Source: Pedobacter mucosus (GTDB lineage Bacteria; Bacteroidota; Bacteroidia; Sphingobacteriales; Sphingobacteriaceae). Taken from it: 64,000 bases of DNA. Positions 1 to 64,000 of the stretch are shown piece by piece; within the stretch, counting starts at the first letter, position 1, and the number at the start of each line of letters is the position of its first letter. Location: the NCBI RefSeq assembly GCF_022200785.1, contig NZ_CP087585.1, positions 1,612,001 to 1,676,000 on the forward strand, written 5' to 3'. The notes beneath the pieces were generated by a model. That model made no database searches and was not told the origin of the DNA. It saw nothing but the letters and a program-made list of their open reading frames with translations. The position numbers and the translations under genes are program-made.

Positions 1-478
1 CTTGAGAAATAACTTCTTCATCTTGCCAATGGCCAACCACAACTTTACGATCTTTACGCATTCTCGTTACCATAAAACCAAATTCACGATCACCATGAGC
101 ACTTTGATTTAGGTTCATAAAATCCATGTCAATCGAACTCCATGGAATATCCCGGTTAAATTGAGTATGTAAATGCAATAATGGTTTTTGTAAAATTGTT
201 AAACCCCTAATCCACATTTTAGCAGGAGAGAAGGTATGCATCCAAGTGATAATGCCGATACAATTTTCGTCGATATTTGCTTGTTGTATGGTTTCATAAA
301 TTTCTTCTGTAGTTTTCACAATAGGCTTATAGACTACAGAAACCGATATTTTTCCATTTTGATTAAGTGATTCAGCTACTTGTTGCGCATGCTCAGCTAC
401 AAGTTTTAGCGTTTCTTCACCATATAAATGTTGGGTTCCTGTGATGAACCAAACCTGAAATTTTTTTAAATCAATCAT
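1..478 (-). CDS. araA: L-arabinose isomerase, N-terminal part (cut by window edge)
   Basis: Converts L-arabinose to L-ribulose, the first step of arabinose catabolism in the cytoplasm. Reading down from the ATG at 476-478 gives about 159 codons without a stop. The N-terminus carries the family hallmark [14 protein letters not shown], followed by a [12 protein letters not shown] segment, both typical of AraA. The rest of the gene, including the metal ligands of the C-terminal half, lies before the window. It follows araD on the same strand after a 411-bp gap and completes the araB-araD-araA order. The start is clear because it directly precedes the conserved N-terminus. Confidence 0.93.
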
Positions 479-889
479 TATATATTTATTTAATTAGTTC
501 TTTTTTATTTAATCCACGGCCTGTAATTAAACAGAAAAAGATTAATATTTTTTTTTATTTGAAAAGCAAGGCTCTGTTTTCATCGGTTCCGATAGTCCTG
601 CTTTCCGTTTTATTTGGCCATGAAAAATGGCCTGCATGCTCACTCCAATCAGGTTTAATTTAATAGGGTAAACCTTTCTTAATAAACCCGACAGGAGCGG
701 CAGCCCCAATTTTTATTGGGCTACAGCGAATGGCGGGAATTCAGATCCTAAGAACTACTGTACCTGCTTTTCAAAATATTTTTAAGCTAGTAATTTTAAT
801 GCCAGTCATTTAGGATGCTGCTTAAAACTGTCTACAACTTAAAGACAGATTTTTCGTTCCCCAGAATGATAAACTAAACGCCTAATTAC
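479..889. other. Intergenic araD-araA spacer with structured element
   Basis: No gene is visible in these 411 bases. About 559-774 is bounded by a short inverted repeat (GAAAAGCA at the left, TGCTTTTC at the right). Inside are several small perfect hairpins: TCGGttCCGA near 580, GGCCATgaaaaATGGCC near 614-630, and GCCCCAAT/ATTGGGC near 701-720. Seen: the hairpins. Inferred: a transcribed structured spacer or a dispersed non-coding element, since it lies inside an apparent ara operon. Confidence 0.45.
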
Positions 890-1591
890 TTATTTCTGCC
901 CATAATAAGCATCAACGCCATGTTTGCGCTCAAAATGTTTTTTAACCAAAGAATCTTTCAACTTAGGAGCCGACGGATTAATCTGTTGAGTAAGCAAAGC
1001 CATTTGTGCCACAGCTTCTAAAACTGCACTATTATAAACCGCTTTTTCGGCTGTTTTGCCCCATGTAAAAGGCGCATGATTACCTACTAAAATCATTTCA
1101 ACTTCTTCGTAACTTAATCCAAGGCTTGCCAGATGATTGATGATTTGAAAACCTGTTTCGTGTTCATAATTACCTTTAATCATGTCATCGTCCATTGGTG
1201 GCGCACAAGGAATATCGACCGTTAAATGATCTGCATGGGTGGTACCAAAAATTGGAATTGCTTTTTGAGCCTGAGCCCAAGCCGTACCATAGGTAGAATG
1301 TGTGTGCACAATTCCACCAACACTTTCCCAATTTTTGTATAAAACAGCATGCGTTTTAGTGTCCGAAGATGGTCGCAAATTACCTTCAACAGTGTTGCCG
1401 TCGAAATCAACAATCACCATTGAATTTACGGTAAGTTGGTCATATGGAACACCGCTGGGTTTGATGGCAAAAACACCTTCATTGCGATCAGCAGCACTAA
1501 CATTTCCAAAAGTAAATAGCACAAGTCCTAGTTTTGGTAATTGCATGTTTGAAGCATATGCCTGCTCTTTTATGGCTTGATACTTACTCAT
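890..1591 (-). CDS. araD: L-ribulose-5-phosphate 4-epimerase
   Basis: Epimerises L-ribulose 5-phosphate to D-xylulose 5-phosphate, feeding arabinose carbon into the pentose phosphate pathway. The 233-residue protein has the class II aldolase/epimerase fold signatures: GNVSAADR near the start, the phosphate-binding SSDTKTH stretch, the zinc-binding HTHSTYGTAWA pair of histidines, and the third histidine in VGNHAPFTWG. The length matches the family (about 230). The ATG overlaps the araB stop by 4 bp (ATGA), so translation is probably coupled. Confidence 0.96.
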   Translation of the reverse strand: MSKYQAIKEQAYASNMQLPKLGLVLFTFGNVSAADRNEGVFAIKPSGVPYDQLTVNSMVIVDFDGNTVEGNLRPSSDTKTHAVLYKNWESVGGIVHTHSTYGTAWAQAQKAIPIFGTTHADHLTVDIPCAPPMDDDMIKGNYEHETGFQIINHLASLGLSYEEVEMILVGNHAPFTWGKTAEKAVYNSAVLEAVAQMALLTQQINPSAPKLKDSLVKKHFERKHGVDAYYGQK

Positions 1592-3288
1592 GATAAATAA
1601 GGCTTAACATCTTTTTTACTGTATTTTTCTAAATACCTACCTAAGCCAAGGTATTGTTGGTAATGCTGACGGTAAAGTTTTTGCTTCTTCAAATTTGGTT
1701 TGTATTCTTTTTCAAACCCAGTTCCCATTCCTGCCATAGCCGCTTCAATATTTGGATAAATACCTGCAGCTACAGCGGCAAACATTGCTGCGCCTAAAGC
1801 ACAAGTATGTTCAAAACGATGAATGCGAATAGGCATTTCCAAAACATCAGCCATCATTTGCATAATATATGGTGATTTTTTAGCAACGCCACCAATGCCA
1901 ATAATTCCTTTAACAGGCACGCCTTGTTCCTTAAAACGATCTACAATTGCTTTAGCGCCAAAACAAGTTGAAGCGGCCAAAGCACGGAAAAATCTTGGTG
2001 CATCTGTGCCTAAACCTAAACCGGAAATAGCGCCCTTTAACTCTTGATTTGCATCTGGAGTTCGCCTTCCATTTAGCCAATCGACAGCAAGTTCATGGTA
2101 ATCGTCATCAGGTAATTCTGAAGCCTGCTTGCTTAAACTGGCAAGAATTTTTGACTCCAATTCTTCTTTTAATGCAATAGCAGTCTCTTCGTTTATTAAG
2201 GAAGATTCTGAAAGTAAATTATTTAATGGCCAGCTTATTAAATTTTTAAACCATGCATAAACATCGCCAAAGGCAGATTGTCCGGCCTCTAAACCAGCCA
2301 TACCTGGTATTACTGATCCGTTAACCTGACCGCAGATACCACTGATCAATTTGCCAGCCATATCTTTATTTGGCGCAACGAGAATGTCGCAAGTACTTGT
2401 TCCCATTATTTTGCTTAGGTAATACGGTTCAATTTGGCCACCAACAGCACCCATATGCGCATCGAAAGCACCAACGCCAACAATCACATCCGTAGTTAAA
2501 CCTAATTTTTCTGCCCAATCACTGCTTAAATTTCCTGCAGGAACATCAGATGTATAAGTATCCTTAAATAATGAATCACGATATCCTTTTAACAGTGGAT
2601 CCAAGCTTGCAAAAAAATCTTCGGGTGGCAGACCATTAAATTCTTCTGCCCATAAAGCTTTATGTCCGGCTGCGCATCTGCTGCGTTTCATTGCTGAAAT
2701 ATCTTTTCCTCCGCAGAGTAAAAAAGGTATCCAATCGCAATGTTCTACCCAGGAAGCCGCCTTAGCTCTTACCGCTGTATCAACCCTCAAGATGTGTAAA
2801 AACTTTGCCCAAAACCATTCTGAAGAATAAATTCCTCCAACGTATTTTAAATAATTGGGTTCAAATTTTGTAGCATGTTCATTTATTTGCGCAGCTTCTT
2901 TAACTGAAGTATGGTCTTTCCATAATACAAACATCGCATTCGGATTATTTTCAAATTCATCCGTCAGCGCCAATGGAGTACCTGTATGATCAACTGCAAC
3001 CGGACTAGAGCCAGTGGTATCAACCGATATACCTTTAACTAAGTGAGCAATTTCTAAACCACCAGCTTTTGCAATACAATCTTTAATGGTATGCGTTAAA
3101 CCTTCTATATAATCTAAAGGATGTTGTCTGAATTGATTTAAGGAAGGCTTACAAAATAAACCTTTTTGCCAACGGGGATAAAGAAAAATGGAAGAAGAAA
3201 TTTCTTTTCCATTTGTGGTATCAACTAGAACAGAACGTACAGAATCCGTTCCATAATCCACACCGATTACATAATTTGCTGAGCTCAT
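1588..3288 (-). CDS. araB: Ribulokinase
   Basis: Phosphorylates L-ribulose with ATP in the second step of arabinose use. The 566 residues show the FGGY-kinase layout: the N-terminal phosphate loop VDYGTDSVRSVLVD, a central GVGAFDAHMGAVGG segment, and the C-terminal ATP-site glycines in GIGGVAKKSPYIMQM. The length fits bacterial AraB (about 560). It is the first gene of the araB-araD-araA minus-strand cluster. No transporter or AraR-type regulator is seen beside it. Confidence 0.96.
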   Translation of the reverse strand: MSSANYVIGVDYGTDSVRSVLVDTTNGKEISSSIFLYPRWQKGLFCKPSLNQFRQHPLDYIEGLTHTIKDCIAKAGGLEIAHLVKGISVDTTGSSPVAVDHTGTPLALTDEFENNPNAMFVLWKDHTSVKEAAQINEHATKFEPNYLKYVGGIYSSEWFWAKFLHILRVDTAVRAKAASWVEHCDWIPFLLCGGKDISAMKRSRCAAGHKALWAEEFNGLPPEDFFASLDPLLKGYRDSLFKDTYTSDVPAGNLSSDWAEKLGLTTDVIVGVGAFDAHMGAVGGQIEPYYLSKIMGTSTCDILVAPNKDMAGKLISGICGQVNGSVIPGMAGLEAGQSAFGDVYAWFKNLISWPLNNLLSESSLINEETAIALKEELESKILASLSKQASELPDDDYHELAVDWLNGRRTPDANQELKGAISGLGLGTDAPRFFRALAASTCFGAKAIVDRFKEQGVPVKGIIGIGGVAKKSPYIMQMMADVLEMPIRIHRFEHTCALGAAMFAAVAAGIYPNIEAAMAGMGTGFEKEYKPNLKKQKLYRQHYQQYLGLGRYLEKYSKKDVKPYLS

Positions 3289-3434
3289 AACTATAAATAA
3301 GTGTCTAATTAACGTTTATTTATTTGCATTCGGAAATTTTTTTTGTTTTATATCTAAAACCAGTTTTCATTATGCAATCACAGTAGTTTATGTACCTAAT
3401 TTTAGAGGCGATTACCTTCCTAAGTTATACCTAA

Positions 3435-4610
3435 TTATTGAATAACGCTTTTTACATTGACGTTTGAAAAAACGTTATTCAGGATTTCATTATCAAATGG
3501 AGCAATGTTTTGTATCACTGGCGAGGGGTATCTTTTGGTATCAAACTTATTTGTCCAATCCGCATTCTTACTATCACCAATTAAAATACCGGTTGTCGCA
3601 TTATTTATGATATTATTTTTGATGATGCAATTGCTGGCAGCAGTGTAAAATCCAATTTCATTTTTACCTTTTGCCATTCCGTACATCAGCCTGATGGCCG
3701 TTTTAATGTTGCTGATCTTATTTTCGGTTAGGATATGGCCAGTTCCATTTATTCTTATTCCACCAGTGCCGCCATTAAAAATATTGTCGCTTATCAAACA
3801 GTCATGACCACCACGCATCACCAACTCACCATCATTATTTTCAAAGTAATTTTTTGTATACAGGTTGTTACTGCTTTTATTACTAATTACCTCATTTTCT
3901 GCATCGCAGCGAATGAATCTGTTTTCTGTAATAATCGATTTTGGTGCCTGATTCCCTAGTAACACCGGATCCTGACCCACCTGAATACATTCACCTCCGT
4001 TTCCGTTCGACCAACTTACTTTGGTTTTATTTTGGAATAAACAATGTTTAACCGTTGTATAAAGCGGGAAACTCTCTTTAGTAACCTTAATTTGAATATC
4101 CTGATTATCAACATTAGCGCCGAAAAGACAACTATCTATTAAATTATACTGACCGTTTCCTGATACGATAACAAGTGGTGTAAATTGTGTTTTTACAATG
4201 TTATTTAGAAAACGGCAATTAGATATCAGGCTGTTTTTTGATCCATCCATTGTTATCAAATTTCCGTTTTTCCCGTCTGCTTTAACAAGCATACAGCCAT
4301 TAAAAGTAATACCTTTTAGCTGTACATAATCACCAGAAACCTTAAAAATTGTATGATCTGTTGTGCCTGAAAACACTACTTTGTCTAGATGCTCTGCTTT
4401 TATTATGATGGGTTTTTCTTTTGTTCCTTTGGCTTTAATCTCTGTCGACCAGTTGGTATAATTTCCATTGGCAATGGTGATCTGATCACCAGGCATTAAT
4501 TTTTCTTGAAGATTTTTAAATTCCTCCTCATTATGTATTAAATATTTTTGAGCGAAAATAGGCGTTGAAATTTTGATGAATAAGAATATGATCAGGAAAA
4601 GCTTTTTCAT
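3435..4610 (-). CDS. Secreted PL6-like polysaccharide lyase (chondroitinase B/alginate lyase type)
   Basis: Probably an exported parallel beta-helix lyase acting on uronic acid polysaccharides. Starting at the ATG of MKKLFLII gives a 391-residue protein with a clean signal peptide (hydrophobic stretch ending in IFAQ). This start is preferred because the upstream extension runs into a terminator hairpin at 4681-4702. The mature part opens with a PL6-like segment (GDQITIANGNYTNW, then KGTKEKPIIIKAE) and continues with beta-helix rungs of the SLISNCRFLNN type. Family members are often 450-500 residues, so this is a short or C-terminally trimmed member. No SusC/SusD pair is adjacent. The substrate is not determined. 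Confidence 0.75.
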   Translation of the reverse strand: MKKLFLIIFLFIKISTPIFAQKYLIHNEEEFKNLQEKLMPGDQITIANGNYTNWSTEIKAKGTKEKPIIIKAEHLDKVVFSGTTDHTIFKVSGDYVQLKGITFNGCMLVKADGKNGNLITMDGSKNSLISNCRFLNNIVKTQFTPLVIVSGNGQYNLIDSCLFGANVDNQDIQIKVTKESFPLYTTVKHCLFQNKTKVSWSNGNGGECIQVGQDPVLLGNQAPKSIITENRFIRCDAENEVISNKSSNNLYTKNYFENNDGELVMRGGHDCLISDNIFNGGTGGIRINGTGHILTENKISNIKTAIRLMYGMAKGKNEIGFYTAASNCIIKNNIINNATTGILIGDSKNADWTNKFDTKRYPSPVIQNIAPFDNEILNNVFSNVNVKSVIQ

Positions 4611-4680
4611 TAGAAGATATCGGTTAGCATTAGGTGAAGGTACAAATGTTAACGTATCTAAAAAATAGCGGGTATTAAAA

Positions 4681-4702
4681 AGCCTCAAATTTCTTTGAGG
4701 CT
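4681..4702 (-). terminator. Rho-independent terminator after the two tiny membrane ORFs
   Basis: A 9-bp perfect stem (AGCCTCAAA/TTTGAGGCT) with a 4-base loop. Read on the minus strand it is followed by TTTTT. It lies 9 bases after the stop of the ORF at 4712-4825 and would end that transcript before the lyase gene. Confidence 0.8.
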
Positions 4703-4711
4703 ATAAAAAGA

Positions 4712-4825
4712 TTATGGTTTTTTATTGTGCTGCTGATGTTCTTGAACCATAAATAATGATGCAGCGAAACCGATATACAAAACAGAGACGATTACGGTTA
4801 GAATAATTAGATCTAGATTTCCCAT
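4712..4825 (-). CDS. Tiny single-TM membrane protein (37 aa)
   Basis: An ORF of 37 codons: MGNLDLIILTVIVSVLYIGF followed by a polar, His/Gln/Lys-rich tail. Residues about 5-27 form one convincing transmembrane helix. Its ATG shares one base with the stop of the upstream ORF (TAATG), and a terminator follows its stop, which together support real translation. I do not recognise the family. The bicistronic arrangement suggests the two small proteins act together, perhaps as subunits of a membrane complex encoded elsewhere. Confidence 0.55.
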   Translation of the reverse strand: MGNLDLIILTVIVSVLYIGFAASLFMVQEHQQHNKKP

Positions 4826-5001
4826 TATTTCTGTTTTTTAGAATTTAGGTAAACCAGAAGCATCAACATTGTAGGCGGCCATAAACCAATAAAAATTGCC
4901 CTATCATGGTCTTTGAGTACAATATAGTAGTACTCGGAAACAAAAATAATCAGAATCGTCATCGTTAGAATGGCAAATTCAATTTTTGAGAATTTATTCA
5001 T
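4825..5001 (-). CDS. Small two-TM membrane protein (58 aa)
   Basis: A 58-codon ORF starting MNKFSKIEFAILTMTILIIF, with two hydrophobic segments (about residues 8-25 and 35-52) separated by a short charged loop containing KDHDR, and ending in KKQK. The stop overlaps the next start by one base. I do not recognise the family. It is the first gene of a two-cistron unit that ends at the hairpin at 4681-4702. Confidence 0.55.
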   Translation of the reverse strand: MNKFSKIEFAILTMTILIIFVSEYYYIVLKDHDRAIFIGLWPPTMLMLLVYLNSKKQK

Positions 5002-6050
5002 GTCAATTGTTAAAAGTGAAATTTTGGCTTAACAATATGTTAATCCATGTGCTGTAGCTGTTTTTTTAAAAGAATTTTTTGGAATCTGAAATTGTAGGGA
5101 CAATTAAAAAATCAAAGATTCAGGGCTATAGGGCGCCTAGATTGGTATTGAACTTAGTGGCTAAACAGTGGAGATTTGTTTATTTACTTGCCTTTTCTTG
5201 AAAATAATCATTGGTTGTAAACTGCTTCCACAACAAGTGGCCTTTTGAAAGGTTTTAAATATAATGAGCAATGATTAGGTTTCAAAAATTCTTGCTTATT
5301 CGTAAACTTATTGTGAAGTCAAGTACCCAAAAACCCTTCAGCATTTTTTATTTTTTAATTTCTTCATTATATTTACGAGAATGTACTTGGTGCTCAAATG
5401 CATTAAGAGTTGAACGGATTACTGATAATGCTTATGTCGCCTGGTTATCATTTTAAACAATGCGTTTATAGTCAATAGCAGCACAAATATAAGCTTCCAG
5501 ATATTCGTTTTATGCTAACCAAATACGGAAATGAGGTAACAGCGATATAGCTTCGTTTAAATGCTAACCCATGCTCATCAACAACCAGTACGTAACCCAG
5601 TTCGGGCTGTTTTCTAGATTGAATTTGTTTCTTTTATCAATCTTATTTTTGCACTAATAGAAGATAAAATCTAGTTATCATCGGAAGAATTAAGGTTTTA
5701 GTCATTACCAAACCAATAGCATACCACGCTCAATACAACTTCGTTTCTTCTTCGATAGTTCTTCTATTATTTCTAACCTGTTGCATAAACCTAATACCCA
5801 TGCCATATGAAAATTAAGTTGTGTAAAGGCGACTCATAAGCATCACCATTTAGCAGGGGTTAACAGCGTATAAAGTTATAACGAAGTTGATCGCATGTTA
5901 ACTTAACGCAGAGCCTGGTGAAAGGCGGAATGGACGTGGATAAAAGGTGGACTGAAGGCGGGGAGAAGAAGCCTAAATTTTTTGGATGGAAGAGATAATT
6001 TTGACTATATTTAATTGATCATCCCAATGATTAAGCTAATATAAAAAATT
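5002..6050. other. Intergenic stretch of about 1 kb, no supported gene
   Basis: I see no convincing gene on either strand. A 61-codon plus-strand frame at 5271-5456 and a roughly 50-codon minus-strand frame around 5490-5640 have no recognisable motif or start context. The stretch near 5920-5985 is purine-rich. It may be decayed sequence between the small membrane ORFs and the conserved hypothetical gene that follows. Confidence 0.5.
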
Positions 6051-6860
6051 ATGGCCATATTAAATGGGATTGTTAGATTTTCAGGTCAGCTGGGAGATCT
6101 TGTCTTTTATCAAAGAGGAAAAAAGAATGTGGTAAGGCAAAAAACCACTAATCATCAGCTTTCTGAAAATAGTAAAAAAAGCGGTCGAGATTTCGGAGAA
6201 GTTAGCCGGAATGCCGCCTACATTAGGAAAGCGTTTGCGACATTGGTTAGGCTTTATGCCCATGGAGATTTGCTCAACCGCCTCAACAAACGTGTGCACG
6301 AGATCTTTAGAACCGTTTCTCCAGAACTTTCAGGGCGTAAAAAAATGATTGATGGCAATATCAGTCTATTACAAGGATTTGAATTTAATGCGGCTACTTC
6401 GCTCTCAACATTGCTTTTTATTTCGCCTACAGCTAAATTGGATTCCGATGGATCGCTTCTACTAACCTTGCCTAAAGTTGAAATGAAAAAATTTGTTCGG
6501 ACGGAAACTCGCTCCGATACCGTTATTTTGCAAGTAATGGTTTTCAACTACGGCTTAATTGATGGTGATTACGAATTATTTCATATAAACGATATGAAGT
6601 TTGATCTAAACATGGATCTTTTTCCCGGTGCACAATTAACGGTAAAAACCGATCAAGTTGGTGAAAAAGCATTATTGATTGCCGTTGGAATCTCTTATTG
6701 TTTGGGAAACACGCGTTCAGGAGACCGAAGGTATTTTGCCTGCAAGATTACCCATGCTTGGCACTTGGATAATGGTATAGAAATCAAATTTATTGCGCAA
6801 CAGCCAAAGGAAATTAAAGAAGAAACGGCGCAAGGTGGTTTAAGTTGGACTCTTGGATAA
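6051..6860 (+). CDS. Conserved Bacteroidota hypothetical protein (269 aa)
   Basis: Function unknown. The N-terminus MAILNGIVRFSGQLGDLVFY followed by QRGKKNVVRQKTT is a pattern I recall from small families of uncharacterised proteins in Pedobacter and relatives, in which a glycine-rich GQLGDLVFY stretch precedes a basic segment. There is no signal peptide or TM helix. The C-terminal half looks beta-rich with a long central strand region. It stands alone, with about 1 kb of empty DNA upstream and 159 bases before the next gene. An alternative reading is a phage-like structural protein, but no phage neighbours support that. Confidence 0.7.
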   Translation: MAILNGIVRFSGQLGDLVFYQRGKKNVVRQKTTNHQLSENSKKSGRDFGEVSRNAAYIRKAFATLVRLYAHGDLLNRLNKRVHEIFRTVSPELSGRKKMIDGNISLLQGFEFNAATSLSTLLFISPTAKLDSDGSLLLTLPKVEMKKFVRTETRSDTVILQVMVFNYGLIDGDYELFHINDMKFDLNMDLFPGAQLTVKTDQVGEKALLIAVGISYCLGNTRSGDRRYFACKITHAWHLDNGIEIKFIAQQPKEIKEETAQGGLSWTLG

Positions 6861-7019
6861 GATTTTTAGTGTAATATAGTGAAGTTGATTTAGCTGGGAA
6901 AAAGTAATAATAAAATTAGTTAAATTCGCCAAATATGATAAACGGATCGTTGAGCATTTAGTGAAATTTTTATTATTATACCAAAAAAAAAGCATGCTAA
7001 AACCTATGAATATTGATTA

Positions 7020-8171
7020 ATGGATAAAGTTAATTTATTGACTACAGTTGCTGTAGTGACAATCTCCATTTCATTATTTTTGTCCTTGTTTTTGCTAACC
7101 GTTAAAACTGCACATCAATTAAGTAATCGCCTTTTTACTGTTTTTCTCATTTTACATGCAATTGACAACAGTGTAAACCTCGATTACCTGTTTGAAATTC
7201 CATTGACTGGAAGAATCTTTATCAGCTCATTTTTTTTTCTACAGCTTCCGGTTTTTTACTTGTATGTATTGTCAGTATGCTATTCTGATTTTAAGCTGAA
7301 ACCGGTTCACTTAACTCATATAATTCCTTTTCTGCTGGCAAATTTTGTCTTATTGCCTCGCTTTTACACGGTCGATCTGGCTTCTAAAATTAGCTTCCTC
7401 GCTAAAGGCAGCAGTATGGTGGAGGTGCAGTTCAACCATATTTTAATGCACGTTCAATGTGTTTTTTATATTGTCGCAGCCTTTATGATTCTAAGAAAAG
7501 CCAAAAAGATCTACCTTGAAAATTACACTGGAGCAAGTCTCGAATCTCTTAACTGGTTATTCCAGTTTACTGTAGCACTATCCATCTTCTTTGCTATTGC
7601 TTTTTTAAAGAACATCTTTAAGTTTACTGCCTATCCAAATATTTCCAATGGGTTAAAAGTTGGGCTGATCCTCTCCGAGCTGATTATCATTTTTTGGTAC
7701 TTGTACAAAGCTTTAAATAATCCAAGCCTGTTTAGAAATATCGATTCGAAGTTAAAGCTGGTTTCGGAAATCATCTTAGAGGAAAAGAATAGCAATCCAG
7801 AGGTTATAAATGAAAATGAGCATAGCTTGGCCATATTGACGCTAAAGCAGTATATGGTAGCAGAAAAGCCATTTCTTAATCCTTCATTAACCATACAGGA
7901 AGTTGCAAAAGATATAAAGATTCCTGTACGTGAATTATCTGTTTTAATTAATCATAATCTGGATCAGCATTTTTACGACTTCATTAATCACTACCGAATA
8001 GCGTATGCCATGGATATTTTGAAAGATGCGTCAAAAAACAAGCTCACTGTTTTGGAAATTCTTTATGCAGCGGGTTTTAACTCAAAATCTTCTTTTAATA
8101 CTGCCTTTAAAAAACATACAGGTCATACACCGACAGAATATCGTAAGGCTTTACAAGACAAGGTTTTGTAA
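7020..8171 (+). CDS. AraC-type regulator with N-terminal membrane domain
   Basis: A membrane-anchored transcription factor. The first about 240 residues contain six to seven hydrophobic helices (for example VAVVTISISLFLSLFLLTV and LILSELIIIFWYLY). The C-terminal about 100 residues are an AraC/XylS DNA-binding domain, with two helix-turn-helix units recognisable in LTIQEVAKDIKIPVRELSVL and in ILYAAGFNSKSSFNTAFKKH, ending in TGHTPTEYRK. This architecture is common in Sphingobacteriaceae. The serine hydrolase gene starts 137 bases downstream on the same strand and is a plausible target; this is inferred from position only. Confidence 0.88.
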   Translation: MDKVNLLTTVAVVTISISLFLSLFLLTVKTAHQLSNRLFTVFLILHAIDNSVNLDYLFEIPLTGRIFISSFFFLQLPVFYLYVLSVCYSDFKLKPVHLTHIIPFLLANFVLLPRFYTVDLASKISFLAKGSSMVEVQFNHILMHVQCVFYIVAAFMILRKAKKIYLENYTGASLESLNWLFQFTVALSIFFAIAFLKNIFKFTAYPNISNGLKVGLILSELIIIFWYLYKALNNPSLFRNIDSKLKLVSEIILEEKNSNPEVINENEHSLAILTLKQYMVAEKPFLNPSLTIQEVAKDIKIPVRELSVLINHNLDQHFYDFINHYRIAYAMDILKDASKNKLTVLEILYAAGFNSKSSFNTAFKKHTGHTPTEYRKALQDKVL

Positions 8172-8308
8172 TTACTCGTACTTCCTGTTTTGATTATTCG
8201 TACTCATTTTTTAGAACAAATGCGTTCGAATGCTTTTACTCGGTCGCACAGCGTTTATTTCTTCCACACATTTGTATCGAAATGATTTTTAACCTAAAAA
8301 ACGATACC

Positions 8309-9364
8309 ATGAAAACCTCAATTACATTTTTAGCAGCACTTTTGATCAGTAGCTTTTCTTTTGGACAAAACCTCACCAAAAAGATTGACTCGATAATAAC
8401 GGATAACTTTAAAAAAAATCCTGATGTAGGAATTAGCGTTGGCTTCATTGAAAATAATAAAGAATTCTTTACCGCTTATGGAACCTTGAATGCAGAAACC
8501 CAAAAACAGATTGATAAAAATTCCATATTTGAGATTGCTTCGATCACGAAAATTTTAACTTCAAACCTAATTGCGCAGGCGGTTATGGAGCATAAGCTAA
8601 AATTGGATCACTATATCGACAACTTCCTTCCCAAAGGATATGTGCTACATGAAAACTTGAAGAACAAAATAAAAATTTCAGATCTGGCTTCTCACCAGTC
8701 TGGTTTACCCGATATAGATTTCGGGAAGTTAATTGCGCTTGATCCACAACAACCAATGAATAGCATTACCGAAGAAACGTTGATTGTTCTAATAAACAAT
8801 TGTAGTGAACTTAAAGATTTTGGCAAATATCGTTACTCAACCATGGGATATACTTTGCTTGGTCAGATATTAGAAAAGGCGTATGGAAACAGTTATGACA
8901 AGATTATTCGCGAAAAGATGCTGGAGCCATTAAAAATGACAAATACACTTACTAAAGATTTTGATGTTAAGAACAGCACAACCGCCCACAATCCTGAAGG
9001 AGGAATTCAGGAATTCATGAAATGGAATGTTACTGCACCTGCCGGACTTATAAAATCCAATACTTCTGACATGGTCAAGTTTTTAAAAGCAATATTGATC
9101 AAGGAAACGGTGGTGGGAAAAGCCGGAATAATTACCGAAAAAATCTTCTATAAGGACGAGAATAGAGAACTGGGACTGGGCACAAACATCTCAACGGATG
9201 ATAAAAATACGATTTATCTAAAATCAGGAGATTCTATGGGACAATCTTCAATTATCTGTTATAACAGAGTTAAAAATTGGGGTATTGTAATATTGCTTGA
9301 CCATCGGAATTCTAAAATGAGACAAAATCTTTTGAACACCATTTATGATACGGTTTTAAAATAA
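8309..9364 (+). CDS. Secreted serine hydrolase, beta-lactamase class C family
   Basis: A periplasmic penicillin-binding-protein-like hydrolase of about 351 residues. The ATG at 8309 is chosen because MKTSITFLAALLISSFSFGQ is a signal peptide; an in-frame ATG at 8282 would only add a polar leader. The nucleophile motif SxxK is SITK in FEIASITKILTS. The second motif, normally YxN, reads YST in YRYSTMGYTLLG, so the usual Asn is a Thr. The third motif region reads LKSGDSMGQSS. Members of this family are often D-alanyl peptidases or esterases rather than true beta-lactamases, so the substrate is open. Confidence 0.85.
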   Translation: MKTSITFLAALLISSFSFGQNLTKKIDSIITDNFKKNPDVGISVGFIENNKEFFTAYGTLNAETQKQIDKNSIFEIASITKILTSNLIAQAVMEHKLKLDHYIDNFLPKGYVLHENLKNKIKISDLASHQSGLPDIDFGKLIALDPQQPMNSITEETLIVLINNCSELKDFGKYRYSTMGYTLLGQILEKAYGNSYDKIIREKMLEPLKMTNTLTKDFDVKNSTTAHNPEGGIQEFMKWNVTAPAGLIKSNTSDMVKFLKAILIKETVVGKAGIITEKIFYKDENRELGLGTNISTDDKNTIYLKSGDSMGQSSIICYNRVKNWGIVILLDHRNSKMRQNLLNTIYDTVLK

Positions 9365-9600
9365 ATAAAACACCACATCATTTGGCATGTGATCTGGATA
9401 TAACTGTGATCTACACCCATATCTATAGCTAAGCCCGATTCGGGAGCGTTAAGTATCAATTTCTAAAAAGATTTGCTGAAAATAAAAAGGGGAAATAACT
9501 AGATTTCTATATTATATTTCATTAAGTTGACTTTATCGACATCAAACAAAAATCTGGGGTTAGCGGATAATAGATAACATTGCAAATTATTATAAAAACA

Positions 9601-9635
9601 AAAAACCATCTTTAAATTAAATAAAGATGGTTTTT
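9601..9635. terminator. Strong hairpin at left edge of the tRNA-Lys island
   Basis: A perfect 14-bp stem (AAAAACCATCTTTA with its complement) around a 7-base loop, A-rich before and T-rich after, so it can work in both directions. It sits 8 bases from a copy of the tRNA-Lys 3' end (9644-9659). Inferred: the original terminator of tRNA-Lys, displaced when the island inserted. Confidence 0.7.
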
Positions 9636-9643
9636 GAATTTCT

Positions 9644-9659
9644 GTGATCCCGCTGGGAT
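9644..9659. repeat. att-like direct repeat, distal copy of tRNA-Lys 3' end
   Basis: The 16 bases GTGATCCCGCTGGGAT match exactly the 3' end of tRNA-Lys at 21714-21729, in the same orientation. Further partial identity (GAAC) follows one mismatch block later. The two copies flank about 12 kb of accessory genes, as expected for integration at a tRNA 3' end. Confidence 0.7.
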
Positions 9660-9834
9660 GTGAACTTCATTCAATTTTCAGCGTTTAAAGGCTATCTGGA
9701 AGGTTTTTGAAAAGCGACTCACCGAATCACTCACCTTTTGTCTGTATTTTTTAGTTGCAATTGCTATTGTTTAAATATACGTTTTATCTTTTAAAAAATG
9801 AAATTTACATATAGTTTTCTTTGTATCATTTCTT
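9660..9834. other. Left-end island spacer
   Basis: No gene is visible. Around 9715-9740 the heptamer ACTCACC occurs twice (GACTCACC, then ATCACTCACC), which could be recombinase arm sites; that is speculative. A minus-strand frame of about 26 codons ending near 9680 is too short to identify. Confidence 0.4.
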
Positions 9835-10854
9835 CTATTTTTGCAGTTCATTGTCAATTATGCTTTTTATATGTTTGTCAATGTCCTGCATAAATTTTGC
9901 CATTGGTCTTTTGTGTATGTCTTCAGAAAGATGATAGTTGCCGAGTAAGGTACGTTCTGAAAGAGTACTGTGGTTAAATAGTTCGGGAAAAGACTCTACT
10001 AATATTTTTTTATAACTTGCATTGTATATTCTTCTTTTTTGAATGATTTCTTCAACGATATCAATTTGTGTAGCATAGATGCCCTTTATATCAAATGTGT
10101 CATTAAGTGAATTCTTGCCTAATTTTGATGGATTTGTTTTGTCAGGATCGTTAAAAGTAATTTTTAGTGTCTCTGTTTTGAAGTTATTTGTCAAGTAATC
10201 TGCAACGCAGCCTTTTTCAAGAGCAAATTCATAGTTAGATTTATTTATAACGTTGTCATCTTCATTGTATAATTTGAAGTTTACTTCTAACCCCCCTTTA
10301 ATGTTATTGCAGGTTGCGCAAACAGGATAGAGGTTGAATACGGATATGCTAAAACATGGATATTGGCTTTTGGCTAAAAAGTGGTCTATTTGAAATTTAG
10401 CCTCTGCAAGACTTTCTGGATTTCTTTGCCCTTTTTTATCAAATTTTTCGCAATCTACTACAAGCGCAAATTGGGAATTGCAATAAACACAAGATCTAAT
10501 GCCAATTTTTTGGAAGTAAGTTGGATAGAAGTCGCTTCTTCTATCTTGATATCCCATCTTAGATATTAGAGTATCTCTGAATTCCTTGTATTTTATTTTT
10601 TTTACTAGGTTACTATCATGCACCCCATCGAAAAGTATTTTATAAACTTCTAGTTCAGATGGTTTTGCTCTGATAATTTCCTGGCTAATGTCTATTATTT
10701 TATTAACATATTTTACCTGCCAAGTTTCTTTGATAGAAGCGTGGAATAAAAAATTAATCAGATTTTGCTTTAATTTATCTGCATATAAAGATGACTCTGC
10801 GTCAAAATTGTCTTTTAGGATCTTTAGGATTGGCGTGACATGGACGGATATCAT
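9835..10854 (-). CDS. HNH endonuclease, Septu PtuB-like
   Basis: Probable DNA- or RNA-cutting effector of a two-gene defence system. The 339-residue protein has an HNH domain in its middle: CVYC at about 122-125, the DH pair at 157-158 (FQIDHFLAK), Asn 174 in SVFNLYPVC, and a second CxxC at 179-182 followed by NN. The two CxxC pairs suggest a structural zinc. It begins 2 bases after the stop of the ATPase gene, so the pair is an operon with the ATPase first, as in Septu (ptuA-ptuB). It is longer than the Bacillus PtuB I recall (about 230 residues), the extra length being N-terminal. Confidence 0.8.
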   Translation of the reverse strand: MISVHVTPILKILKDNFDAESSLYADKLKQNLINFLFHASIKETWQVKYVNKIIDISQEIIRAKPSELEVYKILFDGVHDSNLVKKIKYKEFRDTLISKMGYQDRRSDFYPTYFQKIGIRSCVYCNSQFALVVDCEKFDKKGQRNPESLAEAKFQIDHFLAKSQYPCFSISVFNLYPVCATCNNIKGGLEVNFKLYNEDDNVINKSNYEFALEKGCVADYLTNNFKTETLKITFNDPDKTNPSKLGKNSLNDTFDIKGIYATQIDIVEEIIQKRRIYNASYKKILVESFPELFNHSTLSERTLLGNYHLSEDIHKRPMAKFMQDIDKHIKSIIDNELQK

Positions 10855-10856
10855 AG

Positions 10857-12926
10857 CTAATTTGTTCTTTTTTGTTCGTTCAATATATGCGTAAGACGCA
10901 CTATTTCAGCTTCTATCGCATTGTTTCCATATGCTATCATATACAAATCTAATATGCTTTTTTTAATCATTGGTTCTCCAATAATATCTATTAACGCCTT
11001 AATGCTTTCTGCATCCCACTCTGTAAAAGTAGATTCTTCTTTAGGGTTTTTAATTAGGTTCTGCAGATGGCTAATAGCGAATTGAATTTTTGTTTTTGCT
11101 AGTTCGCCCATAAACCCGTTTTTCATAAAAAAGTCATGCGCTAAGAGATCATGAATATTGCCACCGAAAGTTTCTCCCTTACTCTCTATGGATGTAATTT
11201 CTCCCGATTTTTCATCCGCTTTAAGGTAGAGAATGTTTTTTGAGGGTATATCTGACAGAATGAATGGAGAATGGGTAACGAATAAAAGTTGAATGCCTGC
11301 AAAATGCCATAGGTGAAGTGGATTCATTTTGCTCATAGATTGCAAGAGATCATATACGAATAAGCGCTGCAAATCGGGGTGAAAGTAAAGTTCAATTTCG
11401 TCAAATATAATATTTACGTGCTGATACCTGTTTAGTGAATCTATATCTCCATCAATATGATTTTCATTCCCGAAGACTGAGTTTAGGTTGATGAGGTGGT
11501 AAAGTATGGAATTGATGCTATGGACTTTTTGCTTTTCTCCTGAGCTAAAATCATCGAAGCTGTGGCCATCATTTCCAAATAGGATTTCAATTTCGTAGAT
11601 AGCAGGTGGAATGAGTTCAATCACCTGAATGTTTTTATCACTTTCTTTTCTAGAATTTATCGTTTCTTGAATAAATCTAGAATATTTGGCAATGTTTATT
11701 AATCCATTGACTTCTTTAGTTTCTTGAATCCGTTCATAATAACAGATTAAATTTACTGCCTGTTTGAGTTTAAAAGTTACATGGCTTTTATCTTTTAAGA
11801 GATCGTCTATTAATTTATCTGTATTAGTGAGTTTTCCTCTGTCAAGATATTTATAGTATAGCTGATACTTACTACATATCTTTTTCAGTTTGAACATGAT
11901 ATAGTTCATCAAAGACCATTGCTCTGTTTCTGGCCTTGCTTGAAAAATTTGGTTTCCTGTGTATTTAAGGTAAAACGAACTGAAAGCTGTGAAGAGCTCA
12001 TTGTTTGTGACTTCTTTTGTATAAGCCGCGTATTTTTTTGCTTTTATTGGATTAAAGGTAAGCTTTAGAAATTCCACGTTCTTACCTGGCGCTAAATTTC
12101 GTAAACTGTTTTCTAGGATGCTTTTGGTTCCATTTTCATTGTCGTTCGAGATAGGTTGTAAGATATTTGATAATAGTCTTTGATTAACCAAATCATTTTC
12201 TTTTTTCATGTCTATATTGCCTCTTGTTCGCATAGGATTAATGACAATAGGGGTTTGATAAGAGTCATTTTTATGAAAAAGTGATTCTATCCAGTTACCT
12301 ACTAAATCGGAGTTTAGGCCATAAATAGAATAGTTGATGGCAATAGTGTAAAAGAAATGTTTAAGGTGATGTTTGAAGTCGCTTTTTACCGTTTCTTTGT
12401 AGATCCAAATGTCATTTTTTTCTAAATAATATTTATACAAAGTTGATACCTTTTGAGTGGAGTTTGTTTTCGTTCCATTTTCTATACGCAAACAATAAAT
12501 ATACTCGCCCATTTGGTAGAAGATTTCGATTTTAATATTTGGTTCATATTCTGAGGGCTGTGCATTCTCTTCTTCCTCTCTCTCTGATTTGCTTTTTATT
12601 ATTCCTTTTTCGACAGAGAAATTAAAAATAGCTGCAAAAAACAATTCAATAAGGGTACTCTTACCACTTCCATTTTTTCCAACGATTGCAGAAACATTCA
12701 CTGGTATTTTATTGGTGTGCTGAAGGTACTCCAAGTTCAAATCATAAAGTCCATTAGGCAATTGAGAATTGAATTTCAGTTTTCTTTCCTTTGGATTTAA
12801 TATGTCGTCTTCAGTAATTTGAAAGTTGGAACTAAATTTGAAAAGAAAATTTGTCTTTAGTTTTTTAAGATATTTTGGATTACATCCTTCAAGTGGACGG
12901 AGGGCAATCAATCGAAAATCATTCAT
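10857..12926 (-). CDS. AAA (OLD/ABC-type) ATPase, Septu PtuA-like
   Basis: A 689-residue ATPase likely to sense infection and control the HNH nuclease encoded downstream. Walker A is GKNGSGKST at residues 83-91. The ABC signature region is DFSSGEKQKVHS, Walker B is NIIFDEIELYFHPD, and the switch histidine is in LLFVTHSPFILSD. The segment between Walker A and the signature is long (about 390 residues), as in AAA_15/OLD-like proteins. No TOPRIM domain is evident, which separates it from true OLD nucleases. Named Septu-like by architecture; a different ATPase-HNH defence pair is possible. Confidence 0.8.
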   Translation of the reverse strand: MNDFRLIALRPLEGCNPKYLKKLKTNFLFKFSSNFQITEDDILNPKERKLKFNSQLPNGLYDLNLEYLQHTNKIPVNVSAIVGKNGSGKSTLIELFFAAIFNFSVEKGIIKSKSEREEEENAQPSEYEPNIKIEIFYQMGEYIYCLRIENGTKTNSTQKVSTLYKYYLEKNDIWIYKETVKSDFKHHLKHFFYTIAINYSIYGLNSDLVGNWIESLFHKNDSYQTPIVINPMRTRGNIDMKKENDLVNQRLLSNILQPISNDNENGTKSILENSLRNLAPGKNVEFLKLTFNPIKAKKYAAYTKEVTNNELFTAFSSFYLKYTGNQIFQARPETEQWSLMNYIMFKLKKICSKYQLYYKYLDRGKLTNTDKLIDDLLKDKSHVTFKLKQAVNLICYYERIQETKEVNGLINIAKYSRFIQETINSRKESDKNIQVIELIPPAIYEIEILFGNDGHSFDDFSSGEKQKVHSINSILYHLINLNSVFGNENHIDGDIDSLNRYQHVNIIFDEIELYFHPDLQRLFVYDLLQSMSKMNPLHLWHFAGIQLLFVTHSPFILSDIPSKNILYLKADEKSGEITSIESKGETFGGNIHDLLAHDFFMKNGFMGELAKTKIQFAISHLQNLIKNPKEESTFTEWDAESIKALIDIIGEPMIKKSILDLYMIAYGNNAIEAEIVRLTHILNEQKRTN

Positions 12927-13230
12927 TTAATTTGATTTTGAAATTATGGTGTTCGACCAAATATATATGTTTTAACCAGTTTTGCGTGATGACATCTTCA
13001 ATTATGGTTTGGGACAATTATAAAGCTATCAATAAACTGAGTACGTCACTTAATGACAAACCACCAATGGCAATCTTAATTTGGGTATTTTCTTTTCATT
13101 ATTTTCTTGAATGACTAAATTTTAGAGGCTAATAAAAGGACGTAAAATAAATTACATCCTTTTCCATAAGTTTAGTTTGTTACTTAATGATTATTAATGT
13201 TATTTGTTATCAATTAAATTATAACTCTCA
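12927..13230. other. Divergent intergenic region with hairpin
   Basis: These 304 bases separate the minus-strand ATPase/HNH operon from the plus-strand DUF4238 gene, so they should hold both promoters. A frame at 12875-13114 on the plus strand is mostly antisense to the ATPase start and has no motif. A stem-loop (about AAAAGGAcGTAA with TTACaTCCTTTT) lies at 13134-13163. Confidence 0.5.
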
Positions 13231-14079
13231 ATGCAAGAATCTATGGTAACGGAAAAGAAAAATCAACACTATATCCCAAAATTCTACCTTCGTAATTTTT
13301 CATACCAAAATATGGGTAGGCAAATAGGTGTTTTTAATTTAGCTAGCTCATTTTTTTTTCAAACAGCTCCACTAAAAAATCAAGGTTCAAAGAATTTTTT
13401 CTATGGTAAAGATGGCATTATAGAAGATGGACTATCAAATATTGAAGGCCAATTAGCTCAATTGATTAGAGAAATATTATTAGACAGGAACTTACCAAAG
13501 AAAAATAGTAAAGAACATTTCAACTTATTACTATTTGTAGGCTTAACGCATCTTCGAAACCCTGCTACTATCAAAAACATGAAGGGAATGATTGAAGCGA
13601 TGCATGGTGCTTTTAGAAGTCAGAACCCTAACGACGACCCATCTAGATTTATTCCCCAATTGGAACATGAAGCAGCAATAAAAATGTCACTATCTAACGT
13701 TTCAAATATTGCTTCAAATATGCTTGATTTAGACTTTAAACTGTTAGTTAATAGGACTCCAACTCCTTTTATCTCATCAGATTTTCCAGTTGTTAAGTAC
13801 AATCAATTTTTAGAAGCAAAAAAATGGACTTATGGTAAAACTGGATATGGTAATAAAGGTCTGCAAATAATTATCCCACTTAGTGGTGAATTATCAATAA
13901 TTTTATTCGATTCATCAATTTATAAAGTTGGATTTAGAAAACGAAACCATCTTGAAATAAATGAGTTAAATGATATCAATCAACTAAACATTCTTCAAAT
14001 CTTGAATTGCCTGGAGATTTCGCTGAAATTGACCACCCCGTTTCGGTTTAAACTGACCACCTGTTCCGCGGGAAACTGA
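13231..14079 (+). pseudogene. DUF4238 protein, 5' part, interrupted by IS21-family element
   Basis: Uncharacterised family frequent near defence genes. The N-terminus KKNQHYIPKFYLRNFS is the DUF4238 hallmark. Native sequence runs to about residue 260 (NQLNILQILNC, base 14011), after which the frame runs into the IS end and picks up about 22 foreign residues before a stop. After the IS, at 16611, an open frame of 24 codons reads like the missing C-terminus. Initiation is either at 13231 or at the ATG at 13243. Whether the truncated product keeps activity is unknown. The family's biochemical role is not established. Confidence 0.8.
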
Positions 14080-14170
14080 CCACCGGATTTCGGACCAAAT
14101 TGACCAGTCCGAACGATCGGCAAATGCTATAGATACAAGTCTATTTTTGGGATATATATAATTCCCGAAG

Positions 14171-15721
14171 ATGGCAAATACGACTATTAGCATGAGCAAG
14201 ATAAGACAGATTCTCAGAATGTACAGCCAGGGGCGAAGCAAGCTTTCCATAGCGACCCAGGTCGGTGTTTCCCGCAATACAGCAAAAAGATACTTCAGTG
14301 CGTTTGATTCCGGTGGGTGTACATTTGAACAGATAAATGCACTTAATGACAAGGAGCTTGAGGATTTTTTTGGAAAGAGCCGGGAACGGGCACCCGATAG
14401 CCGTCTTTTAACTTTACAACGTTGTTTTCCTGGTATTGACAAAGAACTTAAACGCACTGGGGTAACCCGTGTGATGCTCTGGGAAGCTTATCTAAAGGAA
14501 TTTCCCAATGGCTTTCATTACACGCAGTTCTGCTTCTATTATAACCAGTGGAAGTCCCGTGTGAACCCGGTGATGCACCTTGACCACAAGGCGGGCGATA
14601 AACTCTTTGTTGATTTTGCCGGACAGAAACTCTCCATTGTTGACCAGGAAACCGGTGAGGTGATTGATGTCGAGGTATTCGTTGCCATCCTTGGTGCCAG
14701 CCAGCTTACCTATGTGGAGGCCGTACTCACACAACAGAAAGAAGACTTTATATCTGCGTGCGAGAATACATTCCATTATATTAGTGGGGTCTCAGCGGCC
14801 ATTGTTCCCGATAACCTCAAGGCAGCGGTAACCAAGAGCAACAAATACGAGCCTACCCTGAACGAGACCTTTGCGGATTTTGCCGACCATTACGGAACAA
14901 CTATTCTGCCGGCACGGGCATACCGCCCAAGGGACAAGGCGCTTGTAGAAGGGGCTGTCAAGATCGCCTATAGCCGGATCTATGCGCCGTTGAGAAAACA
15001 TGTCTTCCACTCCCTTACAGAATTGAACGCCGCGATACTTGTGGCGCTTGAGGTGCACAATAGCCAGCCACTTAAGGGAAGAAACTATAGCAGGCGCCTC
15101 CAGTTCGAGGAAATTGAGCGGGAGGCACTCAATCCCTTGCCAGTACTGAAATACGAGTTCAAGAAACAGCACCATGCAACGGTGATGAAGAACGGACACG
15201 TCAATCTTGGTCCCGACAAGCATTATTATAGCGTCCCTTTTCGTTTTATAGGTAAAAAGGTCAAGATACTCTACTCCCGGTCAAATGTGGAGATCTTCTA
15301 TCACTATGAGCGCATAGCGATGCATAAGCGGATTAAAAGCCCCTATAGTTACACCACCGATAAGGACCATATGGCCACTACCCATAAGTTCGTGACGGAC
15401 TGGACACCGGACCGTTTTCTGGAGTGGGCATCCAGCATAGATGAGGACGTCAGGCTTTATATCCTCAAGATACTCGACAGAAAACAACATCCTGAGCAGG
15501 CTTATAAATCATGCGTGGGCATATTAAGCTTTGCGAAGAAGGCTGGGAACCAGCGGCTGATCAATGCCTGCAGACGGGCCCTTGGCTTTGGGATATACAG
15601 TTATAAAACCATACAGACCATACTTGAGCGCAACCTTGACCAGTATGAGGAAAGCCTGTTTGCCGATGAACTGCCAATGCCATCCCATGACAACATCCGT
15701 GGGGGCGATTACTACAAATAA
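14171..15721 (+). CDS. istA: IS21-family transposase IstA
   Basis: The DDE transposase of the insertion sequence, 516 residues. The N-terminus has a helix-turn-helix (ILRMYSQGRSKLSIATQVGV, then SRNTAKRY). The catalytic core shows the first Asp in KLFVDFAGQK, the second in AAIVPDNLKAAV, and the Glu in RDKALVEGAVK, followed by the family-typical C-terminal beta domain near YYSVPFRFIGKKV. The length is normal. It lies 18 bases before istB, with which it acts. Confidence 0.93.
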   Translation: MANTTISMSKIRQILRMYSQGRSKLSIATQVGVSRNTAKRYFSAFDSGGCTFEQINALNDKELEDFFGKSRERAPDSRLLTLQRCFPGIDKELKRTGVTRVMLWEAYLKEFPNGFHYTQFCFYYNQWKSRVNPVMHLDHKAGDKLFVDFAGQKLSIVDQETGEVIDVEVFVAILGASQLTYVEAVLTQQKEDFISACENTFHYISGVSAAIVPDNLKAAVTKSNKYEPTLNETFADFADHYGTTILPARAYRPRDKALVEGAVKIAYSRIYAPLRKHVFHSLTELNAAILVALEVHNSQPLKGRNYSRRLQFEEIEREALNPLPVLKYEFKKQHHATVMKNGHVNLGPDKHYYSVPFRFIGKKVKILYSRSNVEIFYHYERIAMHKRIKSPYSYTTDKDHMATTHKFVTDWTPDRFLEWASSIDEDVRLYILKILDRKQHPEQAYKSCVGILSFAKKAGNQRLINACRRALGFGIYSYKTIQTILERNLDQYEESLFADELPMPSHDNIRGGDYYK

Positions 15722-15739
15722 CCTTAAAACCATATAAAG

Positions 15740-16489
15740 ATGAATACGAATACACTTGACAAAATGCGAAGGCTGAAGTTCTACGGAATGTTCCATGCCT
15801 TCAAGAGCAGTATTGAAACCGGGCAGACCACAGAGTATACCGCTGATGAGCTGTTGGCCCATCTAATAGAGGCTGAATGGGATGACAGGCAAAACCGAAA
15901 GATTGAACGCCAGATCCTTTATGCCAGGTTCCGTTACAAGGCATCTATCGAGGATCTGCATTATCATGTAGAAAGAAGTATTGACAGGAACCAGATTATG
16001 AGATTGGCGGACTGTACCTTCATCGACAGGTTTGAAAACCTACTCATAACAGGAAGTACTGGGATAGGAAAAAGTTATCTTGCCTCAGCAATCGGTTATC
16101 AGGCATGTATGCTCGGTTACAGGGTTCTGTATGGAAGTACACCAAAGCTGTTCGCAAAGTTAAAGATGGCAAAGGCTGACGGATCCTATATCAAAGAGGT
16201 CTCACGTATTGAAAAACAACAGCTTCTGATACTGGACGATTTCGGGATACAGCCATTTGACTCACAAAGTAGGGCTGCCCTTATGGAGATCATTGAGGAT
16301 AGGCATGGTAAGACATCTCTTATTATAACATCACAGCTGCCGGTAAGTAAATGGCATGAGGTAATTGGAGAAAAAACGATTGCAGATGCAATCTTGGACA
16401 GGATTGTTCACGATGCCCACAGGATAGAACTCAAGGGCGAATCGATGCGCAAGAAAAGAACCGTTGCTCCCGAAAATACCTATCTGTAA
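15740..16489 (+). CDS. istB: IS21-family helper ATPase IstB
   Basis: AAA+ ATPase related to DnaC that assembles on target DNA and activates IstA. It has 249 residues; Walker A is GSTGIGKSYLA, Walker B is LLILDDFGIQP, and the arginine-finger region is DAILDRIVHDAHRI. The N-terminus LDKMRRLKFYGM is family-typical. The length is normal and the gene is intact, so the element could still be active. Confidence 0.93.
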   Translation: MNTNTLDKMRRLKFYGMFHAFKSSIETGQTTEYTADELLAHLIEAEWDDRQNRKIERQILYARFRYKASIEDLHYHVERSIDRNQIMRLADCTFIDRFENLLITGSTGIGKSYLASAIGYQACMLGYRVLYGSTPKLFAKLKMAKADGSYIKEVSRIEKQQLLILDDFGIQPFDSQSRAALMEIIEDRHGKTSLIITSQLPVSKWHEVIGEKTIADAILDRIVHDAHRIELKGESMRKKRTVAPENTYL

Positions 16490-16610
16490 AAATTACTTTT
16501 AAATCATTACTTTTGACATCATACCTATAGCATCTGCTGCACTCGTTCGCCAGCAATTCAGGTGGTCAGTTTGCCACGGAATCACATGGTCAGTTTCTCC
16601 GAAATATACA

Positions 16611-16685
16611 CACAGTGATGTAATGATAGATTTACTTACACTTTTAGATGCTAAATCAGGTTATTTAATTTACCTCTATTTTTAA
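16611..16685 (+). pseudogene. DUF4238 3' remnant after the IS
   Basis: Immediately after the IS right end the frame HSDVMIDLLTLLDAKSGYLI runs to a TAA at 16683-16685. Joining it to the LQILNC end of the upstream part, with one shared C at the junction, keeps the frame. It is therefore very likely the displaced C-terminus of the DUF4238 protein. It has no start codon of its own in context. Confidence 0.6.
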
Positions 16686-16701
16686 TAACCAAAGTCCAAT
16701 T

Positions 16702-17709
16702 CTAACTAGTAACTAGAGGAACACTCATAAGCTGAATTTCTAAAATAACTTTATCAAGAATTTCTATTGTATCTAAACAATTCCCTATTTCATTGCTTTC
16801 ATTGGATAATGAGAGTTTTACTAAAATTGTTGAAAGTGAATCTAGTTTAATGACCAAATTCCTACTATTAAGAACTGATGAAAATTTATATTTTTCATCT
16901 TTAAGCATAACTGCAAAATCAGAAATTGTTTGTTTAAGAGATTCATTGTCATGAATTTTGTGATCTACATCATTTTGACACTTCTCTAGCTCATTTTTGA
17001 CATTTTGAAACAAGTTTTTAAAAAGCGTGAAGTCCCTTTTCCTAAGAATTTTGGTAATGGCGGTCGGACTTACGTTAAAGAGTCTATTTATTGCAATTTG
17101 AAACGAAAGGGTGGAAATTTTTGGATATACGTCTGCTGTCTTCTTAACCAATTCGTCAATATCTTCAGAAAGTTTCTCGACTTTTTCACTACTTTCTAAA
17201 GCTTTGTTAGTATTTAAAGTGAGCAAATCAATAACGCTTGCTGATGGCATTTCTTTTATTTTATCTCTTAAGTCATTAACGATAAGTACGTTGACTATCA
17301 AAGGAATAAAGATTCCAAATAAAGTCATAAAACCTATACCCAAGGCCATGTATAAGTTTAACCTATCGAAATCCTTATCCATTATTGATTCTGCTCGATT
17401 AGATTCTTTATATACCTGATCTGTTAATAAATCAATATGTGTATTAATTTTGTCGATTTCCTTAGAGTCAATCAACAATTGTTTACCATTTATTTTTTTT
17501 AAATCTAAATTGAAAGGTTTTGACTTTTTAGTCTGTAAAAAACTTTCAAAATTTTTCTTATTACTTTCTTTCACAAGCTCAATGTTATTATATAAACACC
17601 TCCACTGAATAAAAAATAAAATTGAAAAACAAATCGCGAAAACACTGATAGATACCATTATTGGTCTATTAGAGCGGATCTGGCTACTATTTGGTCGCTG
17701 TTTAGCCAT
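16702..17709 (-). CDS. Two-TM coiled-coil membrane protein of candidate defence operon
   Basis: Unrecognised 335-residue protein. A short basic N-terminus precedes TM1 (about residues 17-36, IMVSISVFAICFSILFFI), a region of about 80 residues rich in Lys, Asp and Ile, then TM2 (about 120-145, MALGIGFMTLFGIFIPLIV). The C-terminal about 190 residues are charged and probably coiled coil. The region between the two TM helices and the long tail lie on opposite sides of the membrane. It is the last gene of the nuclease / SMC-like / membrane operon, one base after the ATPase gene. A pore-forming or membrane-tethering effector role is an inference from this layout. Confidence 0.75.
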   Translation of the reverse strand: MAKQRPNSSQIRSNRPIMVSISVFAICFSILFFIQWRCLYNNIELVKESNKKNFESFLQTKKSKPFNLDLKKINGKQLLIDSKEIDKINTHIDLLTDQVYKESNRAESIMDKDFDRLNLYMALGIGFMTLFGIFIPLIVNVLIVNDLRDKIKEMPSASVIDLLTLNTNKALESSEKVEKLSEDIDELVKKTADVYPKISTLSFQIAINRLFNVSPTAITKILRKRDFTLFKNLFQNVKNELEKCQNDVDHKIHDNESLKQTISDFAVMLKDEKYKFSSVLNSRNLVIKLDSLSTILVKLSLSNESNEIGNCLDTIEILDKVILEIQLMSVPLVTS

Positions 17710-17710
17710 A

Positions 17711-20167
17711 TTAGTTAATGTTTATTTTATTAGGAATTCTATACAAAAGCTCCCATATTCTTGATCCATCGTTCAAAATAGACATATCTTTCACTTTATC
17801 ATCTGTGCTAAACATCCTTGAAATATATGTTTTGTCATTTAGGTTAAGTGTGTTCTCAATGCATAAATCTTCATTCATTACCTCTTTAAAATCATCCACA
17901 GCATCAATCGCGCTTCGAAATATTAAATCGTCATGAGTAAATAAGATAAATTGGAAGGGGAGCTCTGGGGTGTATTTATAAAATAACTTTATTATTTTTT
18001 GAAAGAAAGATGAGAAAGAATTTTTATTTACATAATCACTTGAAAAGAATAAGTCATCCATAACCAATGGTAGGTTGATATTATATTCTTTTCTAGTTGC
18101 TAAAGCAATGCTTAAGCTTATCATCAAGCAAAAGAGTTTATATCTAAATGTATTAAAATAGATATCTGGTGTGGTTACCTTTCCAGTTTCTAAATTTAAA
18201 ATACTTGCAATAATTAATTCTTTATGGTACTCAGTACCATCGATCATTATTAACTCTTTATCAATTTTTATCTGAAACTTAATTTTATGTTTTTCATCAA
18301 TGAAATCATTCATAATATCTTCTATAATATTTTTCATTGGAAGAAATGCTTTAGCAACTAGGCTATCTTTTTTCTCATTGAAAACTATATTAAATTGTTT
18401 GATTTGCGTTTTTACATTCTCAACATCTTCAACTAATCGTATTGCTTTTTCTAACTCCTTGCCTTGCTTTAAATATTGTTCTTGAAACATAGCTGTTGAA
18501 TCTTCCAATTCTTTTAAGTCAATTTCTGCATTAATAATCTGTTTTTCGATCGACAAAACCTCACTTGATCCTAACTTTTGAATCTCATTATTGATAGCCA
18601 ACTTCCTTAATTCACCAAGTTCTTTAATATCAGACAAATAGCTTGTGAAAGTTTTTAAGAAAAGATCAGAATTCTCATTTACCAGAGAAAATAGTTTTTC
18701 ATAATCCTCTTCTCGTGGAAACTGGACTCTGGATAGTGATTGAATGTAATCGTATAGCTGTTCATCCGCTGTGATTAGAGATAGGCGAACAAACAGTAAA
18801 TCTTCCTTTTTACTGATTAAATCTAACGATGGATACCTCGCAATTTCTATTCTTTCGGCAGATATCGAAGTAGTAGTTTCAACGAGTTTATTAATAAGTT
18901 TTGCAAGTTCACCTGATAAATTTCGGTAAGTGTTCTTAATATCTCTTTCAATTTCCTCAAATACATTCAATTTTTTTAATCGCTCATCAACATTTTCAGC
19001 AATAACGGAATGCTCAAAATTGGAGTTTAAACAAAAAGGACAGTCTGCAGAGTGCGTTAGTAATTCCAAACCACTCAAGAGAAATGTTTTTTCGGTTTCT
19101 AACTTTTCACTTCTCGTTCTTGATAGATAGGCACGAAATAATTCTTTGTAATCAGTAATAAGATCTTGTAAAACATCATTTTGATGATAGTCGGAAAAAT
19201 CTCTTTCCAATAGTTTAGTAAGAGCTTTTATGCTATCAAAATCTGATTTAGTCTGAATCACTTCCCCGTTCTTTAAATTAAATAAGTCTTCCGATTTTTT
19301 AAGTAAATCATCTTTCCTTGTCTGGATTATTTTAAAAGTTTGTGTTACTTCTGTTTGAAGTGAATTTTTCAAAGAAACTTCTTTACGACGATTATAGGTC
19401 GGAATTTGTTCAGAGATAGCTATAAAATCCAAATATTCTTTTAATCCTAGGGATTTTGCGACGATGTTATGAAATGAGTAATCAAAATTTTTATCTGTAA
19501 CATCATAGTTTATTCTTCCATTTTCGATTACGTCGTATTCGGTGATAAAATGTGCGATCGGATTAAATATCCTTAGATATTCACCTTTAAAAACAGGGTT
19601 ATCCAAGCTAAATATTCCTTCATTTGTTTCAACAATGCATTCTGGTGGATTTTCACTCGGAAAACGTTTTAAATATTCTTCAAAATCTAAATTATTTTCA
19701 TTTCTGCTACGAAGTTTTTTTTCACCTATCTCTTGCGCATAGACCATTTCTAAACCAGAAAAGATTGATGATTTCCCTGCACCGTTGTTTGCCAAGATTA
19801 AGGCATTCACCTGTTGATTGTTTTCATTAATCAAATCAATCCCGAATGTGATTCCATCAAGTTCTTCTTTGTCAGGAATGCCTCGTAAGTTAGAAATCTT
19901 TACATTTTTTAACCTAAAATCCTTACCATGATATTTTGATGTATCTATAAGTTCTTCATCTTTCGAGAAATCTTCAGATAAATCCTGAAAATTAAAATCT
20001 TGACCTTTGGATAATTGGTATAATGATAACAAACCTTCAAAAAAAAGCTCTCTAGTGCCAAAGTCTAACTTTGGGTAATAGTAGGCTATTACTTTAGCGA
20101 TTTGAGTTTGTTCTCTCTCATCAATAGCTATATCAATAAGTGCTTGTCTAAAATTAAAAGTTGTCAT
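17711..20167 (-). CDS. SMC/Rad50-like ATPase with zinc hook
   Basis: An 818-residue ABC-type ATPase. About 115 residues precede the head, an unusual N-terminal extension. Walker A is ANNGAGKSS at about 126-134. A zinc-hook CPFC lies at 376-379 between two coiled-coil arms. Near the C-terminus are Walker B with a double Asp (LPLVMDDLFFSSD) and the switch histidine (FILFTHDD). The usual LSGG signature is replaced by a divergent segment (FRYKLFCLMISLSIAL). Such proteins sense DNA ends or structures in defence systems such as Lamassu and RloC, but I cannot assign this one. It sits between a nuclease gene (43 bp upstream) and a membrane protein gene (1 bp downstream). Confidence 0.8.
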   Translation of the reverse strand: MTTFNFRQALIDIAIDEREQTQIAKVIAYYYPKLDFGTRELFFEGLLSLYQLSKGQDFNFQDLSEDFSKDEELIDTSKYHGKDFRLKNVKISNLRGIPDKEELDGITFGIDLINENNQQVNALILANNGAGKSSIFSGLEMVYAQEIGEKKLRSRNENNLDFEEYLKRFPSENPPECIVETNEGIFSLDNPVFKGEYLRIFNPIAHFITEYDVIENGRINYDVTDKNFDYSFHNIVAKSLGLKEYLDFIAISEQIPTYNRRKEVSLKNSLQTEVTQTFKIIQTRKDDLLKKSEDLFNLKNGEVIQTKSDFDSIKALTKLLERDFSDYHQNDVLQDLITDYKELFRAYLSRTRSEKLETEKTFLLSGLELLTHSADCPFCLNSNFEHSVIAENVDERLKKLNVFEEIERDIKNTYRNLSGELAKLINKLVETTTSISAERIEIARYPSLDLISKKEDLLFVRLSLITADEQLYDYIQSLSRVQFPREEDYEKLFSLVNENSDLFLKTFTSYLSDIKELGELRKLAINNEIQKLGSSEVLSIEKQIINAEIDLKELEDSTAMFQEQYLKQGKELEKAIRLVEDVENVKTQIKQFNIVFNEKKDSLVAKAFLPMKNIIEDIMNDFIDEKHKIKFQIKIDKELIMIDGTEYHKELIIASILNLETGKVTTPDIYFNTFRYKLFCLMISLSIALATRKEYNINLPLVMDDLFFSSDYVNKNSFSSFFQKIIKLFYKYTPELPFQFILFTHDDLIFRSAIDAVDDFKEVMNEDLCIENTLNLNDKTYISRMFSTDDKVKDMSILNDGSRIWELLYRIPNKININ

Positions 20168-20210
20168 AATAACATTATAATTGATGAAATTAGTTTTGAG
20201 CTAAATGAAG

Positions 20211-21458
20211 CTAATCAATTGGCGGAATATTATAAAGTTGAATCGCTAAATGCACTTCTCGATTTCTATCACCATTTAAATGAAATCTAAAATTGAACCA
20301 ATTTTCATCTGATTTATTTAAAAAAGTTAAGTAGTTTGGATGTGTTGATGTAGTCGACTCAATTTTATCAAGTATTGATGAGAAATCTTTCTCCCTCACG
20401 AAAATGACAATAGACGCCTTATTGTCTCGCCATGTAAGATATCTTAACAGTTGATCAATTGTCGCTAAATATCCTTTGGAGCCACTCCAAAACTTGCATT
20501 CAGCAATAAAAACCACAGAACTATTGTATCTTAGTTGAATATCTGTCTTTCCTGTCTTGTTAAATGTTTCTCCGCTCGCTGAACCGTTTTCAAAATTAGG
20601 ATCTAAAACCATTAGAATATGGTCTCGCAAATCTTCCTCACCCTTATTTTTGTAGACGCTTGGCATCCTTTCGAAATTTTTTCCTACATCGTTAATGATC
20701 TTTAATATTTTTTTATAATTATCATTATCAAGCGTAGGCTCTGGTGCAAAGCCCTTGTCATGGACCACTGGCTTAACCAAAATTTGTTCTCTTAGTAAAG
20801 GTTTAGGAACAGAAAATGTCTCGGGGGCGTTTGCTTTTTTTCTTAATGGGACTCCCAATGAGGAAAGCAAGCTATTCTTGTTTAGAAGTTTTTCTTTTCG
20901 TTGATCGAATACTGAAAGTATATAGTTTTTTAAATTCGAATTAAAGTTGCCAAGTTCGATTCTTAGGTAATTGTAATTAGAGTGGATACCGTTAAGTTCC
21001 GACTGATAGTTTCGATTGATTTCTTCAGCATTATTTGAAAAGTTGATAAACTCAGCAACAATTGCATCGCCTTTTATTTCAAAGTCACCACCACCACCAA
21101 TTGAGAATGTGTTTGCTGGACCATAAGCTAAAAGGTTTATGTCTCCTGAACATGGAATGAAATATTGAATGACCTCTTTTTTGTATTTCTTCCCCTCAAA
21201 AACATTGAAACTTTGTGGGAAATATTCAGCAGGTATATCGGTTTCGTAACTATCTGCGCTGACTTGGTCGAAATGGATTTCTGGAATTTGCAATTTATAT
21301 TTGCTTTCTATATGATCAGCATATTCATTTTCATTAGCATTAAGAATATAATTTTCCGTTTCACCTTCAATTAGTGATTTGATTGAATCGAAGGCTTTTT
21401 CAAAAATTTCTGATATACGTCCTTTTGAAAATATTCTACCGTATGTTCTTCCGTTCAT
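20211..21458 (-). CDS. PD-(D/E)XK nuclease-domain protein of candidate defence operon
   Basis: A 415-residue protein with a C-terminal restriction-endonuclease-like core. The motif reads E275 (GEEDLRDH), D306 (KTGKTDIQL), then E320-x-K322 (FIAECKFW), followed by an alpha helix with QLLRYLTW. The first about 240 residues form an unrecognised domain with a glycine-rich FSIGGGGDFEIKGDA stretch. It is the promoter-proximal gene of the operon. Inferred role: the DNA-cutting effector governed by the SMC-like ATPase. Proteins of this shape also occur alone, so the functional link needs checking by gene co-occurrence. Confidence 0.75.
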   Translation of the reverse strand: MNGRTYGRIFSKGRISEIFEKAFDSIKSLIEGETENYILNANENEYADHIESKYKLQIPEIHFDQVSADSYETDIPAEYFPQSFNVFEGKKYKKEVIQYFIPCSGDINLLAYGPANTFSIGGGGDFEIKGDAIVAEFINFSNNAEEINRNYQSELNGIHSNYNYLRIELGNFNSNLKNYILSVFDQRKEKLLNKNSLLSSLGVPLRKKANAPETFSVPKPLLREQILVKPVVHDKGFAPEPTLDNDNYKKILKIINDVGKNFERMPSVYKNKGEEDLRDHILMVLDPNFENGSASGETFNKTGKTDIQLRYNSSVVFIAECKFWSGSKGYLATIDQLLRYLTWRDNKASIVIFVREKDFSSILDKIESTTSTHPNYLTFLNKSDENWFNFRFHLNGDRNREVHLAIQLYNIPPID

Positions 21459-21669
21459 TGTTGTTAAATTTTTACTTTTTATTGTATTCGAATCTTTAAA
21501 GGATAGTGCAGAAAGAATGATACATTAGATTTCAAGGTAATTACTATTATTTACCTAAGTGAGACGAGTATTGAGAGCGCATTACAGAGGAGTACTCAAA
21601 TATATAATAATTGATCTAATTCAACAATATATAATTTGATTGACAGTAATAATGACAGGTAAAACAAAA

Positions 21670-21700
21670 AGCCTCTGTAAGTACTTGACTTACAGAGGCT
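21670..21700. terminator. Terminator downstream of tRNA-Lys
   Basis: A perfect 13-bp stem (AGCCTCTGTAAGT with its complement) and a 5-base loop, flanked by A-runs on the left and T-runs on the right. It lies 11 bases from the tRNA 3' end and can terminate tRNA-Lys (minus strand). Inferred: brought in by the island, as the older terminator appears to be at 9601-9635. Confidence 0.8.
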
Positions 21701-21711
21701 TTATTTTGTTA

Positions 21712-21787
21712 TGGTGATCCCGCTGGGATTCGAACCCAGGACCACTACATTAAAAGTGTAATGCTCTACCAGCTGAGCTACGGAATC
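21712..21787 (-). tRNA. tRNA-Lys (anticodon TTT)
   Basis: A full cloverleaf: acceptor GATTCCG/CGGGATC with one G-T pair, D-arm GCTCAGCTGGTAGAGC, anticodon stem TTACA/TGTAG with loop CTTTTAA (anticodon TTT), T-arm CTGGGTTCGAATCCCAG, discriminator A, and an encoded CCA (complement at 21712-21714). The 73-base body is intact. Its 3' end is the apparent integration site of the 12-kb island on its left. Confidence 0.97.
21714..21729. repeat. att-like direct repeat, tRNA-Lys copy
   Basis: The 16 bases GTGATCCCGCTGGGAT are the 3' end of tRNA-Lys and recur exactly at 9644-9659. This copy keeps the tRNA functional. Confidence 0.7.
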
Positions 21788-22099
21788 ATCGTTTAAATTA
21801 ATCCCTTTCGGTTTCCTTTAAAGTGGTGCAAATATAGCGTTATACACCTCTCCCTGCAAATAAATAATTCTAAATTAAGCTAGTTTATTGATTCATAGGT
21901 TGATTAATTATGTTTAGTCGTTTTTGGATGCCAAAATAAAAGAATAATAGGGCATAAATAGCTCGAATAAATGCGATCCAACACACCTGATAACGAAATT
22001 AATAACTTAATAAATTGTAAGATGCCATAAATTTTCCATTCTTTTGGCGAATCAAGCTTGTCTTAGAACATTAATAAAACCTCAACTTTAACTTATATT
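21788..22099. other. Intergenic region before gmhB
   Basis: About 310 AT-rich bases between divergently transcribed tRNA-Lys and gmhB. No gene or strong structure is seen; it should contain both promoters. Confidence 0.5.
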
Positions 22100-22594
22100 A
22101 TGAATAAAGCAATTTTTCTAGATCGTGACGGAGTATTGAATCATGAGATAAATGATTATATCTGTAGGGTTGAAGATTTCGAAATTTTGGAATACCAGAT
22201 TCCAGTGTTAAAAAAGTTATTTGATGAAGGATATTTGCTTATTGTAATTACAAATCAAGGGGGAATTGCCTTAAAAAGATATACGGAAGAACAATTGACA
22301 ACAATGCACCAATCATTGCAGGATTCCTTTAAAGAACAAGGCGCAGAAATTGCTCATTTTTATTATTGTCCACATCATCCTACAGTGGGTGGCGAATGTG
22401 CATGCAGAAAACCAGCTTCAGGAATGCTTTTAGATGCGATTGAGAAGTTTGATATTGATCCGGCATTATCTATTATGATTGGGGATAAACTTAGGGATGT
22501 TGAGGCTGCGAATGGGGCAGGAGTAAAGGGGATTTTAATTGAGCCTGATGAAGAGATTCGTTATGAAAAGATTAAGGTAGCTTTAATAGCGTAA
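22100..22594 (+). CDS. gmhB: D-glycero-D-manno-heptose 1,7-bisphosphate 7-phosphatase (HAD-IIIA)
   Basis: Removes the 7-phosphate of heptose bisphosphate in the synthesis of the ADP-heptose used for lipopolysaccharide. The 164-residue protein has the HAD nucleophile motif FLDRDGVLN, the second motif Thr in VITNQGG, the Lys in CACRKPASGM and the last motif IMIGDKLRD. The GmhB zinc loop is present (YYCPHHPTVGGECAC). It is slightly shorter than E. coli GmhB (about 190). No other heptose gene is adjacent. A related histidinol-phosphatase role is less likely given the zinc loop. Confidence 0.85.
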   Translation: MNKAIFLDRDGVLNHEINDYICRVEDFEILEYQIPVLKKLFDEGYLLIVITNQGGIALKRYTEEQLTTMHQSLQDSFKEQGAEIAHFYYCPHHPTVGGECACRKPASGMLLDAIEKFDIDPALSIMIGDKLRDVEAANGAGVKGILIEPDEEIRYEKIKVALIA

Positions 22595-22620
22595 TGGTTT
22601 TTTAAGTATGTTGAGGGATA

Positions 22621-23322
22621 GTTAATACTTTGTGGAGATTGCCTTGCTTTTATCTTGCCTCGGCTGGCCGCCGAAGGGCTTTTACTTTTGGCTTGGCCCA
22701 AAAGTAACAAAAGTTCAAGGCTTCCCGAAGGCTCGGGACGGATGGATCTGATAGACAAATAGGATCGTCCAAACTTTAAGAGCAACAGTGGTCTAGGTTT
22801 GATGAAAAATCAAACTTGCCACTGTTTTGATAATTAGGTTAGGGAAAGTTAGTGCACAAGTTTAAACGTCCTATTCATCTATCACCTCCTAGGCCGGAAA
22901 GCAGGGTGGCTGTGCGATCGTGAAAACCTTACGTCAAAAGGATATTCTGTTAAGAACTGTATTTCTTTAAACAGCAGGGTTTGAACCACCAACCCAATGC
23001 CAATGAAAAACAAACCCATTTTTCCCATCAAACACTGATAGGACGCCTGCTTTTCCTGAGCAGCGGAAAAAAAATCTGGAAGGCTGGGATTGAGCGTTGG
23101 CAGAAGGCCTCGATTTTATTAGTTTCGATCCTTCAATCGAAACCGTAGCTTGAGCTGCCTTCCAGATTTTTGTGTAATGGATGGTGCGCCAAGCTACCTA
23201 GTGAAAAGCGAAGGGCTTTGCTAACTTTGGCCTTCAAAGTTTGATGCCTGCCGGCATAGAGGCATAGAAACAAATTATTTGATAGTGTATGGTTTTGGCC
23301 CCCTCATTCCGTGCAGAAGGAA
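22621..23322. repeat. Structured ~700-bp intergenic repeat, copy 1
   Basis: First complete unit (702 bp). It contains a hairpin TTACTTTTGG/CCAAAAGTAA (22682-22707), CCCGA/TCGGG (22724-22737), and a long-range stem pairing 22750-22764 with 22869-22883 (two mismatches). It also holds an inner hairpin around 22790-22830, a perfect 15-bp stem pairing 23070-23084 with 23157-23171, and AACTTTG/CAAAGTT near 23223-23241. It has no coding potential that holds across copies. Confidence 0.8.
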
Positions 23323-24040
23323 GTTAATGCTTTGTGGAGGTTGCTTTGCTTTTGTCTTGCCTCGGCTGGCCGCCGAAGGGCTTTTACTTTTTTCAGTTTG
23401 TTTATATTTGTATAGGTCTTCAAGCTTTCGCTATGCTCAGGTTGGCTTGGCCCAAAAGTAACAAAAGTCCAAGGCTTCCCGAAGGCTCGGGACGGATGGA
23501 TCTGATAGACAAATAGGATCGTCTAAACTTTAATGGCAACAGTGGACTAGGTTTGATGAAAAATCAAACTTGCCACTGTTTTGGTAATTAGGTTAGGGAA
23601 AATTAGTTCACAAGTTTAAACGTCCTATTTGTCTATCAGCTCCTAGGCCGGAAAGCAGGGTGGCCGTGCGATCGTGAAAACCTTACGTCAAAAGGATATT
23701 CTGTTAAGAACTGTATTTCTTTAAACAGCAGGGTTTGAATCGCTAACCCAATGCCAATGAAAAACAAACTAAAGTATCACACCTTGCTCTGATAGGACGC
23801 AGGCTTTTCCTGAGCAGCGGGAAAAAAATCTGGAAGGCTGGGATTGAGCGTGGCAGAAGGCCTAGATTTTATTTCTTTCAATCCTTCAATCGAAACCGTA
23901 GCCTGAGCTGCCTTCCAGATTTTTGTGTAATGAATGGTGCGGGAGAGCTGCCTAGTGAAAAGCGAAGGGCTTTGCTAACTTTGGCCTTCAAAGTTTGATG
24001 CCCGCCGGCATAGAGGTATAGAAACAAATTAATAAAGAGT
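23323..24040. repeat. Structured ~700-bp intergenic repeat, copy 2
   Basis: Second unit. The outer stem is perfect here: TGATAGACAAATAGGA at 23503-23518 pairs with 23623-23638. The 15-bp stem pairs 23824-23838 with 23910-23924. A 52-bp insertion at 23392-23443 splits the TTACTTTTGG hairpin. The 3' end diverges from copy 1 after about 24030. Confidence 0.8.
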
Positions 24041-24104
24041 GATAAGTTTACTTTTGTGGTTAAAAGACAACGTTCTATAAACAGAAATTAATAGTCTTTT
24101 CTTT

Positions 24105-24768
24105 TTTCCTCACCGCCGGAACGGCTCTTACCTTTTTCTTGATAATAAAGAACCAAACAATCAAGGCTTCCCGAAGGCTCGGGACGGATGGATCTGATAG
24201 ACAAATAGGATCGTCCAAACTTTAATGGCAACAGTGGACTAGGTTTGATGAAGAATCAAACTTGCCACTGTTTCGGTAATTAGGTTAGGGAAAGTTTGTG
24301 CACAAGTTTAAACGTCCTATTCATCTATCACCTCCTAGGCCGGAAAGCAGGGTGGCTGTGCGATCGTTTAAACAATACCTTTAATGTGATATTTATTTAA
24401 AAAAAAGATTTCTTTAAACAGCAGGGTTAGAACCAACAACCTAATGCCAATGAAAAACATAACCTTGTTCTACTCCTTGCCCTGATAGGACGCCTGCTTT
24501 TCCTAAGCAGCGGGAAAAAAATCTGGAAGGTTGGGTTTGAGGGTGGCTGAAGGCCTAGATATATTTGTTTCGATCCTTTATCGAAACCGTAGCCTGAGCG
24601 GCCTTCCAGATTTTTGTGTAATGCATGGTGAGGCAGAGCTGCCTAGTGAAAAGCGAAGGGCTTTGCTAACTTTGGCCTTCAAAGTTTGATGCCCGCCGGC
24701 ATAGAGGCGAAGAAAAAAATTATTTGATAGTCTATGGTTTTGGCTCCCCTCATTCCGTGCAGAAGGAA
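24105..24768. repeat. Structured ~700-bp intergenic repeat, copy 3
   Basis: Third unit. The 5' end is degenerate (CACCGCCGGAACGGCTCTTA in place of the usual start), but from about 24161 it matches the others closely. The 15-bp stem is kept at 24517-24531 with 24601-24615, where the terminal C-G pair has become T-G and can still pair. Confidence 0.78.
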
Positions 24769-24895
24769 TTTAATGCTTTGTGGAGGTTGCTTTGCTTTTG
24801 TCTTGCCTCGGCTGGCCGCCGAAGGGCTTTTACTTTTTGCTTGGCCCAAAAGTAACAAAAGTCCAAGGCTTCCCGAAGGCTCGGGACAGATGGGC
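24769..24895. repeat. Structured intergenic repeat, copy 4 (5' end only)
   Basis: Matches the first about 125 bases of copies 1 and 2 up to the CCCGAAGGCTCGGG hairpin, then ends abruptly. It suggests the array grew by unequal recombination. Confidence 0.75.
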
Positions 24896-24979
24896 CGAAT
24901 TAGCTGGGTGGCTGGGCATGTGTTATAAATAAACGTCTAAAGGCATGCCTTGCAATTACAATATCATAACACTATAACA

Positions 24980-25012
24980 AAAAAAGCCCAAATCGGAACG
25001 ACTTGGGCTTTG
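24980..25012 (-). terminator. Terminator after the transaldolase-family gene
   Basis: Minus-strand stem AAGCCCAA/TTGGGCTT with a 10-12 base loop, followed by a run of T. It lies about 16 bases past the stop codon. Confidence 0.8.
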
Positions 25013-25027
25013 ATTGATTGAATATTT

Positions 25028-25696
25028 TTAACCTGTAATTTTAGCTGAAGCCTTAGCATGATCTGCTAAGAAAGTAGCCAAACCACTATCTGTTAAGGGG
25101 TGTTTTAGTAAACCTGCAATCGCAACAAGTGGCGCTGTAATCACATCAGCACCTAATTTAGCGCAATTTACAATGTGCAATGGTCCGCGGATGGATGCAG
25201 CTAAAATTTGAGTTTCGTAACCGTAGTTATCAAAAATTGTTCTGATATCTTCGATCAACGTCAAGCCATCGCTAGAAATATCATCTAAGCGACCTAAAAA
25301 TGGAGAAACATAAGTTGCTCCAGCTTTTGCAGCTAACAAAGCCTGTCCGGCAGAGAAAATTAAAGTACAATTGGTTTTGATTCCTTTTGAAGAGAAATAC
25401 TTAATGGCTTTAACACCATCTTTAATCATCGGTACTTTAACTACAATTTTAGGATTTAATGCCGCTAATGCTTCACCTTCTTTAACGATTTCGTCAAATG
25501 TTGTTGCAATAACTTCTGCACTAACATTATCATCAACGATATCACAAATAGCTTTGTAGTGATTAATTACATTTTCTTCGCCAGTAATGCCTTCTTTAGC
25601 CATTAAGCTTGGGTTGGTGGTTACGCCATCCAAAATTCCCATGTCTTGTGCTTCTCTTATTTGATCAAGATTAGCTGTGTCTATAAAAAATTTCAT
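25028..25696 (-). CDS. fsa: Transaldolase / fructose-6-phosphate aldolase family protein
   Basis: A small (222-residue) member of the transaldolase family, subfamily of FSA/TalC, that moves or splits a dihydroxyacetone unit via a Schiff base. The N-terminal [16 protein letters not shown] is characteristic, as are [11 protein letters not shown] and the active lysine in [13 protein letters not shown]. The C-terminal [15 protein letters not shown] matches short transaldolases. The length separates it from the long TalB type. Whether transaldolase or fructose-6-phosphate aldolase activity dominates cannot be read from sequence. It is transcribed alone, next to the SRP RNA gene. Confidence 0.88.
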
Positions 25697-25786
25697 GTTT
25701 TATAAATTCTTAAATGAATATTCGAATTTTAATATTTAAAACCCTGAAGAATTTAAAGTCCCCCTTCAGGGGATTAAGGAAAGTAA

Positions 25787-25892
25787 AAAAAGGGCAAGCA
25801 CCTCTTATCGCACCGCTACGACCTTCTACCCTTGCTGCATTCCTGCCCTGGGGGAGTTCAAAAGGAGCTGGTCGTAAAAGACTTGCCCGCCA
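25787..25892 (-). ncRNA. ffs: Signal recognition particle RNA (small, 4.5S type)
   Basis: The minus strand holds the conserved SRP domain IV: GGGCAGGAATGCAGCAAGGG, followed by the AGAAGGTCGTAGC and GTGCGATAAGAGG arm. The outer helix pairs GGGCAAG near 25885 with CTTGCCC near 25792, giving a hairpin RNA of about 105 bases. A T-run follows the 3' end. It binds Ffh for co-translational membrane targeting. Confidence 0.92.
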
Positions 25893-26331
25893 CAAAGGTA
25901 GCAAAAGCACCCGTTTTTCAAAATAAAAATTGATAATTTCACTAGTGCATTGATTGTGAATGGATTAATTTTTATTCTGCTTATACAGACAATATAAAAC
26001 TTAAATTCTAATCTATATTTGGTTATAAATACTTATTATTACCTAAGCTTTTTAAGTATTAACCGATGCGCTTATCAATCGCTTAAACAAGAATTTCTAA
26101 CCTTCAAATAGCTTTTTGCGAAAAACAATAATTGGTCGCAAGTGGAAAGCATGTTAATAGCGCATTTATGATTTAATAATAATATGTGCTTTTTGTTATC
26201 AATAATTCAATAACGCTCATTTAAATTACTTTATAACTAAGATTATTCTAAAAATGATGCTAACTCTATAATTTGCGCTTCATTTTTTTTATCTTAGTGT
26301 TTCCTATACACTAACAACTAACGAGCAAAGA
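25893..26331. other. Intergenic region upstream of gltB
   Basis: About 440 AT-rich bases with no gene. Shortly before gltB are a possible -7 box (TATAATTTGC near 26267-26276) and a small inverted repeat TAGTGT/ACACTA (near 26295-26312), which could be a regulatory site. Both are weak calls. Confidence 0.4.
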
Positions 26332-29300
26332 ATGATACCAAACAGTGGATTGTATGATGCGCAATTTGAACATGATGCCTGCGGCATTGGGTTTGTTGCG
26401 CATGTGAAAGGGCGGAAATCTCATCAAATAATTTCAGATGCGCTAACTATTTTAGAGAATTTAGATCACAGGGGAGCCTGTGGAGCAGAACCAAATACAG
26501 GTGATGGAGCCGGTATAATGCTTCAAATTCCTCATGAATTTTTTTATGATGAATGTCTTAAAACAGGCTTCAGCTTACCAGAAACCGATAATTATGGTGT
26601 TGGTATGCTTTTTATGCCAAAAGATATCCGATCTAGAGAAGAATGTAGAGAACTTATTTATCGTGCTGCTGAAAAGCTTGGCTTAGAAATTCTAGGTTTT
26701 AGAAAAGTCGACGTTGATACCACTGATATCGGTAACACCGCACTTTCAGTTGAACCAGAGATTGAACAGGTTTTTATCGCCCGACCATATGCGGTAGCCC
26801 CTGGTGCAGATTTTGAGAGAAAGCTGTACATTTTTAAGAACTACCTGATTAAATTAATTTTAAATACTGTACACGGAGGAAAAGATTTTTATATCGTTTC
26901 TCTTTCTGCGCAAACCATTATATATAAAGGTCAGCTTACTTCATTGCAAGTTCGTACCTATTTTACTGATTTAAACGATAAGCGTTTAGTTTCTGCTTTT
27001 GGTTTAATCCATTCGCGTTTCGCAACGAACACTTTCCCTTCGTGGAGGTTGGCTCAGCCTTTCCGTTTCATAGCGCATAATGGTGAAATTAATACCTTAC
27101 AGGGAAATTTAAATTGGTTTAGGGCTGGTGTTAAATCTTTTGCCTCAGCCTATTTTACGCCTGAAGAACTAGATATGTTATTGCCGGTTATCGATGAAAC
27201 TAACTCTGATTCAGGATGTTTAGATAATGTAATTGAGTTATTACTTCATGCAGGTAGATCTTTGCCACATGTACTGATGATGTTGGTTCCAGAAGCTTGG
27301 GATGGCAATGAAGATATGGATCCAGTTAAAAAAGCTTTCTACGAGTTTCATGCTACTTTAATGGAACCTTGGGACGGGCCAGCGGCAATTGCATTTACTG
27401 ATGGTAAATTAATTGGTGCTACTTTAGATCGTAATGGTTTACGTCCTTCTCGTTATGCGATTACTTCTGATGACCGTGTGATTATGGCTTCGGAAGCTGG
27501 TGCTTTAGCAATTGATCAGAGTACAATCATTGAAAAAGGCCGCTTGACGCCTGGTAAAATGTTCGTTGTGGATATGGAACAGGGCAGAATTATCAGCGAT
27601 ACAGAAATCAAAAATCAAATTTGCGGTAAAAGTCCGTATGCAGATTGGATTAATCAATATCAAATCCGTTTGGAAGAATTACCAGATCCACGCGTAATGT
27701 TTACTGGTTTATCATCTGAATCTGTATTTAAATATCAGCAGGTTTTTGGTTATAGCAGAGAGGATATAGATTTATTACTAAAACCAATGGCTATCGAAGC
27801 TAAAGAGCCAATTGGTTCTATGGGTACAGATACACCTTTGGCCATTTTGTCTAAGCGACCACAACATTTATCAAATTACTTTAAGCAGCTATTTGCTCAG
27901 GTAACTAATCCGCCCATTGATCCAATTAGGGAAAAAGTGGTGATGAGTTTGGCTAGTTTCATGGGAAGTAACGGCAATTTATTGGAAGAAAGCCCATTAC
28001 AATCTCATTGTGTGGCTATTAAACACCCAATTTTAACCAATCAGGAATTAGAAAAACTTAGAAGTATTGATACTGGAGTTTTCCAGGCGAAAACTTTACA
28101 GACCTATTTTAGGGCTAACGATAAACCTGGATCAATGGCAAAAGCCTTAGATCGCCTTTGTCGCTATGCAGTTGATGCGGTTGAAGATGGTTTCCAGGTA
28201 ATCGTGCTAACAGATAGAGCAATTGATTCAGAACATGCCGCCATTCCATCTTTATTAGCTGTTTCTTCCGTTCATCATCACTTAATTCGTAAAGGTTATC
28301 GCGGTGCAGTTGGTATTGTGGTAGAAGCTGGTGATGTTTGGGAAGTTCATCATTTTGCTACTTTAATTGGCTTTGGTGCTACAGCAGTTAATCCTTATTT
28401 AGCACTGGAAACCATTAATGGCTTTCAGGAAGAATCAGGTTTATCTGCAGAAAAATTAACCAGCAACTATATATATGCTGTAAATAATGGCCTGCTAAAA
28501 ATCTTCTCCAAAATGGGAATTTCGACTTTGCAATCTTATCAAGGTGCACAGATTTTTGAAATTTTGGGATTAAATAAGCAAGTGGTAAATACTTATTTCA
28601 CCGGCGCTGTATCTCGCATTGGCGGATTAGGTTTAGATGAAATTGCTTACGAAACATTAATTAAACACCGTCGTAGTTTCGGACCTGTAACCCAAATTTA
28701 TCCATTATTACCGGCGGGTGGTACCTACAAATGGCGTAGGAGAGGCGAGCAACATTTGTTCAACCCTCAAACAATACATTTACTACAGAATGCGACCCGC
28801 AAAAACGACTATTCTATTTTTAAACAGTACTCAAAGCTTGTAAACGAACAAACGCAGCAAGCTTATACCATCCGTGGTTTATTTGATTTTGATTATAGTC
28901 GTGCACCAGTTCCATTAAATGAAGTTGAATCAACGGAATCAATTTTGAAAAGATTTGCAACTGGAGCAATGTCATTTGGTTCAATCTCTCATGAAGCTCA
29001 TTCAACCTTAGCTATCGCGATGAATCGCATTGGCGGAAAAAGCAATACTGGCGAGGGTGGTGAAGATGAAATGCGTTATACTAAATTAGAGAATGGTGAT
29101 AGTATGCGTTCTGCAATAAAGCAAGTTGCTTCTGCCCGTTTTGGTGTAACCAGTTATTATTTAACCAATGCTGATGAGTTACAGATCAAAATGGCTCAAG
29201 GCGCAAAACCTGGTGAAGGCGGACAATTACCTGGACACAAAGTGGATGATTGGATCGCAAAAGTGCGACATGCGACACCGGGTGTAGGATTGATTTCTCC

Positions 29301-30831
29301 TCCACCTCACCATGATATTTATTCAATTGAAGATTTAGCACAGCTGATTTTTGATTTAAAAAACGCGAATAGAGCAGCTAGAATCAATGTGAAATTGGTT
29401 TCTAAAGCTGGCGTTGGTACTATTGCTGCAGGTGTAGCAAAAGCACATGCTGATGTTATTCTGGTTTCTGGTTTTGATGGTGGAACAGGTGCATCGCCGC
29501 TTACTTCCATACAACATGCTGGCTTACCGTGGGAACTTGGTTTAGCAGAAGCACACCAAACTTTGGTTAAAAATAAATTGCGTAATCGTATTGTTTTACA
29601 AACCGATGGACAGCTTAAAACAGGTAGAGATATTGCAATTGCTGCTTTATTAGGGGCAGAAGAATTTGGCGTAGCGACTGCCGCATTGGTTACCGCAGGT
29701 TGTATCATGATGCGCAAATGCCATTTAAATACTTGTCCGGTTGGTGTGGCTACGCAAGATCCTGAATTGAGAAAGTTATTTACAGGTGATGCAAGTCATG
29801 TTGTAAATCTATTCCATTTCCTTGCTGAAGAACTTCGTGAAATTATGGCTGAATTAGGATTTAGATCCATTCATGAAATGGTTGGTCAGGCAGATATTTT
29901 GAAAATGAGGGAAATCCAGACTGAAGATTGGAAATTGAAACACCTTGATTTATCCGCAATTCTTTATAAAGCTGAAGATAATGGCCTTCCATATTACAAT
30001 ACTGAAAAACAAGACCATGGTTTAGCAGATGTATTGGATCATCAATTAATTGCTGCTGCATTACCCGCAATTGAAAATAAAGAGCCGATTTTTGCAAGTT
30101 TTGAAGTAAAAAATACAGATCGTGCTATTGGAACCATGTTATCAAATGAAATCTCTAAAGTTCATTTAGGTGCAGGCTTACCTCCAGACACGATTAATTT
30201 TAAATTTAAAGGATCTGCCGGACAAAGTTTTGGCGCTTTCAATACAAGAGGCGTTACTTTATCACTAGAAGGCGAAGCCAATGATTATGTTGGTAAAGGT
30301 TTATCTGGTGCTCGTTTAGCGATTTATCCATTTGGAAATGTTACTTATGTTCCAGAGCAAAACATCATTATAGGAAATGTGGCACTTTACGGGGCAACTT
30401 CCGGTGAATTATTTGCCCGTGGTAAAGCAGGTGAACGCTTTGCTGTTAGAAACTCTGGCGCAACTGCGGTTGTAGAAGGTGTGGGTGATCATGGATGTGA
30501 ATATATGACTGGTGGTGAAGTGCTAATTTTAGGTGACACAGGAAGTAATTTTGCCGCGGGAATGAGCGGCGGTATCGCTTGGATTTACGATGTAAATGGA
30601 ACTTTCGCCCGCAAGTGCAATAAAGAAATGGTTGATCTGGATCCGCTTTTAGCAGAAGATGAAGAAAGAATTTTAGCTTTGCTTACAACCCATATCCGCT
30701 TAACAGATAGTAAAGTAGCAGAATTTATCTTAAGTGACTGGAAAGCTCAATCAGCGCATTTTGTAAAAGTATTCCCTAAAGAATACAAAGCAGTTTTAAT
30801 AAAACGTTCAACACAATTAAAAACACACTAG
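26332..30831 (+). CDS. gltB: Glutamate synthase, large (alpha) subunit
   Basis: Transfers the glutamine amide to 2-oxoglutarate, giving two glutamates, together with GltD. The 1,499-residue length is normal. The N-terminal nucleophile is Cys17 in EHDACGIGF after a short propeptide, so the start is well supported. The glutaminase domain spans about the first 430 residues. The FMN and synthase domain contains GEGGEDE and the 3Fe-4S cysteine cluster CHLNTCPVGVATQ. The C-terminal beta-helix (GXGXG-like repeats) ends the protein. It is followed by gltD after 2 bases. Confidence 0.98.
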   Translation: MIPNSGLYDAQFEHDACGIGFVAHVKGRKSHQIISDALTILENLDHRGACGAEPNTGDGAGIMLQIPHEFFYDECLKTGFSLPETDNYGVGMLFMPKDIRSREECRELIYRAAEKLGLEILGFRKVDVDTTDIGNTALSVEPEIEQVFIARPYAVAPGADFERKLYIFKNYLIKLILNTVHGGKDFYIVSLSAQTIIYKGQLTSLQVRTYFTDLNDKRLVSAFGLIHSRFATNTFPSWRLAQPFRFIAHNGEINTLQGNLNWFRAGVKSFASAYFTPEELDMLLPVIDETNSDSGCLDNVIELLLHAGRSLPHVLMMLVPEAWDGNEDMDPVKKAFYEFHATLMEPWDGPAAIAFTDGKLIGATLDRNGLRPSRYAITSDDRVIMASEAGALAIDQSTIIEKGRLTPGKMFVVDMEQGRIISDTEIKNQICGKSPYADWINQYQIRLEELPDPRVMFTGLSSESVFKYQQVFGYSREDIDLLLKPMAIEAKEPIGSMGTDTPLAILSKRPQHLSNYFKQLFAQVTNPPIDPIREKVVMSLASFMGSNGNLLEESPLQSHCVAIKHPILTNQELEKLRSIDTGVFQAKTLQTYFRANDKPGSMAKALDRLCRYAVDAVEDGFQVIVLTDRAIDSEHAAIPSLLAVSSVHHHLIRKGYRGAVGIVVEAGDVWEVHHFATLIGFGATAVNPYLALETINGFQEESGLSAEKLTSNYIYAVNNGLLKIFSKMGISTLQSYQGAQIFEILGLNKQVVNTYFTGAVSRIGGLGLDEIAYETLIKHRRSFGPVTQIYPLLPAGGTYKWRRRGEQHLFNPQTIHLLQNATRKNDYSIFKQYSKLVNEQTQQAYTIRGLFDFDYSRAPVPLNEVESTESILKRFATGAMSFGSISHEAHSTLAIAMNRIGGKSNTGEGGEDEMRYTKLENGDSMRSAIKQVASARFGVTSYYLTNADELQIKMAQGAKPGEGGQLPGHKVDDWIAKVRHATPGVGLISPPPHHDIYSIEDLAQLIFDLKNANRAARINVKLVSKAGVGTIAAGVAKAHADVILVSGFDGGTGASPLTSIQHAGLPWELGLAEAHQTLVKNKLRNRIVLQTDGQLKTGRDIAIAALLGAEEFGVATAALVTAGCIMMRKCHLNTCPVGVATQDPELRKLFTGDASHVVNLFHFLAEELREIMAELGFRSIHEMVGQADILKMREIQTEDWKLKHLDLSAILYKAEDNGLPYYNTEKQDHGLADVLDHQLIAAALPAIENKEPIFASFEVKNTDRAIGTMLSNEISKVHLGAGLPPDTINFKFKGSAGQSFGAFNTRGVTLSLEGEANDYVGKGLSGARLAIYPFGNVTYVPEQNIIIGNVALYGATSGELFARGKAGERFAVRNSGATAVVEGVGDHGCEYMTGGEVLILGDTGSNFAAGMSGGIAWIYDVNGTFARKCNKEMVDLDPLLAEDEERILALLTTHIRLTDSKVAEFILSDWKAQSAHFVKVFPKEYKAVLIKRSTQLKTH

Positions 30832-30833
30832 TA

Positions 30834-32300
30834 ATGGGAAAAATTACCGGATTTCAAGAATACGATAGAGTTGCACCCACTAGAGAAGAGGCACAGACTA
30901 GAGTAAATCATTACGGGGAATTCTTAAATGAATTGCCTTCACAAGAATTAAATCATCAGGCGGCTCGCTGTATGGATTGTGGCGTTCCTTTCTGCCAATC
31001 GGGTTGCCCGCTTGGTAATGTAATTCCAGAATTTAACGATGCAGTATATCAGGCAAAATGGCAAGAAGCCGCTGAAATATTATTAAGTACCAATAATTTC
31101 CCTGAGTTTACAGGTAGAATTTGTCCGGCACCTTGCGAATCTTCGTGTGTGTTAGGCATTAATCGTCCGCCTGTTTCCATTGAAGAAATTGAAAAACACA
31201 TTATTGAAATTGCTTTTACGAAAGGTTATATCAAGGCAAAAGCACCACTGATCAGAACAGGAAAAAAAGTAGCTGTTATAGGTTCTGGTCCAGCTGGTTT
31301 AGCAGCGGCTGCTCAGTTAAATAAAGCCGGACATGAAGTTGTGGTTTATGAGCGAGATGATGCCCCGGGAGGATTGCTAAGATACGGTATCCCTGATTTC
31401 AAATTGCAAAAGAACGTTGTCGATCGCCGCGTCGATTTAATGAAAGAAGAAGGCATTATTTTTAGATGTAATGCAAATGTTGGTGAAAACGTAGAAATTA
31501 GCACGCTGTTAAGAGATTATAATGCGGTTGTTTTGGCTGGTGGATCTACAATACCGAGAGATTTACCAATTGATGGACGATCTGCAAAAGGTGTTCATTA
31601 TGCAATGGATTTCTTGAAGCAACAAAATAAACGCGTTGCAAACAGAGAAGTATTGGTAGAAGAAATTATGGCTACTGGTAAAAATGTAATCGTAATTGGT
31701 GGTGGAGATACAGGATCTGATTGTATTGGAACTTCAAACCGTCATGGTGCAGCTTCGGTAACGCAATTCGAGATTATGCCTATGCCACCTCAAATTCGCA
31801 GTAATAATATGCCTTGGCCAACTTATCCAATGTTATTGAAAAACACTTCTTCGCATGAAGAAGGTGCAAAAAGAGCTTGGTCTGTAAACACGAAAAATTT
31901 TATTGCAGATGAAAATGGCAATTTAAAAGCATTAAAAGTAGTTGATGTAGAATGGGAAATTGACGCAATGGGTAGACCAGTTTCATTTAAAGAAGTTGCT
32001 GGAACTGAACGAGATTTACCTTGTGAATTAGTGTTGCTTGCCATGGGTTTTTTACATCCTCAAAAAGAAGGTTTGATAGAAAAACTGGGTATCGAGTTGG
32101 ATAACCGTGGAAACGTGAAGGCTTCTGAATTTAGCTACCAAACTAATATTGCAAAGATTTTTGCTGCAGGCGATATCCGTCGTGGTCAATCTTTAGTGGT
32201 TTGGGCAATTTCTGAAGGTAGAGAAGCAGCCAGAAAAGTTGACGAGTATTTAATGGGATCAACTAAATTAGCTTCCCGGGATATGGTTGCTTACGCTTAA
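30834..32300 (+). CDS. gltD: Glutamate synthase, small (beta) subunit
   Basis: NADPH-dependent partner that passes electrons to GltB. The 488-residue protein has two N-terminal 4Fe-4S cysteine groups (CMDCGVPFCQSGCPLGN, then CPAPCESSC), the FAD-binding VAVIGSGPAGLAAA, and the NADPH-binding VIVIGGGDTGSDC. The C-terminal FAD motif is KIFAAGDIRRGQSLVVWAI. The gene lies 2 bases after gltB and ends at a strong terminator. Confidence 0.98.
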   Translation: MGKITGFQEYDRVAPTREEAQTRVNHYGEFLNELPSQELNHQAARCMDCGVPFCQSGCPLGNVIPEFNDAVYQAKWQEAAEILLSTNNFPEFTGRICPAPCESSCVLGINRPPVSIEEIEKHIIEIAFTKGYIKAKAPLIRTGKKVAVIGSGPAGLAAAAQLNKAGHEVVVYERDDAPGGLLRYGIPDFKLQKNVVDRRVDLMKEEGIIFRCNANVGENVEISTLLRDYNAVVLAGGSTIPRDLPIDGRSAKGVHYAMDFLKQQNKRVANREVLVEEIMATGKNVIVIGGGDTGSDCIGTSNRHGAASVTQFEIMPMPPQIRSNNMPWPTYPMLLKNTSSHEEGAKRAWSVNTKNFIADENGNLKALKVVDVEWEIDAMGRPVSFKEVAGTERDLPCELVLLAMGFLHPQKEGLIEKLGIELDNRGNVKASEFSYQTNIAKIFAAGDIRRGQSLVVWAISEGREAARKVDEYLMGSTKLASRDMVAYA

Positions 32301-32325
32301 GCAATAAGTTTATAAATAATAACGA

Positions 32326-32356
32326 AAGGTTGCAGCGTAAGTTGCAACCTTTTTTT
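32326..32356 (+). terminator. Terminator of gltBD
   Basis: Perfect stem AAGGTTGCA/TGCAACCTT with an 8-base loop and a T7 tail, 26 bases after the gltD stop. Confidence 0.88.
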
Positions 32357-32518
32357 GTGGAGGCGAACTGTAAATTGCCAAAATTCCATCTGTTTTATAA
32401 AATTTGCCCTTGCGTTAACGATAGAAGCGGCATCCAGCGGATAGCGTTTTAAAACGCCCAAGAAAATATAAATTTCAGTATTAGAAAACGAAATCCTTTT
32501 ACGAATTGAAATACCTAA

Positions 32519-33475
32519 CTACTTGAATTCCTTATCTAAAAAAGTAACCATTAATTTATGGACCTGATCAAACCAAGGATTAAATAACCAAAATGGATGA
32601 GGTGTATTGGCAATTTCATGCACCTCAGTATAAATATTAAAAGGTTTTATTTTTGCAATTAGATCGTCTCTACTAGCATGAAAACGAGGAAGGGAACTAT
32701 TAATGAACAACATTGGAACGGTATTTTTGTCTGCGTGGTTTAATGCTGAGGCATTATGCCATAAATCAGGATTTTCCTTCAGATTTGCGCCGAGCCACAT
32801 GGCTGCCGCCGAAATCCTGTTCGGGTCGGTACTCACTTCAGAAGATTCAGGATGATCGAAAGCCAAAACTCCATCCACGTCAATTACGGCATGAACAGTG
32901 CTCGTATGGCTATTTATCTTTTCTTTTTCAAATTGCTGATCATTATTGGTCGTACCGATTAGGGCCGCTAATTGTCCGCCAGCGGAGAAGCCAACAACCG
33001 TAATTTTATTACTATCAATATTGTATTTAGCAGCGTTTGCTTTAATCCACCTGACTGCATTTTTCAGATCATAAACGGCGGCAGGAAATAAGGCATGAGT
33101 AGATAAACGATAATCTGCAGTTATAGAAACGTATCCATTCTCTGCAAGTTTTTGTGCTAAAGGGATATTTTGTGATCGATCTCCGGAACGCCAACCTCCG
33201 CCGAAAATAAAAAGTACCGCTGGTAATAATTTAGCATTATTTTTTGAAGGATAAACAACATCAAGTGCCAGGTTTCCGGTATTATAATTTGCAAAAACAA
33301 TATTTTTTTTGGTTTTGAATTTATCACTTTTTATTGGTGAAGCAATGCTGATATATGGACGCTTTTTTTTCTCTTTTAAATAAGCACCGTAAACTGTGAA
33401 CGAGGTATCAGGTTTAATTATTTGTGCAGAAACAGAAAAATAGAAGATGCTAAATAGTAAGGCTAAATATTTCAT
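32519..33475 (-). CDS. Exported alpha/beta hydrolase (esterase/lipase, BD-FAE-like)
   Basis: A secreted carboxylesterase-like enzyme of 318 residues. The start at 33475 is chosen because MKYLALLFSIFYFSVSAQ is a signal peptide. The oxyanion loop is FGGGWRSGD, the nucleophile elbow is VVGFSAGGQLA, and the catalytic His is in NTPHPFWLF. The Asp precedes it in the C-terminal third. Such enzymes often deacetylate plant polysaccharides in Bacteroidota, which would suit the arabinose and PL6 genes elsewhere in the window, but no CAZyme is adjacent. Confidence 0.85.
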   Translation of the reverse strand: MKYLALLFSIFYFSVSAQIIKPDTSFTVYGAYLKEKKKRPYISIASPIKSDKFKTKKNIVFANYNTGNLALDVVYPSKNNAKLLPAVLFIFGGGWRSGDRSQNIPLAQKLAENGYVSITADYRLSTHALFPAAVYDLKNAVRWIKANAAKYNIDSNKITVVGFSAGGQLAALIGTTNNDQQFEKEKINSHTSTVHAVIDVDGVLAFDHPESSEVSTDPNRISAAAMWLGANLKENPDLWHNASALNHADKNTVPMLFINSSLPRFHASRDDLIAKIKPFNIYTEVHEIANTPHPFWLFNPWFDQVHKLMVTFLDKEFK

Positions 33476-33562
33476 TTCTGTAAATATACAGATTGTCTGC
33501 ACTTAGAATTAAAACGATTTAATTTATATTTTGTTAAGTTTGGATAAGCTTCAATTATATAA

Positions 33563-34660
33563 ATGCGGAAACTTTTGCAACGTTTATTTAGTGCCTGGAT
33601 CATTCGCATGTCGAATAAATTTGGATCCAGACCTAATAAAAAACGGATTTACGATGCCCTGAATAGTCTTTATGAAATTATCAATACTACGCCAGGCAAA
33701 AGAGGTTTAATTTTTGAAGTTTCTATAAATGATAAATTCATTATTTTATCTGATCAACATAAAGGGGCCAGAGATTATGCTGACGACTTTCAGCTTGCAG
33801 AGAAAAATTATTTAGAGGCACTTGTTCATTATAACAAAGAAGATTATCATTACATAAATTTAGGGGATAGTGAGGAACTATGGGAGAATCTTTTAGAGTC
33901 TGTAATTAAGCATAATAAACAAACTTTTCGAAATGAAGCAGAATTTTTGAAGAGAAAAGCTTTTACCAAAATCTTTGGTAATCATGATTTGTATTGGGAT
34001 AATGATCCATTGGCAGCATTCAACTTGAAAAGAATTTATGGAGATAAGGTTCCAATATATGAAGGCGCAATTTTACGATTCTCAATTGATCATAATCCTT
34101 TGGATATTTTTTTAACTCATGGTCACCAAGGGGATTTACAAAGTGATGGAAATTGGTTTAGCAAATGGTTTGTAAGTAACATCTGGGGACCGGTTCAAGC
34201 TTTTTTGCAAATTAATCCCAATACGCCTGCATATGATAATCAACTAAAATCTGAACACAATACCCTGATGTACAATTGGGTAGCCAAGCAAAAAAATGTT
34301 GCTTTAATTACCGGGCATACGCACCAACCGGTTTTCGCATCACTTACACATTTAGAAAGAATTTACGTTAAGCTTAACCAGGCACTAGTAAATAAAGACG
34401 AAAAAGAGGTTGCATTTTACAATTCAGAATTAAAAAAACGCATTAAAAAGGGAGATAAACCGCCAGATTTCAACAAATACAAATCGACTTATTTTAATAG
34501 TGGTTGTTGCTGTTTTAGCGATGGCGACATTACAGGAATTGAAATAGAAGCAGGCTTCATCAGGTTAATTAAATGGTCATCGCAAAAGTCAGGAGAACCT
34601 GAAAGGGTTTTGTTGGAAGAAATGAGTTTAGCAGATTTAATTGAAAAACAGACTATTTAA
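33563..34660 (+). CDS. Calcineurin-like metallophosphoesterase
   Basis: Predicted dimetal phosphoesterase of 365 residues. The metal-binding blocks appear in order: LSDQHKGARD (D-x-H), NLGDSEELWEN (GD), FGNHDLYWDN (GNHD), LTHGHQGDL and ITGHTHQPVF (GHTH). No signal peptide is evident. A divergent promoter is shared with the esterase gene (87 bp apart). It is tail-to-tail with the GAF kinase, overlapping by 8 bp. The substrate cannot be told from sequence. Confidence 0.88.
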   Translation: MRKLLQRLFSAWIIRMSNKFGSRPNKKRIYDALNSLYEIINTTPGKRGLIFEVSINDKFIILSDQHKGARDYADDFQLAEKNYLEALVHYNKEDYHYINLGDSEELWENLLESVIKHNKQTFRNEAEFLKRKAFTKIFGNHDLYWDNDPLAAFNLKRIYGDKVPIYEGAILRFSIDHNPLDIFLTHGHQGDLQSDGNWFSKWFVSNIWGPVQAFLQINPNTPAYDNQLKSEHNTLMYNWVAKQKNVALITGHTHQPVFASLTHLERIYVKLNQALVNKDEKEVAFYNSELKKRIKKGDKPPDFNKYKSTYFNSGCCCFSDGDITGIEIEAGFIRLIKWSSQKSGEPERVLLEEMSLADLIEKQTI

Positions 34661-35849
34661 CCGGAAGTTCCACATAAAATGTAGTGCCCTTATTTTTTCC
34701 TTCACTTGAGGCTGAAAGCAAACCATGGTGCATATCAATCAACATTTTTGCCGTGGCCAATCCCAATTTATTAGTATTTTCATTATGGGTAGGGAATGAA
34801 TCTATGTGAGCAAATTTCGTGAAAATTTTAGTTAAATCTTCTGCAGACAAGCCGACTCCTTTATCTTTAATTTCGACAGCAATTTTATTATCTACCGTAT
34901 AAGCATAAACCTCAATTTTAGTATCGATTGGAGAAAATTTGATGGCATTATCAATTAAGTTTTTAAAAACTTCAATAAGCTTTTGTTCATCGCCGTAAAT
35001 CTCCATTGAATCGGCATTTTTAATGAAAAGTGTTTGATTTTTATTTTTTAAAGCAGAACTTAAATCTTGGTTTACTTGCTTTAAAATATCGACTAAATCT
35101 AATTTTGTTTTTCTTAATTTAAAAGAGCCATTTACACGAACGCCCGAACTTAAAATGTGATTTAACCGATCTACGATATTTTTAGATTGATTGTGAATTT
35201 TATTTGCAACCAATGATATTTTATCATTTGTGCCTGGCAACCTGCCTAACAATTCAGATTGGAGGGAAATAGTGGTAACGGGGTTTTTTAAATCATGTAC
35301 CAATAAATTCAATCGATCATCATTTAACCTTAAAATATTTCTTACAGCTATTCTATTTTCCAATTTATCAATAACTAATGCCGCTAATTTATCAAGCATT
35401 TTGAGTTGTAATGCCGTCGGATTTTTAGCAGCCTTATCCATTACAGCTATAGAACCCAAAACATAACCATTCGAACTAATTATCGGCGCAGAAGCGAAAA
35501 AAGCTATTTCCTTTAAAAATGGTGGTTCTAAAGTTATAAACTCAGGTTTCTGATTTTGTAAATTTTCGAAAGATATGCTATGCTGGCTTTGAATAGCAAG
35601 CTCAAAAAGGCTATTTTCTCTTTTTTTATCAAAGCTTAGGTCACCATAATTTGACTTAAACAATAAGTTTTCTTTACCAACAAAAGTGATTGTTGCAAAT
35701 GAACATTCGAAAATCCCAGCGGCAATTTCACTAATAACATCAAATTGATTTTCGGGTTGAGAATCTAGTATTTCATAATATTCTAAATTCTGTAAACGAC
35801 CATCTTCATTATCATTAATAAATTTTAAAGGGGAATTATGACCAAGCAT
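34653..35849 (-). CDS. GAF-domain sensor histidine kinase
   Basis: A cytoplasmic two-component kinase of about 398 residues (ATG at 35849; an ATG 33 bases upstream is possible). A GAF domain occupies about residues 25-180. The H-box is LVHDLKNPVTTI, the N-box NLIDNAIKFSP, and G1 is KDKGVGLS. G2 is weak (NKLGLATAK), lacking the usual GxGLGL glycine. No response regulator is directly adjacent; the lone receiver at 43397-43765 is a candidate partner but far away. Confidence 0.85.
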   Translation of the reverse strand: MLGHNSPLKFINDNEDGRLQNLEYYEILDSQPENQFDVISEIAAGIFECSFATITFVGKENLLFKSNYGDLSFDKKRENSLFELAIQSQHSISFENLQNQKPEFITLEPPFLKEIAFFASAPIISSNGYVLGSIAVMDKAAKNPTALQLKMLDKLAALVIDKLENRIAVRNILRLNDDRLNLLVHDLKNPVTTISLQSELLGRLPGTNDKISLVANKIHNQSKNIVDRLNHILSSGVRVNGSFKLRKTKLDLVDILKQVNQDLSSALKNKNQTLFIKNADSMEIYGDEQKLIEVFKNLIDNAIKFSPIDTKIEVYAYTVDNKIAVEIKDKGVGLSAEDLTKIFTKFAHIDSFPTHNENTNKLGLATAKMLIDMHHGLLSASSEGKNKGTTFYVELPVK

Positions 35850-36009
35850 GGATTGACGTGTAAATAAAATTAAAGGTATCAATTATCTTTATTTCATTAA
35901 GTAAAATGTTTGTATTAATCGATCAAATGCATAATTTTATAAACAATTATCTGTTTAATTTAGTTAGTATTACTATTTAAAACCACTCAATTTCACCAAA
36001 AAATAAACA

Positions 36010-37482
36010 ATGAGATTATATATAGAACGGAAACCTGTTAAAGTTAATCCAGATACCAAACGCGTAATTGCCCGTTTTTTTTTTAACGGAGAAGATAGAG
36101 CTTTAGAAGTAATTAGAAAAGTTTTAAAGTTTCCAGATGATAAAGTTTTTTCTTTAATTTCTCCGATTTTACAGGAATATTCTAAAAGGCACCGAAACAT
36201 TACAAAAATTTTAAATCGTCATTGTAAAAAGCTCAAAAAGCAATTTCAATCTTTAAATGTTGATTTTGAGGATTTGGATCCTTACATGAAACTGTTGATT
36301 GGTTCATACTTTACCCATGAATATTCTATCGAATCAGCAGCATTTTTTAATCCTAGTATTGTTGAAGACCCGGATCAAACTGATTTGGTTGAAGGGGAGA
36401 AAAGAGTGATTATCAGCTTCAGAGCTGTTGGGGAAGGCCATATTTCTTCTATAGTTTTCAGACGAGCTTTGATTGATGCTAAAAATAACATCCAAGTTTT
36501 GCCCGTTGGTAATTATGTTGATGAAGCTGAAATTATCAAAAATGCCATTTATGTTAAAAAGTTGTTTTTTAAGAAGGCAGCTTATGCACAAATTGACGTT
36601 TCAGTTCTGGAAGAAGTTGAATCTAAATTAGATGATAAATTTGAATATACAACCTTAAGTAATATCATAAAAGATTCTAAAACACTTCATAAGGATAATC
36701 AACTGCGCCAAATGGAATACGATAAGGTTCTTTGGTTATCGGATACCTATCATACTTTAAGTTTTTCTAAAGACACAGATATTTCAGACCGTGTAATTTT
36801 TCCTATATCTGAATTTGAAAAAAAGGGAATAGAAGATGCTCGATTTGTTAAATTTATAACTGACAGTGGTAAAATACTTTACTATGCTACTTATACAGCA
36901 TTCGATGGTTCGTTAATTATTCCAAAATTAATTCAGACAGAGGATTTTTATGAGTTTAAAGTAATTCCACTTTATGGTGATGGCGCTCAAAATAAAAACC
37001 TTGCACTTTTTCCAAGGAAGATTAATGGCAAATACATTATGATGAGTAGAATAGATGGGTGGAATAATTACCTTATGTATTCTGATAAACTTAATGTTTG
37101 GGAAAATCCAATTTTACTAAAACAACCTCGCTACGATTGGGAATTAGTTCAAATTGGAAATTGTGGTTCTCCTATTGAAACCGAAAAAGGATGGCTGCTC
37201 ATTACTCACGGCGTTGGGCCAATGCGTAGATATTGTATTGGTGCAGTTCTGTTAGATTTAGAAGATCCAAGTATTGAAATTGGTCATTTAAAAGAGCCGT
37301 TAATAATTCCTAATAATGATGAGCGTGAAGGTTATGTGCCAAATGTGGTGTACTCTTGCGGATCAATCATTAGTAATGGAGAGTTGATTATTCCTTATGG
37401 ATTATCGGATTATAGTTCTTCTTTCGCAACTGTTAATCTAAATCTGTTACTGGAAAAGCTGTTAGATAATCATTCAGCATAA
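36010..37482 (+). CDS. GH130-family glycoside phosphorylase/hydrolase
   Basis: Likely acts on beta-mannosides by phosphorolysis or hydrolysis. The 490-residue protein has an N-terminal helical domain of about 110 residues, then a five-bladed propeller with GH130 features: MMSRIDGWNNYLMYSD, GNCGSPIETEKGWLLITHGV and EGYVPNVVYSCG. GH130 phosphorylases and hydrolases differ in phosphate-site residues that I cannot settle by eye. It converges with a GT4 fusion gene across a shared terminator, which suggests a common role in making or recycling a mannose-containing glycan. Confidence 0.82.
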   Translation: MRLYIERKPVKVNPDTKRVIARFFFNGEDRALEVIRKVLKFPDDKVFSLISPILQEYSKRHRNITKILNRHCKKLKKQFQSLNVDFEDLDPYMKLLIGSYFTHEYSIESAAFFNPSIVEDPDQTDLVEGEKRVIISFRAVGEGHISSIVFRRALIDAKNNIQVLPVGNYVDEAEIIKNAIYVKKLFFKKAAYAQIDVSVLEEVESKLDDKFEYTTLSNIIKDSKTLHKDNQLRQMEYDKVLWLSDTYHTLSFSKDTDISDRVIFPISEFEKKGIEDARFVKFITDSGKILYYATYTAFDGSLIIPKLIQTEDFYEFKVIPLYGDGAQNKNLALFPRKINGKYIMMSRIDGWNNYLMYSDKLNVWENPILLKQPRYDWELVQIGNCGSPIETEKGWLLITHGVGPMRRYCIGAVLLDLEDPSIEIGHLKEPLIIPNNDEREGYVPNVVYSCGSIISNGELIIPYGLSDYSSSFATVNLNLLLEKLLDNHSA

Positions 37483-37517
37483 AAAAAGGTTGACTTATAT
37501 AAGTCAACCTTTTTTTT
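37481..37517. terminator. Bidirectional terminator between GH130 and GT4 genes
   Basis: A near-perfect palindrome built on GGTTGACTTAT/ATAAGTCAACC with A7 before and T8 after, overlapping the end of the GH130 gene. It serves both convergent genes. Confidence 0.9.
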
Positions 37518-37519
37518 AT

Positions 37520-39793
37520 TTATTTATGTGTGGTCTCCGCATCAACTAGCGGCGTAACCAAATTTCCATATTCAATTTCTGCAGCCTGCAAAACTGTTAA
37601 ATGAGAGATAAAATAAGCTAGTGTACTCTCCGCACCTTGATTTCTATTTACACTATTGAACTGCAATCCATCAGCGCATCCATGAGTTTCATAATCATAT
37701 AATGGGATATGTAAGCTGTTTTTTCCTAAAAACCATTCATAGCTAATTTGCATTTTGCTTAAATACTGATCGTCTTTTGTGATCGCGAATGTTTTGGAAT
37801 ACAATAGCACCATCGCCATAGTTTCTAAGGCTTGTTGATCGTATATTGGGTTTTTTCCTTGTTTTTTCATCCAACCTGCATTGCCAACAGGATTTAGATA
37901 GCCATTTTCAAAAGAGAAGCTATCTAAAAATGCAATTGCTTCCATTGCAGTTTTATATGATTCTTTATTTCCTGTTACCTCGTAATGAGATAGTAAAGCT
38001 AAAGGTAAAATCGCGTTATCGTAGGTAAGCATTTCTTCAAACCAATGCCAATCTCCGTCTTTATTTGAACTATATGCGTTAGTGAGCTTTTTAGATAATC
38101 TGTTAATTTCTTTAACTAACAGCTCATCTCCAGGATGTGCATTTAGATAATATGAAATACCGATAATTGTATTTGCTATTGCCCTTAAATATTTCAAATT
38201 ATTGAAATGAGGAACAGCATTTGAAAATAATTCTTTCCCGAATTCGCGATAAGAATTATTTGGCCCAGCGTAAATTAAATACCCAAGCGACCAAATCGTA
38301 CGACCAAAGGAATCCTCTGATCCAACTTCATCAAGGTAGTTGCGGTTATAGCTTAGAAAATTTCTGAAATTTCCGTCTTCTCGTTGTAGGTATTGAATAA
38401 AACTAAGGTAAATAGGCATCAATTTTAATGATGTCTGATTTTTGTTTTGATCATAAGCCAATAAGGTTAAAATTAAAGCCCTAGCATTATCATCAATACA
38501 ATAACCTTCTTTTAAGTTGGGAATGCCAAATTTAGCATGCTGAATAATCCCAGTATCATCAGTTAAAAGTGAAACGTGACTTAAATTAAGCGAAGGCATT
38601 GCATCTACATCAATAATAGGTGGAATATTTCTTGCGGGTTTTTCTCCCGCAGTCAAAGCTTCATTCAACACCTCTAAATAGACACTGCCTATAGCCGGCC
38701 ACCTCAATTTTAATCCATAGTTATATGCATTTTTTCTTAATAAGTTATATGCATCCTGATCATTCAAAAGATCGTTCACAATTGTTGCCAATTGAGCATC
38801 GTTTTTAAAATCAAATAATTTCCCTCTATTATTAGCAAGTAATTCTTGCGCATGCCAATAAGGTGTTGATACTACCGCCGACCCAGCACCAACCGCATAT
38901 GACAAAGTTCCGCTGGTTATTTGCGCCTCATTTAAATAAGGCGTGATGTATACAGCACATGCCGTTAAATATTGATGAAGTTCTTCTTCTGATACAAATT
39001 TATTTACAAACGCAATGTTTTTTTCTACACCTAAATCTTGCGCCAAAAGCTTTAAACTGTCACGATATTCTTCTCCGTTATGTTTGACCACTCCTGGATG
39101 GGTGTTTCCTAATATAACATATAATACATCTGGGTGCTGTGCAACTATATTTGGTAATGCTTTAATAACTGTTTCTAAACCTTTATTTCTGCTTATTAAA
39201 CCGAAAGTGAACAACACTTTTCTGTCTTTAAAAAGGTCACTTTTTGCAATATCATTGTTTAATATTGGTTCCAAATCCGGCACACCATGCTCAATAAGTT
39301 TAATTTGAGAAGATGGAATTAAATAAATACTATTTAAAAACATCACCGCTTTTTTACTCATTACCACAATTTTTGATGACTTCAGCGCTATTTCTTTAAT
39401 AATAGTCTGTTGCATAAAATTGGGATCTTTCAATACCGTATGTAAGATTGTTATAAAAGGTTTTTTCAACCGATTAATTAAGGATAACAAAAATACACCG
39501 CTATTGCCACCATAAATTCCAAATTCATGTTCAATAATACAAGTATCAATTTCACTGTTATTTATAAAATCAGCTGCTTCGATATAATCTTGTTGATTTT
39601 GCTGGCGAATCACAAATTTTACCTCGTTTGGATAAGCGTGTTCATTTAAATCATCAGACTCATTCATTGCAACAATAAAACTTTTATCGGCATTGTATGA
39701 TTGATTTAAGCCTAGAGCGTTAACTAAATTTTGGTTAAATGTCGCTAACCCACATTCTCGAGGTGGGTAAGTAGAAATATAGGCGATTTTCAT
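37520..39793 (-). CDS. GT4 glycosyltransferase fused to an (alpha/alpha)6 toroid domain
   Basis: A 757-residue fusion starting at the ATG of MKIAYISTYPPRECGLATFN (39793), which is the natural GT-B start. Residues about 1-400 form a GT4 transferase: EHEFGIYGG, LFTFGLISRNKGLE, and TSGTLSYAVGAGSAVVSTPY in the donor-binding half. Residues about 420-750 resemble a six-hairpin glycosidase: DDNARALILTLLAY, EDSFGRTIWSLGYL, TYDNAILPLALL and YDQQALETMAMVLL. The paired GH130 gene suggests a beta-mannan-type glycan. Whether the second domain is catalytic is open. Confidence 0.82.
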   Translation of the reverse strand: MKIAYISTYPPRECGLATFNQNLVNALGLNQSYNADKSFIVAMNESDDLNEHAYPNEVKFVIRQQNQQDYIEAADFINNSEIDTCIIEHEFGIYGGNSGVFLLSLINRLKKPFITILHTVLKDPNFMQQTIIKEIALKSSKIVVMSKKAVMFLNSIYLIPSSQIKLIEHGVPDLEPILNNDIAKSDLFKDRKVLFTFGLISRNKGLETVIKALPNIVAQHPDVLYVILGNTHPGVVKHNGEEYRDSLKLLAQDLGVEKNIAFVNKFVSEEELHQYLTACAVYITPYLNEAQITSGTLSYAVGAGSAVVSTPYWHAQELLANNRGKLFDFKNDAQLATIVNDLLNDQDAYNLLRKNAYNYGLKLRWPAIGSVYLEVLNEALTAGEKPARNIPPIIDVDAMPSLNLSHVSLLTDDTGIIQHAKFGIPNLKEGYCIDDNARALILTLLAYDQNKNQTSLKLMPIYLSFIQYLQREDGNFRNFLSYNRNYLDEVGSEDSFGRTIWSLGYLIYAGPNNSYREFGKELFSNAVPHFNNLKYLRAIANTIIGISYYLNAHPGDELLVKEINRLSKKLTNAYSSNKDGDWHWFEEMLTYDNAILPLALLSHYEVTGNKESYKTAMEAIAFLDSFSFENGYLNPVGNAGWMKKQGKNPIYDQQALETMAMVLLYSKTFAITKDDQYLSKMQISYEWFLGKNSLHIPLYDYETHGCADGLQFNSVNRNQGAESTLAYFISHLTVLQAAEIEYGNLVTPLVDAETTHK

Positions 39794-39928
39794 AACTTTT
39801 CGGAAGATTAGATATTTTAATAACACACTATTGCTGAAATAGTTTGTACTATGCCCAGTTAAGGCCTCCATTATGACAAAACAATATCAATTAAGTACTT
39901 GTTTATAAGTAAATTCTAAAAATACAGT

Positions 39929-40699
39929 ATGAGATCAATATGGAAAGGTTCAATTGGGTTTGGTTTAGTTAATATTCCTGTGAAACTTTTTTCTGGCGTT
40001 CAAAATAGTAATCTTGATTTTGATATGCTTGATGAACGTGACCATGGGAAAATCAAATTTCTTCGTGTAAATGAGAATAATCATAAAGAAGTTCCATATG
40101 AGAAAATTGTTAAAGGTTATTTTTTAAAGGATAAGTATGTTATTTTAGACAAGCACGATTTCGAAGAAGCATCACCAGAAAAAACTAAAATTATCGAGTT
40201 GGAAAACTTCGTTGATATTAAGGAAATCAATCCGATTTATTATGAAACCTCTTATTACACTGAACCTGAAAAGCAAGGTAAAAAGGCTTATGCTTTATTA
40301 TTGAAGGCATTAGAGAAATCGGCTAAAGCTGGCGTTGGTAGATTCGTATTAAGAAATACAGAGAATTTATGCGTTATCCATCCGATGGACGGCGTTATTG
40401 TGATCACTAAAATTCGATTTCAACAAGAAATAAGGGTTATGGATGAAATAACTAAAGTTGACGATGTAAATATTTCGAAAAAAGAAATGGATGTTGGTTT
40501 GGCACTCATAAAACAATACAGTTCTAAATTTGATTTAAGTGCCTTTAAAGATGATTATAGTGATGAATTGCTTAAGATAATTAAAGCAAAGGCAAAAGGA
40601 AAACGCGCTACGGTTAAAAAAATGAAACCTGTAAAGGCAAGTAGTGATGATTTATATGAACAATTAATGCAAAGTTTAGGTTCTAAAAAAGGAGCTTAA
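39929..40699 (+). CDS. ku: Ku protein, non-homologous end joining
   Basis: Binds DNA ends and recruits ligase D for double-strand break repair. The 256-residue length and the motifs MRSIWKGSIGFGLVNIPVKL, KGYFLKDKYVILDKHDFE and YYETSYYTEPEKQGKKAY are diagnostic of bacterial Ku. The C-terminus is Lys-rich, as usual for LigD contact. No ligD lies in the window; the neighbours are a GT4 fusion and an esterase. It is followed by a bidirectional terminator. Confidence 0.96.
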   Translation: MRSIWKGSIGFGLVNIPVKLFSGVQNSNLDFDMLDERDHGKIKFLRVNENNHKEVPYEKIVKGYFLKDKYVILDKHDFEEASPEKTKIIELENFVDIKEINPIYYETSYYTEPEKQGKKAYALLLKALEKSAKAGVGRFVLRNTENLCVIHPMDGVIVITKIRFQQEIRVMDEITKVDDVNISKKEMDVGLALIKQYSSKFDLSAFKDDYSDELLKIIKAKAKGKRATVKKMKPVKASSDDLYEQLMQSLGSKKGA

Positions 40700-40715
40700 A
40701 AAAAATCTTTTAAAT

Positions 40716-40748
40716 AAAAAACGCATCGCTTAAGGCGATGCGTTTTTT
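40716..40748. terminator. Bidirectional terminator between ku and lipoprotein esterase
   Basis: A 14-bp stem (AAAAAACGCATCGC with its complement) and a 5-base loop, with A/T-runs on both sides, between two convergent genes. Confidence 0.9.
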
Positions 40749-40766
40749 ATTTAATAATATTCTGAT

Positions 40767-41900
40767 CTATTTAAATGCGGCTTTCAATTGATCTGCTGCA
40801 TAAGCTTGAGCTGCTTTAGCTTCTGGAACTACAATAGCCATTCCGAAAAATTCGTGAGTAACGCCATCATAATTTTTACTGTCAACTTTTACACCGGCAG
40901 CTTTTAATTTATCTGCTAACATTACACCATCGTCATGTAATGGATCAATTTCTGCAGTAATAATGGTAGTAGGAGGTAAGCCTTTCAAGTTTGCATTTAC
41001 TAACGATATTTTTGGATTTTGCGCCTCAATCATTGTGTTCAAATATTTTTGAGTAAACCAAGCCATCATTGCTTTATTTAACGGTTTAGCATTTGCGTTC
41101 ATTTTATATGATTCTGTATTCATATTAGCCTGAGCAATTGGATAAACCAAAACTTCATGTACAGGGATCATTATTTTTTTATCTCTTGCCATAATAGAAA
41201 CATTCGCTGCTAAGTTTCCACCTGCACTTTCACCTACAACGGCGATTTTAGCGGGATCCGCTTTTATGGTTGAAGCATTTTTTACAGCCCATTCATATGC
41301 TGCAAATGCATCGTTATGTGCTGTTGGAAATTTATTTTCTGGTGCTAAACGGTAAGCTACAGAAACAACAACTGCTCCAACCTGCTCTGCCAAACCTTGT
41401 GCCGATGCATTGTAAACATCTAAATTAGCGATTACAAAACCTCCACCATGGTAATAAACGATTAATGGAAAAGGACCGCTTCCAGTTTTTGGAGTATAGA
41501 TACGCAAATGAATTTTGCCACCAGCTACGTCAATATCTTTGCCCATAGTATCTACTTTTGCAGCAGGAATGGTAATGTTATTTTCTTTCACTAAGTCCAT
41601 TACAGCATCTGTTGGTGTATGATTTTTTCTTGCATCAACAGCACTCAATGTTTCTAAAGGTTTATCTCCATAACTTACAAGTTTTTCAATTACTGCCTGC
41701 ATTTCAGGTTTAATGGTTTTACCCCATTCTGGTGCTGGTCCTGCAGGTTTTATAGCTGTTGTAGATGCTGAACCCGTAATTGTTGTGTCTGTAGTCGTCG
41801 AATCCGTTGTTGTTGTTGATTTGCTTCCGCTGTTACAGGCGGAAACCGAAATGGCTACAGCGAATATGGCGCTGGCCATTTTTAATGAATTTCTTTTCAT
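40767..41900 (-). CDS. Lipoprotein alpha/beta hydrolase, HSL (family IV) esterase
   Basis: An exported lipid-anchored esterase of 377 residues. The signal peptide ends in the lipobox SVSAC at about residues 18-22, followed by a Ser/Thr-rich linker of about 30 residues. The HSL motifs are YYHGGGFVIA (oxyanion), VVGESAGGNLA (nucleophile), EIDPLHDDG (Asp) and GVTHEFFGM (His). The complete set implies an active enzyme. It is transcribed divergently from the SpoIIAA-like cluster. The substrate is unknown. Confidence 0.9.
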   Translation of the reverse strand: MKRNSLKMASAIFAVAISVSACNSGSKSTTTTDSTTTDTTITGSASTTAIKPAGPAPEWGKTIKPEMQAVIEKLVSYGDKPLETLSAVDARKNHTPTDAVMDLVKENNITIPAAKVDTMGKDIDVAGGKIHLRIYTPKTGSGPFPLIVYYHGGGFVIANLDVYNASAQGLAEQVGAVVVSVAYRLAPENKFPTAHNDAFAAYEWAVKNASTIKADPAKIAVVGESAGGNLAANVSIMARDKKIMIPVHEVLVYPIAQANMNTESYKMNANAKPLNKAMMAWFTQKYLNTMIEAQNPKISLVNANLKGLPPTTIITAEIDPLHDDGVMLADKLKAAGVKVDSKNYDGVTHEFFGMAIVVPEAKAAQAYAADQLKAAFK

Positions 41901-42038
41901 AGTGTTAATTTTATTTAAATATTGAGCTATAACATCGCGTGGTATGCAACTGTTTTAATTGGCGTACAACTATCTAGAATTTACCTTTTTCCAAACATCT
42001 TGACTGAGTACGTTGTTCTTATCAAAAATCTATATTAT

Positions 42039-42404
42039 ATGCTAGCAGAAATAACGGGATTGCCAGAAAATATTTTTGGTGTTAGAGCAACAGGCGAAGT
42101 TGAGGGCGATGATGTAAAAAATGTATTGCTTCCAGGGTTGAAGAGAACTGCAGATACCTTTAACGAAATCCGCTATCTTTTAATATTAGATACTTCTGTG
42201 AAAAATTTTACAGCTGGGGCTTGGGTTCAAGATATAAAAGCTGGACTGCAAAATTTTTCAAATTGGAGAAAAATAGCAATATTGAGTGATGAAAAAGGTG
42301 TAGAATGGTTTACTGATCTTTTTACAATTGCAACGCCCGGAAGCTCAAAAGGATTTAAATTAAATGAGTTAGAAGAAGCAAAATCTTGGTTATTAGTTGA
42401 TTAA
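42039..42404 (+). CDS. SpoIIAA-like STAS/SEC14-type protein
   Basis: A 121-residue protein of the SpoIIAA-like (DUF3478) family. The start at MLAEITGLPENIFGVRATGE is chosen because an upstream extension to 41922 shows no family similarity and overlaps the promoter of the divergent esterase. Typical features are GEVEGDDVKNVLLP, YLLILDTSVKNF and KIAILSDEKGVEWF. Members usually occur with stress genes; this one is followed by a Lys-rich peptide and an MscS channel. The molecular role is unknown. Confidence 0.78.
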   Translation: MLAEITGLPENIFGVRATGEVEGDDVKNVLLPGLKRTADTFNEIRYLLILDTSVKNFTAGAWVQDIKAGLQNFSNWRKIAILSDEKGVEWFTDLFTIATPGSSKGFKLNELEEAKSWLLVD

Positions 42405-42419
42405 TTTAAAAAAAAATAT

Positions 42420-42560
42420 ATGAAAGATTCAAAAACAAAAGCAGAAAGTAGCAAGGCTACAGCGCCAAAAGATGAAAAAGCAAAGGGAGCAGATGATAAG
42501 GTAACATCAGCAAAAGATGCGAAAAAAGTATCGGTAACAAAAAAAGCATCTAAGAAATAA
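42420..42560 (+). CDS. Small Lys/Ala-rich basic protein (46 aa)
   Basis: A 46-codon ORF beginning MKDSKTKAESSKATAPKDEK, made mainly of Lys, Ala, Ser, Asp and Thr, with no hydrophobic core and so probably disordered. It starts 15 bases after the SpoIIAA-like gene and ends 26 bases before mscS, suggesting a shared transcript. It could bind nucleic acid or act as a stress-induced hydrophilin-like peptide; this is inference from composition only. Confidence 0.6.
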   Translation: MKDSKTKAESSKATAPKDEKAKGADDKVTSAKDAKKVSVTKKASKK

Positions 42561-42586
42561 GAAGCTAATTTACGCTTGCTACCATT

Positions 42587-43387
42587 ATGATTTTAGAGGC
42601 TATTAACATCAATCACTATTACGACAAAACTTTAGATTGGTTATTACTAAAAGGGCCGTCTGTTTTTTTTGGCCTTTTATTACTTTTCATTGGTTTATGG
42701 GTTATTAAACTATTTGCTAAATGGATGCAAAATAGTATGCATAAAAATGACGTAAATCCTTCTTTGCGTCCATTTTTAAGTAGTTTAATAATCATTGTAC
42801 TACGCATCCTGTTAGTGCTAACGGTTATGCAAATTATTGGCATACAGCTTACATTTTTAACTGTTTTAGTCGGCGGGTTAAGTGTTGCAGCAGGCCTAGC
42901 CTTATCTGGTACTTTGCAAAACTTTGCAAGTGGTGTGCTCATTCTAATTTTAAGGCCTTTTATTGTTGGTGATAATATTGTTGCTCAAGGTCAGGAAGGA
43001 ACAGTTTCCTCAATACAAATATTTTATACCATCGTAAAAACTTTTGATAATAGAACGGTGGTAATTCCAAATAGTAAATTATCGAATGAAGTTATTATCA
43101 ATATCAGCCGTGAGGGCAGTCGAAGATTGGATATAGAAATAAAACTTAGTTACAGCATTGATTATGAGTTAATTGTTCAAACCTTTAATCAGACTGTTGA
43201 TGGCTTTATTGGCTGCTTAGATTCACCACAAAAAAGAATCGGCATATCATCATTAGATGATAATGGATATAAGGTTTTATTAAACGTTTGGGTGAAGGCA
43301 CATGGATTTACAGATACAAAACTATCTTTCCAAAAGGAATTAATGCAAAATTTAAAAATAAATGGAGTAAAGTTGCCCGGAATGTAA
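42587..43387 (+). CDS. MscS-family mechanosensitive ion channel
   Basis: A small-conductance channel releasing solutes on osmotic downshock. The 266-residue protein has three TM helices (about residues 25-45, 63-85 and 90-125), the third being the glycine/alanine-rich pore helix (VGGLSVAAGLALSGTLQNF). The beta domain signature RPFIVGDNI and IPNSKL follow, with a C-terminal cage. The length is near E. coli MscS (286). It is third in a small stress cluster. Confidence 0.92.
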   Translation: MILEAININHYYDKTLDWLLLKGPSVFFGLLLLFIGLWVIKLFAKWMQNSMHKNDVNPSLRPFLSSLIIIVLRILLVLTVMQIIGIQLTFLTVLVGGLSVAAGLALSGTLQNFASGVLILILRPFIVGDNIVAQGQEGTVSSIQIFYTIVKTFDNRTVVIPNSKLSNEVIINISREGSRRLDIEIKLSYSIDYELIVQTFNQTVDGFIGCLDSPQKRIGISSLDDNGYKVLLNVWVKAHGFTDTKLSFQKELMQNLKINGVKLPGM

Positions 43388-43396
43388 CCGCTGCTT

Positions 43397-43765
43397 TTAT
43401 TTTTTTAATAGCACATAAATTTTGTCCATCAACTCATCAATATTAAATGGTTTAGCCATAAAATCATCTGCAGACAGACCATCAAGAGTGTAGTTGGTAG
43501 CGTTATACCTGGCGGAAATCATTAACACAGGAATATGTTTTGTTGATGGCGTGCTTTTAAGGTCTTTTAGAAGTACCCTTCCGTCAATATCAGGTAGCAT
43601 AATATCCATGATAATTACATCCGGACTAAAATTTTGAACATGATTTATTAAATCTGCACCTTTGCTTAAACCGTCTACGGTGAAAGCTTCACTTTCTAAA
43701 ATAAGTGTTATAACATCTAAAATAGCATGGTTATCTTCAACAACCAAAATGTTTTTCTTTGCCAA
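43397..43765 (-). CDS. Single-domain response regulator
   Basis: A receiver-only protein of 122 residues. The acidic pair is in VVEDNHA, the phospho-acceptor Asp in VIIMDIMLPDIDG, the conserved Ser in LMISARYN, and the Lys in MAKPFNIDEL. With no output domain it must act by protein contacts or phosphotransfer. It is convergent with mscS (9 bp apart) and divergent from the phytochrome operon. Confidence 0.9.
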   Translation of the reverse strand: MAKKNILVVEDNHAILDVITLILESEAFTVDGLSKGADLINHVQNFSPDVIIMDIMLPDIDGRVLLKDLKSTPSTKHIPVLMISARYNATNYTLDGLSADDFMAKPFNIDELMDKIYVLLKK

Positions 43766-43899
43766 GCGTTAATTATTTTAATTTAAAACAAAGATATAAT
43801 AAATAATAAATTCAAAAACCTAATATAACAAAATAGAAATTGTTCTAAAATTTTGTTAATATTTGTTATCTAACATATCTCATTATACAATACCATAAT

Positions 43900-46113
43900 A
43901 TGAATGAATTTTCTGTTGATTTAACCAACTGCGATAAAGAGCCGATACATATTCCAGGTAAAATACAATCGCATGGGTTTCTACTTGCGGTTGATAAAAC
44001 AAGTTTGAATATCAACTATGTAAGTGAAAATATTTTAACGTTCTTAAATGAATCTGCACCATATTTTTTAAATAAGTCGATTTCAGTTATCGATTCTTTT
44101 TTAACCTATCAGGAGCCAGACTTAAATTTATTTGATCTTTTAAAACTCGGCATAATCAGTAAAAATTTCGATTTGATAAGCCCTCATCCATTAGAAATTA
44201 ATGGAGTTTCATTTTATCTAATCATTTCCTTATCCGATAAAAATTTATTAATTGAATTTGAACATGTTACCCTCCAGTATGATATTCAGAATTCTATAGG
44301 TCGTTCGGCTTCTATTATGTTGCAAGGGAAAAACGTTTCTACCCTTGTGCAAGGTGCGGCTATAGAGGTCAAAAACCTGATCAATTATGATAGGGTAATG
44401 ATTTATAAGTTTTTAGAAGATGGAAGTGGGGAAGTTATTGCTGAAGAGAAAAATGACGATCTCGAGCCTTTTTTCGGACTACATTATCCTGCCTCGGATA
44501 TTCCTAAACAAGCTCGAGAACTATACAAATTAAATTTAACCCGTTTAATAGCTGATGTTGATGTTGAAGCTTCTTCCATCATTACCTTTAATACCGATCA
44601 AGCATTAGATTTGACAAATGGATCACTAAGAGCAGTTTCTCCGATTCATATTCAATACTTGAAAAATATGGGGGTATGTTCGAGTTTCAGCATCTCACTA
44701 ATATCAAATGGCGAACTTTGGGGACTAATCGCTTGCCATAACTACACGCAAAAATTTATTGATTATAAGGCCAGAGAAGGTTCAAAACTTATCGGACAAA
44801 TTTTATCTTCCGCATTAGAATATCGCCAGGAAGAAGAAAATTCGGAAGTTGTTGAGCAGTTTAAAGAAACAGCAGTTTTTTTAGCGGAGCACCTTAATCG
44901 TGATAAATACCTAATTGAAGCGTTAACAGGATATAAACGTTCTGTTCTAGATGTTACAAATGGTACTGGTGTAGCAATAGTTTTCGAAAATAGTTTAAAA
45001 ACTTTGGGTATTGTTCCTGATGATGCTGATATTTTGGAACTCGTTGAATGGTTAAAAGTATCAAACGATGAGTCTATTTATTTCACACATCGATTACCTG
45101 AGATTTATACTCCATCACAGCACTATAAGGAAATTGCCTCAGGAATTTTATCATGTACTTTAAGTAAAGAACTTGGAGAAATGATTATTTGGTTCAAACC
45201 TGAGCGAATTACAACAGTTAAATGGGCTGGAAATCCTGAAAAACCAGTAAGCAAGTCAGAAGACGGCTTATTAAATTTATCTCCTCGAAAATCGTTTGAA
45301 ACATGGTCTGAAACTGTTAACAACACTTCGGAAAAATGGAAGGCTGAAGAGATTTCATCCGTAATCAGAATCCGGGAAATTATATTAACAGATGTAAATA
45401 AAAAAGCCAATGAGATTAGGTTATTAAATGGAAAACTAGAATCTGCATATGAGGAATTAGACACATTTAGTTATACCATCTCTCACGATTTAAGAACTCC
45501 GCTCACTTCAATAAAAACATATTCAGAGTTAATGCTTAAAAATAAAAGCATTGATGAAACGGGTAGAAAGATGCTAGATAGGATTTTAACAAGTGCTGAT
45601 AAGATGAACTTGTTAATCAAAGAGATATTAAACCTGGCTAGAGTAGGTCGTTTAGATATTAAAAACGATACGATAGATATGCAGACCTTAATACAAGAGA
45701 TTAAGGCAGAAGTATGGTCGGCTTTTAAAGCAGACAACACCGAACTTATTTTAGGCCATCTACCGAATTTAAAAGGCGATAGAACCATGATCGCTCAAGT
45801 ATTTTCAAATTTAATAAGTAATGCGGTTAAATATTCGTCTATGGTTAAAAAGCCAGTTATTGAAATTTCTGCAAGCATAAATGGTGGTGAGATTGTTTAT
45901 TCCATTAAAGATAATGGTATGGGAATTGATAATCGATATTATGACAGGGTTTTTGAGCTTTTTAAGCGCATGGATAACGTTAAAGATATTGACGGAACGG
46001 GAGTTGGGTTGGCAATTGTTAAAAGGATTATTGAGCGACATAATGGTAGGGTTTGGTTTGAAAGCAAACTAAACGCTGGCACAACTTTTTATGTTGCAAT
46101 AAAAAATAGATAA
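43900..46113 (+). CDS. bphP: Bacteriophytochrome sensor histidine kinase
   Basis: A red/far-red photoreceptor kinase of 737 residues with PAS (about 1-115), GAF (about 130-310), PHY (about 320-500) and kinase domains (about 515-737). Cys11 in DLTNCDKEPIHIPG matches the biliverdin-binding cysteine, and the GAF motif YPASDIPKQARELY is diagnostic. The chromophore-contact end reads LIACHNY where CHHY is usual. The kinase has H-box TISHDLRTPLTSI, N-box NLISNAVKYS and G2 GTGVGLAIV. Its stop abuts the ATG of the response regulator. The heme oxygenase downstream supplies its chromophore. Confidence 0.95.
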   Translation: MNEFSVDLTNCDKEPIHIPGKIQSHGFLLAVDKTSLNINYVSENILTFLNESAPYFLNKSISVIDSFLTYQEPDLNLFDLLKLGIISKNFDLISPHPLEINGVSFYLIISLSDKNLLIEFEHVTLQYDIQNSIGRSASIMLQGKNVSTLVQGAAIEVKNLINYDRVMIYKFLEDGSGEVIAEEKNDDLEPFFGLHYPASDIPKQARELYKLNLTRLIADVDVEASSIITFNTDQALDLTNGSLRAVSPIHIQYLKNMGVCSSFSISLISNGELWGLIACHNYTQKFIDYKAREGSKLIGQILSSALEYRQEEENSEVVEQFKETAVFLAEHLNRDKYLIEALTGYKRSVLDVTNGTGVAIVFENSLKTLGIVPDDADILELVEWLKVSNDESIYFTHRLPEIYTPSQHYKEIASGILSCTLSKELGEMIIWFKPERITTVKWAGNPEKPVSKSEDGLLNLSPRKSFETWSETVNNTSEKWKAEEISSVIRIREIILTDVNKKANEIRLLNGKLESAYEELDTFSYTISHDLRTPLTSIKTYSELMLKNKSIDETGRKMLDRILTSADKMNLLIKEILNLARVGRLDIKNDTIDMQTLIQEIKAEVWSAFKADNTELILGHLPNLKGDRTMIAQVFSNLISNAVKYSSMVKKPVIEISASINGGEIVYSIKDNGMGIDNRYYDRVFELFKRMDNVKDIDGTGVGLAIVKRIIERHNGRVWFESKLNAGTTFYVAIKNR

Positions 46114-46533
46114 ATGAATACTACAGATATATTTTATGTTGAGGATGATGTAGACTATGCTTTTTTTATGCAAAGCGCAATGCAGGAAGTGCAAGATACC
46201 TTAAATTTAACAATTGTTGATGATGGGGTAGAAGCAGCCACTACGCTTAGTAAATTTGAAGAGTTACAAATTAAACCAAAACTTATCCTACTGGATTTAA
46301 ATTTACCTGGATTATCTGGTTTGGATATATTAAAATTCATTCGAGAAAACCCTTATTTTAAATCGGTACCAGTTATTCTATTTTCAACATCAGATGACCC
46401 TAATGATATTAAATCTTCAATTGAATATGGCGCAAATGCTTACCTCGCAAAACCAAATGGCTACGAAAATTTAGTCGAATGTTTACATTCAATTCACGAT
46501 TTTTGGTTTAATCGACACCTCAGATTAAACTAA
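46114..46533 (+). CDS. Response regulator of the phytochrome kinase (Rcp1-like)
   Basis: A single receiver domain of 139 residues. The acidic cluster is in YVEDDVDYAFF, the phospho-acceptor in LILLDLNLPGLSG, the Ser/Thr in ILFSTSDDPND, and the Lys in YLAKPNGYENL. The extended C-terminus and this layout resemble Rcp1-type regulators paired with cyanobacterial phytochromes. It starts directly after the bphP stop (TAA-ATG), so the two are surely co-expressed. Confidence 0.92.
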   Translation: MNTTDIFYVEDDVDYAFFMQSAMQEVQDTLNLTIVDDGVEAATTLSKFEELQIKPKLILLDLNLPGLSGLDILKFIRENPYFKSVPVILFSTSDDPNDIKSSIEYGANAYLAKPNGYENLVECLHSIHDFWFNRHLRLN

Positions 46534-46606
46534 AATTTCAAATAATAAGAGATTCGGGTTGAAAAATCCGAATCTTTGTTTTTTAAATCCATTTATTTAT
46601 ACCAAG

Positions 46607-47206
46607 ATGATAGCCGAATTATTAAAAGCCGCAACCGCAGACAATCATAAAGAATTAGAATCTTTAATGTTTGTAAATGAGATTATGAACAATTCTTTAA
46701 GTGTTGATGAATATAAAAAGCTGCTTATTGTAAATTACGTTATTCACGAAAAACTGGAAGACAAGCTAATAAGCATGTTAGATAATGAAACGGCAAATAG
46801 GCTTGAAATAACGAGCAGATTAAAATTACCTGCTTTGGAAAAGGACTTAAAATTTTGGAATATAGATCGTGATGCTTTAAAAAATTTAAATGTCGATTTA
46901 TACTTGCCAAATAATAACATTGCTGAAGTTTTAGGTGCATTATATGTGCTAGAAGGGTCTACACTGGGTGGAAACGTAATTAAAAAGCACATTTTAGCAA
47001 ATCCAAATTTCAAAAATTCGACCGAAGGATTAAATTATTATGGTGTTTATGGAAGCGAGCTAGGAACGAAATGGAAAAACTTTGTTTTACTGATGAATGA
47101 GGTGGTTATTGAAGCAGATTATGAGCGCTGTATTAAATGCGCTAATGAAATGTTTAATAACTTAAAAAACCTTTCGAAACAGCTAAATGAAACTGTGAAA
47201 TATTGA
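46607..47206 (+). CDS. bphO: Biliverdin-producing heme oxygenase
   Basis: Opens heme to biliverdin, the phytochrome chromophore. The start at 46607 is preferred over an in-frame ATG at 46559 because MIAELLKAATADNHKELESL matches the family N-terminus, with the proximal heme His in DNHKELE. The distal helix appears as LYVLEGSTLGGNVIKKHI, the family signature. The protein has 199 residues, normal for bacterial HO. It lies 73 bases after the regulator gene on the same strand, giving kinase, regulator and chromophore synthesis in one unit. Confidence 0.93.
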   Translation: MIAELLKAATADNHKELESLMFVNEIMNNSLSVDEYKKLLIVNYVIHEKLEDKLISMLDNETANRLEITSRLKLPALEKDLKFWNIDRDALKNLNVDLYLPNNNIAEVLGALYVLEGSTLGGNVIKKHILANPNFKNSTEGLNYYGVYGSELGTKWKNFVLLMNEVVIEADYERCIKCANEMFNNLKNLSKQLNETVKY

Positions 47207-47372
47207 TCGTAATTTTATTAAAAATACGCCTATTATAGTATGAGGGCATTTAGTAAGTGTGTAAAATGTGCAAAACTTATTTTAAATTAATATTTTCTTT
47301 CTGTTGTTAATTCAAGGTAAATATGTATTATTGAAAAATTATAATTTTTAAACCTAAAAACATCAATTAGCG

Positions 47373-47552
47373 ATGGAAAAATTCTCAAAAGTAAAAGAGG
47401 CTGTTGCTGCAATTGAAGCAGATGTAGAAAAATTTTACAATGCTGGCAATGCAGCCGCTGGTACTCGTGTGCGTAAAGCAATGCAAGATCTTAAAGTATT
47501 AGCACAAGAAATTCGTGCAGAAGTAACTGACAAGAAAAACACTGACAAATAG
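47373..47552 (+). CDS. Histone H1-like protein (Hc1 family)
   Basis: A 59-residue protein starting MEKFSKVKEAVAAIEADVEK and containing AGTRVRKAMQDLKVLAQEIR, which matches the short Hc1-like proteins of Bacteroidota. It is helical and basic at the C-terminus and probably binds DNA or nucleoid components. Short length hides it from many gene callers, but the codon pattern, the family match and the terminator immediately after make it a firm call. Confidence 0.88.
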   Translation: MEKFSKVKEAVAAIEADVEKFYNAGNAAAGTRVRKAMQDLKVLAQEIRAEVTDKKNTDK

Positions 47553-47566
47553 TTTTGCCAGTAAAT

Positions 47567-47610
47567 AAAAAGAGGCTGCGTTATCAATTGATAATCAGCC
47601 TCTTTTTTTT
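47567..47610 (+). terminator. Terminator after the Hc1-like gene
   Basis: Stem AAAGAGGCTG/CAGCCTCTTT enclosing a smaller palindrome TTATCAATTGATAA, with a T8 tail. Confidence 0.88.
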
Positions 47611-47715
47611 GCCCAATATTTAGTATCGCTACGTTCTCTATTACGCGAATATTCCTCCTCTATATTTATATTGATTTTTAATTAAACGTCAATTTATCAT
47701 CACATCATTTTTTTG

Positions 47716-47723
47716 TATTTTTG
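47716..47723 (+). promoter_or_regulatory. Bacteroidota -7 box, near-leaderless promoter
   Basis: TATTTTTG fits the TAnnTTTG consensus and lies only 4 bases before the ATG at 47728. The transcript would begin at or within a base or two of the start codon. Confidence 0.55.
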
Positions 47724-47727
47724 CCGC

Positions 47728-49044
47728 ATGGAAAGAGAAATTTTGGATACAAAGCGAAAAGCACTTAAAATTAATCTTGATCCTCATATTTACGGCACTT
47801 TTGCTGAAATAGGAGCTGGACAAGAAGTTTCTAGAAATTTCTTTAATGCTGGGGCAGCATCAGGAACAGTTGCTAAAACAATGTCTGCATACGATATGAC
47901 CTTTAGTGATGCCATTTATGGTGCAGAAGCATCCGGTAGATATGTAAGTCAGAATCGGCTTATCCAAATGCTCGATCACGAATTTGGATTACTGAATGAG
48001 CGATTATCAGGTAAGGAATACGAAAGTCGAACTTTTTTCGCTTTCGCAAATACAGTAACAACATTAAATTTTAAACGAACAAACGATCCTCATGGATGGG
48101 TTGGCCTTCGTTTTCAAAGTGAGCCTGCGGGCTTACCAAATGAGATATTTTTCCACGTTCGTTTATTAGACACTGATGTGCTTATGCAGCAGCGTGTTTT
48201 AGGTATTATAGGCGTTAACTTACTCTACGCGGCATTTTACTACGCCAAGGAGCCAAAAATAATGGTAGAGTCTTTAGCTGATAATTTAACCATCGGCTCT
48301 GTTGAAATTGATCTTATCTCAGTTAAAGGACCAGCTTTTCCTCATGCGAACAACATCTTACTTAATCTTTATATGATTATGAAAGATTTTTCAGCAGCTG
48401 CGATATTTGATTCAGAAGCACATCCCCGACAGGCTAAAGATTTATTGTACAAAAAGGATATCATGATATTAAGAACTAAATATGGACAAAAATCAAATCC
48501 TAATTTTAGTTTATTTAACAAAGCCACTGATCAATTTAAACGTACTAATCAGGTTGTAGATGGTAATTTAGCAGTGATGATCGAAGTTTTATTAACCAAT
48601 GTTTTAACCGATACGCAGGAAACTCCCGATGATATCGACTTGGAATCAGTTGCTAAGAGAACACAGGATATGTGCGATACTGGAAACACGGTTATTGTAT
48701 CGAACTTTACACGTCATAATCGTTTAGCTAAATATTTAGCAAGATGTAAACCTAAAAGTGTTGGATTGGCAACAAATATCAATAACCTTAAATTTGTGTT
48801 TAATGCTAATAATTTTAAGGGTGAAAATTATTCTGGACAATTGTTAAGCTATGTTAATGATATGTTCAATACAAATGTGCGCTTATTTGCATACCCGTTT
48901 TTAGATAAAAACACAAATGAGGTAATTACCACAGCAAATATGCCCATTACACCAGAAGCCAAACCATTATTTGATTTCCTTTTAGTTAATGGCTACATAA
49001 CCGATATAGAAGATTACAGTGACGATGAAGTTAAGACGGTTTAA
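47728..49044 (+). CDS. Conserved protein of unknown function (438 aa)
   Basis: A soluble protein with very conserved N-terminal sequence (DPHIYGTFAEIGAGQEVSRN, then FNAGAASGTVAKTMSAYDM). I recall this family from many Bacteroidota and Planctomycetota, sometimes labelled as a nicotinate-nucleotide adenylyltransferase or a TonB receptor, neither of which the sequence supports: there is no HxGH nucleotidyl motif, signal peptide or barrel. The ATG at 47728 is chosen because it directly precedes the conserved block and follows a promoter box by 4 bases. It is transcribed alone. Confidence 0.85.
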   Translation: MEREILDTKRKALKINLDPHIYGTFAEIGAGQEVSRNFFNAGAASGTVAKTMSAYDMTFSDAIYGAEASGRYVSQNRLIQMLDHEFGLLNERLSGKEYESRTFFAFANTVTTLNFKRTNDPHGWVGLRFQSEPAGLPNEIFFHVRLLDTDVLMQQRVLGIIGVNLLYAAFYYAKEPKIMVESLADNLTIGSVEIDLISVKGPAFPHANNILLNLYMIMKDFSAAAIFDSEAHPRQAKDLLYKKDIMILRTKYGQKSNPNFSLFNKATDQFKRTNQVVDGNLAVMIEVLLTNVLTDTQETPDDIDLESVAKRTQDMCDTGNTVIVSNFTRHNRLAKYLARCKPKSVGLATNINNLKFVFNANNFKGENYSGQLLSYVNDMFNTNVRLFAYPFLDKNTNEVITTANMPITPEAKPLFDFLLVNGYITDIEDYSDDEVKTV

Positions 49045-49097
49045 ACAAATAGATGCTTTTAATATTCGTTAACGTTTAATGAAAATGGTTCATAAAA

Positions 49098-50120
49098 CTA
49101 TAAGGTTTCTAAAAAAGAACCATTTTCATTTACCTCAAATTTATGATTAGTACCACATTTATAAGCAAAATTATTGCGTTGATGGCCTACAGGAAAATCA
49201 AATGAAATAGGATAGTTATATTCTTTAACTTTCTCTAGCACAATATCATAAATGGTTTTTCCAAATTCTTCGCCAATATCATCAGGCTTAACTTTAAAAC
49301 CTCCTACAATTAAGCCTTTCAAATTTTTTAGCTTTCCGCTGCGTTTTAAGTTCCAAAACATTCTATCTAAACTGTAAAGATATTCTCCAGTATCTTCTAC
49401 AAAGAGAATCTTTCCACTGGTATCTAAATCTGAATTACTACCAGCCAGTGTTTCAATTATGCTTAAGTTTCCTCCAATCAATAATCCATTTGCTTTTCCA
49501 AATCGATTATAAATATTAATAGGAGCGATGTATTTTAATTCCTGACCTGTTAAAGCATTTTTAATTGATAAAATTGTTTCTATTTGAATAGGTTCTGCTT
49601 TAGTCCAATCATCAGGAAAACTATTGCACATTTTAGAATGTATCGAAGCAACACCAAAATTTTTGGCTAAATGAGAATGCAAAACTGTAATATCACTAAA
49701 ACCAATCAGCCATTTAGGATTTCTTTTAAATGCTGTGAAATCTAATTTATCTATTATTCTAACAAATCCATAACCACCACGAGCACACATAATGGCGTTA
49801 ATTTTTGGATCGTCTAACATATTTTGAAAATCGGCCATTCTTTCTTCGTCACTTCCACCATAAGTAAAATCTCTTTTGCCAATGGTCGATCCAACTTTTA
49901 TATTGAAACCCCAACTCTGCATCTGTAATATAGAAGGCTGTACTTGTGCTTCGGTTATAAAGCCAGCAGGACTAGTAATGCCTATGGTATCACCAGATTT
50001 TAAGTATGGCGGGACTTTTACATTCGAATTTTCTCCATTAAAATCGTTTTTAAAAATTTTTAAAGCAGGAAGCATGGTTGCTGTCGCGATAAATGAAGAA
50101 AGAAAATGTTTTCTATTCAT
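49098..50120 (-). CDS. S66-family LD-carboxypeptidase (LdcA/MccF-like)
   Basis: Cleaves the L,D bond of murein tetrapeptides in peptidoglycan recycling, or a related amide. The 340-residue protein has ARGGYGFVRI, the nucleophile Ser in IGFSDITVLHSHL, the Glu in LFVEDTGEYLYSLDRM and the His in DFPVGHQRNNFAYKCG, which together give the Ser-Glu-His triad. An N-terminal segment (MNRKHFLSSFIATATMLPAL) looks like a signal peptide, so the enzyme may be periplasmic, unlike E. coli LdcA. A terminator-like hairpin lies upstream at 50178. Confidence 0.9.
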   Translation of the reverse strand: MNRKHFLSSFIATATMLPALKIFKNDFNGENSNVKVPPYLKSGDTIGITSPAGFITEAQVQPSILQMQSWGFNIKVGSTIGKRDFTYGGSDEERMADFQNMLDDPKINAIMCARGGYGFVRIIDKLDFTAFKRNPKWLIGFSDITVLHSHLAKNFGVASIHSKMCNSFPDDWTKAEPIQIETILSIKNALTGQELKYIAPINIYNRFGKANGLLIGGNLSIIETLAGSNSDLDTSGKILFVEDTGEYLYSLDRMFWNLKRSGKLKNLKGLIVGGFKVKPDDIGEEFGKTIYDIVLEKVKEYNYPISFDFPVGHQRNNFAYKCGTNHKFEVNENGSFLETL

Positions 50121-50177
50121 CTAAATGAGGGATAACGGGTGTTTAGCGAAGATATGATTTTAAGTAAAATCTTAAAT

Positions 50178-50213
50178 AAAAAAAGGGATTTATATCCATA
50201 AATCCCCTTTTTA
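50178..50213. terminator. Hairpin with A/T flanks (possible terminator)
   Basis: Stem AAAAAGGGATTTA/TAAATCCCCTTTTT, with one extra C. It lies upstream of the S66 gene, so which transcript it ends is unclear; one short unannotated transcript is possible. Confidence 0.55.
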
Positions 50214-50350
50214 AACCAAACAAATTAATCTGTAAAAGATTAGTATAATGTGAATTATATAGATAACCGAGATTCGATTAAAATGTTTTGATTTTATTAA
50301 AAATATTCAATAATTATTTATTAGTATTTAGAAAATCGGGTTTTGATCAA

Positions 50351-50383
50351 AAAAGAAAGGCTATTCATCGCGAATAGCCTTTG
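50351..50383. terminator. Hairpin AAAGGCTATTC/GAATAGCCTTT (possible terminator)
   Basis: A perfect 11-bp stem with a 5-base loop and A-rich upstream flank. Read on the minus strand it is followed by TTTTTTGATC, and it lies about 85 bases beyond the tRNA-like sequence on that strand, as a tRNA terminator would. Confidence 0.6.
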
Positions 50384-50465
50384 CTAACAACAAAACAAAT
50401 ATAAGATAACCAAATCTTGTTTGATTCGAGCAGAATCAAATTTAAGTGCTATGAGGAACACTTAG

Positions 50466-50529
50466 TGGCTAGTAATGGATTCGAACCATTATGTGAAATT
50501 AAAACTTCACTTCCCGTTTTTAACAAGCC
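50466..50529 (-). pseudogene. tRNA-like remnant lacking a D-arm
   Basis: On the minus strand the 3' part is a perfect T-arm (AATGGTTCGAATCCATT) followed directly by the 7-base acceptor strand ACTAGCC, which pairs 6 of 7 with GGCTTGT at the 5' end. An anticodon-like stem GTGAA/TTCAC is present with an 8-base loop GTTTTAAT. There is no D-arm and the whole is 64 bases. It is probably a decayed tRNA or an old integration site; a hairpin terminator lies further on at 50351. Confidence 0.5.
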
Positions 50530-50869
50530 GTTTAATTATTTAATTTAGTGCATTTAACACTTTTTCTTTTTGTAACATCAGCTACTGTTCCACAAATATA
50601 TAAATTAGATATATAATATCTACCGATTTAGTAGTATTTATTTTTGTTACTGTCCTTTTGGTCATTTAAGGCATTTAATGCTAGTTAAATGCATTATCAA
50701 GTTCTTTAATTTTGAAAGGAATCAATAAAATAGATTACAGATTAATTAAAAATCTTATTAGGGTATAGAATATCAATATTTATATCGCTCTTAATCGCCA
50801 TTAAATTCAATTTCTTAAAAGCTAATTATTTTAAGGATATTTGCACTTTCAGAAATTAAAATATTAATT

Positions 50870-52174
50870 GTGTCTTTAGATAAATTAAAACTTAGCAAAC
50901 CACTTGTAACGGCAATGACTGATGCAGGATTCTTAACACCAAAAGATATCCAAATCAAAACAATGTCTCGAATTTTAGGTGGACAAGATGTTATAGTAGT
51001 AGGACCAGAGGGTTCGGGGAAAACGACAACTTATGTTTTAGCTGCTTTAATGAAGTTGAAATATGCTTTTGAAGAAGCGCCGAGAGCATTAATTTTAGTT
51101 CCAGATGCTGATCATGTTGATCTTGTGCTGGAACAATTTAAACTACTAAATCGCAATTCTACTTTTAGAATATTAGGAATCGATAGTCGTGGGCCGATTG
51201 ATACGCAAATGAATGACATTACTGATGGCGTAGACATAATCGTTGCTGTGCCTGATAGAGCTCGTGCTTTATATTTAAAATTAGCCCTAAACACAAATAA
51301 AATCCAATTATTTGTTGTTGACAATGCGGAACTAATAGTAAAGAAAGGTTTACAGCTGCCTGTTGTGGAACTTGCAAACAGCGCTTATAAAGCTCAGCAT
51401 TTGGTTTTTACTGAGGTTTTACATGAGAAGTTAAATTTAATGATTGCACCTTTTATTAAAGAATCTTCTGTAACTATAGAAGTGGATGAAATTGAGGAGC
51501 AAGAAGCAGAGGTTTATCAGCAAATGTTGTATCAGGTTCCAAATTTTAGAACAAAGCTTAACCTTTTAACTTTGTTACTAGGAGATGCAGATGTTTTTGA
51601 TAAAGTTTTGGTTTTCGTAAACACCAGATTAACTGCGCAAACAGTTTACAAAAACTTTAACCATACCAATGAAACTGAAATTACGATTTATAAGCCGTTA
51701 TTTTTTGATGATGCAGGTTATGATAATATCGAAGATTTTAAAGAAAATGAAGATTCTAGAATTTTAATTGTTGCCAACGAGAATTTAGGTGATTTAGATA
51801 TTCAAGGCATTCCATTTATTATCCATTTTGAACTTCCAGAGCTTAAAGAAACGCTGATAAAACGTATTGTTAAGCAGGATGAAGAAGAGGTTATCGCCAT
51901 CACATTCTCTACTGATATCGAATTAATAGAAGTTAAAAAGATTGAACAAGCAATAGGTCAGCGAATGGAGGTGATGGAGTTACCAGATAATTTAAAACTG
52001 GTAGATGTAGCGCCAAAATCTAAAAAGAAAAAAACCGATAACAATACCGACGATGATTCATCGGAACGTGGCGCTGCTTTTCATGAGAAGAAAGCAAGTA
52101 ATCTGAAAAACTATAACTATAGCGCAGGTACCAAAGCGAAAATGACATATAAAAATAAAAAGGGACTATCGTAA
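50870..52174 (+). CDS. Divergent DEAD-box helicase-like protein
   Basis: A two-domain RecA-like protein of 434 residues starting at GTG. The Q-motif region (TPKDIQIKTM) and motif I (GPEGSGKTT) are intact. Motif II reads VDNAE instead of DEAD, motif III (SAT) is VFTE, and the HRxGR motif VI is missing in the second domain. The C-terminus is a Lys-rich, probably disordered tail (KSKKKKTDNNTDDDSSER) of RNA-binding type. It may bind RNA or ribosomes with weak or no unwinding activity. It is transcribed alone. Confidence 0.82.
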   Translation: MSLDKLKLSKPLVTAMTDAGFLTPKDIQIKTMSRILGGQDVIVVGPEGSGKTTTYVLAALMKLKYAFEEAPRALILVPDADHVDLVLEQFKLLNRNSTFRILGIDSRGPIDTQMNDITDGVDIIVAVPDRARALYLKLALNTNKIQLFVVDNAELIVKKGLQLPVVELANSAYKAQHLVFTEVLHEKLNLMIAPFIKESSVTIEVDEIEEQEAEVYQQMLYQVPNFRTKLNLLTLLLGDADVFDKVLVFVNTRLTAQTVYKNFNHTNETEITIYKPLFFDDAGYDNIEDFKENEDSRILIVANENLGDLDIQGIPFIIHFELPELKETLIKRIVKQDEEEVIAITFSTDIELIEVKKIEQAIGQRMEVMELPDNLKLVDVAPKSKKKKTDNNTDDDSSERGAAFHEKKASNLKNYNYSAGTKAKMTYKNKKGLS

Positions 52175-52260
52175 TATCTACTCCAGTTTTCCCGCTTCAA
52201 GATTACGACTTATTGCGTTACATAGTTTTCGATAAGAATAGATATCATTATTAAAGCAAA

Positions 52261-52292
52261 AAAAAAAGCCCCGATTCTCATCGGGGCTTTTT
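52261..52292. terminator. Bidirectional terminator between helicase-like and OmpA genes
   Basis: Stem AAAGCCCCGAT/ATCGGGGCTTT with loop TCTC and long A/T-runs on both sides; it lies 17 bases past the OmpA gene stop and can also end the helicase transcript. Confidence 0.9.
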
Positions 52293-52308
52293 CGTATTTA
52301 ATTATTGA

Positions 52309-53610
52309 TTAATATAATGTGAATTCTACACGACGGTTTTCTTGACGACCGGCTGCAGTTTTGTTTGTAGAAATTGGTTGATCAGGACCGTAACCTACAG
52401 CTTCAACTCTTGATGCATTTGCACCTTGAGCTACTAAATAAGCTTTTACTGATTCAGCTCTTTCTTTTGATAAACGTAAGTTTAATTCTCTGCCACCAGT
52501 ATTATCAGTGTGACCAGCTAATTTTAAGCTAAAGTTTTTCTCCATTAATAATGCAGCTACACGATTTAAAGTTGCATTCGATTTTGAACGGATAGTAGAT
52601 TTACCTAAATCAAATTCTAAATTAGAAATCGCATCTCTAACCACTTTACGATCTGCTTCAGTAATTACGGTAGTTTCTTTAATCACTTGAGTTTTTGGAG
52701 CTGCTAATGGGCAACCTGAACCATCAACTACAGTTCCTGAAGGAGTACCTGGGCATTTGTCAAATTTATTTGCAACACCATCAGTATCATCATCACCTAA
52801 ATCTTTTGCATATTGCTCTCTATCTCTTTGTGCATTTTGCTCAGCTGTAGATAATGATCTTCTTAATTCTGCACTTTCTTCAGCACTTTGTTTACGTAAA
52901 TCAGCTACTGCACTGTAGTTTTGTAACTGTGAATTTTCTTTGTTTCCTAAAGCAAATTCTAAACCTACGTGAGAATATGAGTATCTATTTCCATTGTAAG
53001 CGTTTCTAACTGTTGGAGAAGATTTGATAAAGTTGATATCGTAACCTAAATCAATATTGATTCCTTTAGAAACTCCAAATTTAAATCCAACTCCTGTTGG
53101 GATGTACCAACCTTCTCTTTCATTAAAAACTTCAGTATTTCCAACTTGAGAATCTGAAGACATATAACCAGCACCAGCTTTAATGTATGGAATTAATACT
53201 GCGTTTTCAGTATTCAAACTAAAGTTAGCAATGTTTAATACTGCTGTTAATGATCCAGCATAGTTGATACTATTTTTTTGCTCAAGACCTGTTGCAAGTG
53301 TAGTTTGTCCTGCATAATTTGCAGTTTTGATTTCACCTCTTAAAAAATCAGCTTGTAAGCCTAAAGCTGGTAAAATTTGCTTTTTAATGAAAGCGCCATA
53401 ACCTATGCTTTTGAATTCTCTAGCCCTTAGACTTTGACCACCTAAAAATGTATTTTGACTAAAAATACCTCCTTGAGCACCTACGCTCCAAGTTCTTAGT
53501 GACTGCTTTCCAAATCTTCCAGATGTTGTTGGCGTATCTTGCGCAAATAATTGGGATGTTAAACCTAACAAAGCAACTAGCATTGTTGATTTTGTAATTC
53601 TCGTATTCAT
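52309..53610 (-). CDS. OmpA-family outer membrane protein
   Basis: A 433-residue outer membrane protein. A signal peptide ends near LTSQLFAQ. An eight-strand-type beta-barrel domain follows (about 30-235), then a helical linker of charged residues, a thrombospondin type 3-like calcium repeat (DDDTDGVANKFDKCPGTPSG), and the peptidoglycan-binding OmpA domain (FDLGKSTI, LAGHTDNTGGRELNLRLSKE and NRRVEFTLY). It anchors the outer membrane to the cell wall and is probably abundant. A roughly 190-bp leader precedes it. Confidence 0.93.
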   Translation of the reverse strand: MNTRITKSTMLVALLGLTSQLFAQDTPTTSGRFGKQSLRTWSVGAQGGIFSQNTFLGGQSLRAREFKSIGYGAFIKKQILPALGLQADFLRGEIKTANYAGQTTLATGLEQKNSINYAGSLTAVLNIANFSLNTENAVLIPYIKAGAGYMSSDSQVGNTEVFNEREGWYIPTGVGFKFGVSKGINIDLGYDINFIKSSPTVRNAYNGNRYSYSHVGLEFALGNKENSQLQNYSAVADLRKQSAEESAELRRSLSTAEQNAQRDREQYAKDLGDDDTDGVANKFDKCPGTPSGTVVDGSGCPLAAPKTQVIKETTVITEADRKVVRDAISNLEFDLGKSTIRSKSNATLNRVAALLMEKNFSLKLAGHTDNTGGRELNLRLSKERAESVKAYLVAQGANASRVEAVGYGPDQPISTNKTAAGRQENRRVEFTLY

Positions 53611-53798
53611 GTTTTTTCTATTTGTAAATTAATAGTCTAAACAGCTTTTTATCCATACTGTTTGGCTTTATCTAATAAAAATTTTACAAAAAGATTTTTT
53701 TACATTCAAACATCAATATATCAGAAACTTATAAGGAAATTTTTTTTTCGGTAGAGTGTAATTGGTAAGATAATAGTTTCAGAGGGTACAGACCTTGT

Positions 53799-54329
53799 TT
53801 ACAACCTTAATTTTGCAAAGAAGTCCCAAAATACAATTCCAGCGGATATTACAATATTAAAAGAATGTTTAGTGCCAAACTGAGGAATTTCAATGCATTC
53901 ATCTATGTTATTCATTACCTCGTCACTTACGCCGTCTACCTCATTACCAAATATTAAAGCATACTTTTTAGTTGCATCTGGTTTAAAAGTATTTAACATC
54001 GTACTTTTTTCTGCCTGTTCTATTGCAACAATCTCATAATTTAACTGTCGCAAATCAGCAATTGCTTCTATAGTTGTCGCGTAATGAACCCAATCTACCG
54101 ATTGTGTAGCGCCTAGAGCAGTTTTTTCAATTTCTCGATGAGGTGGTTGAGCGGTTATTCCGCATAAAAATATTTTTTCTAAAGCAAATCCATCAGCAGT
54201 TCTAAATATTGAACCGATGTTGTGCATGCTTCTCACATTATCTAAAACCGCAACTACAGGTAACTTTTCTTGTGCCTTAAACTCTTCAATATCCAGACGA
54301 TTTAATTCATCTAACTTTAATTTTCTCAT
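53799..54329 (-). CDS. TrmH/SpoU-family RNA 2'-O-methyltransferase
   Basis: A SPOUT methyltransferase of 176 residues that modifies tRNA or rRNA ribose with SAM. Motif 1 is NVRSMHNIGSIFRTADGF, motif 2 is ALIFGNEVDGVSDEV, and motif 3 is IPQFGTKHSFNIVISAGIV, slightly unusual in the GTKHSFN stretch. There is no N-terminal substrate domain, as in TrmL-like members. The ATG at 54329 begins the conserved part; one 21 bases upstream is possible. A tandem repeat array lies directly upstream. Confidence 0.88.
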   Translation of the reverse strand: MRKLKLDELNRLDIEEFKAQEKLPVVAVLDNVRSMHNIGSIFRTADGFALEKIFLCGITAQPPHREIEKTALGATQSVDWVHYATTIEAIADLRQLNYEIVAIEQAEKSTMLNTFKPDATKKYALIFGNEVDGVSDEVMNNIDECIEIPQFGTKHSFNIVISAGIVFWDFFAKLRL

Positions 54330-54354
54330 TGATTTTTTAATAGAATGCAAGGAT

Positions 54355-54772
54355 TTTATCCGTGGCTAATCTTTTTGCAACAGTATTATAAATATTAGTT
54401 TGCCACGGAAACCCAGAAATCACGGAATAAAAAATTTTTCTGTGTCAATTCGTGTTTCCGTGGCTAATCTTTTTGCAACAGTATTATAAATATTTGTTCG
54501 CCACGGAAGCCCCGAAATCGCGGAATAAAAAATTTTTCCGTGTTAATTCATATTTCCGTGGCTAATCTTTTTGCAACAGTATTATAAATGTTTGTTTGCC
54601 ACGGAAACCCGGAAATTGCGGAATAAAGAATTTTTCCGTGTCAATTCTTGTTTCCGTGGCTTTTTTTTTTGCAGCAGTATTATAAATGGTTGTTTGCCAC
54701 GGAAGCACAGAGATCACGGAAGAAAAAGTTCCATTATATTCTTGTTTCCATGGCTGATGGTTTTGCGACTCG
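54355..54772. repeat. 98-bp tandem repeat, four copies plus a partial
   Basis: The segment TGGCTAATCTTTTTGCAACA starts at 54363, 54461 and 54559, with degenerate copies at 54657 and 54751, giving steps of 98, 98, 98 and 94 bp. Each unit holds inverted elements GCCACGGAA and TTCCGTGGC, so each can fold into a hairpin on either strand. No frame stays open through all units. It fills the gap between the methyltransferase and galK genes. Confidence 0.88.
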
Positions 54773-55924
54773 TTAAAGTTTCACTGGTCCATTGCCAATA
54801 TCGCTTACATAAATCTCGGCAGGATAACCTATTTTATGTACGTAATAATCAGTTAAGTGCTTTGCAAAATCTTCTTCGAAGCCTTTTTCTAAAAGGGCAA
54901 TTGCACACCCGCCGAAGCCGGCACCCGTCATACGAGCACCAATAACATGTTCGTAGCCTGAACAAAATTCTACTACAGTATCGAGTTCTATTCCACTTAC
55001 TTCGTACAAATCTTTTAACGATTGATGTGAGGCATACATTAACCTTCCAAACTCTTTCAATTCTCCTGCATTTAAGGCTTTTGCTGCTAAATGAACCCGA
55101 TCGTTTTCTTTTACTACATGTGTAGCACGATTTAAAATAGTTTCATCGGTAATTAAATGACTATGTAAAGCAAATTTTTCTGCTGTTAATTCACAAAGGT
55201 TATGGAGCTGAATTTCTTCATTTAAAAGCTTAAGCGCAGTTTGACACTCCTCTACACGTTCATTATATTTAGAATCTGCAAGCTCTCTAGGTTTTTTTGT
55301 GTTGATAATGGCCAAAACGTAGTTTCCTAAATCAACATCGACCATTTTATATTTTAAGGTTTCGCAATCTAATACAATGGCTTTATCTTTTTCACCAAAA
55401 GCAACAGCAAACTGATCCATTATGCCTGAATTCAATCCGATAAAATCGTTTTCAACTCTTTTTGCCATCTTAACCAATTCAAGTTTATCATAACCTAAAT
55501 TGAAATAATCGTTTAAAGCAAAAGCTGTTACAATTTCTATCGATGCAGACGAAGATAATCCTGAACCAATAGGAATATTACCCGAATAAAGAAAATCTAA
55601 ACCCGAAATCTCCTTGCCATCATTAATAATTTCATTAATTATTCCGATTGGATAATTGGCCCACAAGCTGCCATCTTTCTCGTGTTTCTGATTACTTTCA
55701 ACAGCGGTTTCTGCTTCAAAATTTAAGCTTTTAAATTTAAATTTTCCGTCAGAATTTGGTGCGATTGCCAACCAAGTTCCAAGGGTAACAGCGCATGGCA
55801 TCACTAAGCCGCCATTATAATCTATATGTTCGCCAATCAAATTTACCCTTCCCGGTGTAAAATAAACGGCATCTGCCTCTTTTAAATATTGCTCTTTAAA
55901 TTTATCCTCAAGTTTGCTCTTCAT
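54773..55924 (-). CDS. galK: Galactokinase
   Basis: Phosphorylates alpha-D-galactose at C1 in the Leloir pathway. From the ATG at 55924 the protein has 383 residues; a longer frame upstream is rejected because it crosses the galM start and lacks conservation. The GHMP motifs are GRVNLIGEHIDYNGG (galactokinase signature), PIGSGLSSSASIEI (phosphate loop) and GARMTGAGFGGCAIAL. It is divergent from galM with 73 bp between them. No galT or galE is in the window. Confidence 0.96.
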   Translation of the reverse strand: MKSKLEDKFKEQYLKEADAVYFTPGRVNLIGEHIDYNGGLVMPCAVTLGTWLAIAPNSDGKFKFKSLNFEAETAVESNQKHEKDGSLWANYPIGIINEIINDGKEISGLDFLYSGNIPIGSGLSSSASIEIVTAFALNDYFNLGYDKLELVKMAKRVENDFIGLNSGIMDQFAVAFGEKDKAIVLDCETLKYKMVDVDLGNYVLAIINTKKPRELADSKYNERVEECQTALKLLNEEIQLHNLCELTAEKFALHSHLITDETILNRATHVVKENDRVHLAAKALNAGELKEFGRLMYASHQSLKDLYEVSGIELDTVVEFCSGYEHVIGARMTGAGFGGCAIALLEKGFEEDFAKHLTDYYVHKIGYPAEIYVSDIGNGPVKL

Positions 55925-55958
55925 TCGGTTAAAATATTTGTTAAATAAATAAATATAG

Positions 55959-55966
55959 TATGTTTG
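55959..55966 (+). promoter_or_regulatory. Candidate -7 box of galM
   Basis: TATGTTTG fits TAnnTTTG and lies 32 bases before the galM ATG within the 73-bp divergent galK/galM spacer, where a shared regulator could act on both genes. Confidence 0.45.
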
Positions 55967-55997
55967 TTTAGGAAACAAAAGTCCTAAGTTACAATTT

Positions 55998-57047
55998 ATG
56001 AAAGTAAAGCAAACACCTACCGGAAATTTTATTAATGGTAATGAAATTATCGCAATTGAACTCACTAATAATAAAGGTACATACGTTAAGATTTTCAATT
56101 ATGGCGCTATTATTAACAAATTCATTGTTAAAAATGCTAATGGTGAAATGCAGGACATTGTTTTGGGATTCGAAAATGTAGAACAATATCAGGACGAAAA
56201 ATATCTTGAAAATAACCCACATATTGGCGCCGTTATTGGCCGATATGCCAATCGCATTAAAGATGCAAAATTTGAAATCGACGGAAAAACTTACGAACTG
56301 GAAAAAAATGCAGGTCCAAATTCCATTCATGGTGGGGTAGAAGGATTTGACACTAAGGTTTGGGATGTAATTGATATTGCAGAAGAGCCGCAAGCTTCGG
56401 TAACCTTGCAATACGAAAGTGTTGACGGAGAAGAAGGATTTCCTGGGAATTTAATCGTCGATTTAACTTTTGAACTGACGGAAAACGATGAACTTATTTT
56501 AAGTTACGAAGCCGAAACTGATCAAGCAACTGCGATTAACCTAACTCATCATGGTTATTTTAATTTATCGCCAAATGGCGGGAATTTAAGTAAGCATAAA
56601 CTACAAATATTTGCATCTAATTGCTTAGAACAGGATGCGGAATACGCCGTTAATGGTAAATTAATTCCCGTAGCAAATACGCCATTGGATTTTACAAAAC
56701 CAAAAGAAATTGGCGCCGATTGGGATCCTGAAGAAGGTTACGACCAAACTTATGTACTCGATAAAATTTACGGTGATTTATCTTTAGCAAGTAAAACAAT
56801 AGCAGAAGATAGTGGTTTAATTTTAAGCATTTACACAACTGAGCCCGTTGCTCATTTGTATACATCGAAATATTTGAGAGCAACTAACGGCAAAAATGGA
56901 AAAGATTATACGGGTTTTGATGCATTTTGCATAGAAACACAACATCATCCAAATGCGATAAATATTAGTGATTTTCCAACTACAGTGTTGCAGCCAGAAG
57001 GTTTGTATACACAAACTACCATCTATAAAGTTTCATTAAATAAATAA
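55998..57047 (+). CDS. galM: Aldose 1-epimerase (galactose mutarotase)
   Basis: Converts beta- to alpha-galactose, the substrate for GalK. The 349-residue protein shows the sugar-binding Arg and His in GRYANRIKDA and NSIHGGVEGFD, the catalytic His in NLTHHGYFNLS, and the catalytic Glu in FCIETQHHPNA. The length is normal; no signal peptide is present. It is divergent from galK and followed 7 bases later by a DUF1398 gene. Confidence 0.95.
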   Translation: MKVKQTPTGNFINGNEIIAIELTNNKGTYVKIFNYGAIINKFIVKNANGEMQDIVLGFENVEQYQDEKYLENNPHIGAVIGRYANRIKDAKFEIDGKTYELEKNAGPNSIHGGVEGFDTKVWDVIDIAEEPQASVTLQYESVDGEEGFPGNLIVDLTFELTENDELILSYEAETDQATAINLTHHGYFNLSPNGGNLSKHKLQIFASNCLEQDAEYAVNGKLIPVANTPLDFTKPKEIGADWDPEEGYDQTYVLDKIYGDLSLASKTIAEDSGLILSIYTTEPVAHLYTSKYLRATNGKNGKDYTGFDAFCIETQHHPNAINISDFPTTVLQPEGLYTQTTIYKVSLNK

Positions 57048-57054
57048 ATAAATT

Positions 57055-57450
57055 ATGTTCACCATCTCAGAAATTAAGACAGCAGAAGCGAAAATTAAAA
57101 CTGGTGCAGATTTCCCTCAGTTTATAAAGGAAATTAAAGATTTAGGTGTGACCAGAAACGACGTTTATGTTTCCAATGGTTTATCAATTTATTTTGGTGA
57201 TGAAAATCAATCTGAACAAGTAAGTCCAGAAAATTATCCTCAATTGGTGGTTAATGATGAATCTTCTGTAGATAAATTGAAACATGCTTTGGAGGTTCAT
57301 CAACAAGGAAACTCCGATTTCATAGAGTTTTGTAAGCAAGCAGCTGATGCTGGTGTAGAAAAATGGGTTGTAGATACGGCAGATATGACTTGCACTTATT
57401 TAGATAGTGAGCAGAAAGAATTGGTTAAAGAAGAGATTTCCTCTATTTAA
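57055..57450 (+). CDS. DUF1398 family protein
   Basis: A small cytoplasmic protein (131 residues) of the YbcV-like DUF1398 family, whose function is unknown. Family features are FPQFIKEIKDLGVTRNDVYV near the start and FCKQAADAGVEKWVVDTADM with TCTYLD near the end. It follows galM by 7 bases and is probably co-transcribed, though a role in galactose use is not implied by the family. Confidence 0.82.
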   Translation: MFTISEIKTAEAKIKTGADFPQFIKEIKDLGVTRNDVYVSNGLSIYFGDENQSEQVSPENYPQLVVNDESSVDKLKHALEVHQQGNSDFIEFCKQAADAGVEKWVVDTADMTCTYLDSEQKELVKEEISSI

Positions 57451-57604
57451 AATATGATTTTTTTTAATAATTTAAAAACTGGTTCTTAATTATTTACGAA
57501 CCAGTTTTGGTTTAGAAGGCTTTGGGAATGCTTTGGGAAATTTGTTTCAGCCAAGGTTGCAATTTTTAATATAATGTTAAATAATTATTCGCAATAATAT
57601 TTAA

Positions 57605-57627
57605 TATATTTGTACCATATTGGTACA
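57605..57627 (+). promoter_or_regulatory. Promoter and operator of the YefM/YoeB operon
   Basis: A -7 box TATATTTG (57605-57612) overlaps a perfect 17-bp palindrome TGTACCATATTGGTACA (57611-57627), 14 bases before the antitoxin ATG. In E. coli, YefM-YoeB binds TGTACA-type palindromes at the same relative place, so this is very likely the autorepression operator. Confidence 0.75.
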
Positions 57628-57641
57628 TTTTATTATATGTT

Positions 57642-57896
57642 ATGATAATAGTTAGTAGTAGAGAATTTAGAGACAAACAAGCAGAATATATGGACTTGGT
57701 AGATAATGGGGAGCAGGTAATTGTTCAAAGGGGTAAAAATAAAGCTTATTCTATATCCCCAATTTCAGAAGAAGATATTTATTTTACTAAAGAAATGGTT
57801 GAAAAGATTGAAAAATCATTGAACCAAGCAAAAAAAGGTAAGGTTACAAAAATAAGCGGAAAAGAGTCGTTGATTAACTTCTTGGATAACTTGTAA
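57642..57896 (+). CDS. Type II antitoxin, Phd/YefM family
   Basis: An 84-residue antitoxin that binds DNA through its N-terminus and the toxin through its C-terminus. The start MIIVSSREFRDKQAEYMDLV and VQRGKNKAYSISP are typical of YefM/Phd. The stop overlaps the toxin ATG by one base (TAATG), giving coupled synthesis. The gene sits directly behind a palindromic operator. Confidence 0.92.
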   Translation: MIIVSSREFRDKQAEYMDLVDNGEQVIVQRGKNKAYSISPISEEDIYFTKEMVEKIEKSLNQAKKGKVTKISGKESLINFLDNL

Positions 57897-58168
57897 TGTT
57901 CAGTTTAGAATTTACTGAGGAAGCTAAAGAAGATTTAACGAGATTAAAAAAAACAGAACTCAACGCATATAAAAAAGCACAAAAGTTATTGTTAGAGATA
58001 ATTGAGCATCCAACCATAGGAACAGGCCAGGTCGAATTGTTAAAGCACGGATTATCTGGTTTATACTCCCGTAGAATCTCACAAAAACATAGACTTATAT
58101 ATAAAGTATTTGATGATACCAAAATGGTATTAATATTGGCTGCCTCTAGTCATTACGGAAAGAAATAA
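57896..58168 (+). CDS. Type II toxin, Txe/YoeB family mRNA interferase
   Basis: A 90-residue ribosome-dependent endoribonuclease of the RelE superfamily. It carries the YoeB-typical sequence: FTEEAKEDLTRLKK at the start, VELLKHGLSGLYSRRISQKHR in the middle with the catalytic Glu and Arg, and the C-terminal SSHYGKK containing the catalytic His and Tyr. All key residues are present, so the toxin should be active. It is paired with the antitoxin upstream. Confidence 0.93.
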   Translation: MFSLEFTEEAKEDLTRLKKTELNAYKKAQKLLLEIIEHPTIGTGQVELLKHGLSGLYSRRISQKHRLIYKVFDDTKMVLILAASSHYGKK

Positions 58169-58219
58169 GCACCATCCTTAATTATTCTTTTGTCCCTTTT
58201 CATGTTTAAATTATTGAGC

Positions 58220-59080
58220 TCAAATCCTCTCTAAAACCATCTTAATTGCCTTTTCAACAATTTTATTGGGTTCTTTACTAAACTCAAATTTTACACGACT
58301 AGCTAAAATGGCATTTACAGAAAGTGCTTTGTGGCCCAAAATTTTTGCCAGTGCATATATTCCAGCTGTTTCCATTTCTAGATTTGTAATGCGATTATCG
58401 CCACTTTTGAAGCTATTTAACAAACCAATAAACTCAGGAATCGCATTTATTGCCCTAACTTTTCTACCTTGAGGGGCGTAAAAACCTGGCGCAGTTACGG
58501 TAATTCCTTGGTGCATATCTTTTCCAATGCTGCTTAATAAAACATCGCTTGCAGCAGTTAAATACGGATTAATCGTTGTCAGGGTTTTAAAGTGTAAGTT
58601 AATGTCACTCATTAATTGCTGTTCATTTTTACTCAATTTTTGGGTATAATAATTCATCAATGCATCTAAACCCAAGCCATAACTAGAAGCTAAAATGGTA
58701 CCCATTGGTATATCAGGTTGTATGGCACCAGATGTTCCAACCCGAATAATATTTAAAGAAGTGAGCTCAGGTTTTACTTCGCGAGTGCTAAAATCTATAT
58801 TAACTAAGGCATCCAATTCGTTAAAAACAATATCAATATTATCGGTACCAATACCTGTGGAGAGAACCGTAACTCGCTTTTTACCAACATAACCGGTATG
58901 CGTAATGAATTCGCGTTTACCTTTTTTATATTCGATACTATCGAAATATTTACTCACTTCGCCAACCCGATCCGGATCGCCAACGGTAATAACCGTCTCT
59001 GCTACATCTCCTGGTAAAAGGTTTAAATGGTATATACTTCCATCTGCGTTTATAATTAAATCACTTTCTGGTATACTCAT
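58220..59080 (-). CDS. Nucleoside phosphorylase (uridine phosphorylase-like)
   Basis: Splits a pyrimidine (or purine) nucleoside with phosphate to base and ribose 1-phosphate. The 286-residue PNP/UDP-family protein has the phosphate site GDPDRVGEV, STGIGTDNIDIVFNE, RVGTSGAIQP, and the ribose-binding NLEMETAGIYAL. The length exceeds E. coli Udp (253). Uridine is the most likely substrate, but Bacteroidota homologues can differ. It begins a minus-strand run with yigZ upstream. Confidence 0.85.
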   Translation of the reverse strand: MSIPESDLIINADGSIYHLNLLPGDVAETVITVGDPDRVGEVSKYFDSIEYKKGKREFITHTGYVGKKRVTVLSTGIGTDNIDIVFNELDALVNIDFSTREVKPELTSLNIIRVGTSGAIQPDIPMGTILASSYGLGLDALMNYYTQKLSKNEQQLMSDINLHFKTLTTINPYLTAASDVLLSSIGKDMHQGITVTAPGFYAPQGRKVRAINAIPEFIGLLNSFKSGDNRITNLEMETAGIYALAKILGHKALSVNAILASRVKFEFSKEPNKIVEKAIKMVLERI

Positions 59081-59108
59081 ATTGGTTATACAAATCTTTA
59101 GATAGATA

Positions 59109-59723
59109 TTAAATAGTAGTTAAGTAAGTTAGTTTTACTTTTTCAATTTTATCAAATTTTGTAATAACTTGATTTAAATATGATTTTCTTACTTCAATCT
59201 TTAAGTTGCAATTAATATCAAAATGCTGCTCCAAAACCAATAAATTTTCTTCTTTTATGAGTTTCACCACATCATTCATTTGCAAATATTCGAAATGAAC
59301 TTCGTAAATATCATTCACCGTTTTATCAATAATGGTGGCTGCTTTAATTGCTTCATTACTAGCGGTTTTATAGGCGTTTATTAAACCAGGAACACCAAGT
59401 AATGTTCCTCCAAAATAGCGGACTACAACAATTAAAATATTTGTTAAATCTGCAGATAAAATACAATTTAAAATAGGCTTGCCAGCTGTTCCAGATGGTT
59501 CGCCATCGTCATTAATTCTAAACATAGACCGATCTGGAGTCAGGCGATAAGCATAGCAAAAATGCCTGGCTTTAGAATGTTCAAGTTTTAAATTTGCTAT
59601 GATGGGCTTTACTTCACTTTCTGTAATTATTGGATAAGCAATGGCAATAAATTTACTTCCTTTATCGCGAAAAATCCCATCTGCAGTGCTTTCTATCGTT
59701 TTATAGGTATCACTAAATAACAT
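59109..59723 (-). CDS. YigZ/IMPACT family protein
   Basis: A 204-residue protein with an N-terminal UPF0029/IMPACT domain (DKGSKFIAIAYP, then INDDGEPSGTAGKPIL, its hallmark) and a C-terminal ferredoxin-like domain. E. coli YigZ binds RNA or the ribosome; the role here is unproven. It overlaps the transporter gene by 11 bases, so it belongs to a ribD-transporter-yigZ operon. Confidence 0.92.
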   Translation of the reverse strand: MLFSDTYKTIESTADGIFRDKGSKFIAIAYPIITESEVKPIIANLKLEHSKARHFCYAYRLTPDRSMFRINDDGEPSGTAGKPILNCILSADLTNILIVVVRYFGGTLLGVPGLINAYKTASNEAIKAATIIDKTVNDIYEVHFEYLQMNDVVKLIKEENLLVLEQHFDINCNLKIEVRKSYLNQVITKFDKIEKVKLTYLTTI

Positions 59724-60579
59724 TTAATTGAGCTATAGTAATCAATATAACCGCTATAAGTGCAAGTGAAATTCCAATGTAATTCAGTTTGGAAAGTTTC
59801 TCTTTAAAAATGATTATTCCAATCAAACTTCCCACTATAATTACGCCTAAATTCATGGCAGCAAATACGGTTGAAGGATTTTTTGCCAATGCTTGATGAG
59901 CCTTTAAGTAGAATAGTATATTTCCAAAATTAAACACACCTAATATTAACCCACATGCAATATTTATAAACTGGATCTTTGTTTTTTCAGTAAAAACCAT
60001 AACCACTACAATTACGATTGATACTAAAAACGCTAAACAAAAAACAGCGAAAAGAGAAGTGGTATAGGGTAGTTGTTTGTAAAGTGCAATTTGCTTAAAA
60101 AGTACATCTATAATGCCAAAGCCAACAAAAACCATAATAGGATAAATCCATTTATTTGAGGTGTTAACACTTTTTGATTTACGTAAAAAAGTTAAAATGA
60201 TAGCAATCAAACCAATTCCAAGTCCGATAAATTTTAATAAGTTACATTCTTCTTTAAAAATAAAATAGGCCGCTAAAATCGGAATAAACAAAGATAATCG
60301 TTGTGCAATATCAGTTTTAACGATACCTAAATTTTTAACAGAACCGGCCAGAAATAAAAATATTGTGGGTAATAAAATGGCTAGTGATAAATAAATTGGC
60401 CAGGGTGCAGACGAAGTTATTGCGCTTACCTCAGGCTTAAAAAAAAGAAAACACAAGCATAAAGCAGTTAAATAATTGATCGTTACCGATTGTATAATAC
60501 TGATGTTATATCGTTTTGCAAATTTTAATAATACAGCAACCGTTACACTGCAAAAAATACTAAGTAAAATGTAAATCAT
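59713..60579 (-). CDS. EamA/DMT-family transporter
   Basis: An inner membrane metabolite transporter of 288 residues with about ten TM helices in two EamA halves. The second half ends with the typical VFAAMNLGVIIVGSLIGIII and a KEKLSKLNYIGI segment. The substrate is unknown. It starts at the base after the ribD stop and overlaps yigZ, so it is translated from the same transcript. A riboflavin-related role is suggested only by position. Confidence 0.87.
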   Translation of the reverse strand: MIYILLSIFCSVTVAVLLKFAKRYNISIIQSVTINYLTALCLCFLFFKPEVSAITSSAPWPIYLSLAILLPTIFLFLAGSVKNLGIVKTDIAQRLSLFIPILAAYFIFKEECNLLKFIGLGIGLIAIILTFLRKSKSVNTSNKWIYPIMVFVGFGIIDVLFKQIALYKQLPYTTSLFAVFCLAFLVSIVIVVVMVFTEKTKIQFINIACGLILGVFNFGNILFYLKAHQALAKNPSTVFAAMNLGVIIVGSLIGIIIFKEKLSKLNYIGISLALIAVILITIAQLNVI

Positions 60580-61632
60580 TTAGATTTTGGTATTTATATA
60601 AATGGAAAGTTTATCATTTCCAACACTGATTTGTTCTTGTAAATTTCCATTAATAATTGGTGAGCGAATGCCTTCAGTCCAGCTATTTGATGATGTAAAA
60701 ATTCTGGCTTCATCCCACAAGTCTGCATCTAAAAATTGTTTAAGAATTTTAGCACCTCCCTCAATAATAACCGACTGAATATCCATTAGGTAAAGCTGAA
60801 AAGCAATTTTTTGAGGCAGATAAAAATGCATATCCTCCATTTGGATGTAATGGATATTTCCAATAACATCGGTTTTAACTTCGTTTAAGATGATGGTTTT
60901 AGCTTGATTATTAAAGATATGATTGCTAAAAGGAACCTCAAGGTTTTTATCTATTACTAACCTAACGGGGTTTTTGCCAGGCCATTCGCGGGCCGTTAAA
61001 TGCGGATTATCTATAATTGCGGTTTGCTTACCAACTAAAATTGCATCTTCTTCAGTACGCCATTGGTGCGCCAAACGCTTAGCTAATGCACCGCTTATCC
61101 ATTTTTGGTGACCATCTTGAGTTGCGAAATACCCATTTGCAGTTTCTGCCCACTTTAAAATAACAAAAGGCCGCTGTTTTTCGATTCTTGTGAAAAATCG
61201 CCGGTTTAGAAACCTGCATTCATCATCTAAAATGCCACTTATAACTTCTATACCTGCATTTTTTAATTTTTCAATCCCTTTTCCATCCACACCAGCAAAT
61301 GGATCCCGATTGCCAATTACAACTTTTTTTAATTTATGTTGGATTAATAAATCGGCACATGGAGGTGTTTTTCCAAAATGGGCGCAAGGTTCTAAATTTA
61401 CATAGGCTGTTGCTTGTGATAAAAGTGCAGCCGCAGATTCGCCATATTTATCAAATACCGATTGAACTGCGTTAGGTTCAGCATGTGCTTTTCCAAATTC
61501 CTGATGAAAACCTTCGCCAATTATTTGATCGTTAACAACAATTACGCAGCCCACCATTGGGTTCGGGCTTACTTTGCCCATTCCAATTGATGCCAATTCT
61601 AAACAGCGTTTTATATAAAATTCATCGCTCAT
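60580..61632 (-). CDS. ribD: Bifunctional riboflavin deaminase/reductase
   Basis: Carries out the second and third steps of riboflavin synthesis: deamination of the pyrimidine ring and NADPH reduction of the ribose side chain. The 350-residue protein has the zinc deaminase site in HAEPNAVQSV (His, Glu) and NLEPCAHFGKTPPCADLL (two Cys), and a C-terminal reductase domain with ILKWAETANGYFA and an IIEGGAKILKQFLD motif. The length is typical. It is divergent from prmC. Confidence 0.95.
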   Translation of the reverse strand: MSDEFYIKRCLELASIGMGKVSPNPMVGCVIVVNDQIIGEGFHQEFGKAHAEPNAVQSVFDKYGESAAALLSQATAYVNLEPCAHFGKTPPCADLLIQHKLKKVVIGNRDPFAGVDGKGIEKLKNAGIEVISGILDDECRFLNRRFFTRIEKQRPFVILKWAETANGYFATQDGHQKWISGALAKRLAHQWRTEEDAILVGKQTAIIDNPHLTAREWPGKNPVRLVIDKNLEVPFSNHIFNNQAKTIILNEVKTDVIGNIHYIQMEDMHFYLPQKIAFQLYLMDIQSVIIEGGAKILKQFLDADLWDEARIFTSSNSWTEGIRSPIINGNLQEQISVGNDKLSIYINTKI

Positions 61633-61712
61633 TGGCGCAAAAGTAGTTAAAGATTCTTACCGACAACGTAAATGTTAGCAGAGAATGCGAAACAATGTTT
61701 AGTTTTACACTG

Positions 61713-62576
61713 ATGAAAATTGGAGAATTAGAAGAGCATTTTGGTTTAGAACTTAATCAATTATATAATATTGATGAAGCTACGGCATTATTTAGTTTGG
61801 CTGCAGAAAATGTTTTAGCCTTATCGCCAACTAAACTTCTTTTAAATAAGGATACCACTTTATCATTTATTAATTTCCAAAAGCTATTAACAATTTTAAA
61901 TGATCTTAAAATTGGAAAGCCTATTCAGCATATACTTGGCGAAGCACATTTTTATGGATCTATCTTTAAAGTAAATGAAAATGTTTTAATACCAAGACCA
62001 GAAACTGAAGAATTAGTTGACTGGATAATAAATGAATGCGCCTCAAATACAAGTGGAAAACTGTTAGATATTGGCACAGGTTCGGGCTGTATTCCAATAT
62101 CTCTTAAAAAATATCTTCCACAAATGGAGATTTCCACATTAGATATCTCGGTGGCTGCTATCGATGTAGCACAGCAAAATGCAGAAAATATTGGTATGCT
62201 CATTACTTTCATTCAGGCCGACATACTAAATTATCAATCGACTACTAAATACGATGTTATTGTGAGTAATCCGCCTTACATCCGCGAATTGGAAAAGCAA
62301 CATATGCACCAAAATGTGTTAGCTCACGAACCGCATATAGCCTTATTTGTAAGCGATAAAAAACCGCTAATTTTTTATGATGCCATTGCCGATTTTGCTA
62401 AAGAATCGCTCGACGATAACGGCTTATTATTTTTCGAAATTAATGAATACCTAGGTTTAGAAACCATTGAGATGTTGAATGCTAAAGGATTTACGAACAT
62501 CGAATTAAGAAAAGATATGCAAGGGAAAGATCGGATGGTTAAGGCAAATCCCCCCGGCCCCCGAAGGGGGAGCTAA
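61713..62576 (+). CDS. prmC: Peptide chain release factor N5-glutamine methyltransferase
   Basis: Methylates the GGQ glutamine of release factors with SAM. It has 287 residues from the ATG at 61713 (MKIGELEEHF; an ATG at 61695 is also possible). Motifs are RPETEELVDWI, the SAM loop LLDIGTGSGCIPIS and the catalytic VSNPPYIRE. The final residues (NPPGPRRGS) are encoded by a C-rich intergenic hairpin that has invaded or replaced the natural stop region. Divergent from ribD. Confidence 0.95.
   Translation: MKIGELEEHFGLELNQLYNIDEATALFSLAAENVLALSPTKLLLNKDTTLSFINFQKLLTILNDLKIGKPIQHILGEAHFYGSIFKVNENVLIPRPETEELVDWIINECASNTSGKLLDIGTGSGCIPISLKKYLPQMEISTLDISVAAIDVAQQNAENIGMLITFIQADILNYQSTTKYDVIVSNPPYIRELEKQHMHQNVLAHEPHIALFVSDKKPLIFYDAIADFAKESLDDNGLLFFEINEYLGLETIEMLNAKGFTNIELRKDMQGKDRMVKANPPGPRRGS
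62549..62573. repeat. C-rich intergenic hairpin at the prmC 3' end
   Basis: CCCCCGAAGGGGG-type hairpin, a small repeat common between genes in Sphingobacteriaceae. Related forms occur near 25759-25771 and 63131-63144. Here it supplies the last codons and the stop of prmC. Confidence 0.6.
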
Positions 62577-62709
62577 AGACATGGAGGAAATCCTTTTTTT
62601 AGAATTGACGATTTTTTTCCAAGTGTAATCATGTTTAATCCTAAATTAGATTAAGGTATAATCCATCAATCAATTCGTTATGCGTTTGGTTAGTCTTTAG
62701 AATAAATAA

Positions 62710-62908
62710 GGCTATGTAAAAAGTAATTAAAGCACTGTAAAAAGTATTTAAGGCACTGTAAAAAGTAATTAAGGCATTGTAAAAAGTATTTAAGACTATG
62801 TAAAAGATAATTAAGGCATTGTCAAAAGTATTTAGGGCTATGTAAAAAGTAATTAAGGCACTGTAAAAAGTATTTAAGACTATGTAAAAAGTAAATAGCG
62901 CTATGTTG
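62710..62908. repeat. 21-bp tandem repeat with 42-bp dimer pattern, about 9.5 copies
   Basis: The unit resembles GGCACTGTAAAAAGTATTTAA. Successive units mostly alternate between AATTAA and ATTTAA endings, giving a 42-bp higher-order period. There are no spacers between units, so it is not CRISPR. Imperfections (for example GTAAAAGATAATTAAG near 62800) show that it is old enough to have drifted. Confidence 0.9.
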
Positions 62909-63127
62909 AAATTATATATATCCTTTCCGGCCTACCAAGCAGAATCATTTTGCACGTCTTCAGATATCATTACTAAATATAATATCCTAGCTAAAAAAAG
63001 GAACAAAATAGAAATCTAGCCATCAAACTTTTGTCTTCTTTTGTTCCTTTTGTGGTCAAAAAAGTGCTTAGTCAGTTATTTACTTTAGCCAAAAATTTAA
63101 AAATTAAAAGACCTATAGAAGGTCAAA

Positions 63128-63147
63128 AAGCCCCCTTCGGGGGTTTG
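63128..63147 (-). terminator. Terminator-like hairpin after xerD
   Basis: On the minus strand, CCCCCGAAGGGGG followed by CTTTTT, about 12 bases past the xerD stop codon. Confidence 0.65.
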
Positions 63148-63156
63148 GGGATTGGT

Positions 63157-64000
63157 TTAAGCCCTCGGATGAAACTGCGTAATCACCTCCCTTAAATAAT
63201 CCCGATCGATGTGTGTATAAATTTCTGTTGTGGTGATACTCGAATGACCCAACATCTCTTGAACGGCTCGTAAATCTGCACCTCCTTCTATTAAATGAGT
63301 CGCAAACGAATGCCTAAGCGTGTGCGGACTAATATTTTTTTTGATTCCGGTTAAAACCGCCAAACTTTTAACTAAGTTAAATATCGAAATTCTGGACAGC
63401 TTTGCCCCAAACCGGTTTAAAAACAAAAAGTCTTCATTGCCTTTTTTAATGCTTGCATGAACTCTGATCTCTTTTAAATAAATATCAATCAGTTTCAAAG
63501 CTTCGCCACCAATAGGAATCAATCTTTCTTTATTTCCCTTTCCTATTACTTTTATAAATTCTATTTGAGCATAAATATTCGAAATTTTTAACTCAGTTAA
63601 CTCCGTAACCCTTAGGCCACATCCATATAAAACCTCAATAATTGCTTTATTTCGCATGCCTTCAGGTTTTGAAGCATCGATTGCATCTATAAGTCTATTT
63701 ATTTCATGAATATTTAGTGTATCAGGCAGTGTCCGACTGAGTTTTGGTCCCTCAATTAATGCGGTAGGATCAATTATTATAACTTCTTCCAGCATTAAAA
63801 ATGCGAAAAAAGCCTTCAATCCGGATATGATTCTAGCCTGAGAACTGGCTTGCATTCCCAATTCATTAAGCCAGGAAATAAAAGTTTTTAAATCTTGTAC
63901 GGTTACTTCGGTTAGTTTAGGTTCAGCATCTAGCGATTGATAATATTGAATCAATTTATCAATATCACCTAAATAAGCATCAACCGAATGACTAGAGAGC
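63157..64000 (-). CDS. xerD: Tyrosine recombinase XerD (5' end outside window)
   Basis: Site-specific recombinase that resolves chromosome dimers at dif with XerC. The frame stays open to the window edge (SHSVDAYLGDIDKLIQYYQS continues upstream of the first in-window ATG at 63954), so the true start lies beyond 64000. Catalytic residues are Arg in YGCGLRVTEL, Lys in IGKGNKERLIPI, HxxR in HTLRHSFATHL, His in MLGHSSITTTEIYTH, and Tyr in the same stretch. The C-terminus REVITQFHPRA is typical of XerD in Bacteroidota. Confidence 0.93.
   Translation of the reverse strand, partial: LSSHSVDAYLGDIDKLIQYYQSLDAEPKLTEVTVQDLKTFISWLNELGMQASSQARIISGLKAFFAFLMLEEVIIIDPTALIEGPKLSRTLPDTLNIHEINRLIDAIDASKPEGMRNKAIIEVLYGCGLRVTELTELKISNIYAQIEFIKVIGKGNKERLIPIGGEALKLIDIYLKEIRVHASIKKGNEDFLFLNRFGAKLSRISIFNLVKSLAVLTGIKKNISPHTLRHSFATHLIEGGADLRAVQEMLGHSSITTTEIYTHIDRDYLREVITQFHPRA

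Follow-up and report, generated by a model that had tools for sequence, protein, structure and literature searches.

A Pedobacter-limited family of structured tandem repeats, probably a dispersed, non-autonomous element that recombination has multiplied

A tandem array of long non-coding repeats in the genome of Pedobacter mucosus raises the question of whether its copies are genes for a large structured RNA or a repeat element spread by recombination, the two readings offered in a preliminary description of this DNA. Positions refer to the window, the whole stretch of 64,000 nucleotides that was analyzed. The array (22621-24895, + strand) sits between a HAD-phosphatase gene (22100-22594, + strand) and a convergent transaldolase gene (25028-25696, - strand), both assigned with Pfam. 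The proposed arrangement of three long copies and one partial copy was borne out: the repeat positions were recovered, all copies run head to tail, and the starts of long copies 1-3 are spaced 754 and 692 bp. Over a 300-bp part, the other long copies are 96% and 82% identical to copy 1, and the array has a G+C content of 43.6%, as compared to 34.7% for the window. In the window's list of open reading frames (ORFs), none spans all copies; copies 2 and 4 carry short ORFs (60 and 64 aa, respectively) that have ∼30 residues in common and are missing from copies 1 and 3, in agreement with the earlier statement that no frame is conserved. As a separate observation at this locus, a three-gene operon on the - strand (16702-21458), adjoining tRNA-Lys and 1.2 kb from the array, is a candidate defence island. 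Its 415-aa gene matches the PADLOC candidate defence family PDC-S54 (E 3.7e-145), and its 818-aa gene is without a Pfam match.

Each long copy contains a long imperfect hairpin of 162-166 nt, the A-type core, located at 22744-22907 in copy 1, 23498-23661 in copy 2, and 24190-24353 in copy 3 (all + strand). A covariance model of this core, R1, comprises 165 positions and 40 pairs and scores the three at 135.7, 139.1, and 138.2 bits, respectively. The first of two long stems reported to recur among the copies (23503-23518 with 23623-23638) lies within the core of copy 2, where 16 of 16 positions pair; 14 of 16 pair in copies 1 and 3. The second (23824-23838 with 23910-23924) pairs at 15 of 15 positions in copy 2 and belongs to a further module, the C hairpin, placed by alignment A3 at 23038-23262, 23792-24016, and 24485-24707 on the + strand of copies 1, 2, and 3. 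The letters of copy 3 do show the C-G to T-G change described for this 15-bp stem, and both long stems are also found outside the window.

Copy 1 (22651-22907) folds 5.4 SD better than shuffled sequences, both as RNA and as DNA, and its complement 5.8 SD better, but covariation in relatives is stronger proof of the fold than this shuffle test. In a structure-blind alignment of 31 sequences, the hand-drawn core pairs in 92.8% of cells, compared to 40-53% with slid partners, and double-sided changes occur at 19 of 40 pairs, compared to 4-10; the structure was drawn on the same 31 sequences on which it was scored, which favors it. A model-fitted alignment of 150 matches (142 distinct), which includes B cores as well as A cores and leans towards structure by construction, has double changes at 35 of 40 pairs as opposed to 12-19 with slid partners. 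B is a second core type of the same outline with other letters, scoring 40-70 bits with R1, and shows double changes at 5 of 42 pairs in its own unfitted alignment of 13 sequences. Pairing of the C hairpin, read by eye, is likewise kept in two relatives with other letters. The A core is kept by compensatory changes in relatives, and the thought that homologues might lack covariation is itself refuted by these double changes on paired sides. Several unpaired core bases are also nearly fixed across relatives (93-100% for six of these), as expected for a recognized imperfect hairpin.

Upstream of the core lies a 5′ module consisting of a small hairpin followed by a pseudoknot-like arrangement, in which stem S1 carries a CTTGNN loop that pairs with a downstream NNCAAG. 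It occupies 22651-22721 in copy 1 (loop CTTGGC, downstream TTCAAG, leaving the second stem mismatched), 23353-23475 in copy 2 (where an insertion separates the small hairpin from the CTTGGC loop), and 24096-24166 in copy 3 (loop CTTGAT, downstream ATCAAG), always on the + strand. Partial copy 4, at about 24739-24895 on the same strand, has the leader and 5′ module only (repeat families D4 and D5). S1 has many arm types and is Watson-Crick in 463 of 477 cells from 53 distinct oriented cases, its deviations including four A-C and no G-U. Across the 53 cases, loop and partner change in lockstep (CTTGAT/ATCAAG in 28, CTTGGC with CCAAG in 17, CTTGAA/TTCAAG in three, and two singletons); only three are mismatched, and one of these has the same letters as copy 1 of the window. 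The A-rich third loop measures 8 nt in 46 of the 53. We take this geometry, with a 9-bp S1, almost no first loop, a short second stem, and an A-rich third loop, to be one that suits a + strand RNA and does not suit a - strand RNA. Together with the covariation of the core, the lockstep stems strongly support the earlier claim that the stems are conserved.

Within this genome, a single contig of 4.93 Mb, blastn finds 33 matches to copy 2. The covariance-model search of Pedobacter genomes that had been suggested as a check gave at least 15 R1 matches in this genome and matches in at least 63 of 145 Pedobacter genomes. A class-wide sample of 395 genomes (196 genera) has matches in at least four, all Pedobacter, with no R1 match outside the genus among the scored candidates. 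These counts are lower bounds, as at most 19 candidates per genome were scored in the genus and at most seven in the class sample, under strict filters. An exact pattern of the core 3′ end is found in 23 stretches of the species-genome collection, and 23 of 23 are Pedobacter. The family is thus Pedobacter-specific and present in part of the genus. Plasmid and phage collections gave no blastn match to the unit, viral contigs gave no exact match to one 26-base pattern (a narrow test), and the literature searched holds no description of such a repeat. In one R1-negative genome (G009, stretch L079), this 5′ module precedes yet another, third type of core, indicating that the family is wider than R1 shows.

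Ten further places read in this genome illustrate how the modules are combined, with the C hairpin lacking an A core at some, the 5′ module and core lacking C at others, and cores and C hairpin on opposite strands at one. The other arrays of this genome, like that of the window, mostly lie between ordinary genes. Units of the family are mostly 150-250 bp apart, without genes between. The fetched stretches contain 81 arrays, of which 47 are flanked by tandem, 26 by convergent, and eight by divergent genes; this set leaves out the window array, may count overlapping hits, has some doubtful short ORFs among the neighbors, and is not independent, since it includes one hotspot in several species. 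Within multi-unit arrays all units point one way (38 of 38); across the 81 arrays they are not consistently co-oriented with neighboring genes. In arrays on the - strand of one relative stretch (L078), CGTC-tagged and other short REP-like palindromes were seen between units.

The second reading in the preliminary description, a repeat spread by recombination, is well supported by the dispersed intergenic arrays and by copy number at one orthologous site, the porP-nhaA interval, which holds one to seven cores depending on the species. A hybrid of two core types, identified by eye in L232 and with its pairing broken, adds to this, as does the HAD-transaldolase site itself. For that site, 29 relatives were fetched (of 145 genomes with a HAD match); 28 have no match in the 1.5 kb read and one (L175) has only a 60-nt match to the 5′ module, the transaldolase gene being inside the stretch in 24 of the 29 and the gap being only partly covered in five. 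The array was therefore gained in this lineage or lost in others. Several relatives (L185, L186, L187, and L192) carry at the same site a different hairpin-rich repeat containing GGAAAGCAGGRC, which resembles the GGAWAGCAGGGT tail of the unit. No target-site duplication could be defined, the flanks at array-less sites being too diverged to align by eye, and no element ends could be defined from the dispersed copies in G116 among the matches listed, which are too mosaic; exact duplications of 97-99 bp in G116 may be assembly joins. Stretches read around the six Y1-transposase genes of this genome hold no array match, and C-hairpin sites lie some kb from two of the six. A known transposon end, another outcome foreseen at the outset, was not found: there is no match to known mobile elements on plasmids or phages and no transposase linkage in the stretches read of this genome. 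In G149, an IS110-family transposase gene (L232:17888-18910, - strand) stands between two units. Some matches stem from vertical descent at one hotspot, so not all of them show mobility. Taken together, this is a real, structured, Pedobacter-limited repeat family. It most likely represents a dispersed element that is non-autonomous and owes its multiplication to recombination.

Whether the folded molecule is RNA or DNA was approached through the deviations from Watson-Crick pairing. The A core has 50 A-C and 45 G-U among 3,505 cells (89 distinct rows of the 96 best matches), and 40 weaker rows, mostly B, have 42 A-C and 49 G-U. In cluster consensus sequences at 85%, the A core shows 12 A-C and six G-U, and the B core five and ten. 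The SRP RNA of the genus, used as a control, has 35 G-U and no A-C in 18 distinct sequences (from 31 rows), and the A core differs from it with a Fisher p of 1.3e-9, calculated on cells that are not independent. That A-C is as frequent as G-U speaks for a DNA-level palindrome in the A core. Because the A core pairs had been chosen for Watson-Crick matches, the test was repeated per strand with RNAalifold, which gave G-U counts on the + and - strands of 10 and 40 for the A core, 86 and 21 for the B core, 63 and 54 for the C hairpin, and 58 and 20 for SRP RNA; the + strand of the B core has 86 G-U versus nine A-C. Strand preference thus differs among modules, with the A core favoring -, the B core +, and the C hairpin neither. 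At the gathering cut-offs of Rfam 15, the window gives only tRNA-Lys and a small SRP RNA near the array, and the array itself is without a match; at E up to 10 it has nine matches, all below gathering scores. On balance we lean towards DNA as the working molecule.

The chief alternative treats every unit as a gene for a large, structured non-coding RNA, with the 5′ pseudoknot and core as its domains and the arrays as multi-copy RNA genes. Covariation, near-fixed loop and bulge bases, pseudoknot stems that change in lockstep around a third loop of fixed length, and the + strand G-U excess of the B cores would all suit such a gene. The A core does not, having as many A-C as G-U deviations and four times the G-U on the - strand, nor does S1, which has no G-U in 477 cells. 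Units would also have to serve as RNA genes while inconsistently oriented to their neighbors and, in the hybrid, with pairing broken; 82 of the 145 genus genomes are without an R1 match among the scored candidates, no Rfam family corresponds, and a single strict Bacteroidetes-type promoter motif occurs in the array, in copy 3. The RNA reading of the preliminary description is not established: Rfam gives no match, wobble pairs in the A core do not follow the pattern of an RNA, and strand preference is inconsistent. It is the pseudoknot geometry that points to RNA, and we regard an RNA gene as rather unlikely.

We instead give about an even chance to the explanation that the window array is one site of a Pedobacter non-coding, non-autonomous dispersed repeat amplified by recombination, whose working form is a folded single strand, DNA being likelier than RNA. 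The unit is composed of a small 5′ hairpin, a pseudoknot-like stem pair, and a long imperfect hairpin core with several alternative sequences, joined in this lineage by the C hairpin. It would travel as a passenger, relying for its copying on trans-acting enzymes that may recognize a single folded strand, probably DNA that becomes single-stranded during replication or recombination. Having settled next to the end of a gene, a unit could then be amplified and rearranged head to tail as its copies recombine. Against this explanation, no transposase or integrase is tied to the units, the stretches read around the six Y1-transposase genes of this genome being free of array matches, the pseudoknot geometry with its A-rich third loop and the B core G-U excess fit + strand RNA, and lower-stem columns that are unpaired have a mean conservation of 0.81, no higher than the 0.84 of paired columns.

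An explanation with no recognition or function at all holds that the units are passive palindromes: template switching during replication would keep their inverted repeats complementary, and ordinary recombination would spread them. It would account for arms in the A core and S1 that match by Watson-Crick pairs with no bias toward wobble, and for the perfect 16-bp arm of copy 2 where copies 1 and 3 carry two mismatches. We consider it improbable because several mismatched or bulged bases are near-fixed across species; lockstep change in overlapping pseudoknot-like stems and alternative cores of the same outline also stand against it.

A further lead comes from the interval that separates an efflux lipoprotein gene from nhaA, a hotspot that was read in 11 genomes (this one, G004, G008, G019, G026, G072, G119, G136, G148, G149, and G166; in G149 only a neighboring efflux pump gene was seen). 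Nine of the 11 have an extra-gene block, whose content differs between species. Units lie directly on both sides of the block in six of these nine genomes, and in two nhaA separates block from units on one side; this genome has units on one side only, beyond nhaA. At its hotspot (L274, C1:2056000-2075000), type I restriction genes accompany the gene of a 248-aa protein, and pieces of the array are present toward nhaA. Fourteen defence-looking proteins were chosen by eye for testing, and these included type I restriction subunits (G000, G026, G136, and G148), DndC and DndD/PbeC (G019), ThsB and AbiH (G026), RhuM (G136), an AAA protein (G090), and, beside units elsewhere, DrmMII (G140) and Drt2 (G003). 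As a lead, then, units border a defence-gene hotspot in relatives.

Two proteins drew attention here. Homologues of the 248-aa protein, which has no Pfam match, occur in 36 of 145 genus genomes and three times in this one (L241:13727-14473, L274:12067-12813, and L275:6639-7385), often adjoining simple repeats and defence genes. R1 matches are found in at least 31 of the 36 genomes with this protein versus at least 32 of the 109 without it (p 2.5e-9, uncorrected for kinship), a co-occurrence we offer as a lead. A 434-aa protein (L227:1605-2909 and homologues) lies beside hotspot units and was rejected as the acting enzyme: it is present in 51 of 145 genus genomes, absent from this one, and has no Pfam or PADLOC match.

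It is conceivable, though we think it a long shot, that an undescribed, strand-specific Pedobacter system, RNA-guided or based on single-stranded DNA, has its site at the unit; it would recognize the pseudoknotted hairpin, build arrays beside genes, and serve as the exchange platform of the defence-island hotspot. Recombination sites resembling integron attC hairpins, through which genomes swap blocks of defence genes at the efflux lipoprotein-nhaA hotspot, would explain why blocks that vary between species and hold defence genes are directly flanked on both sides in six of nine genomes. This is very unlikely given the one-sided units of this genome, arrays that here mostly lie between ordinary genes, units that mostly adjoin each other with no gene between, and the lack of an integrase linked to units in the stretches read. 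A terminator or other 3′ element of the upstream gene was rejected, as units are not consistently co-oriented with their neighbors.

The covariance model allows copies to be counted, dated, and oriented, which makes the choice of RNA or DNA, the mover, and the exchange of defence genes testable. If transcribed, the units would form a sizeable undescribed RNA family; if they are sites in single-stranded DNA, they would be a new recombination substrate. Among known elements, the Pedo-repair RNA motif (RF01715) is listed as a candidate structured element for Pedobacter in PMC2864571. It shares with the unit a structured nature and a Pedobacter host, but the array is without a match to any Rfam family. 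OLE, GOLLD, and HEARO are large ornate bacterial RNAs of several hundred nucleotides, non-coding and with pseudoknots; the unit is similar in size, pseudoknot, and lack of coding, but has no Rfam match and, in the A core, no wobble evidence for RNA. MITEs and the intergenic mosaic repeats of the Neisseria type are short, non-coding, tandem, and mosaic, and are supposedly moved in trans. The unit is alike as a tandem mosaic non-coding repeat; no terminal inverted repeats or target duplications could be delimited for it. Integron attC sites keep structure more than sequence, have fixed unpaired bases, and form arrays, all of which the unit shares; it is larger, most units have no cassette genes between them, and no integrase is linked to it in the stretches read. 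REP, BIME, and REPIN elements with their RAYT transposases offer another parallel, being, like the unit, non-coding imperfect palindromes that are intergenic, clustered, and thought to be moved in trans as single-stranded DNA. REPs measure 20-40 bp according to PMC3733652. Unlike them, the unit spans at least 250 nt, combines a pseudoknot with cores that can be exchanged, and is absent from the stretches read around this genome's six Y1-transposase genes. A REP is recognized as a 20-40 bp palindrome with a GTAG or CGTC tag, which the 162-166 nt core is not, and palindromes with a CGTC tag are seen in the arrays of relatives solely as pieces apart from the units. Palindromic repeats scattered through genomes are nothing unusual, but this one, limited to a genus and at least 250 nt long, differs from the short REPs in its covarying pseudoknot, its exchangeable cores, and its growth in tandem.
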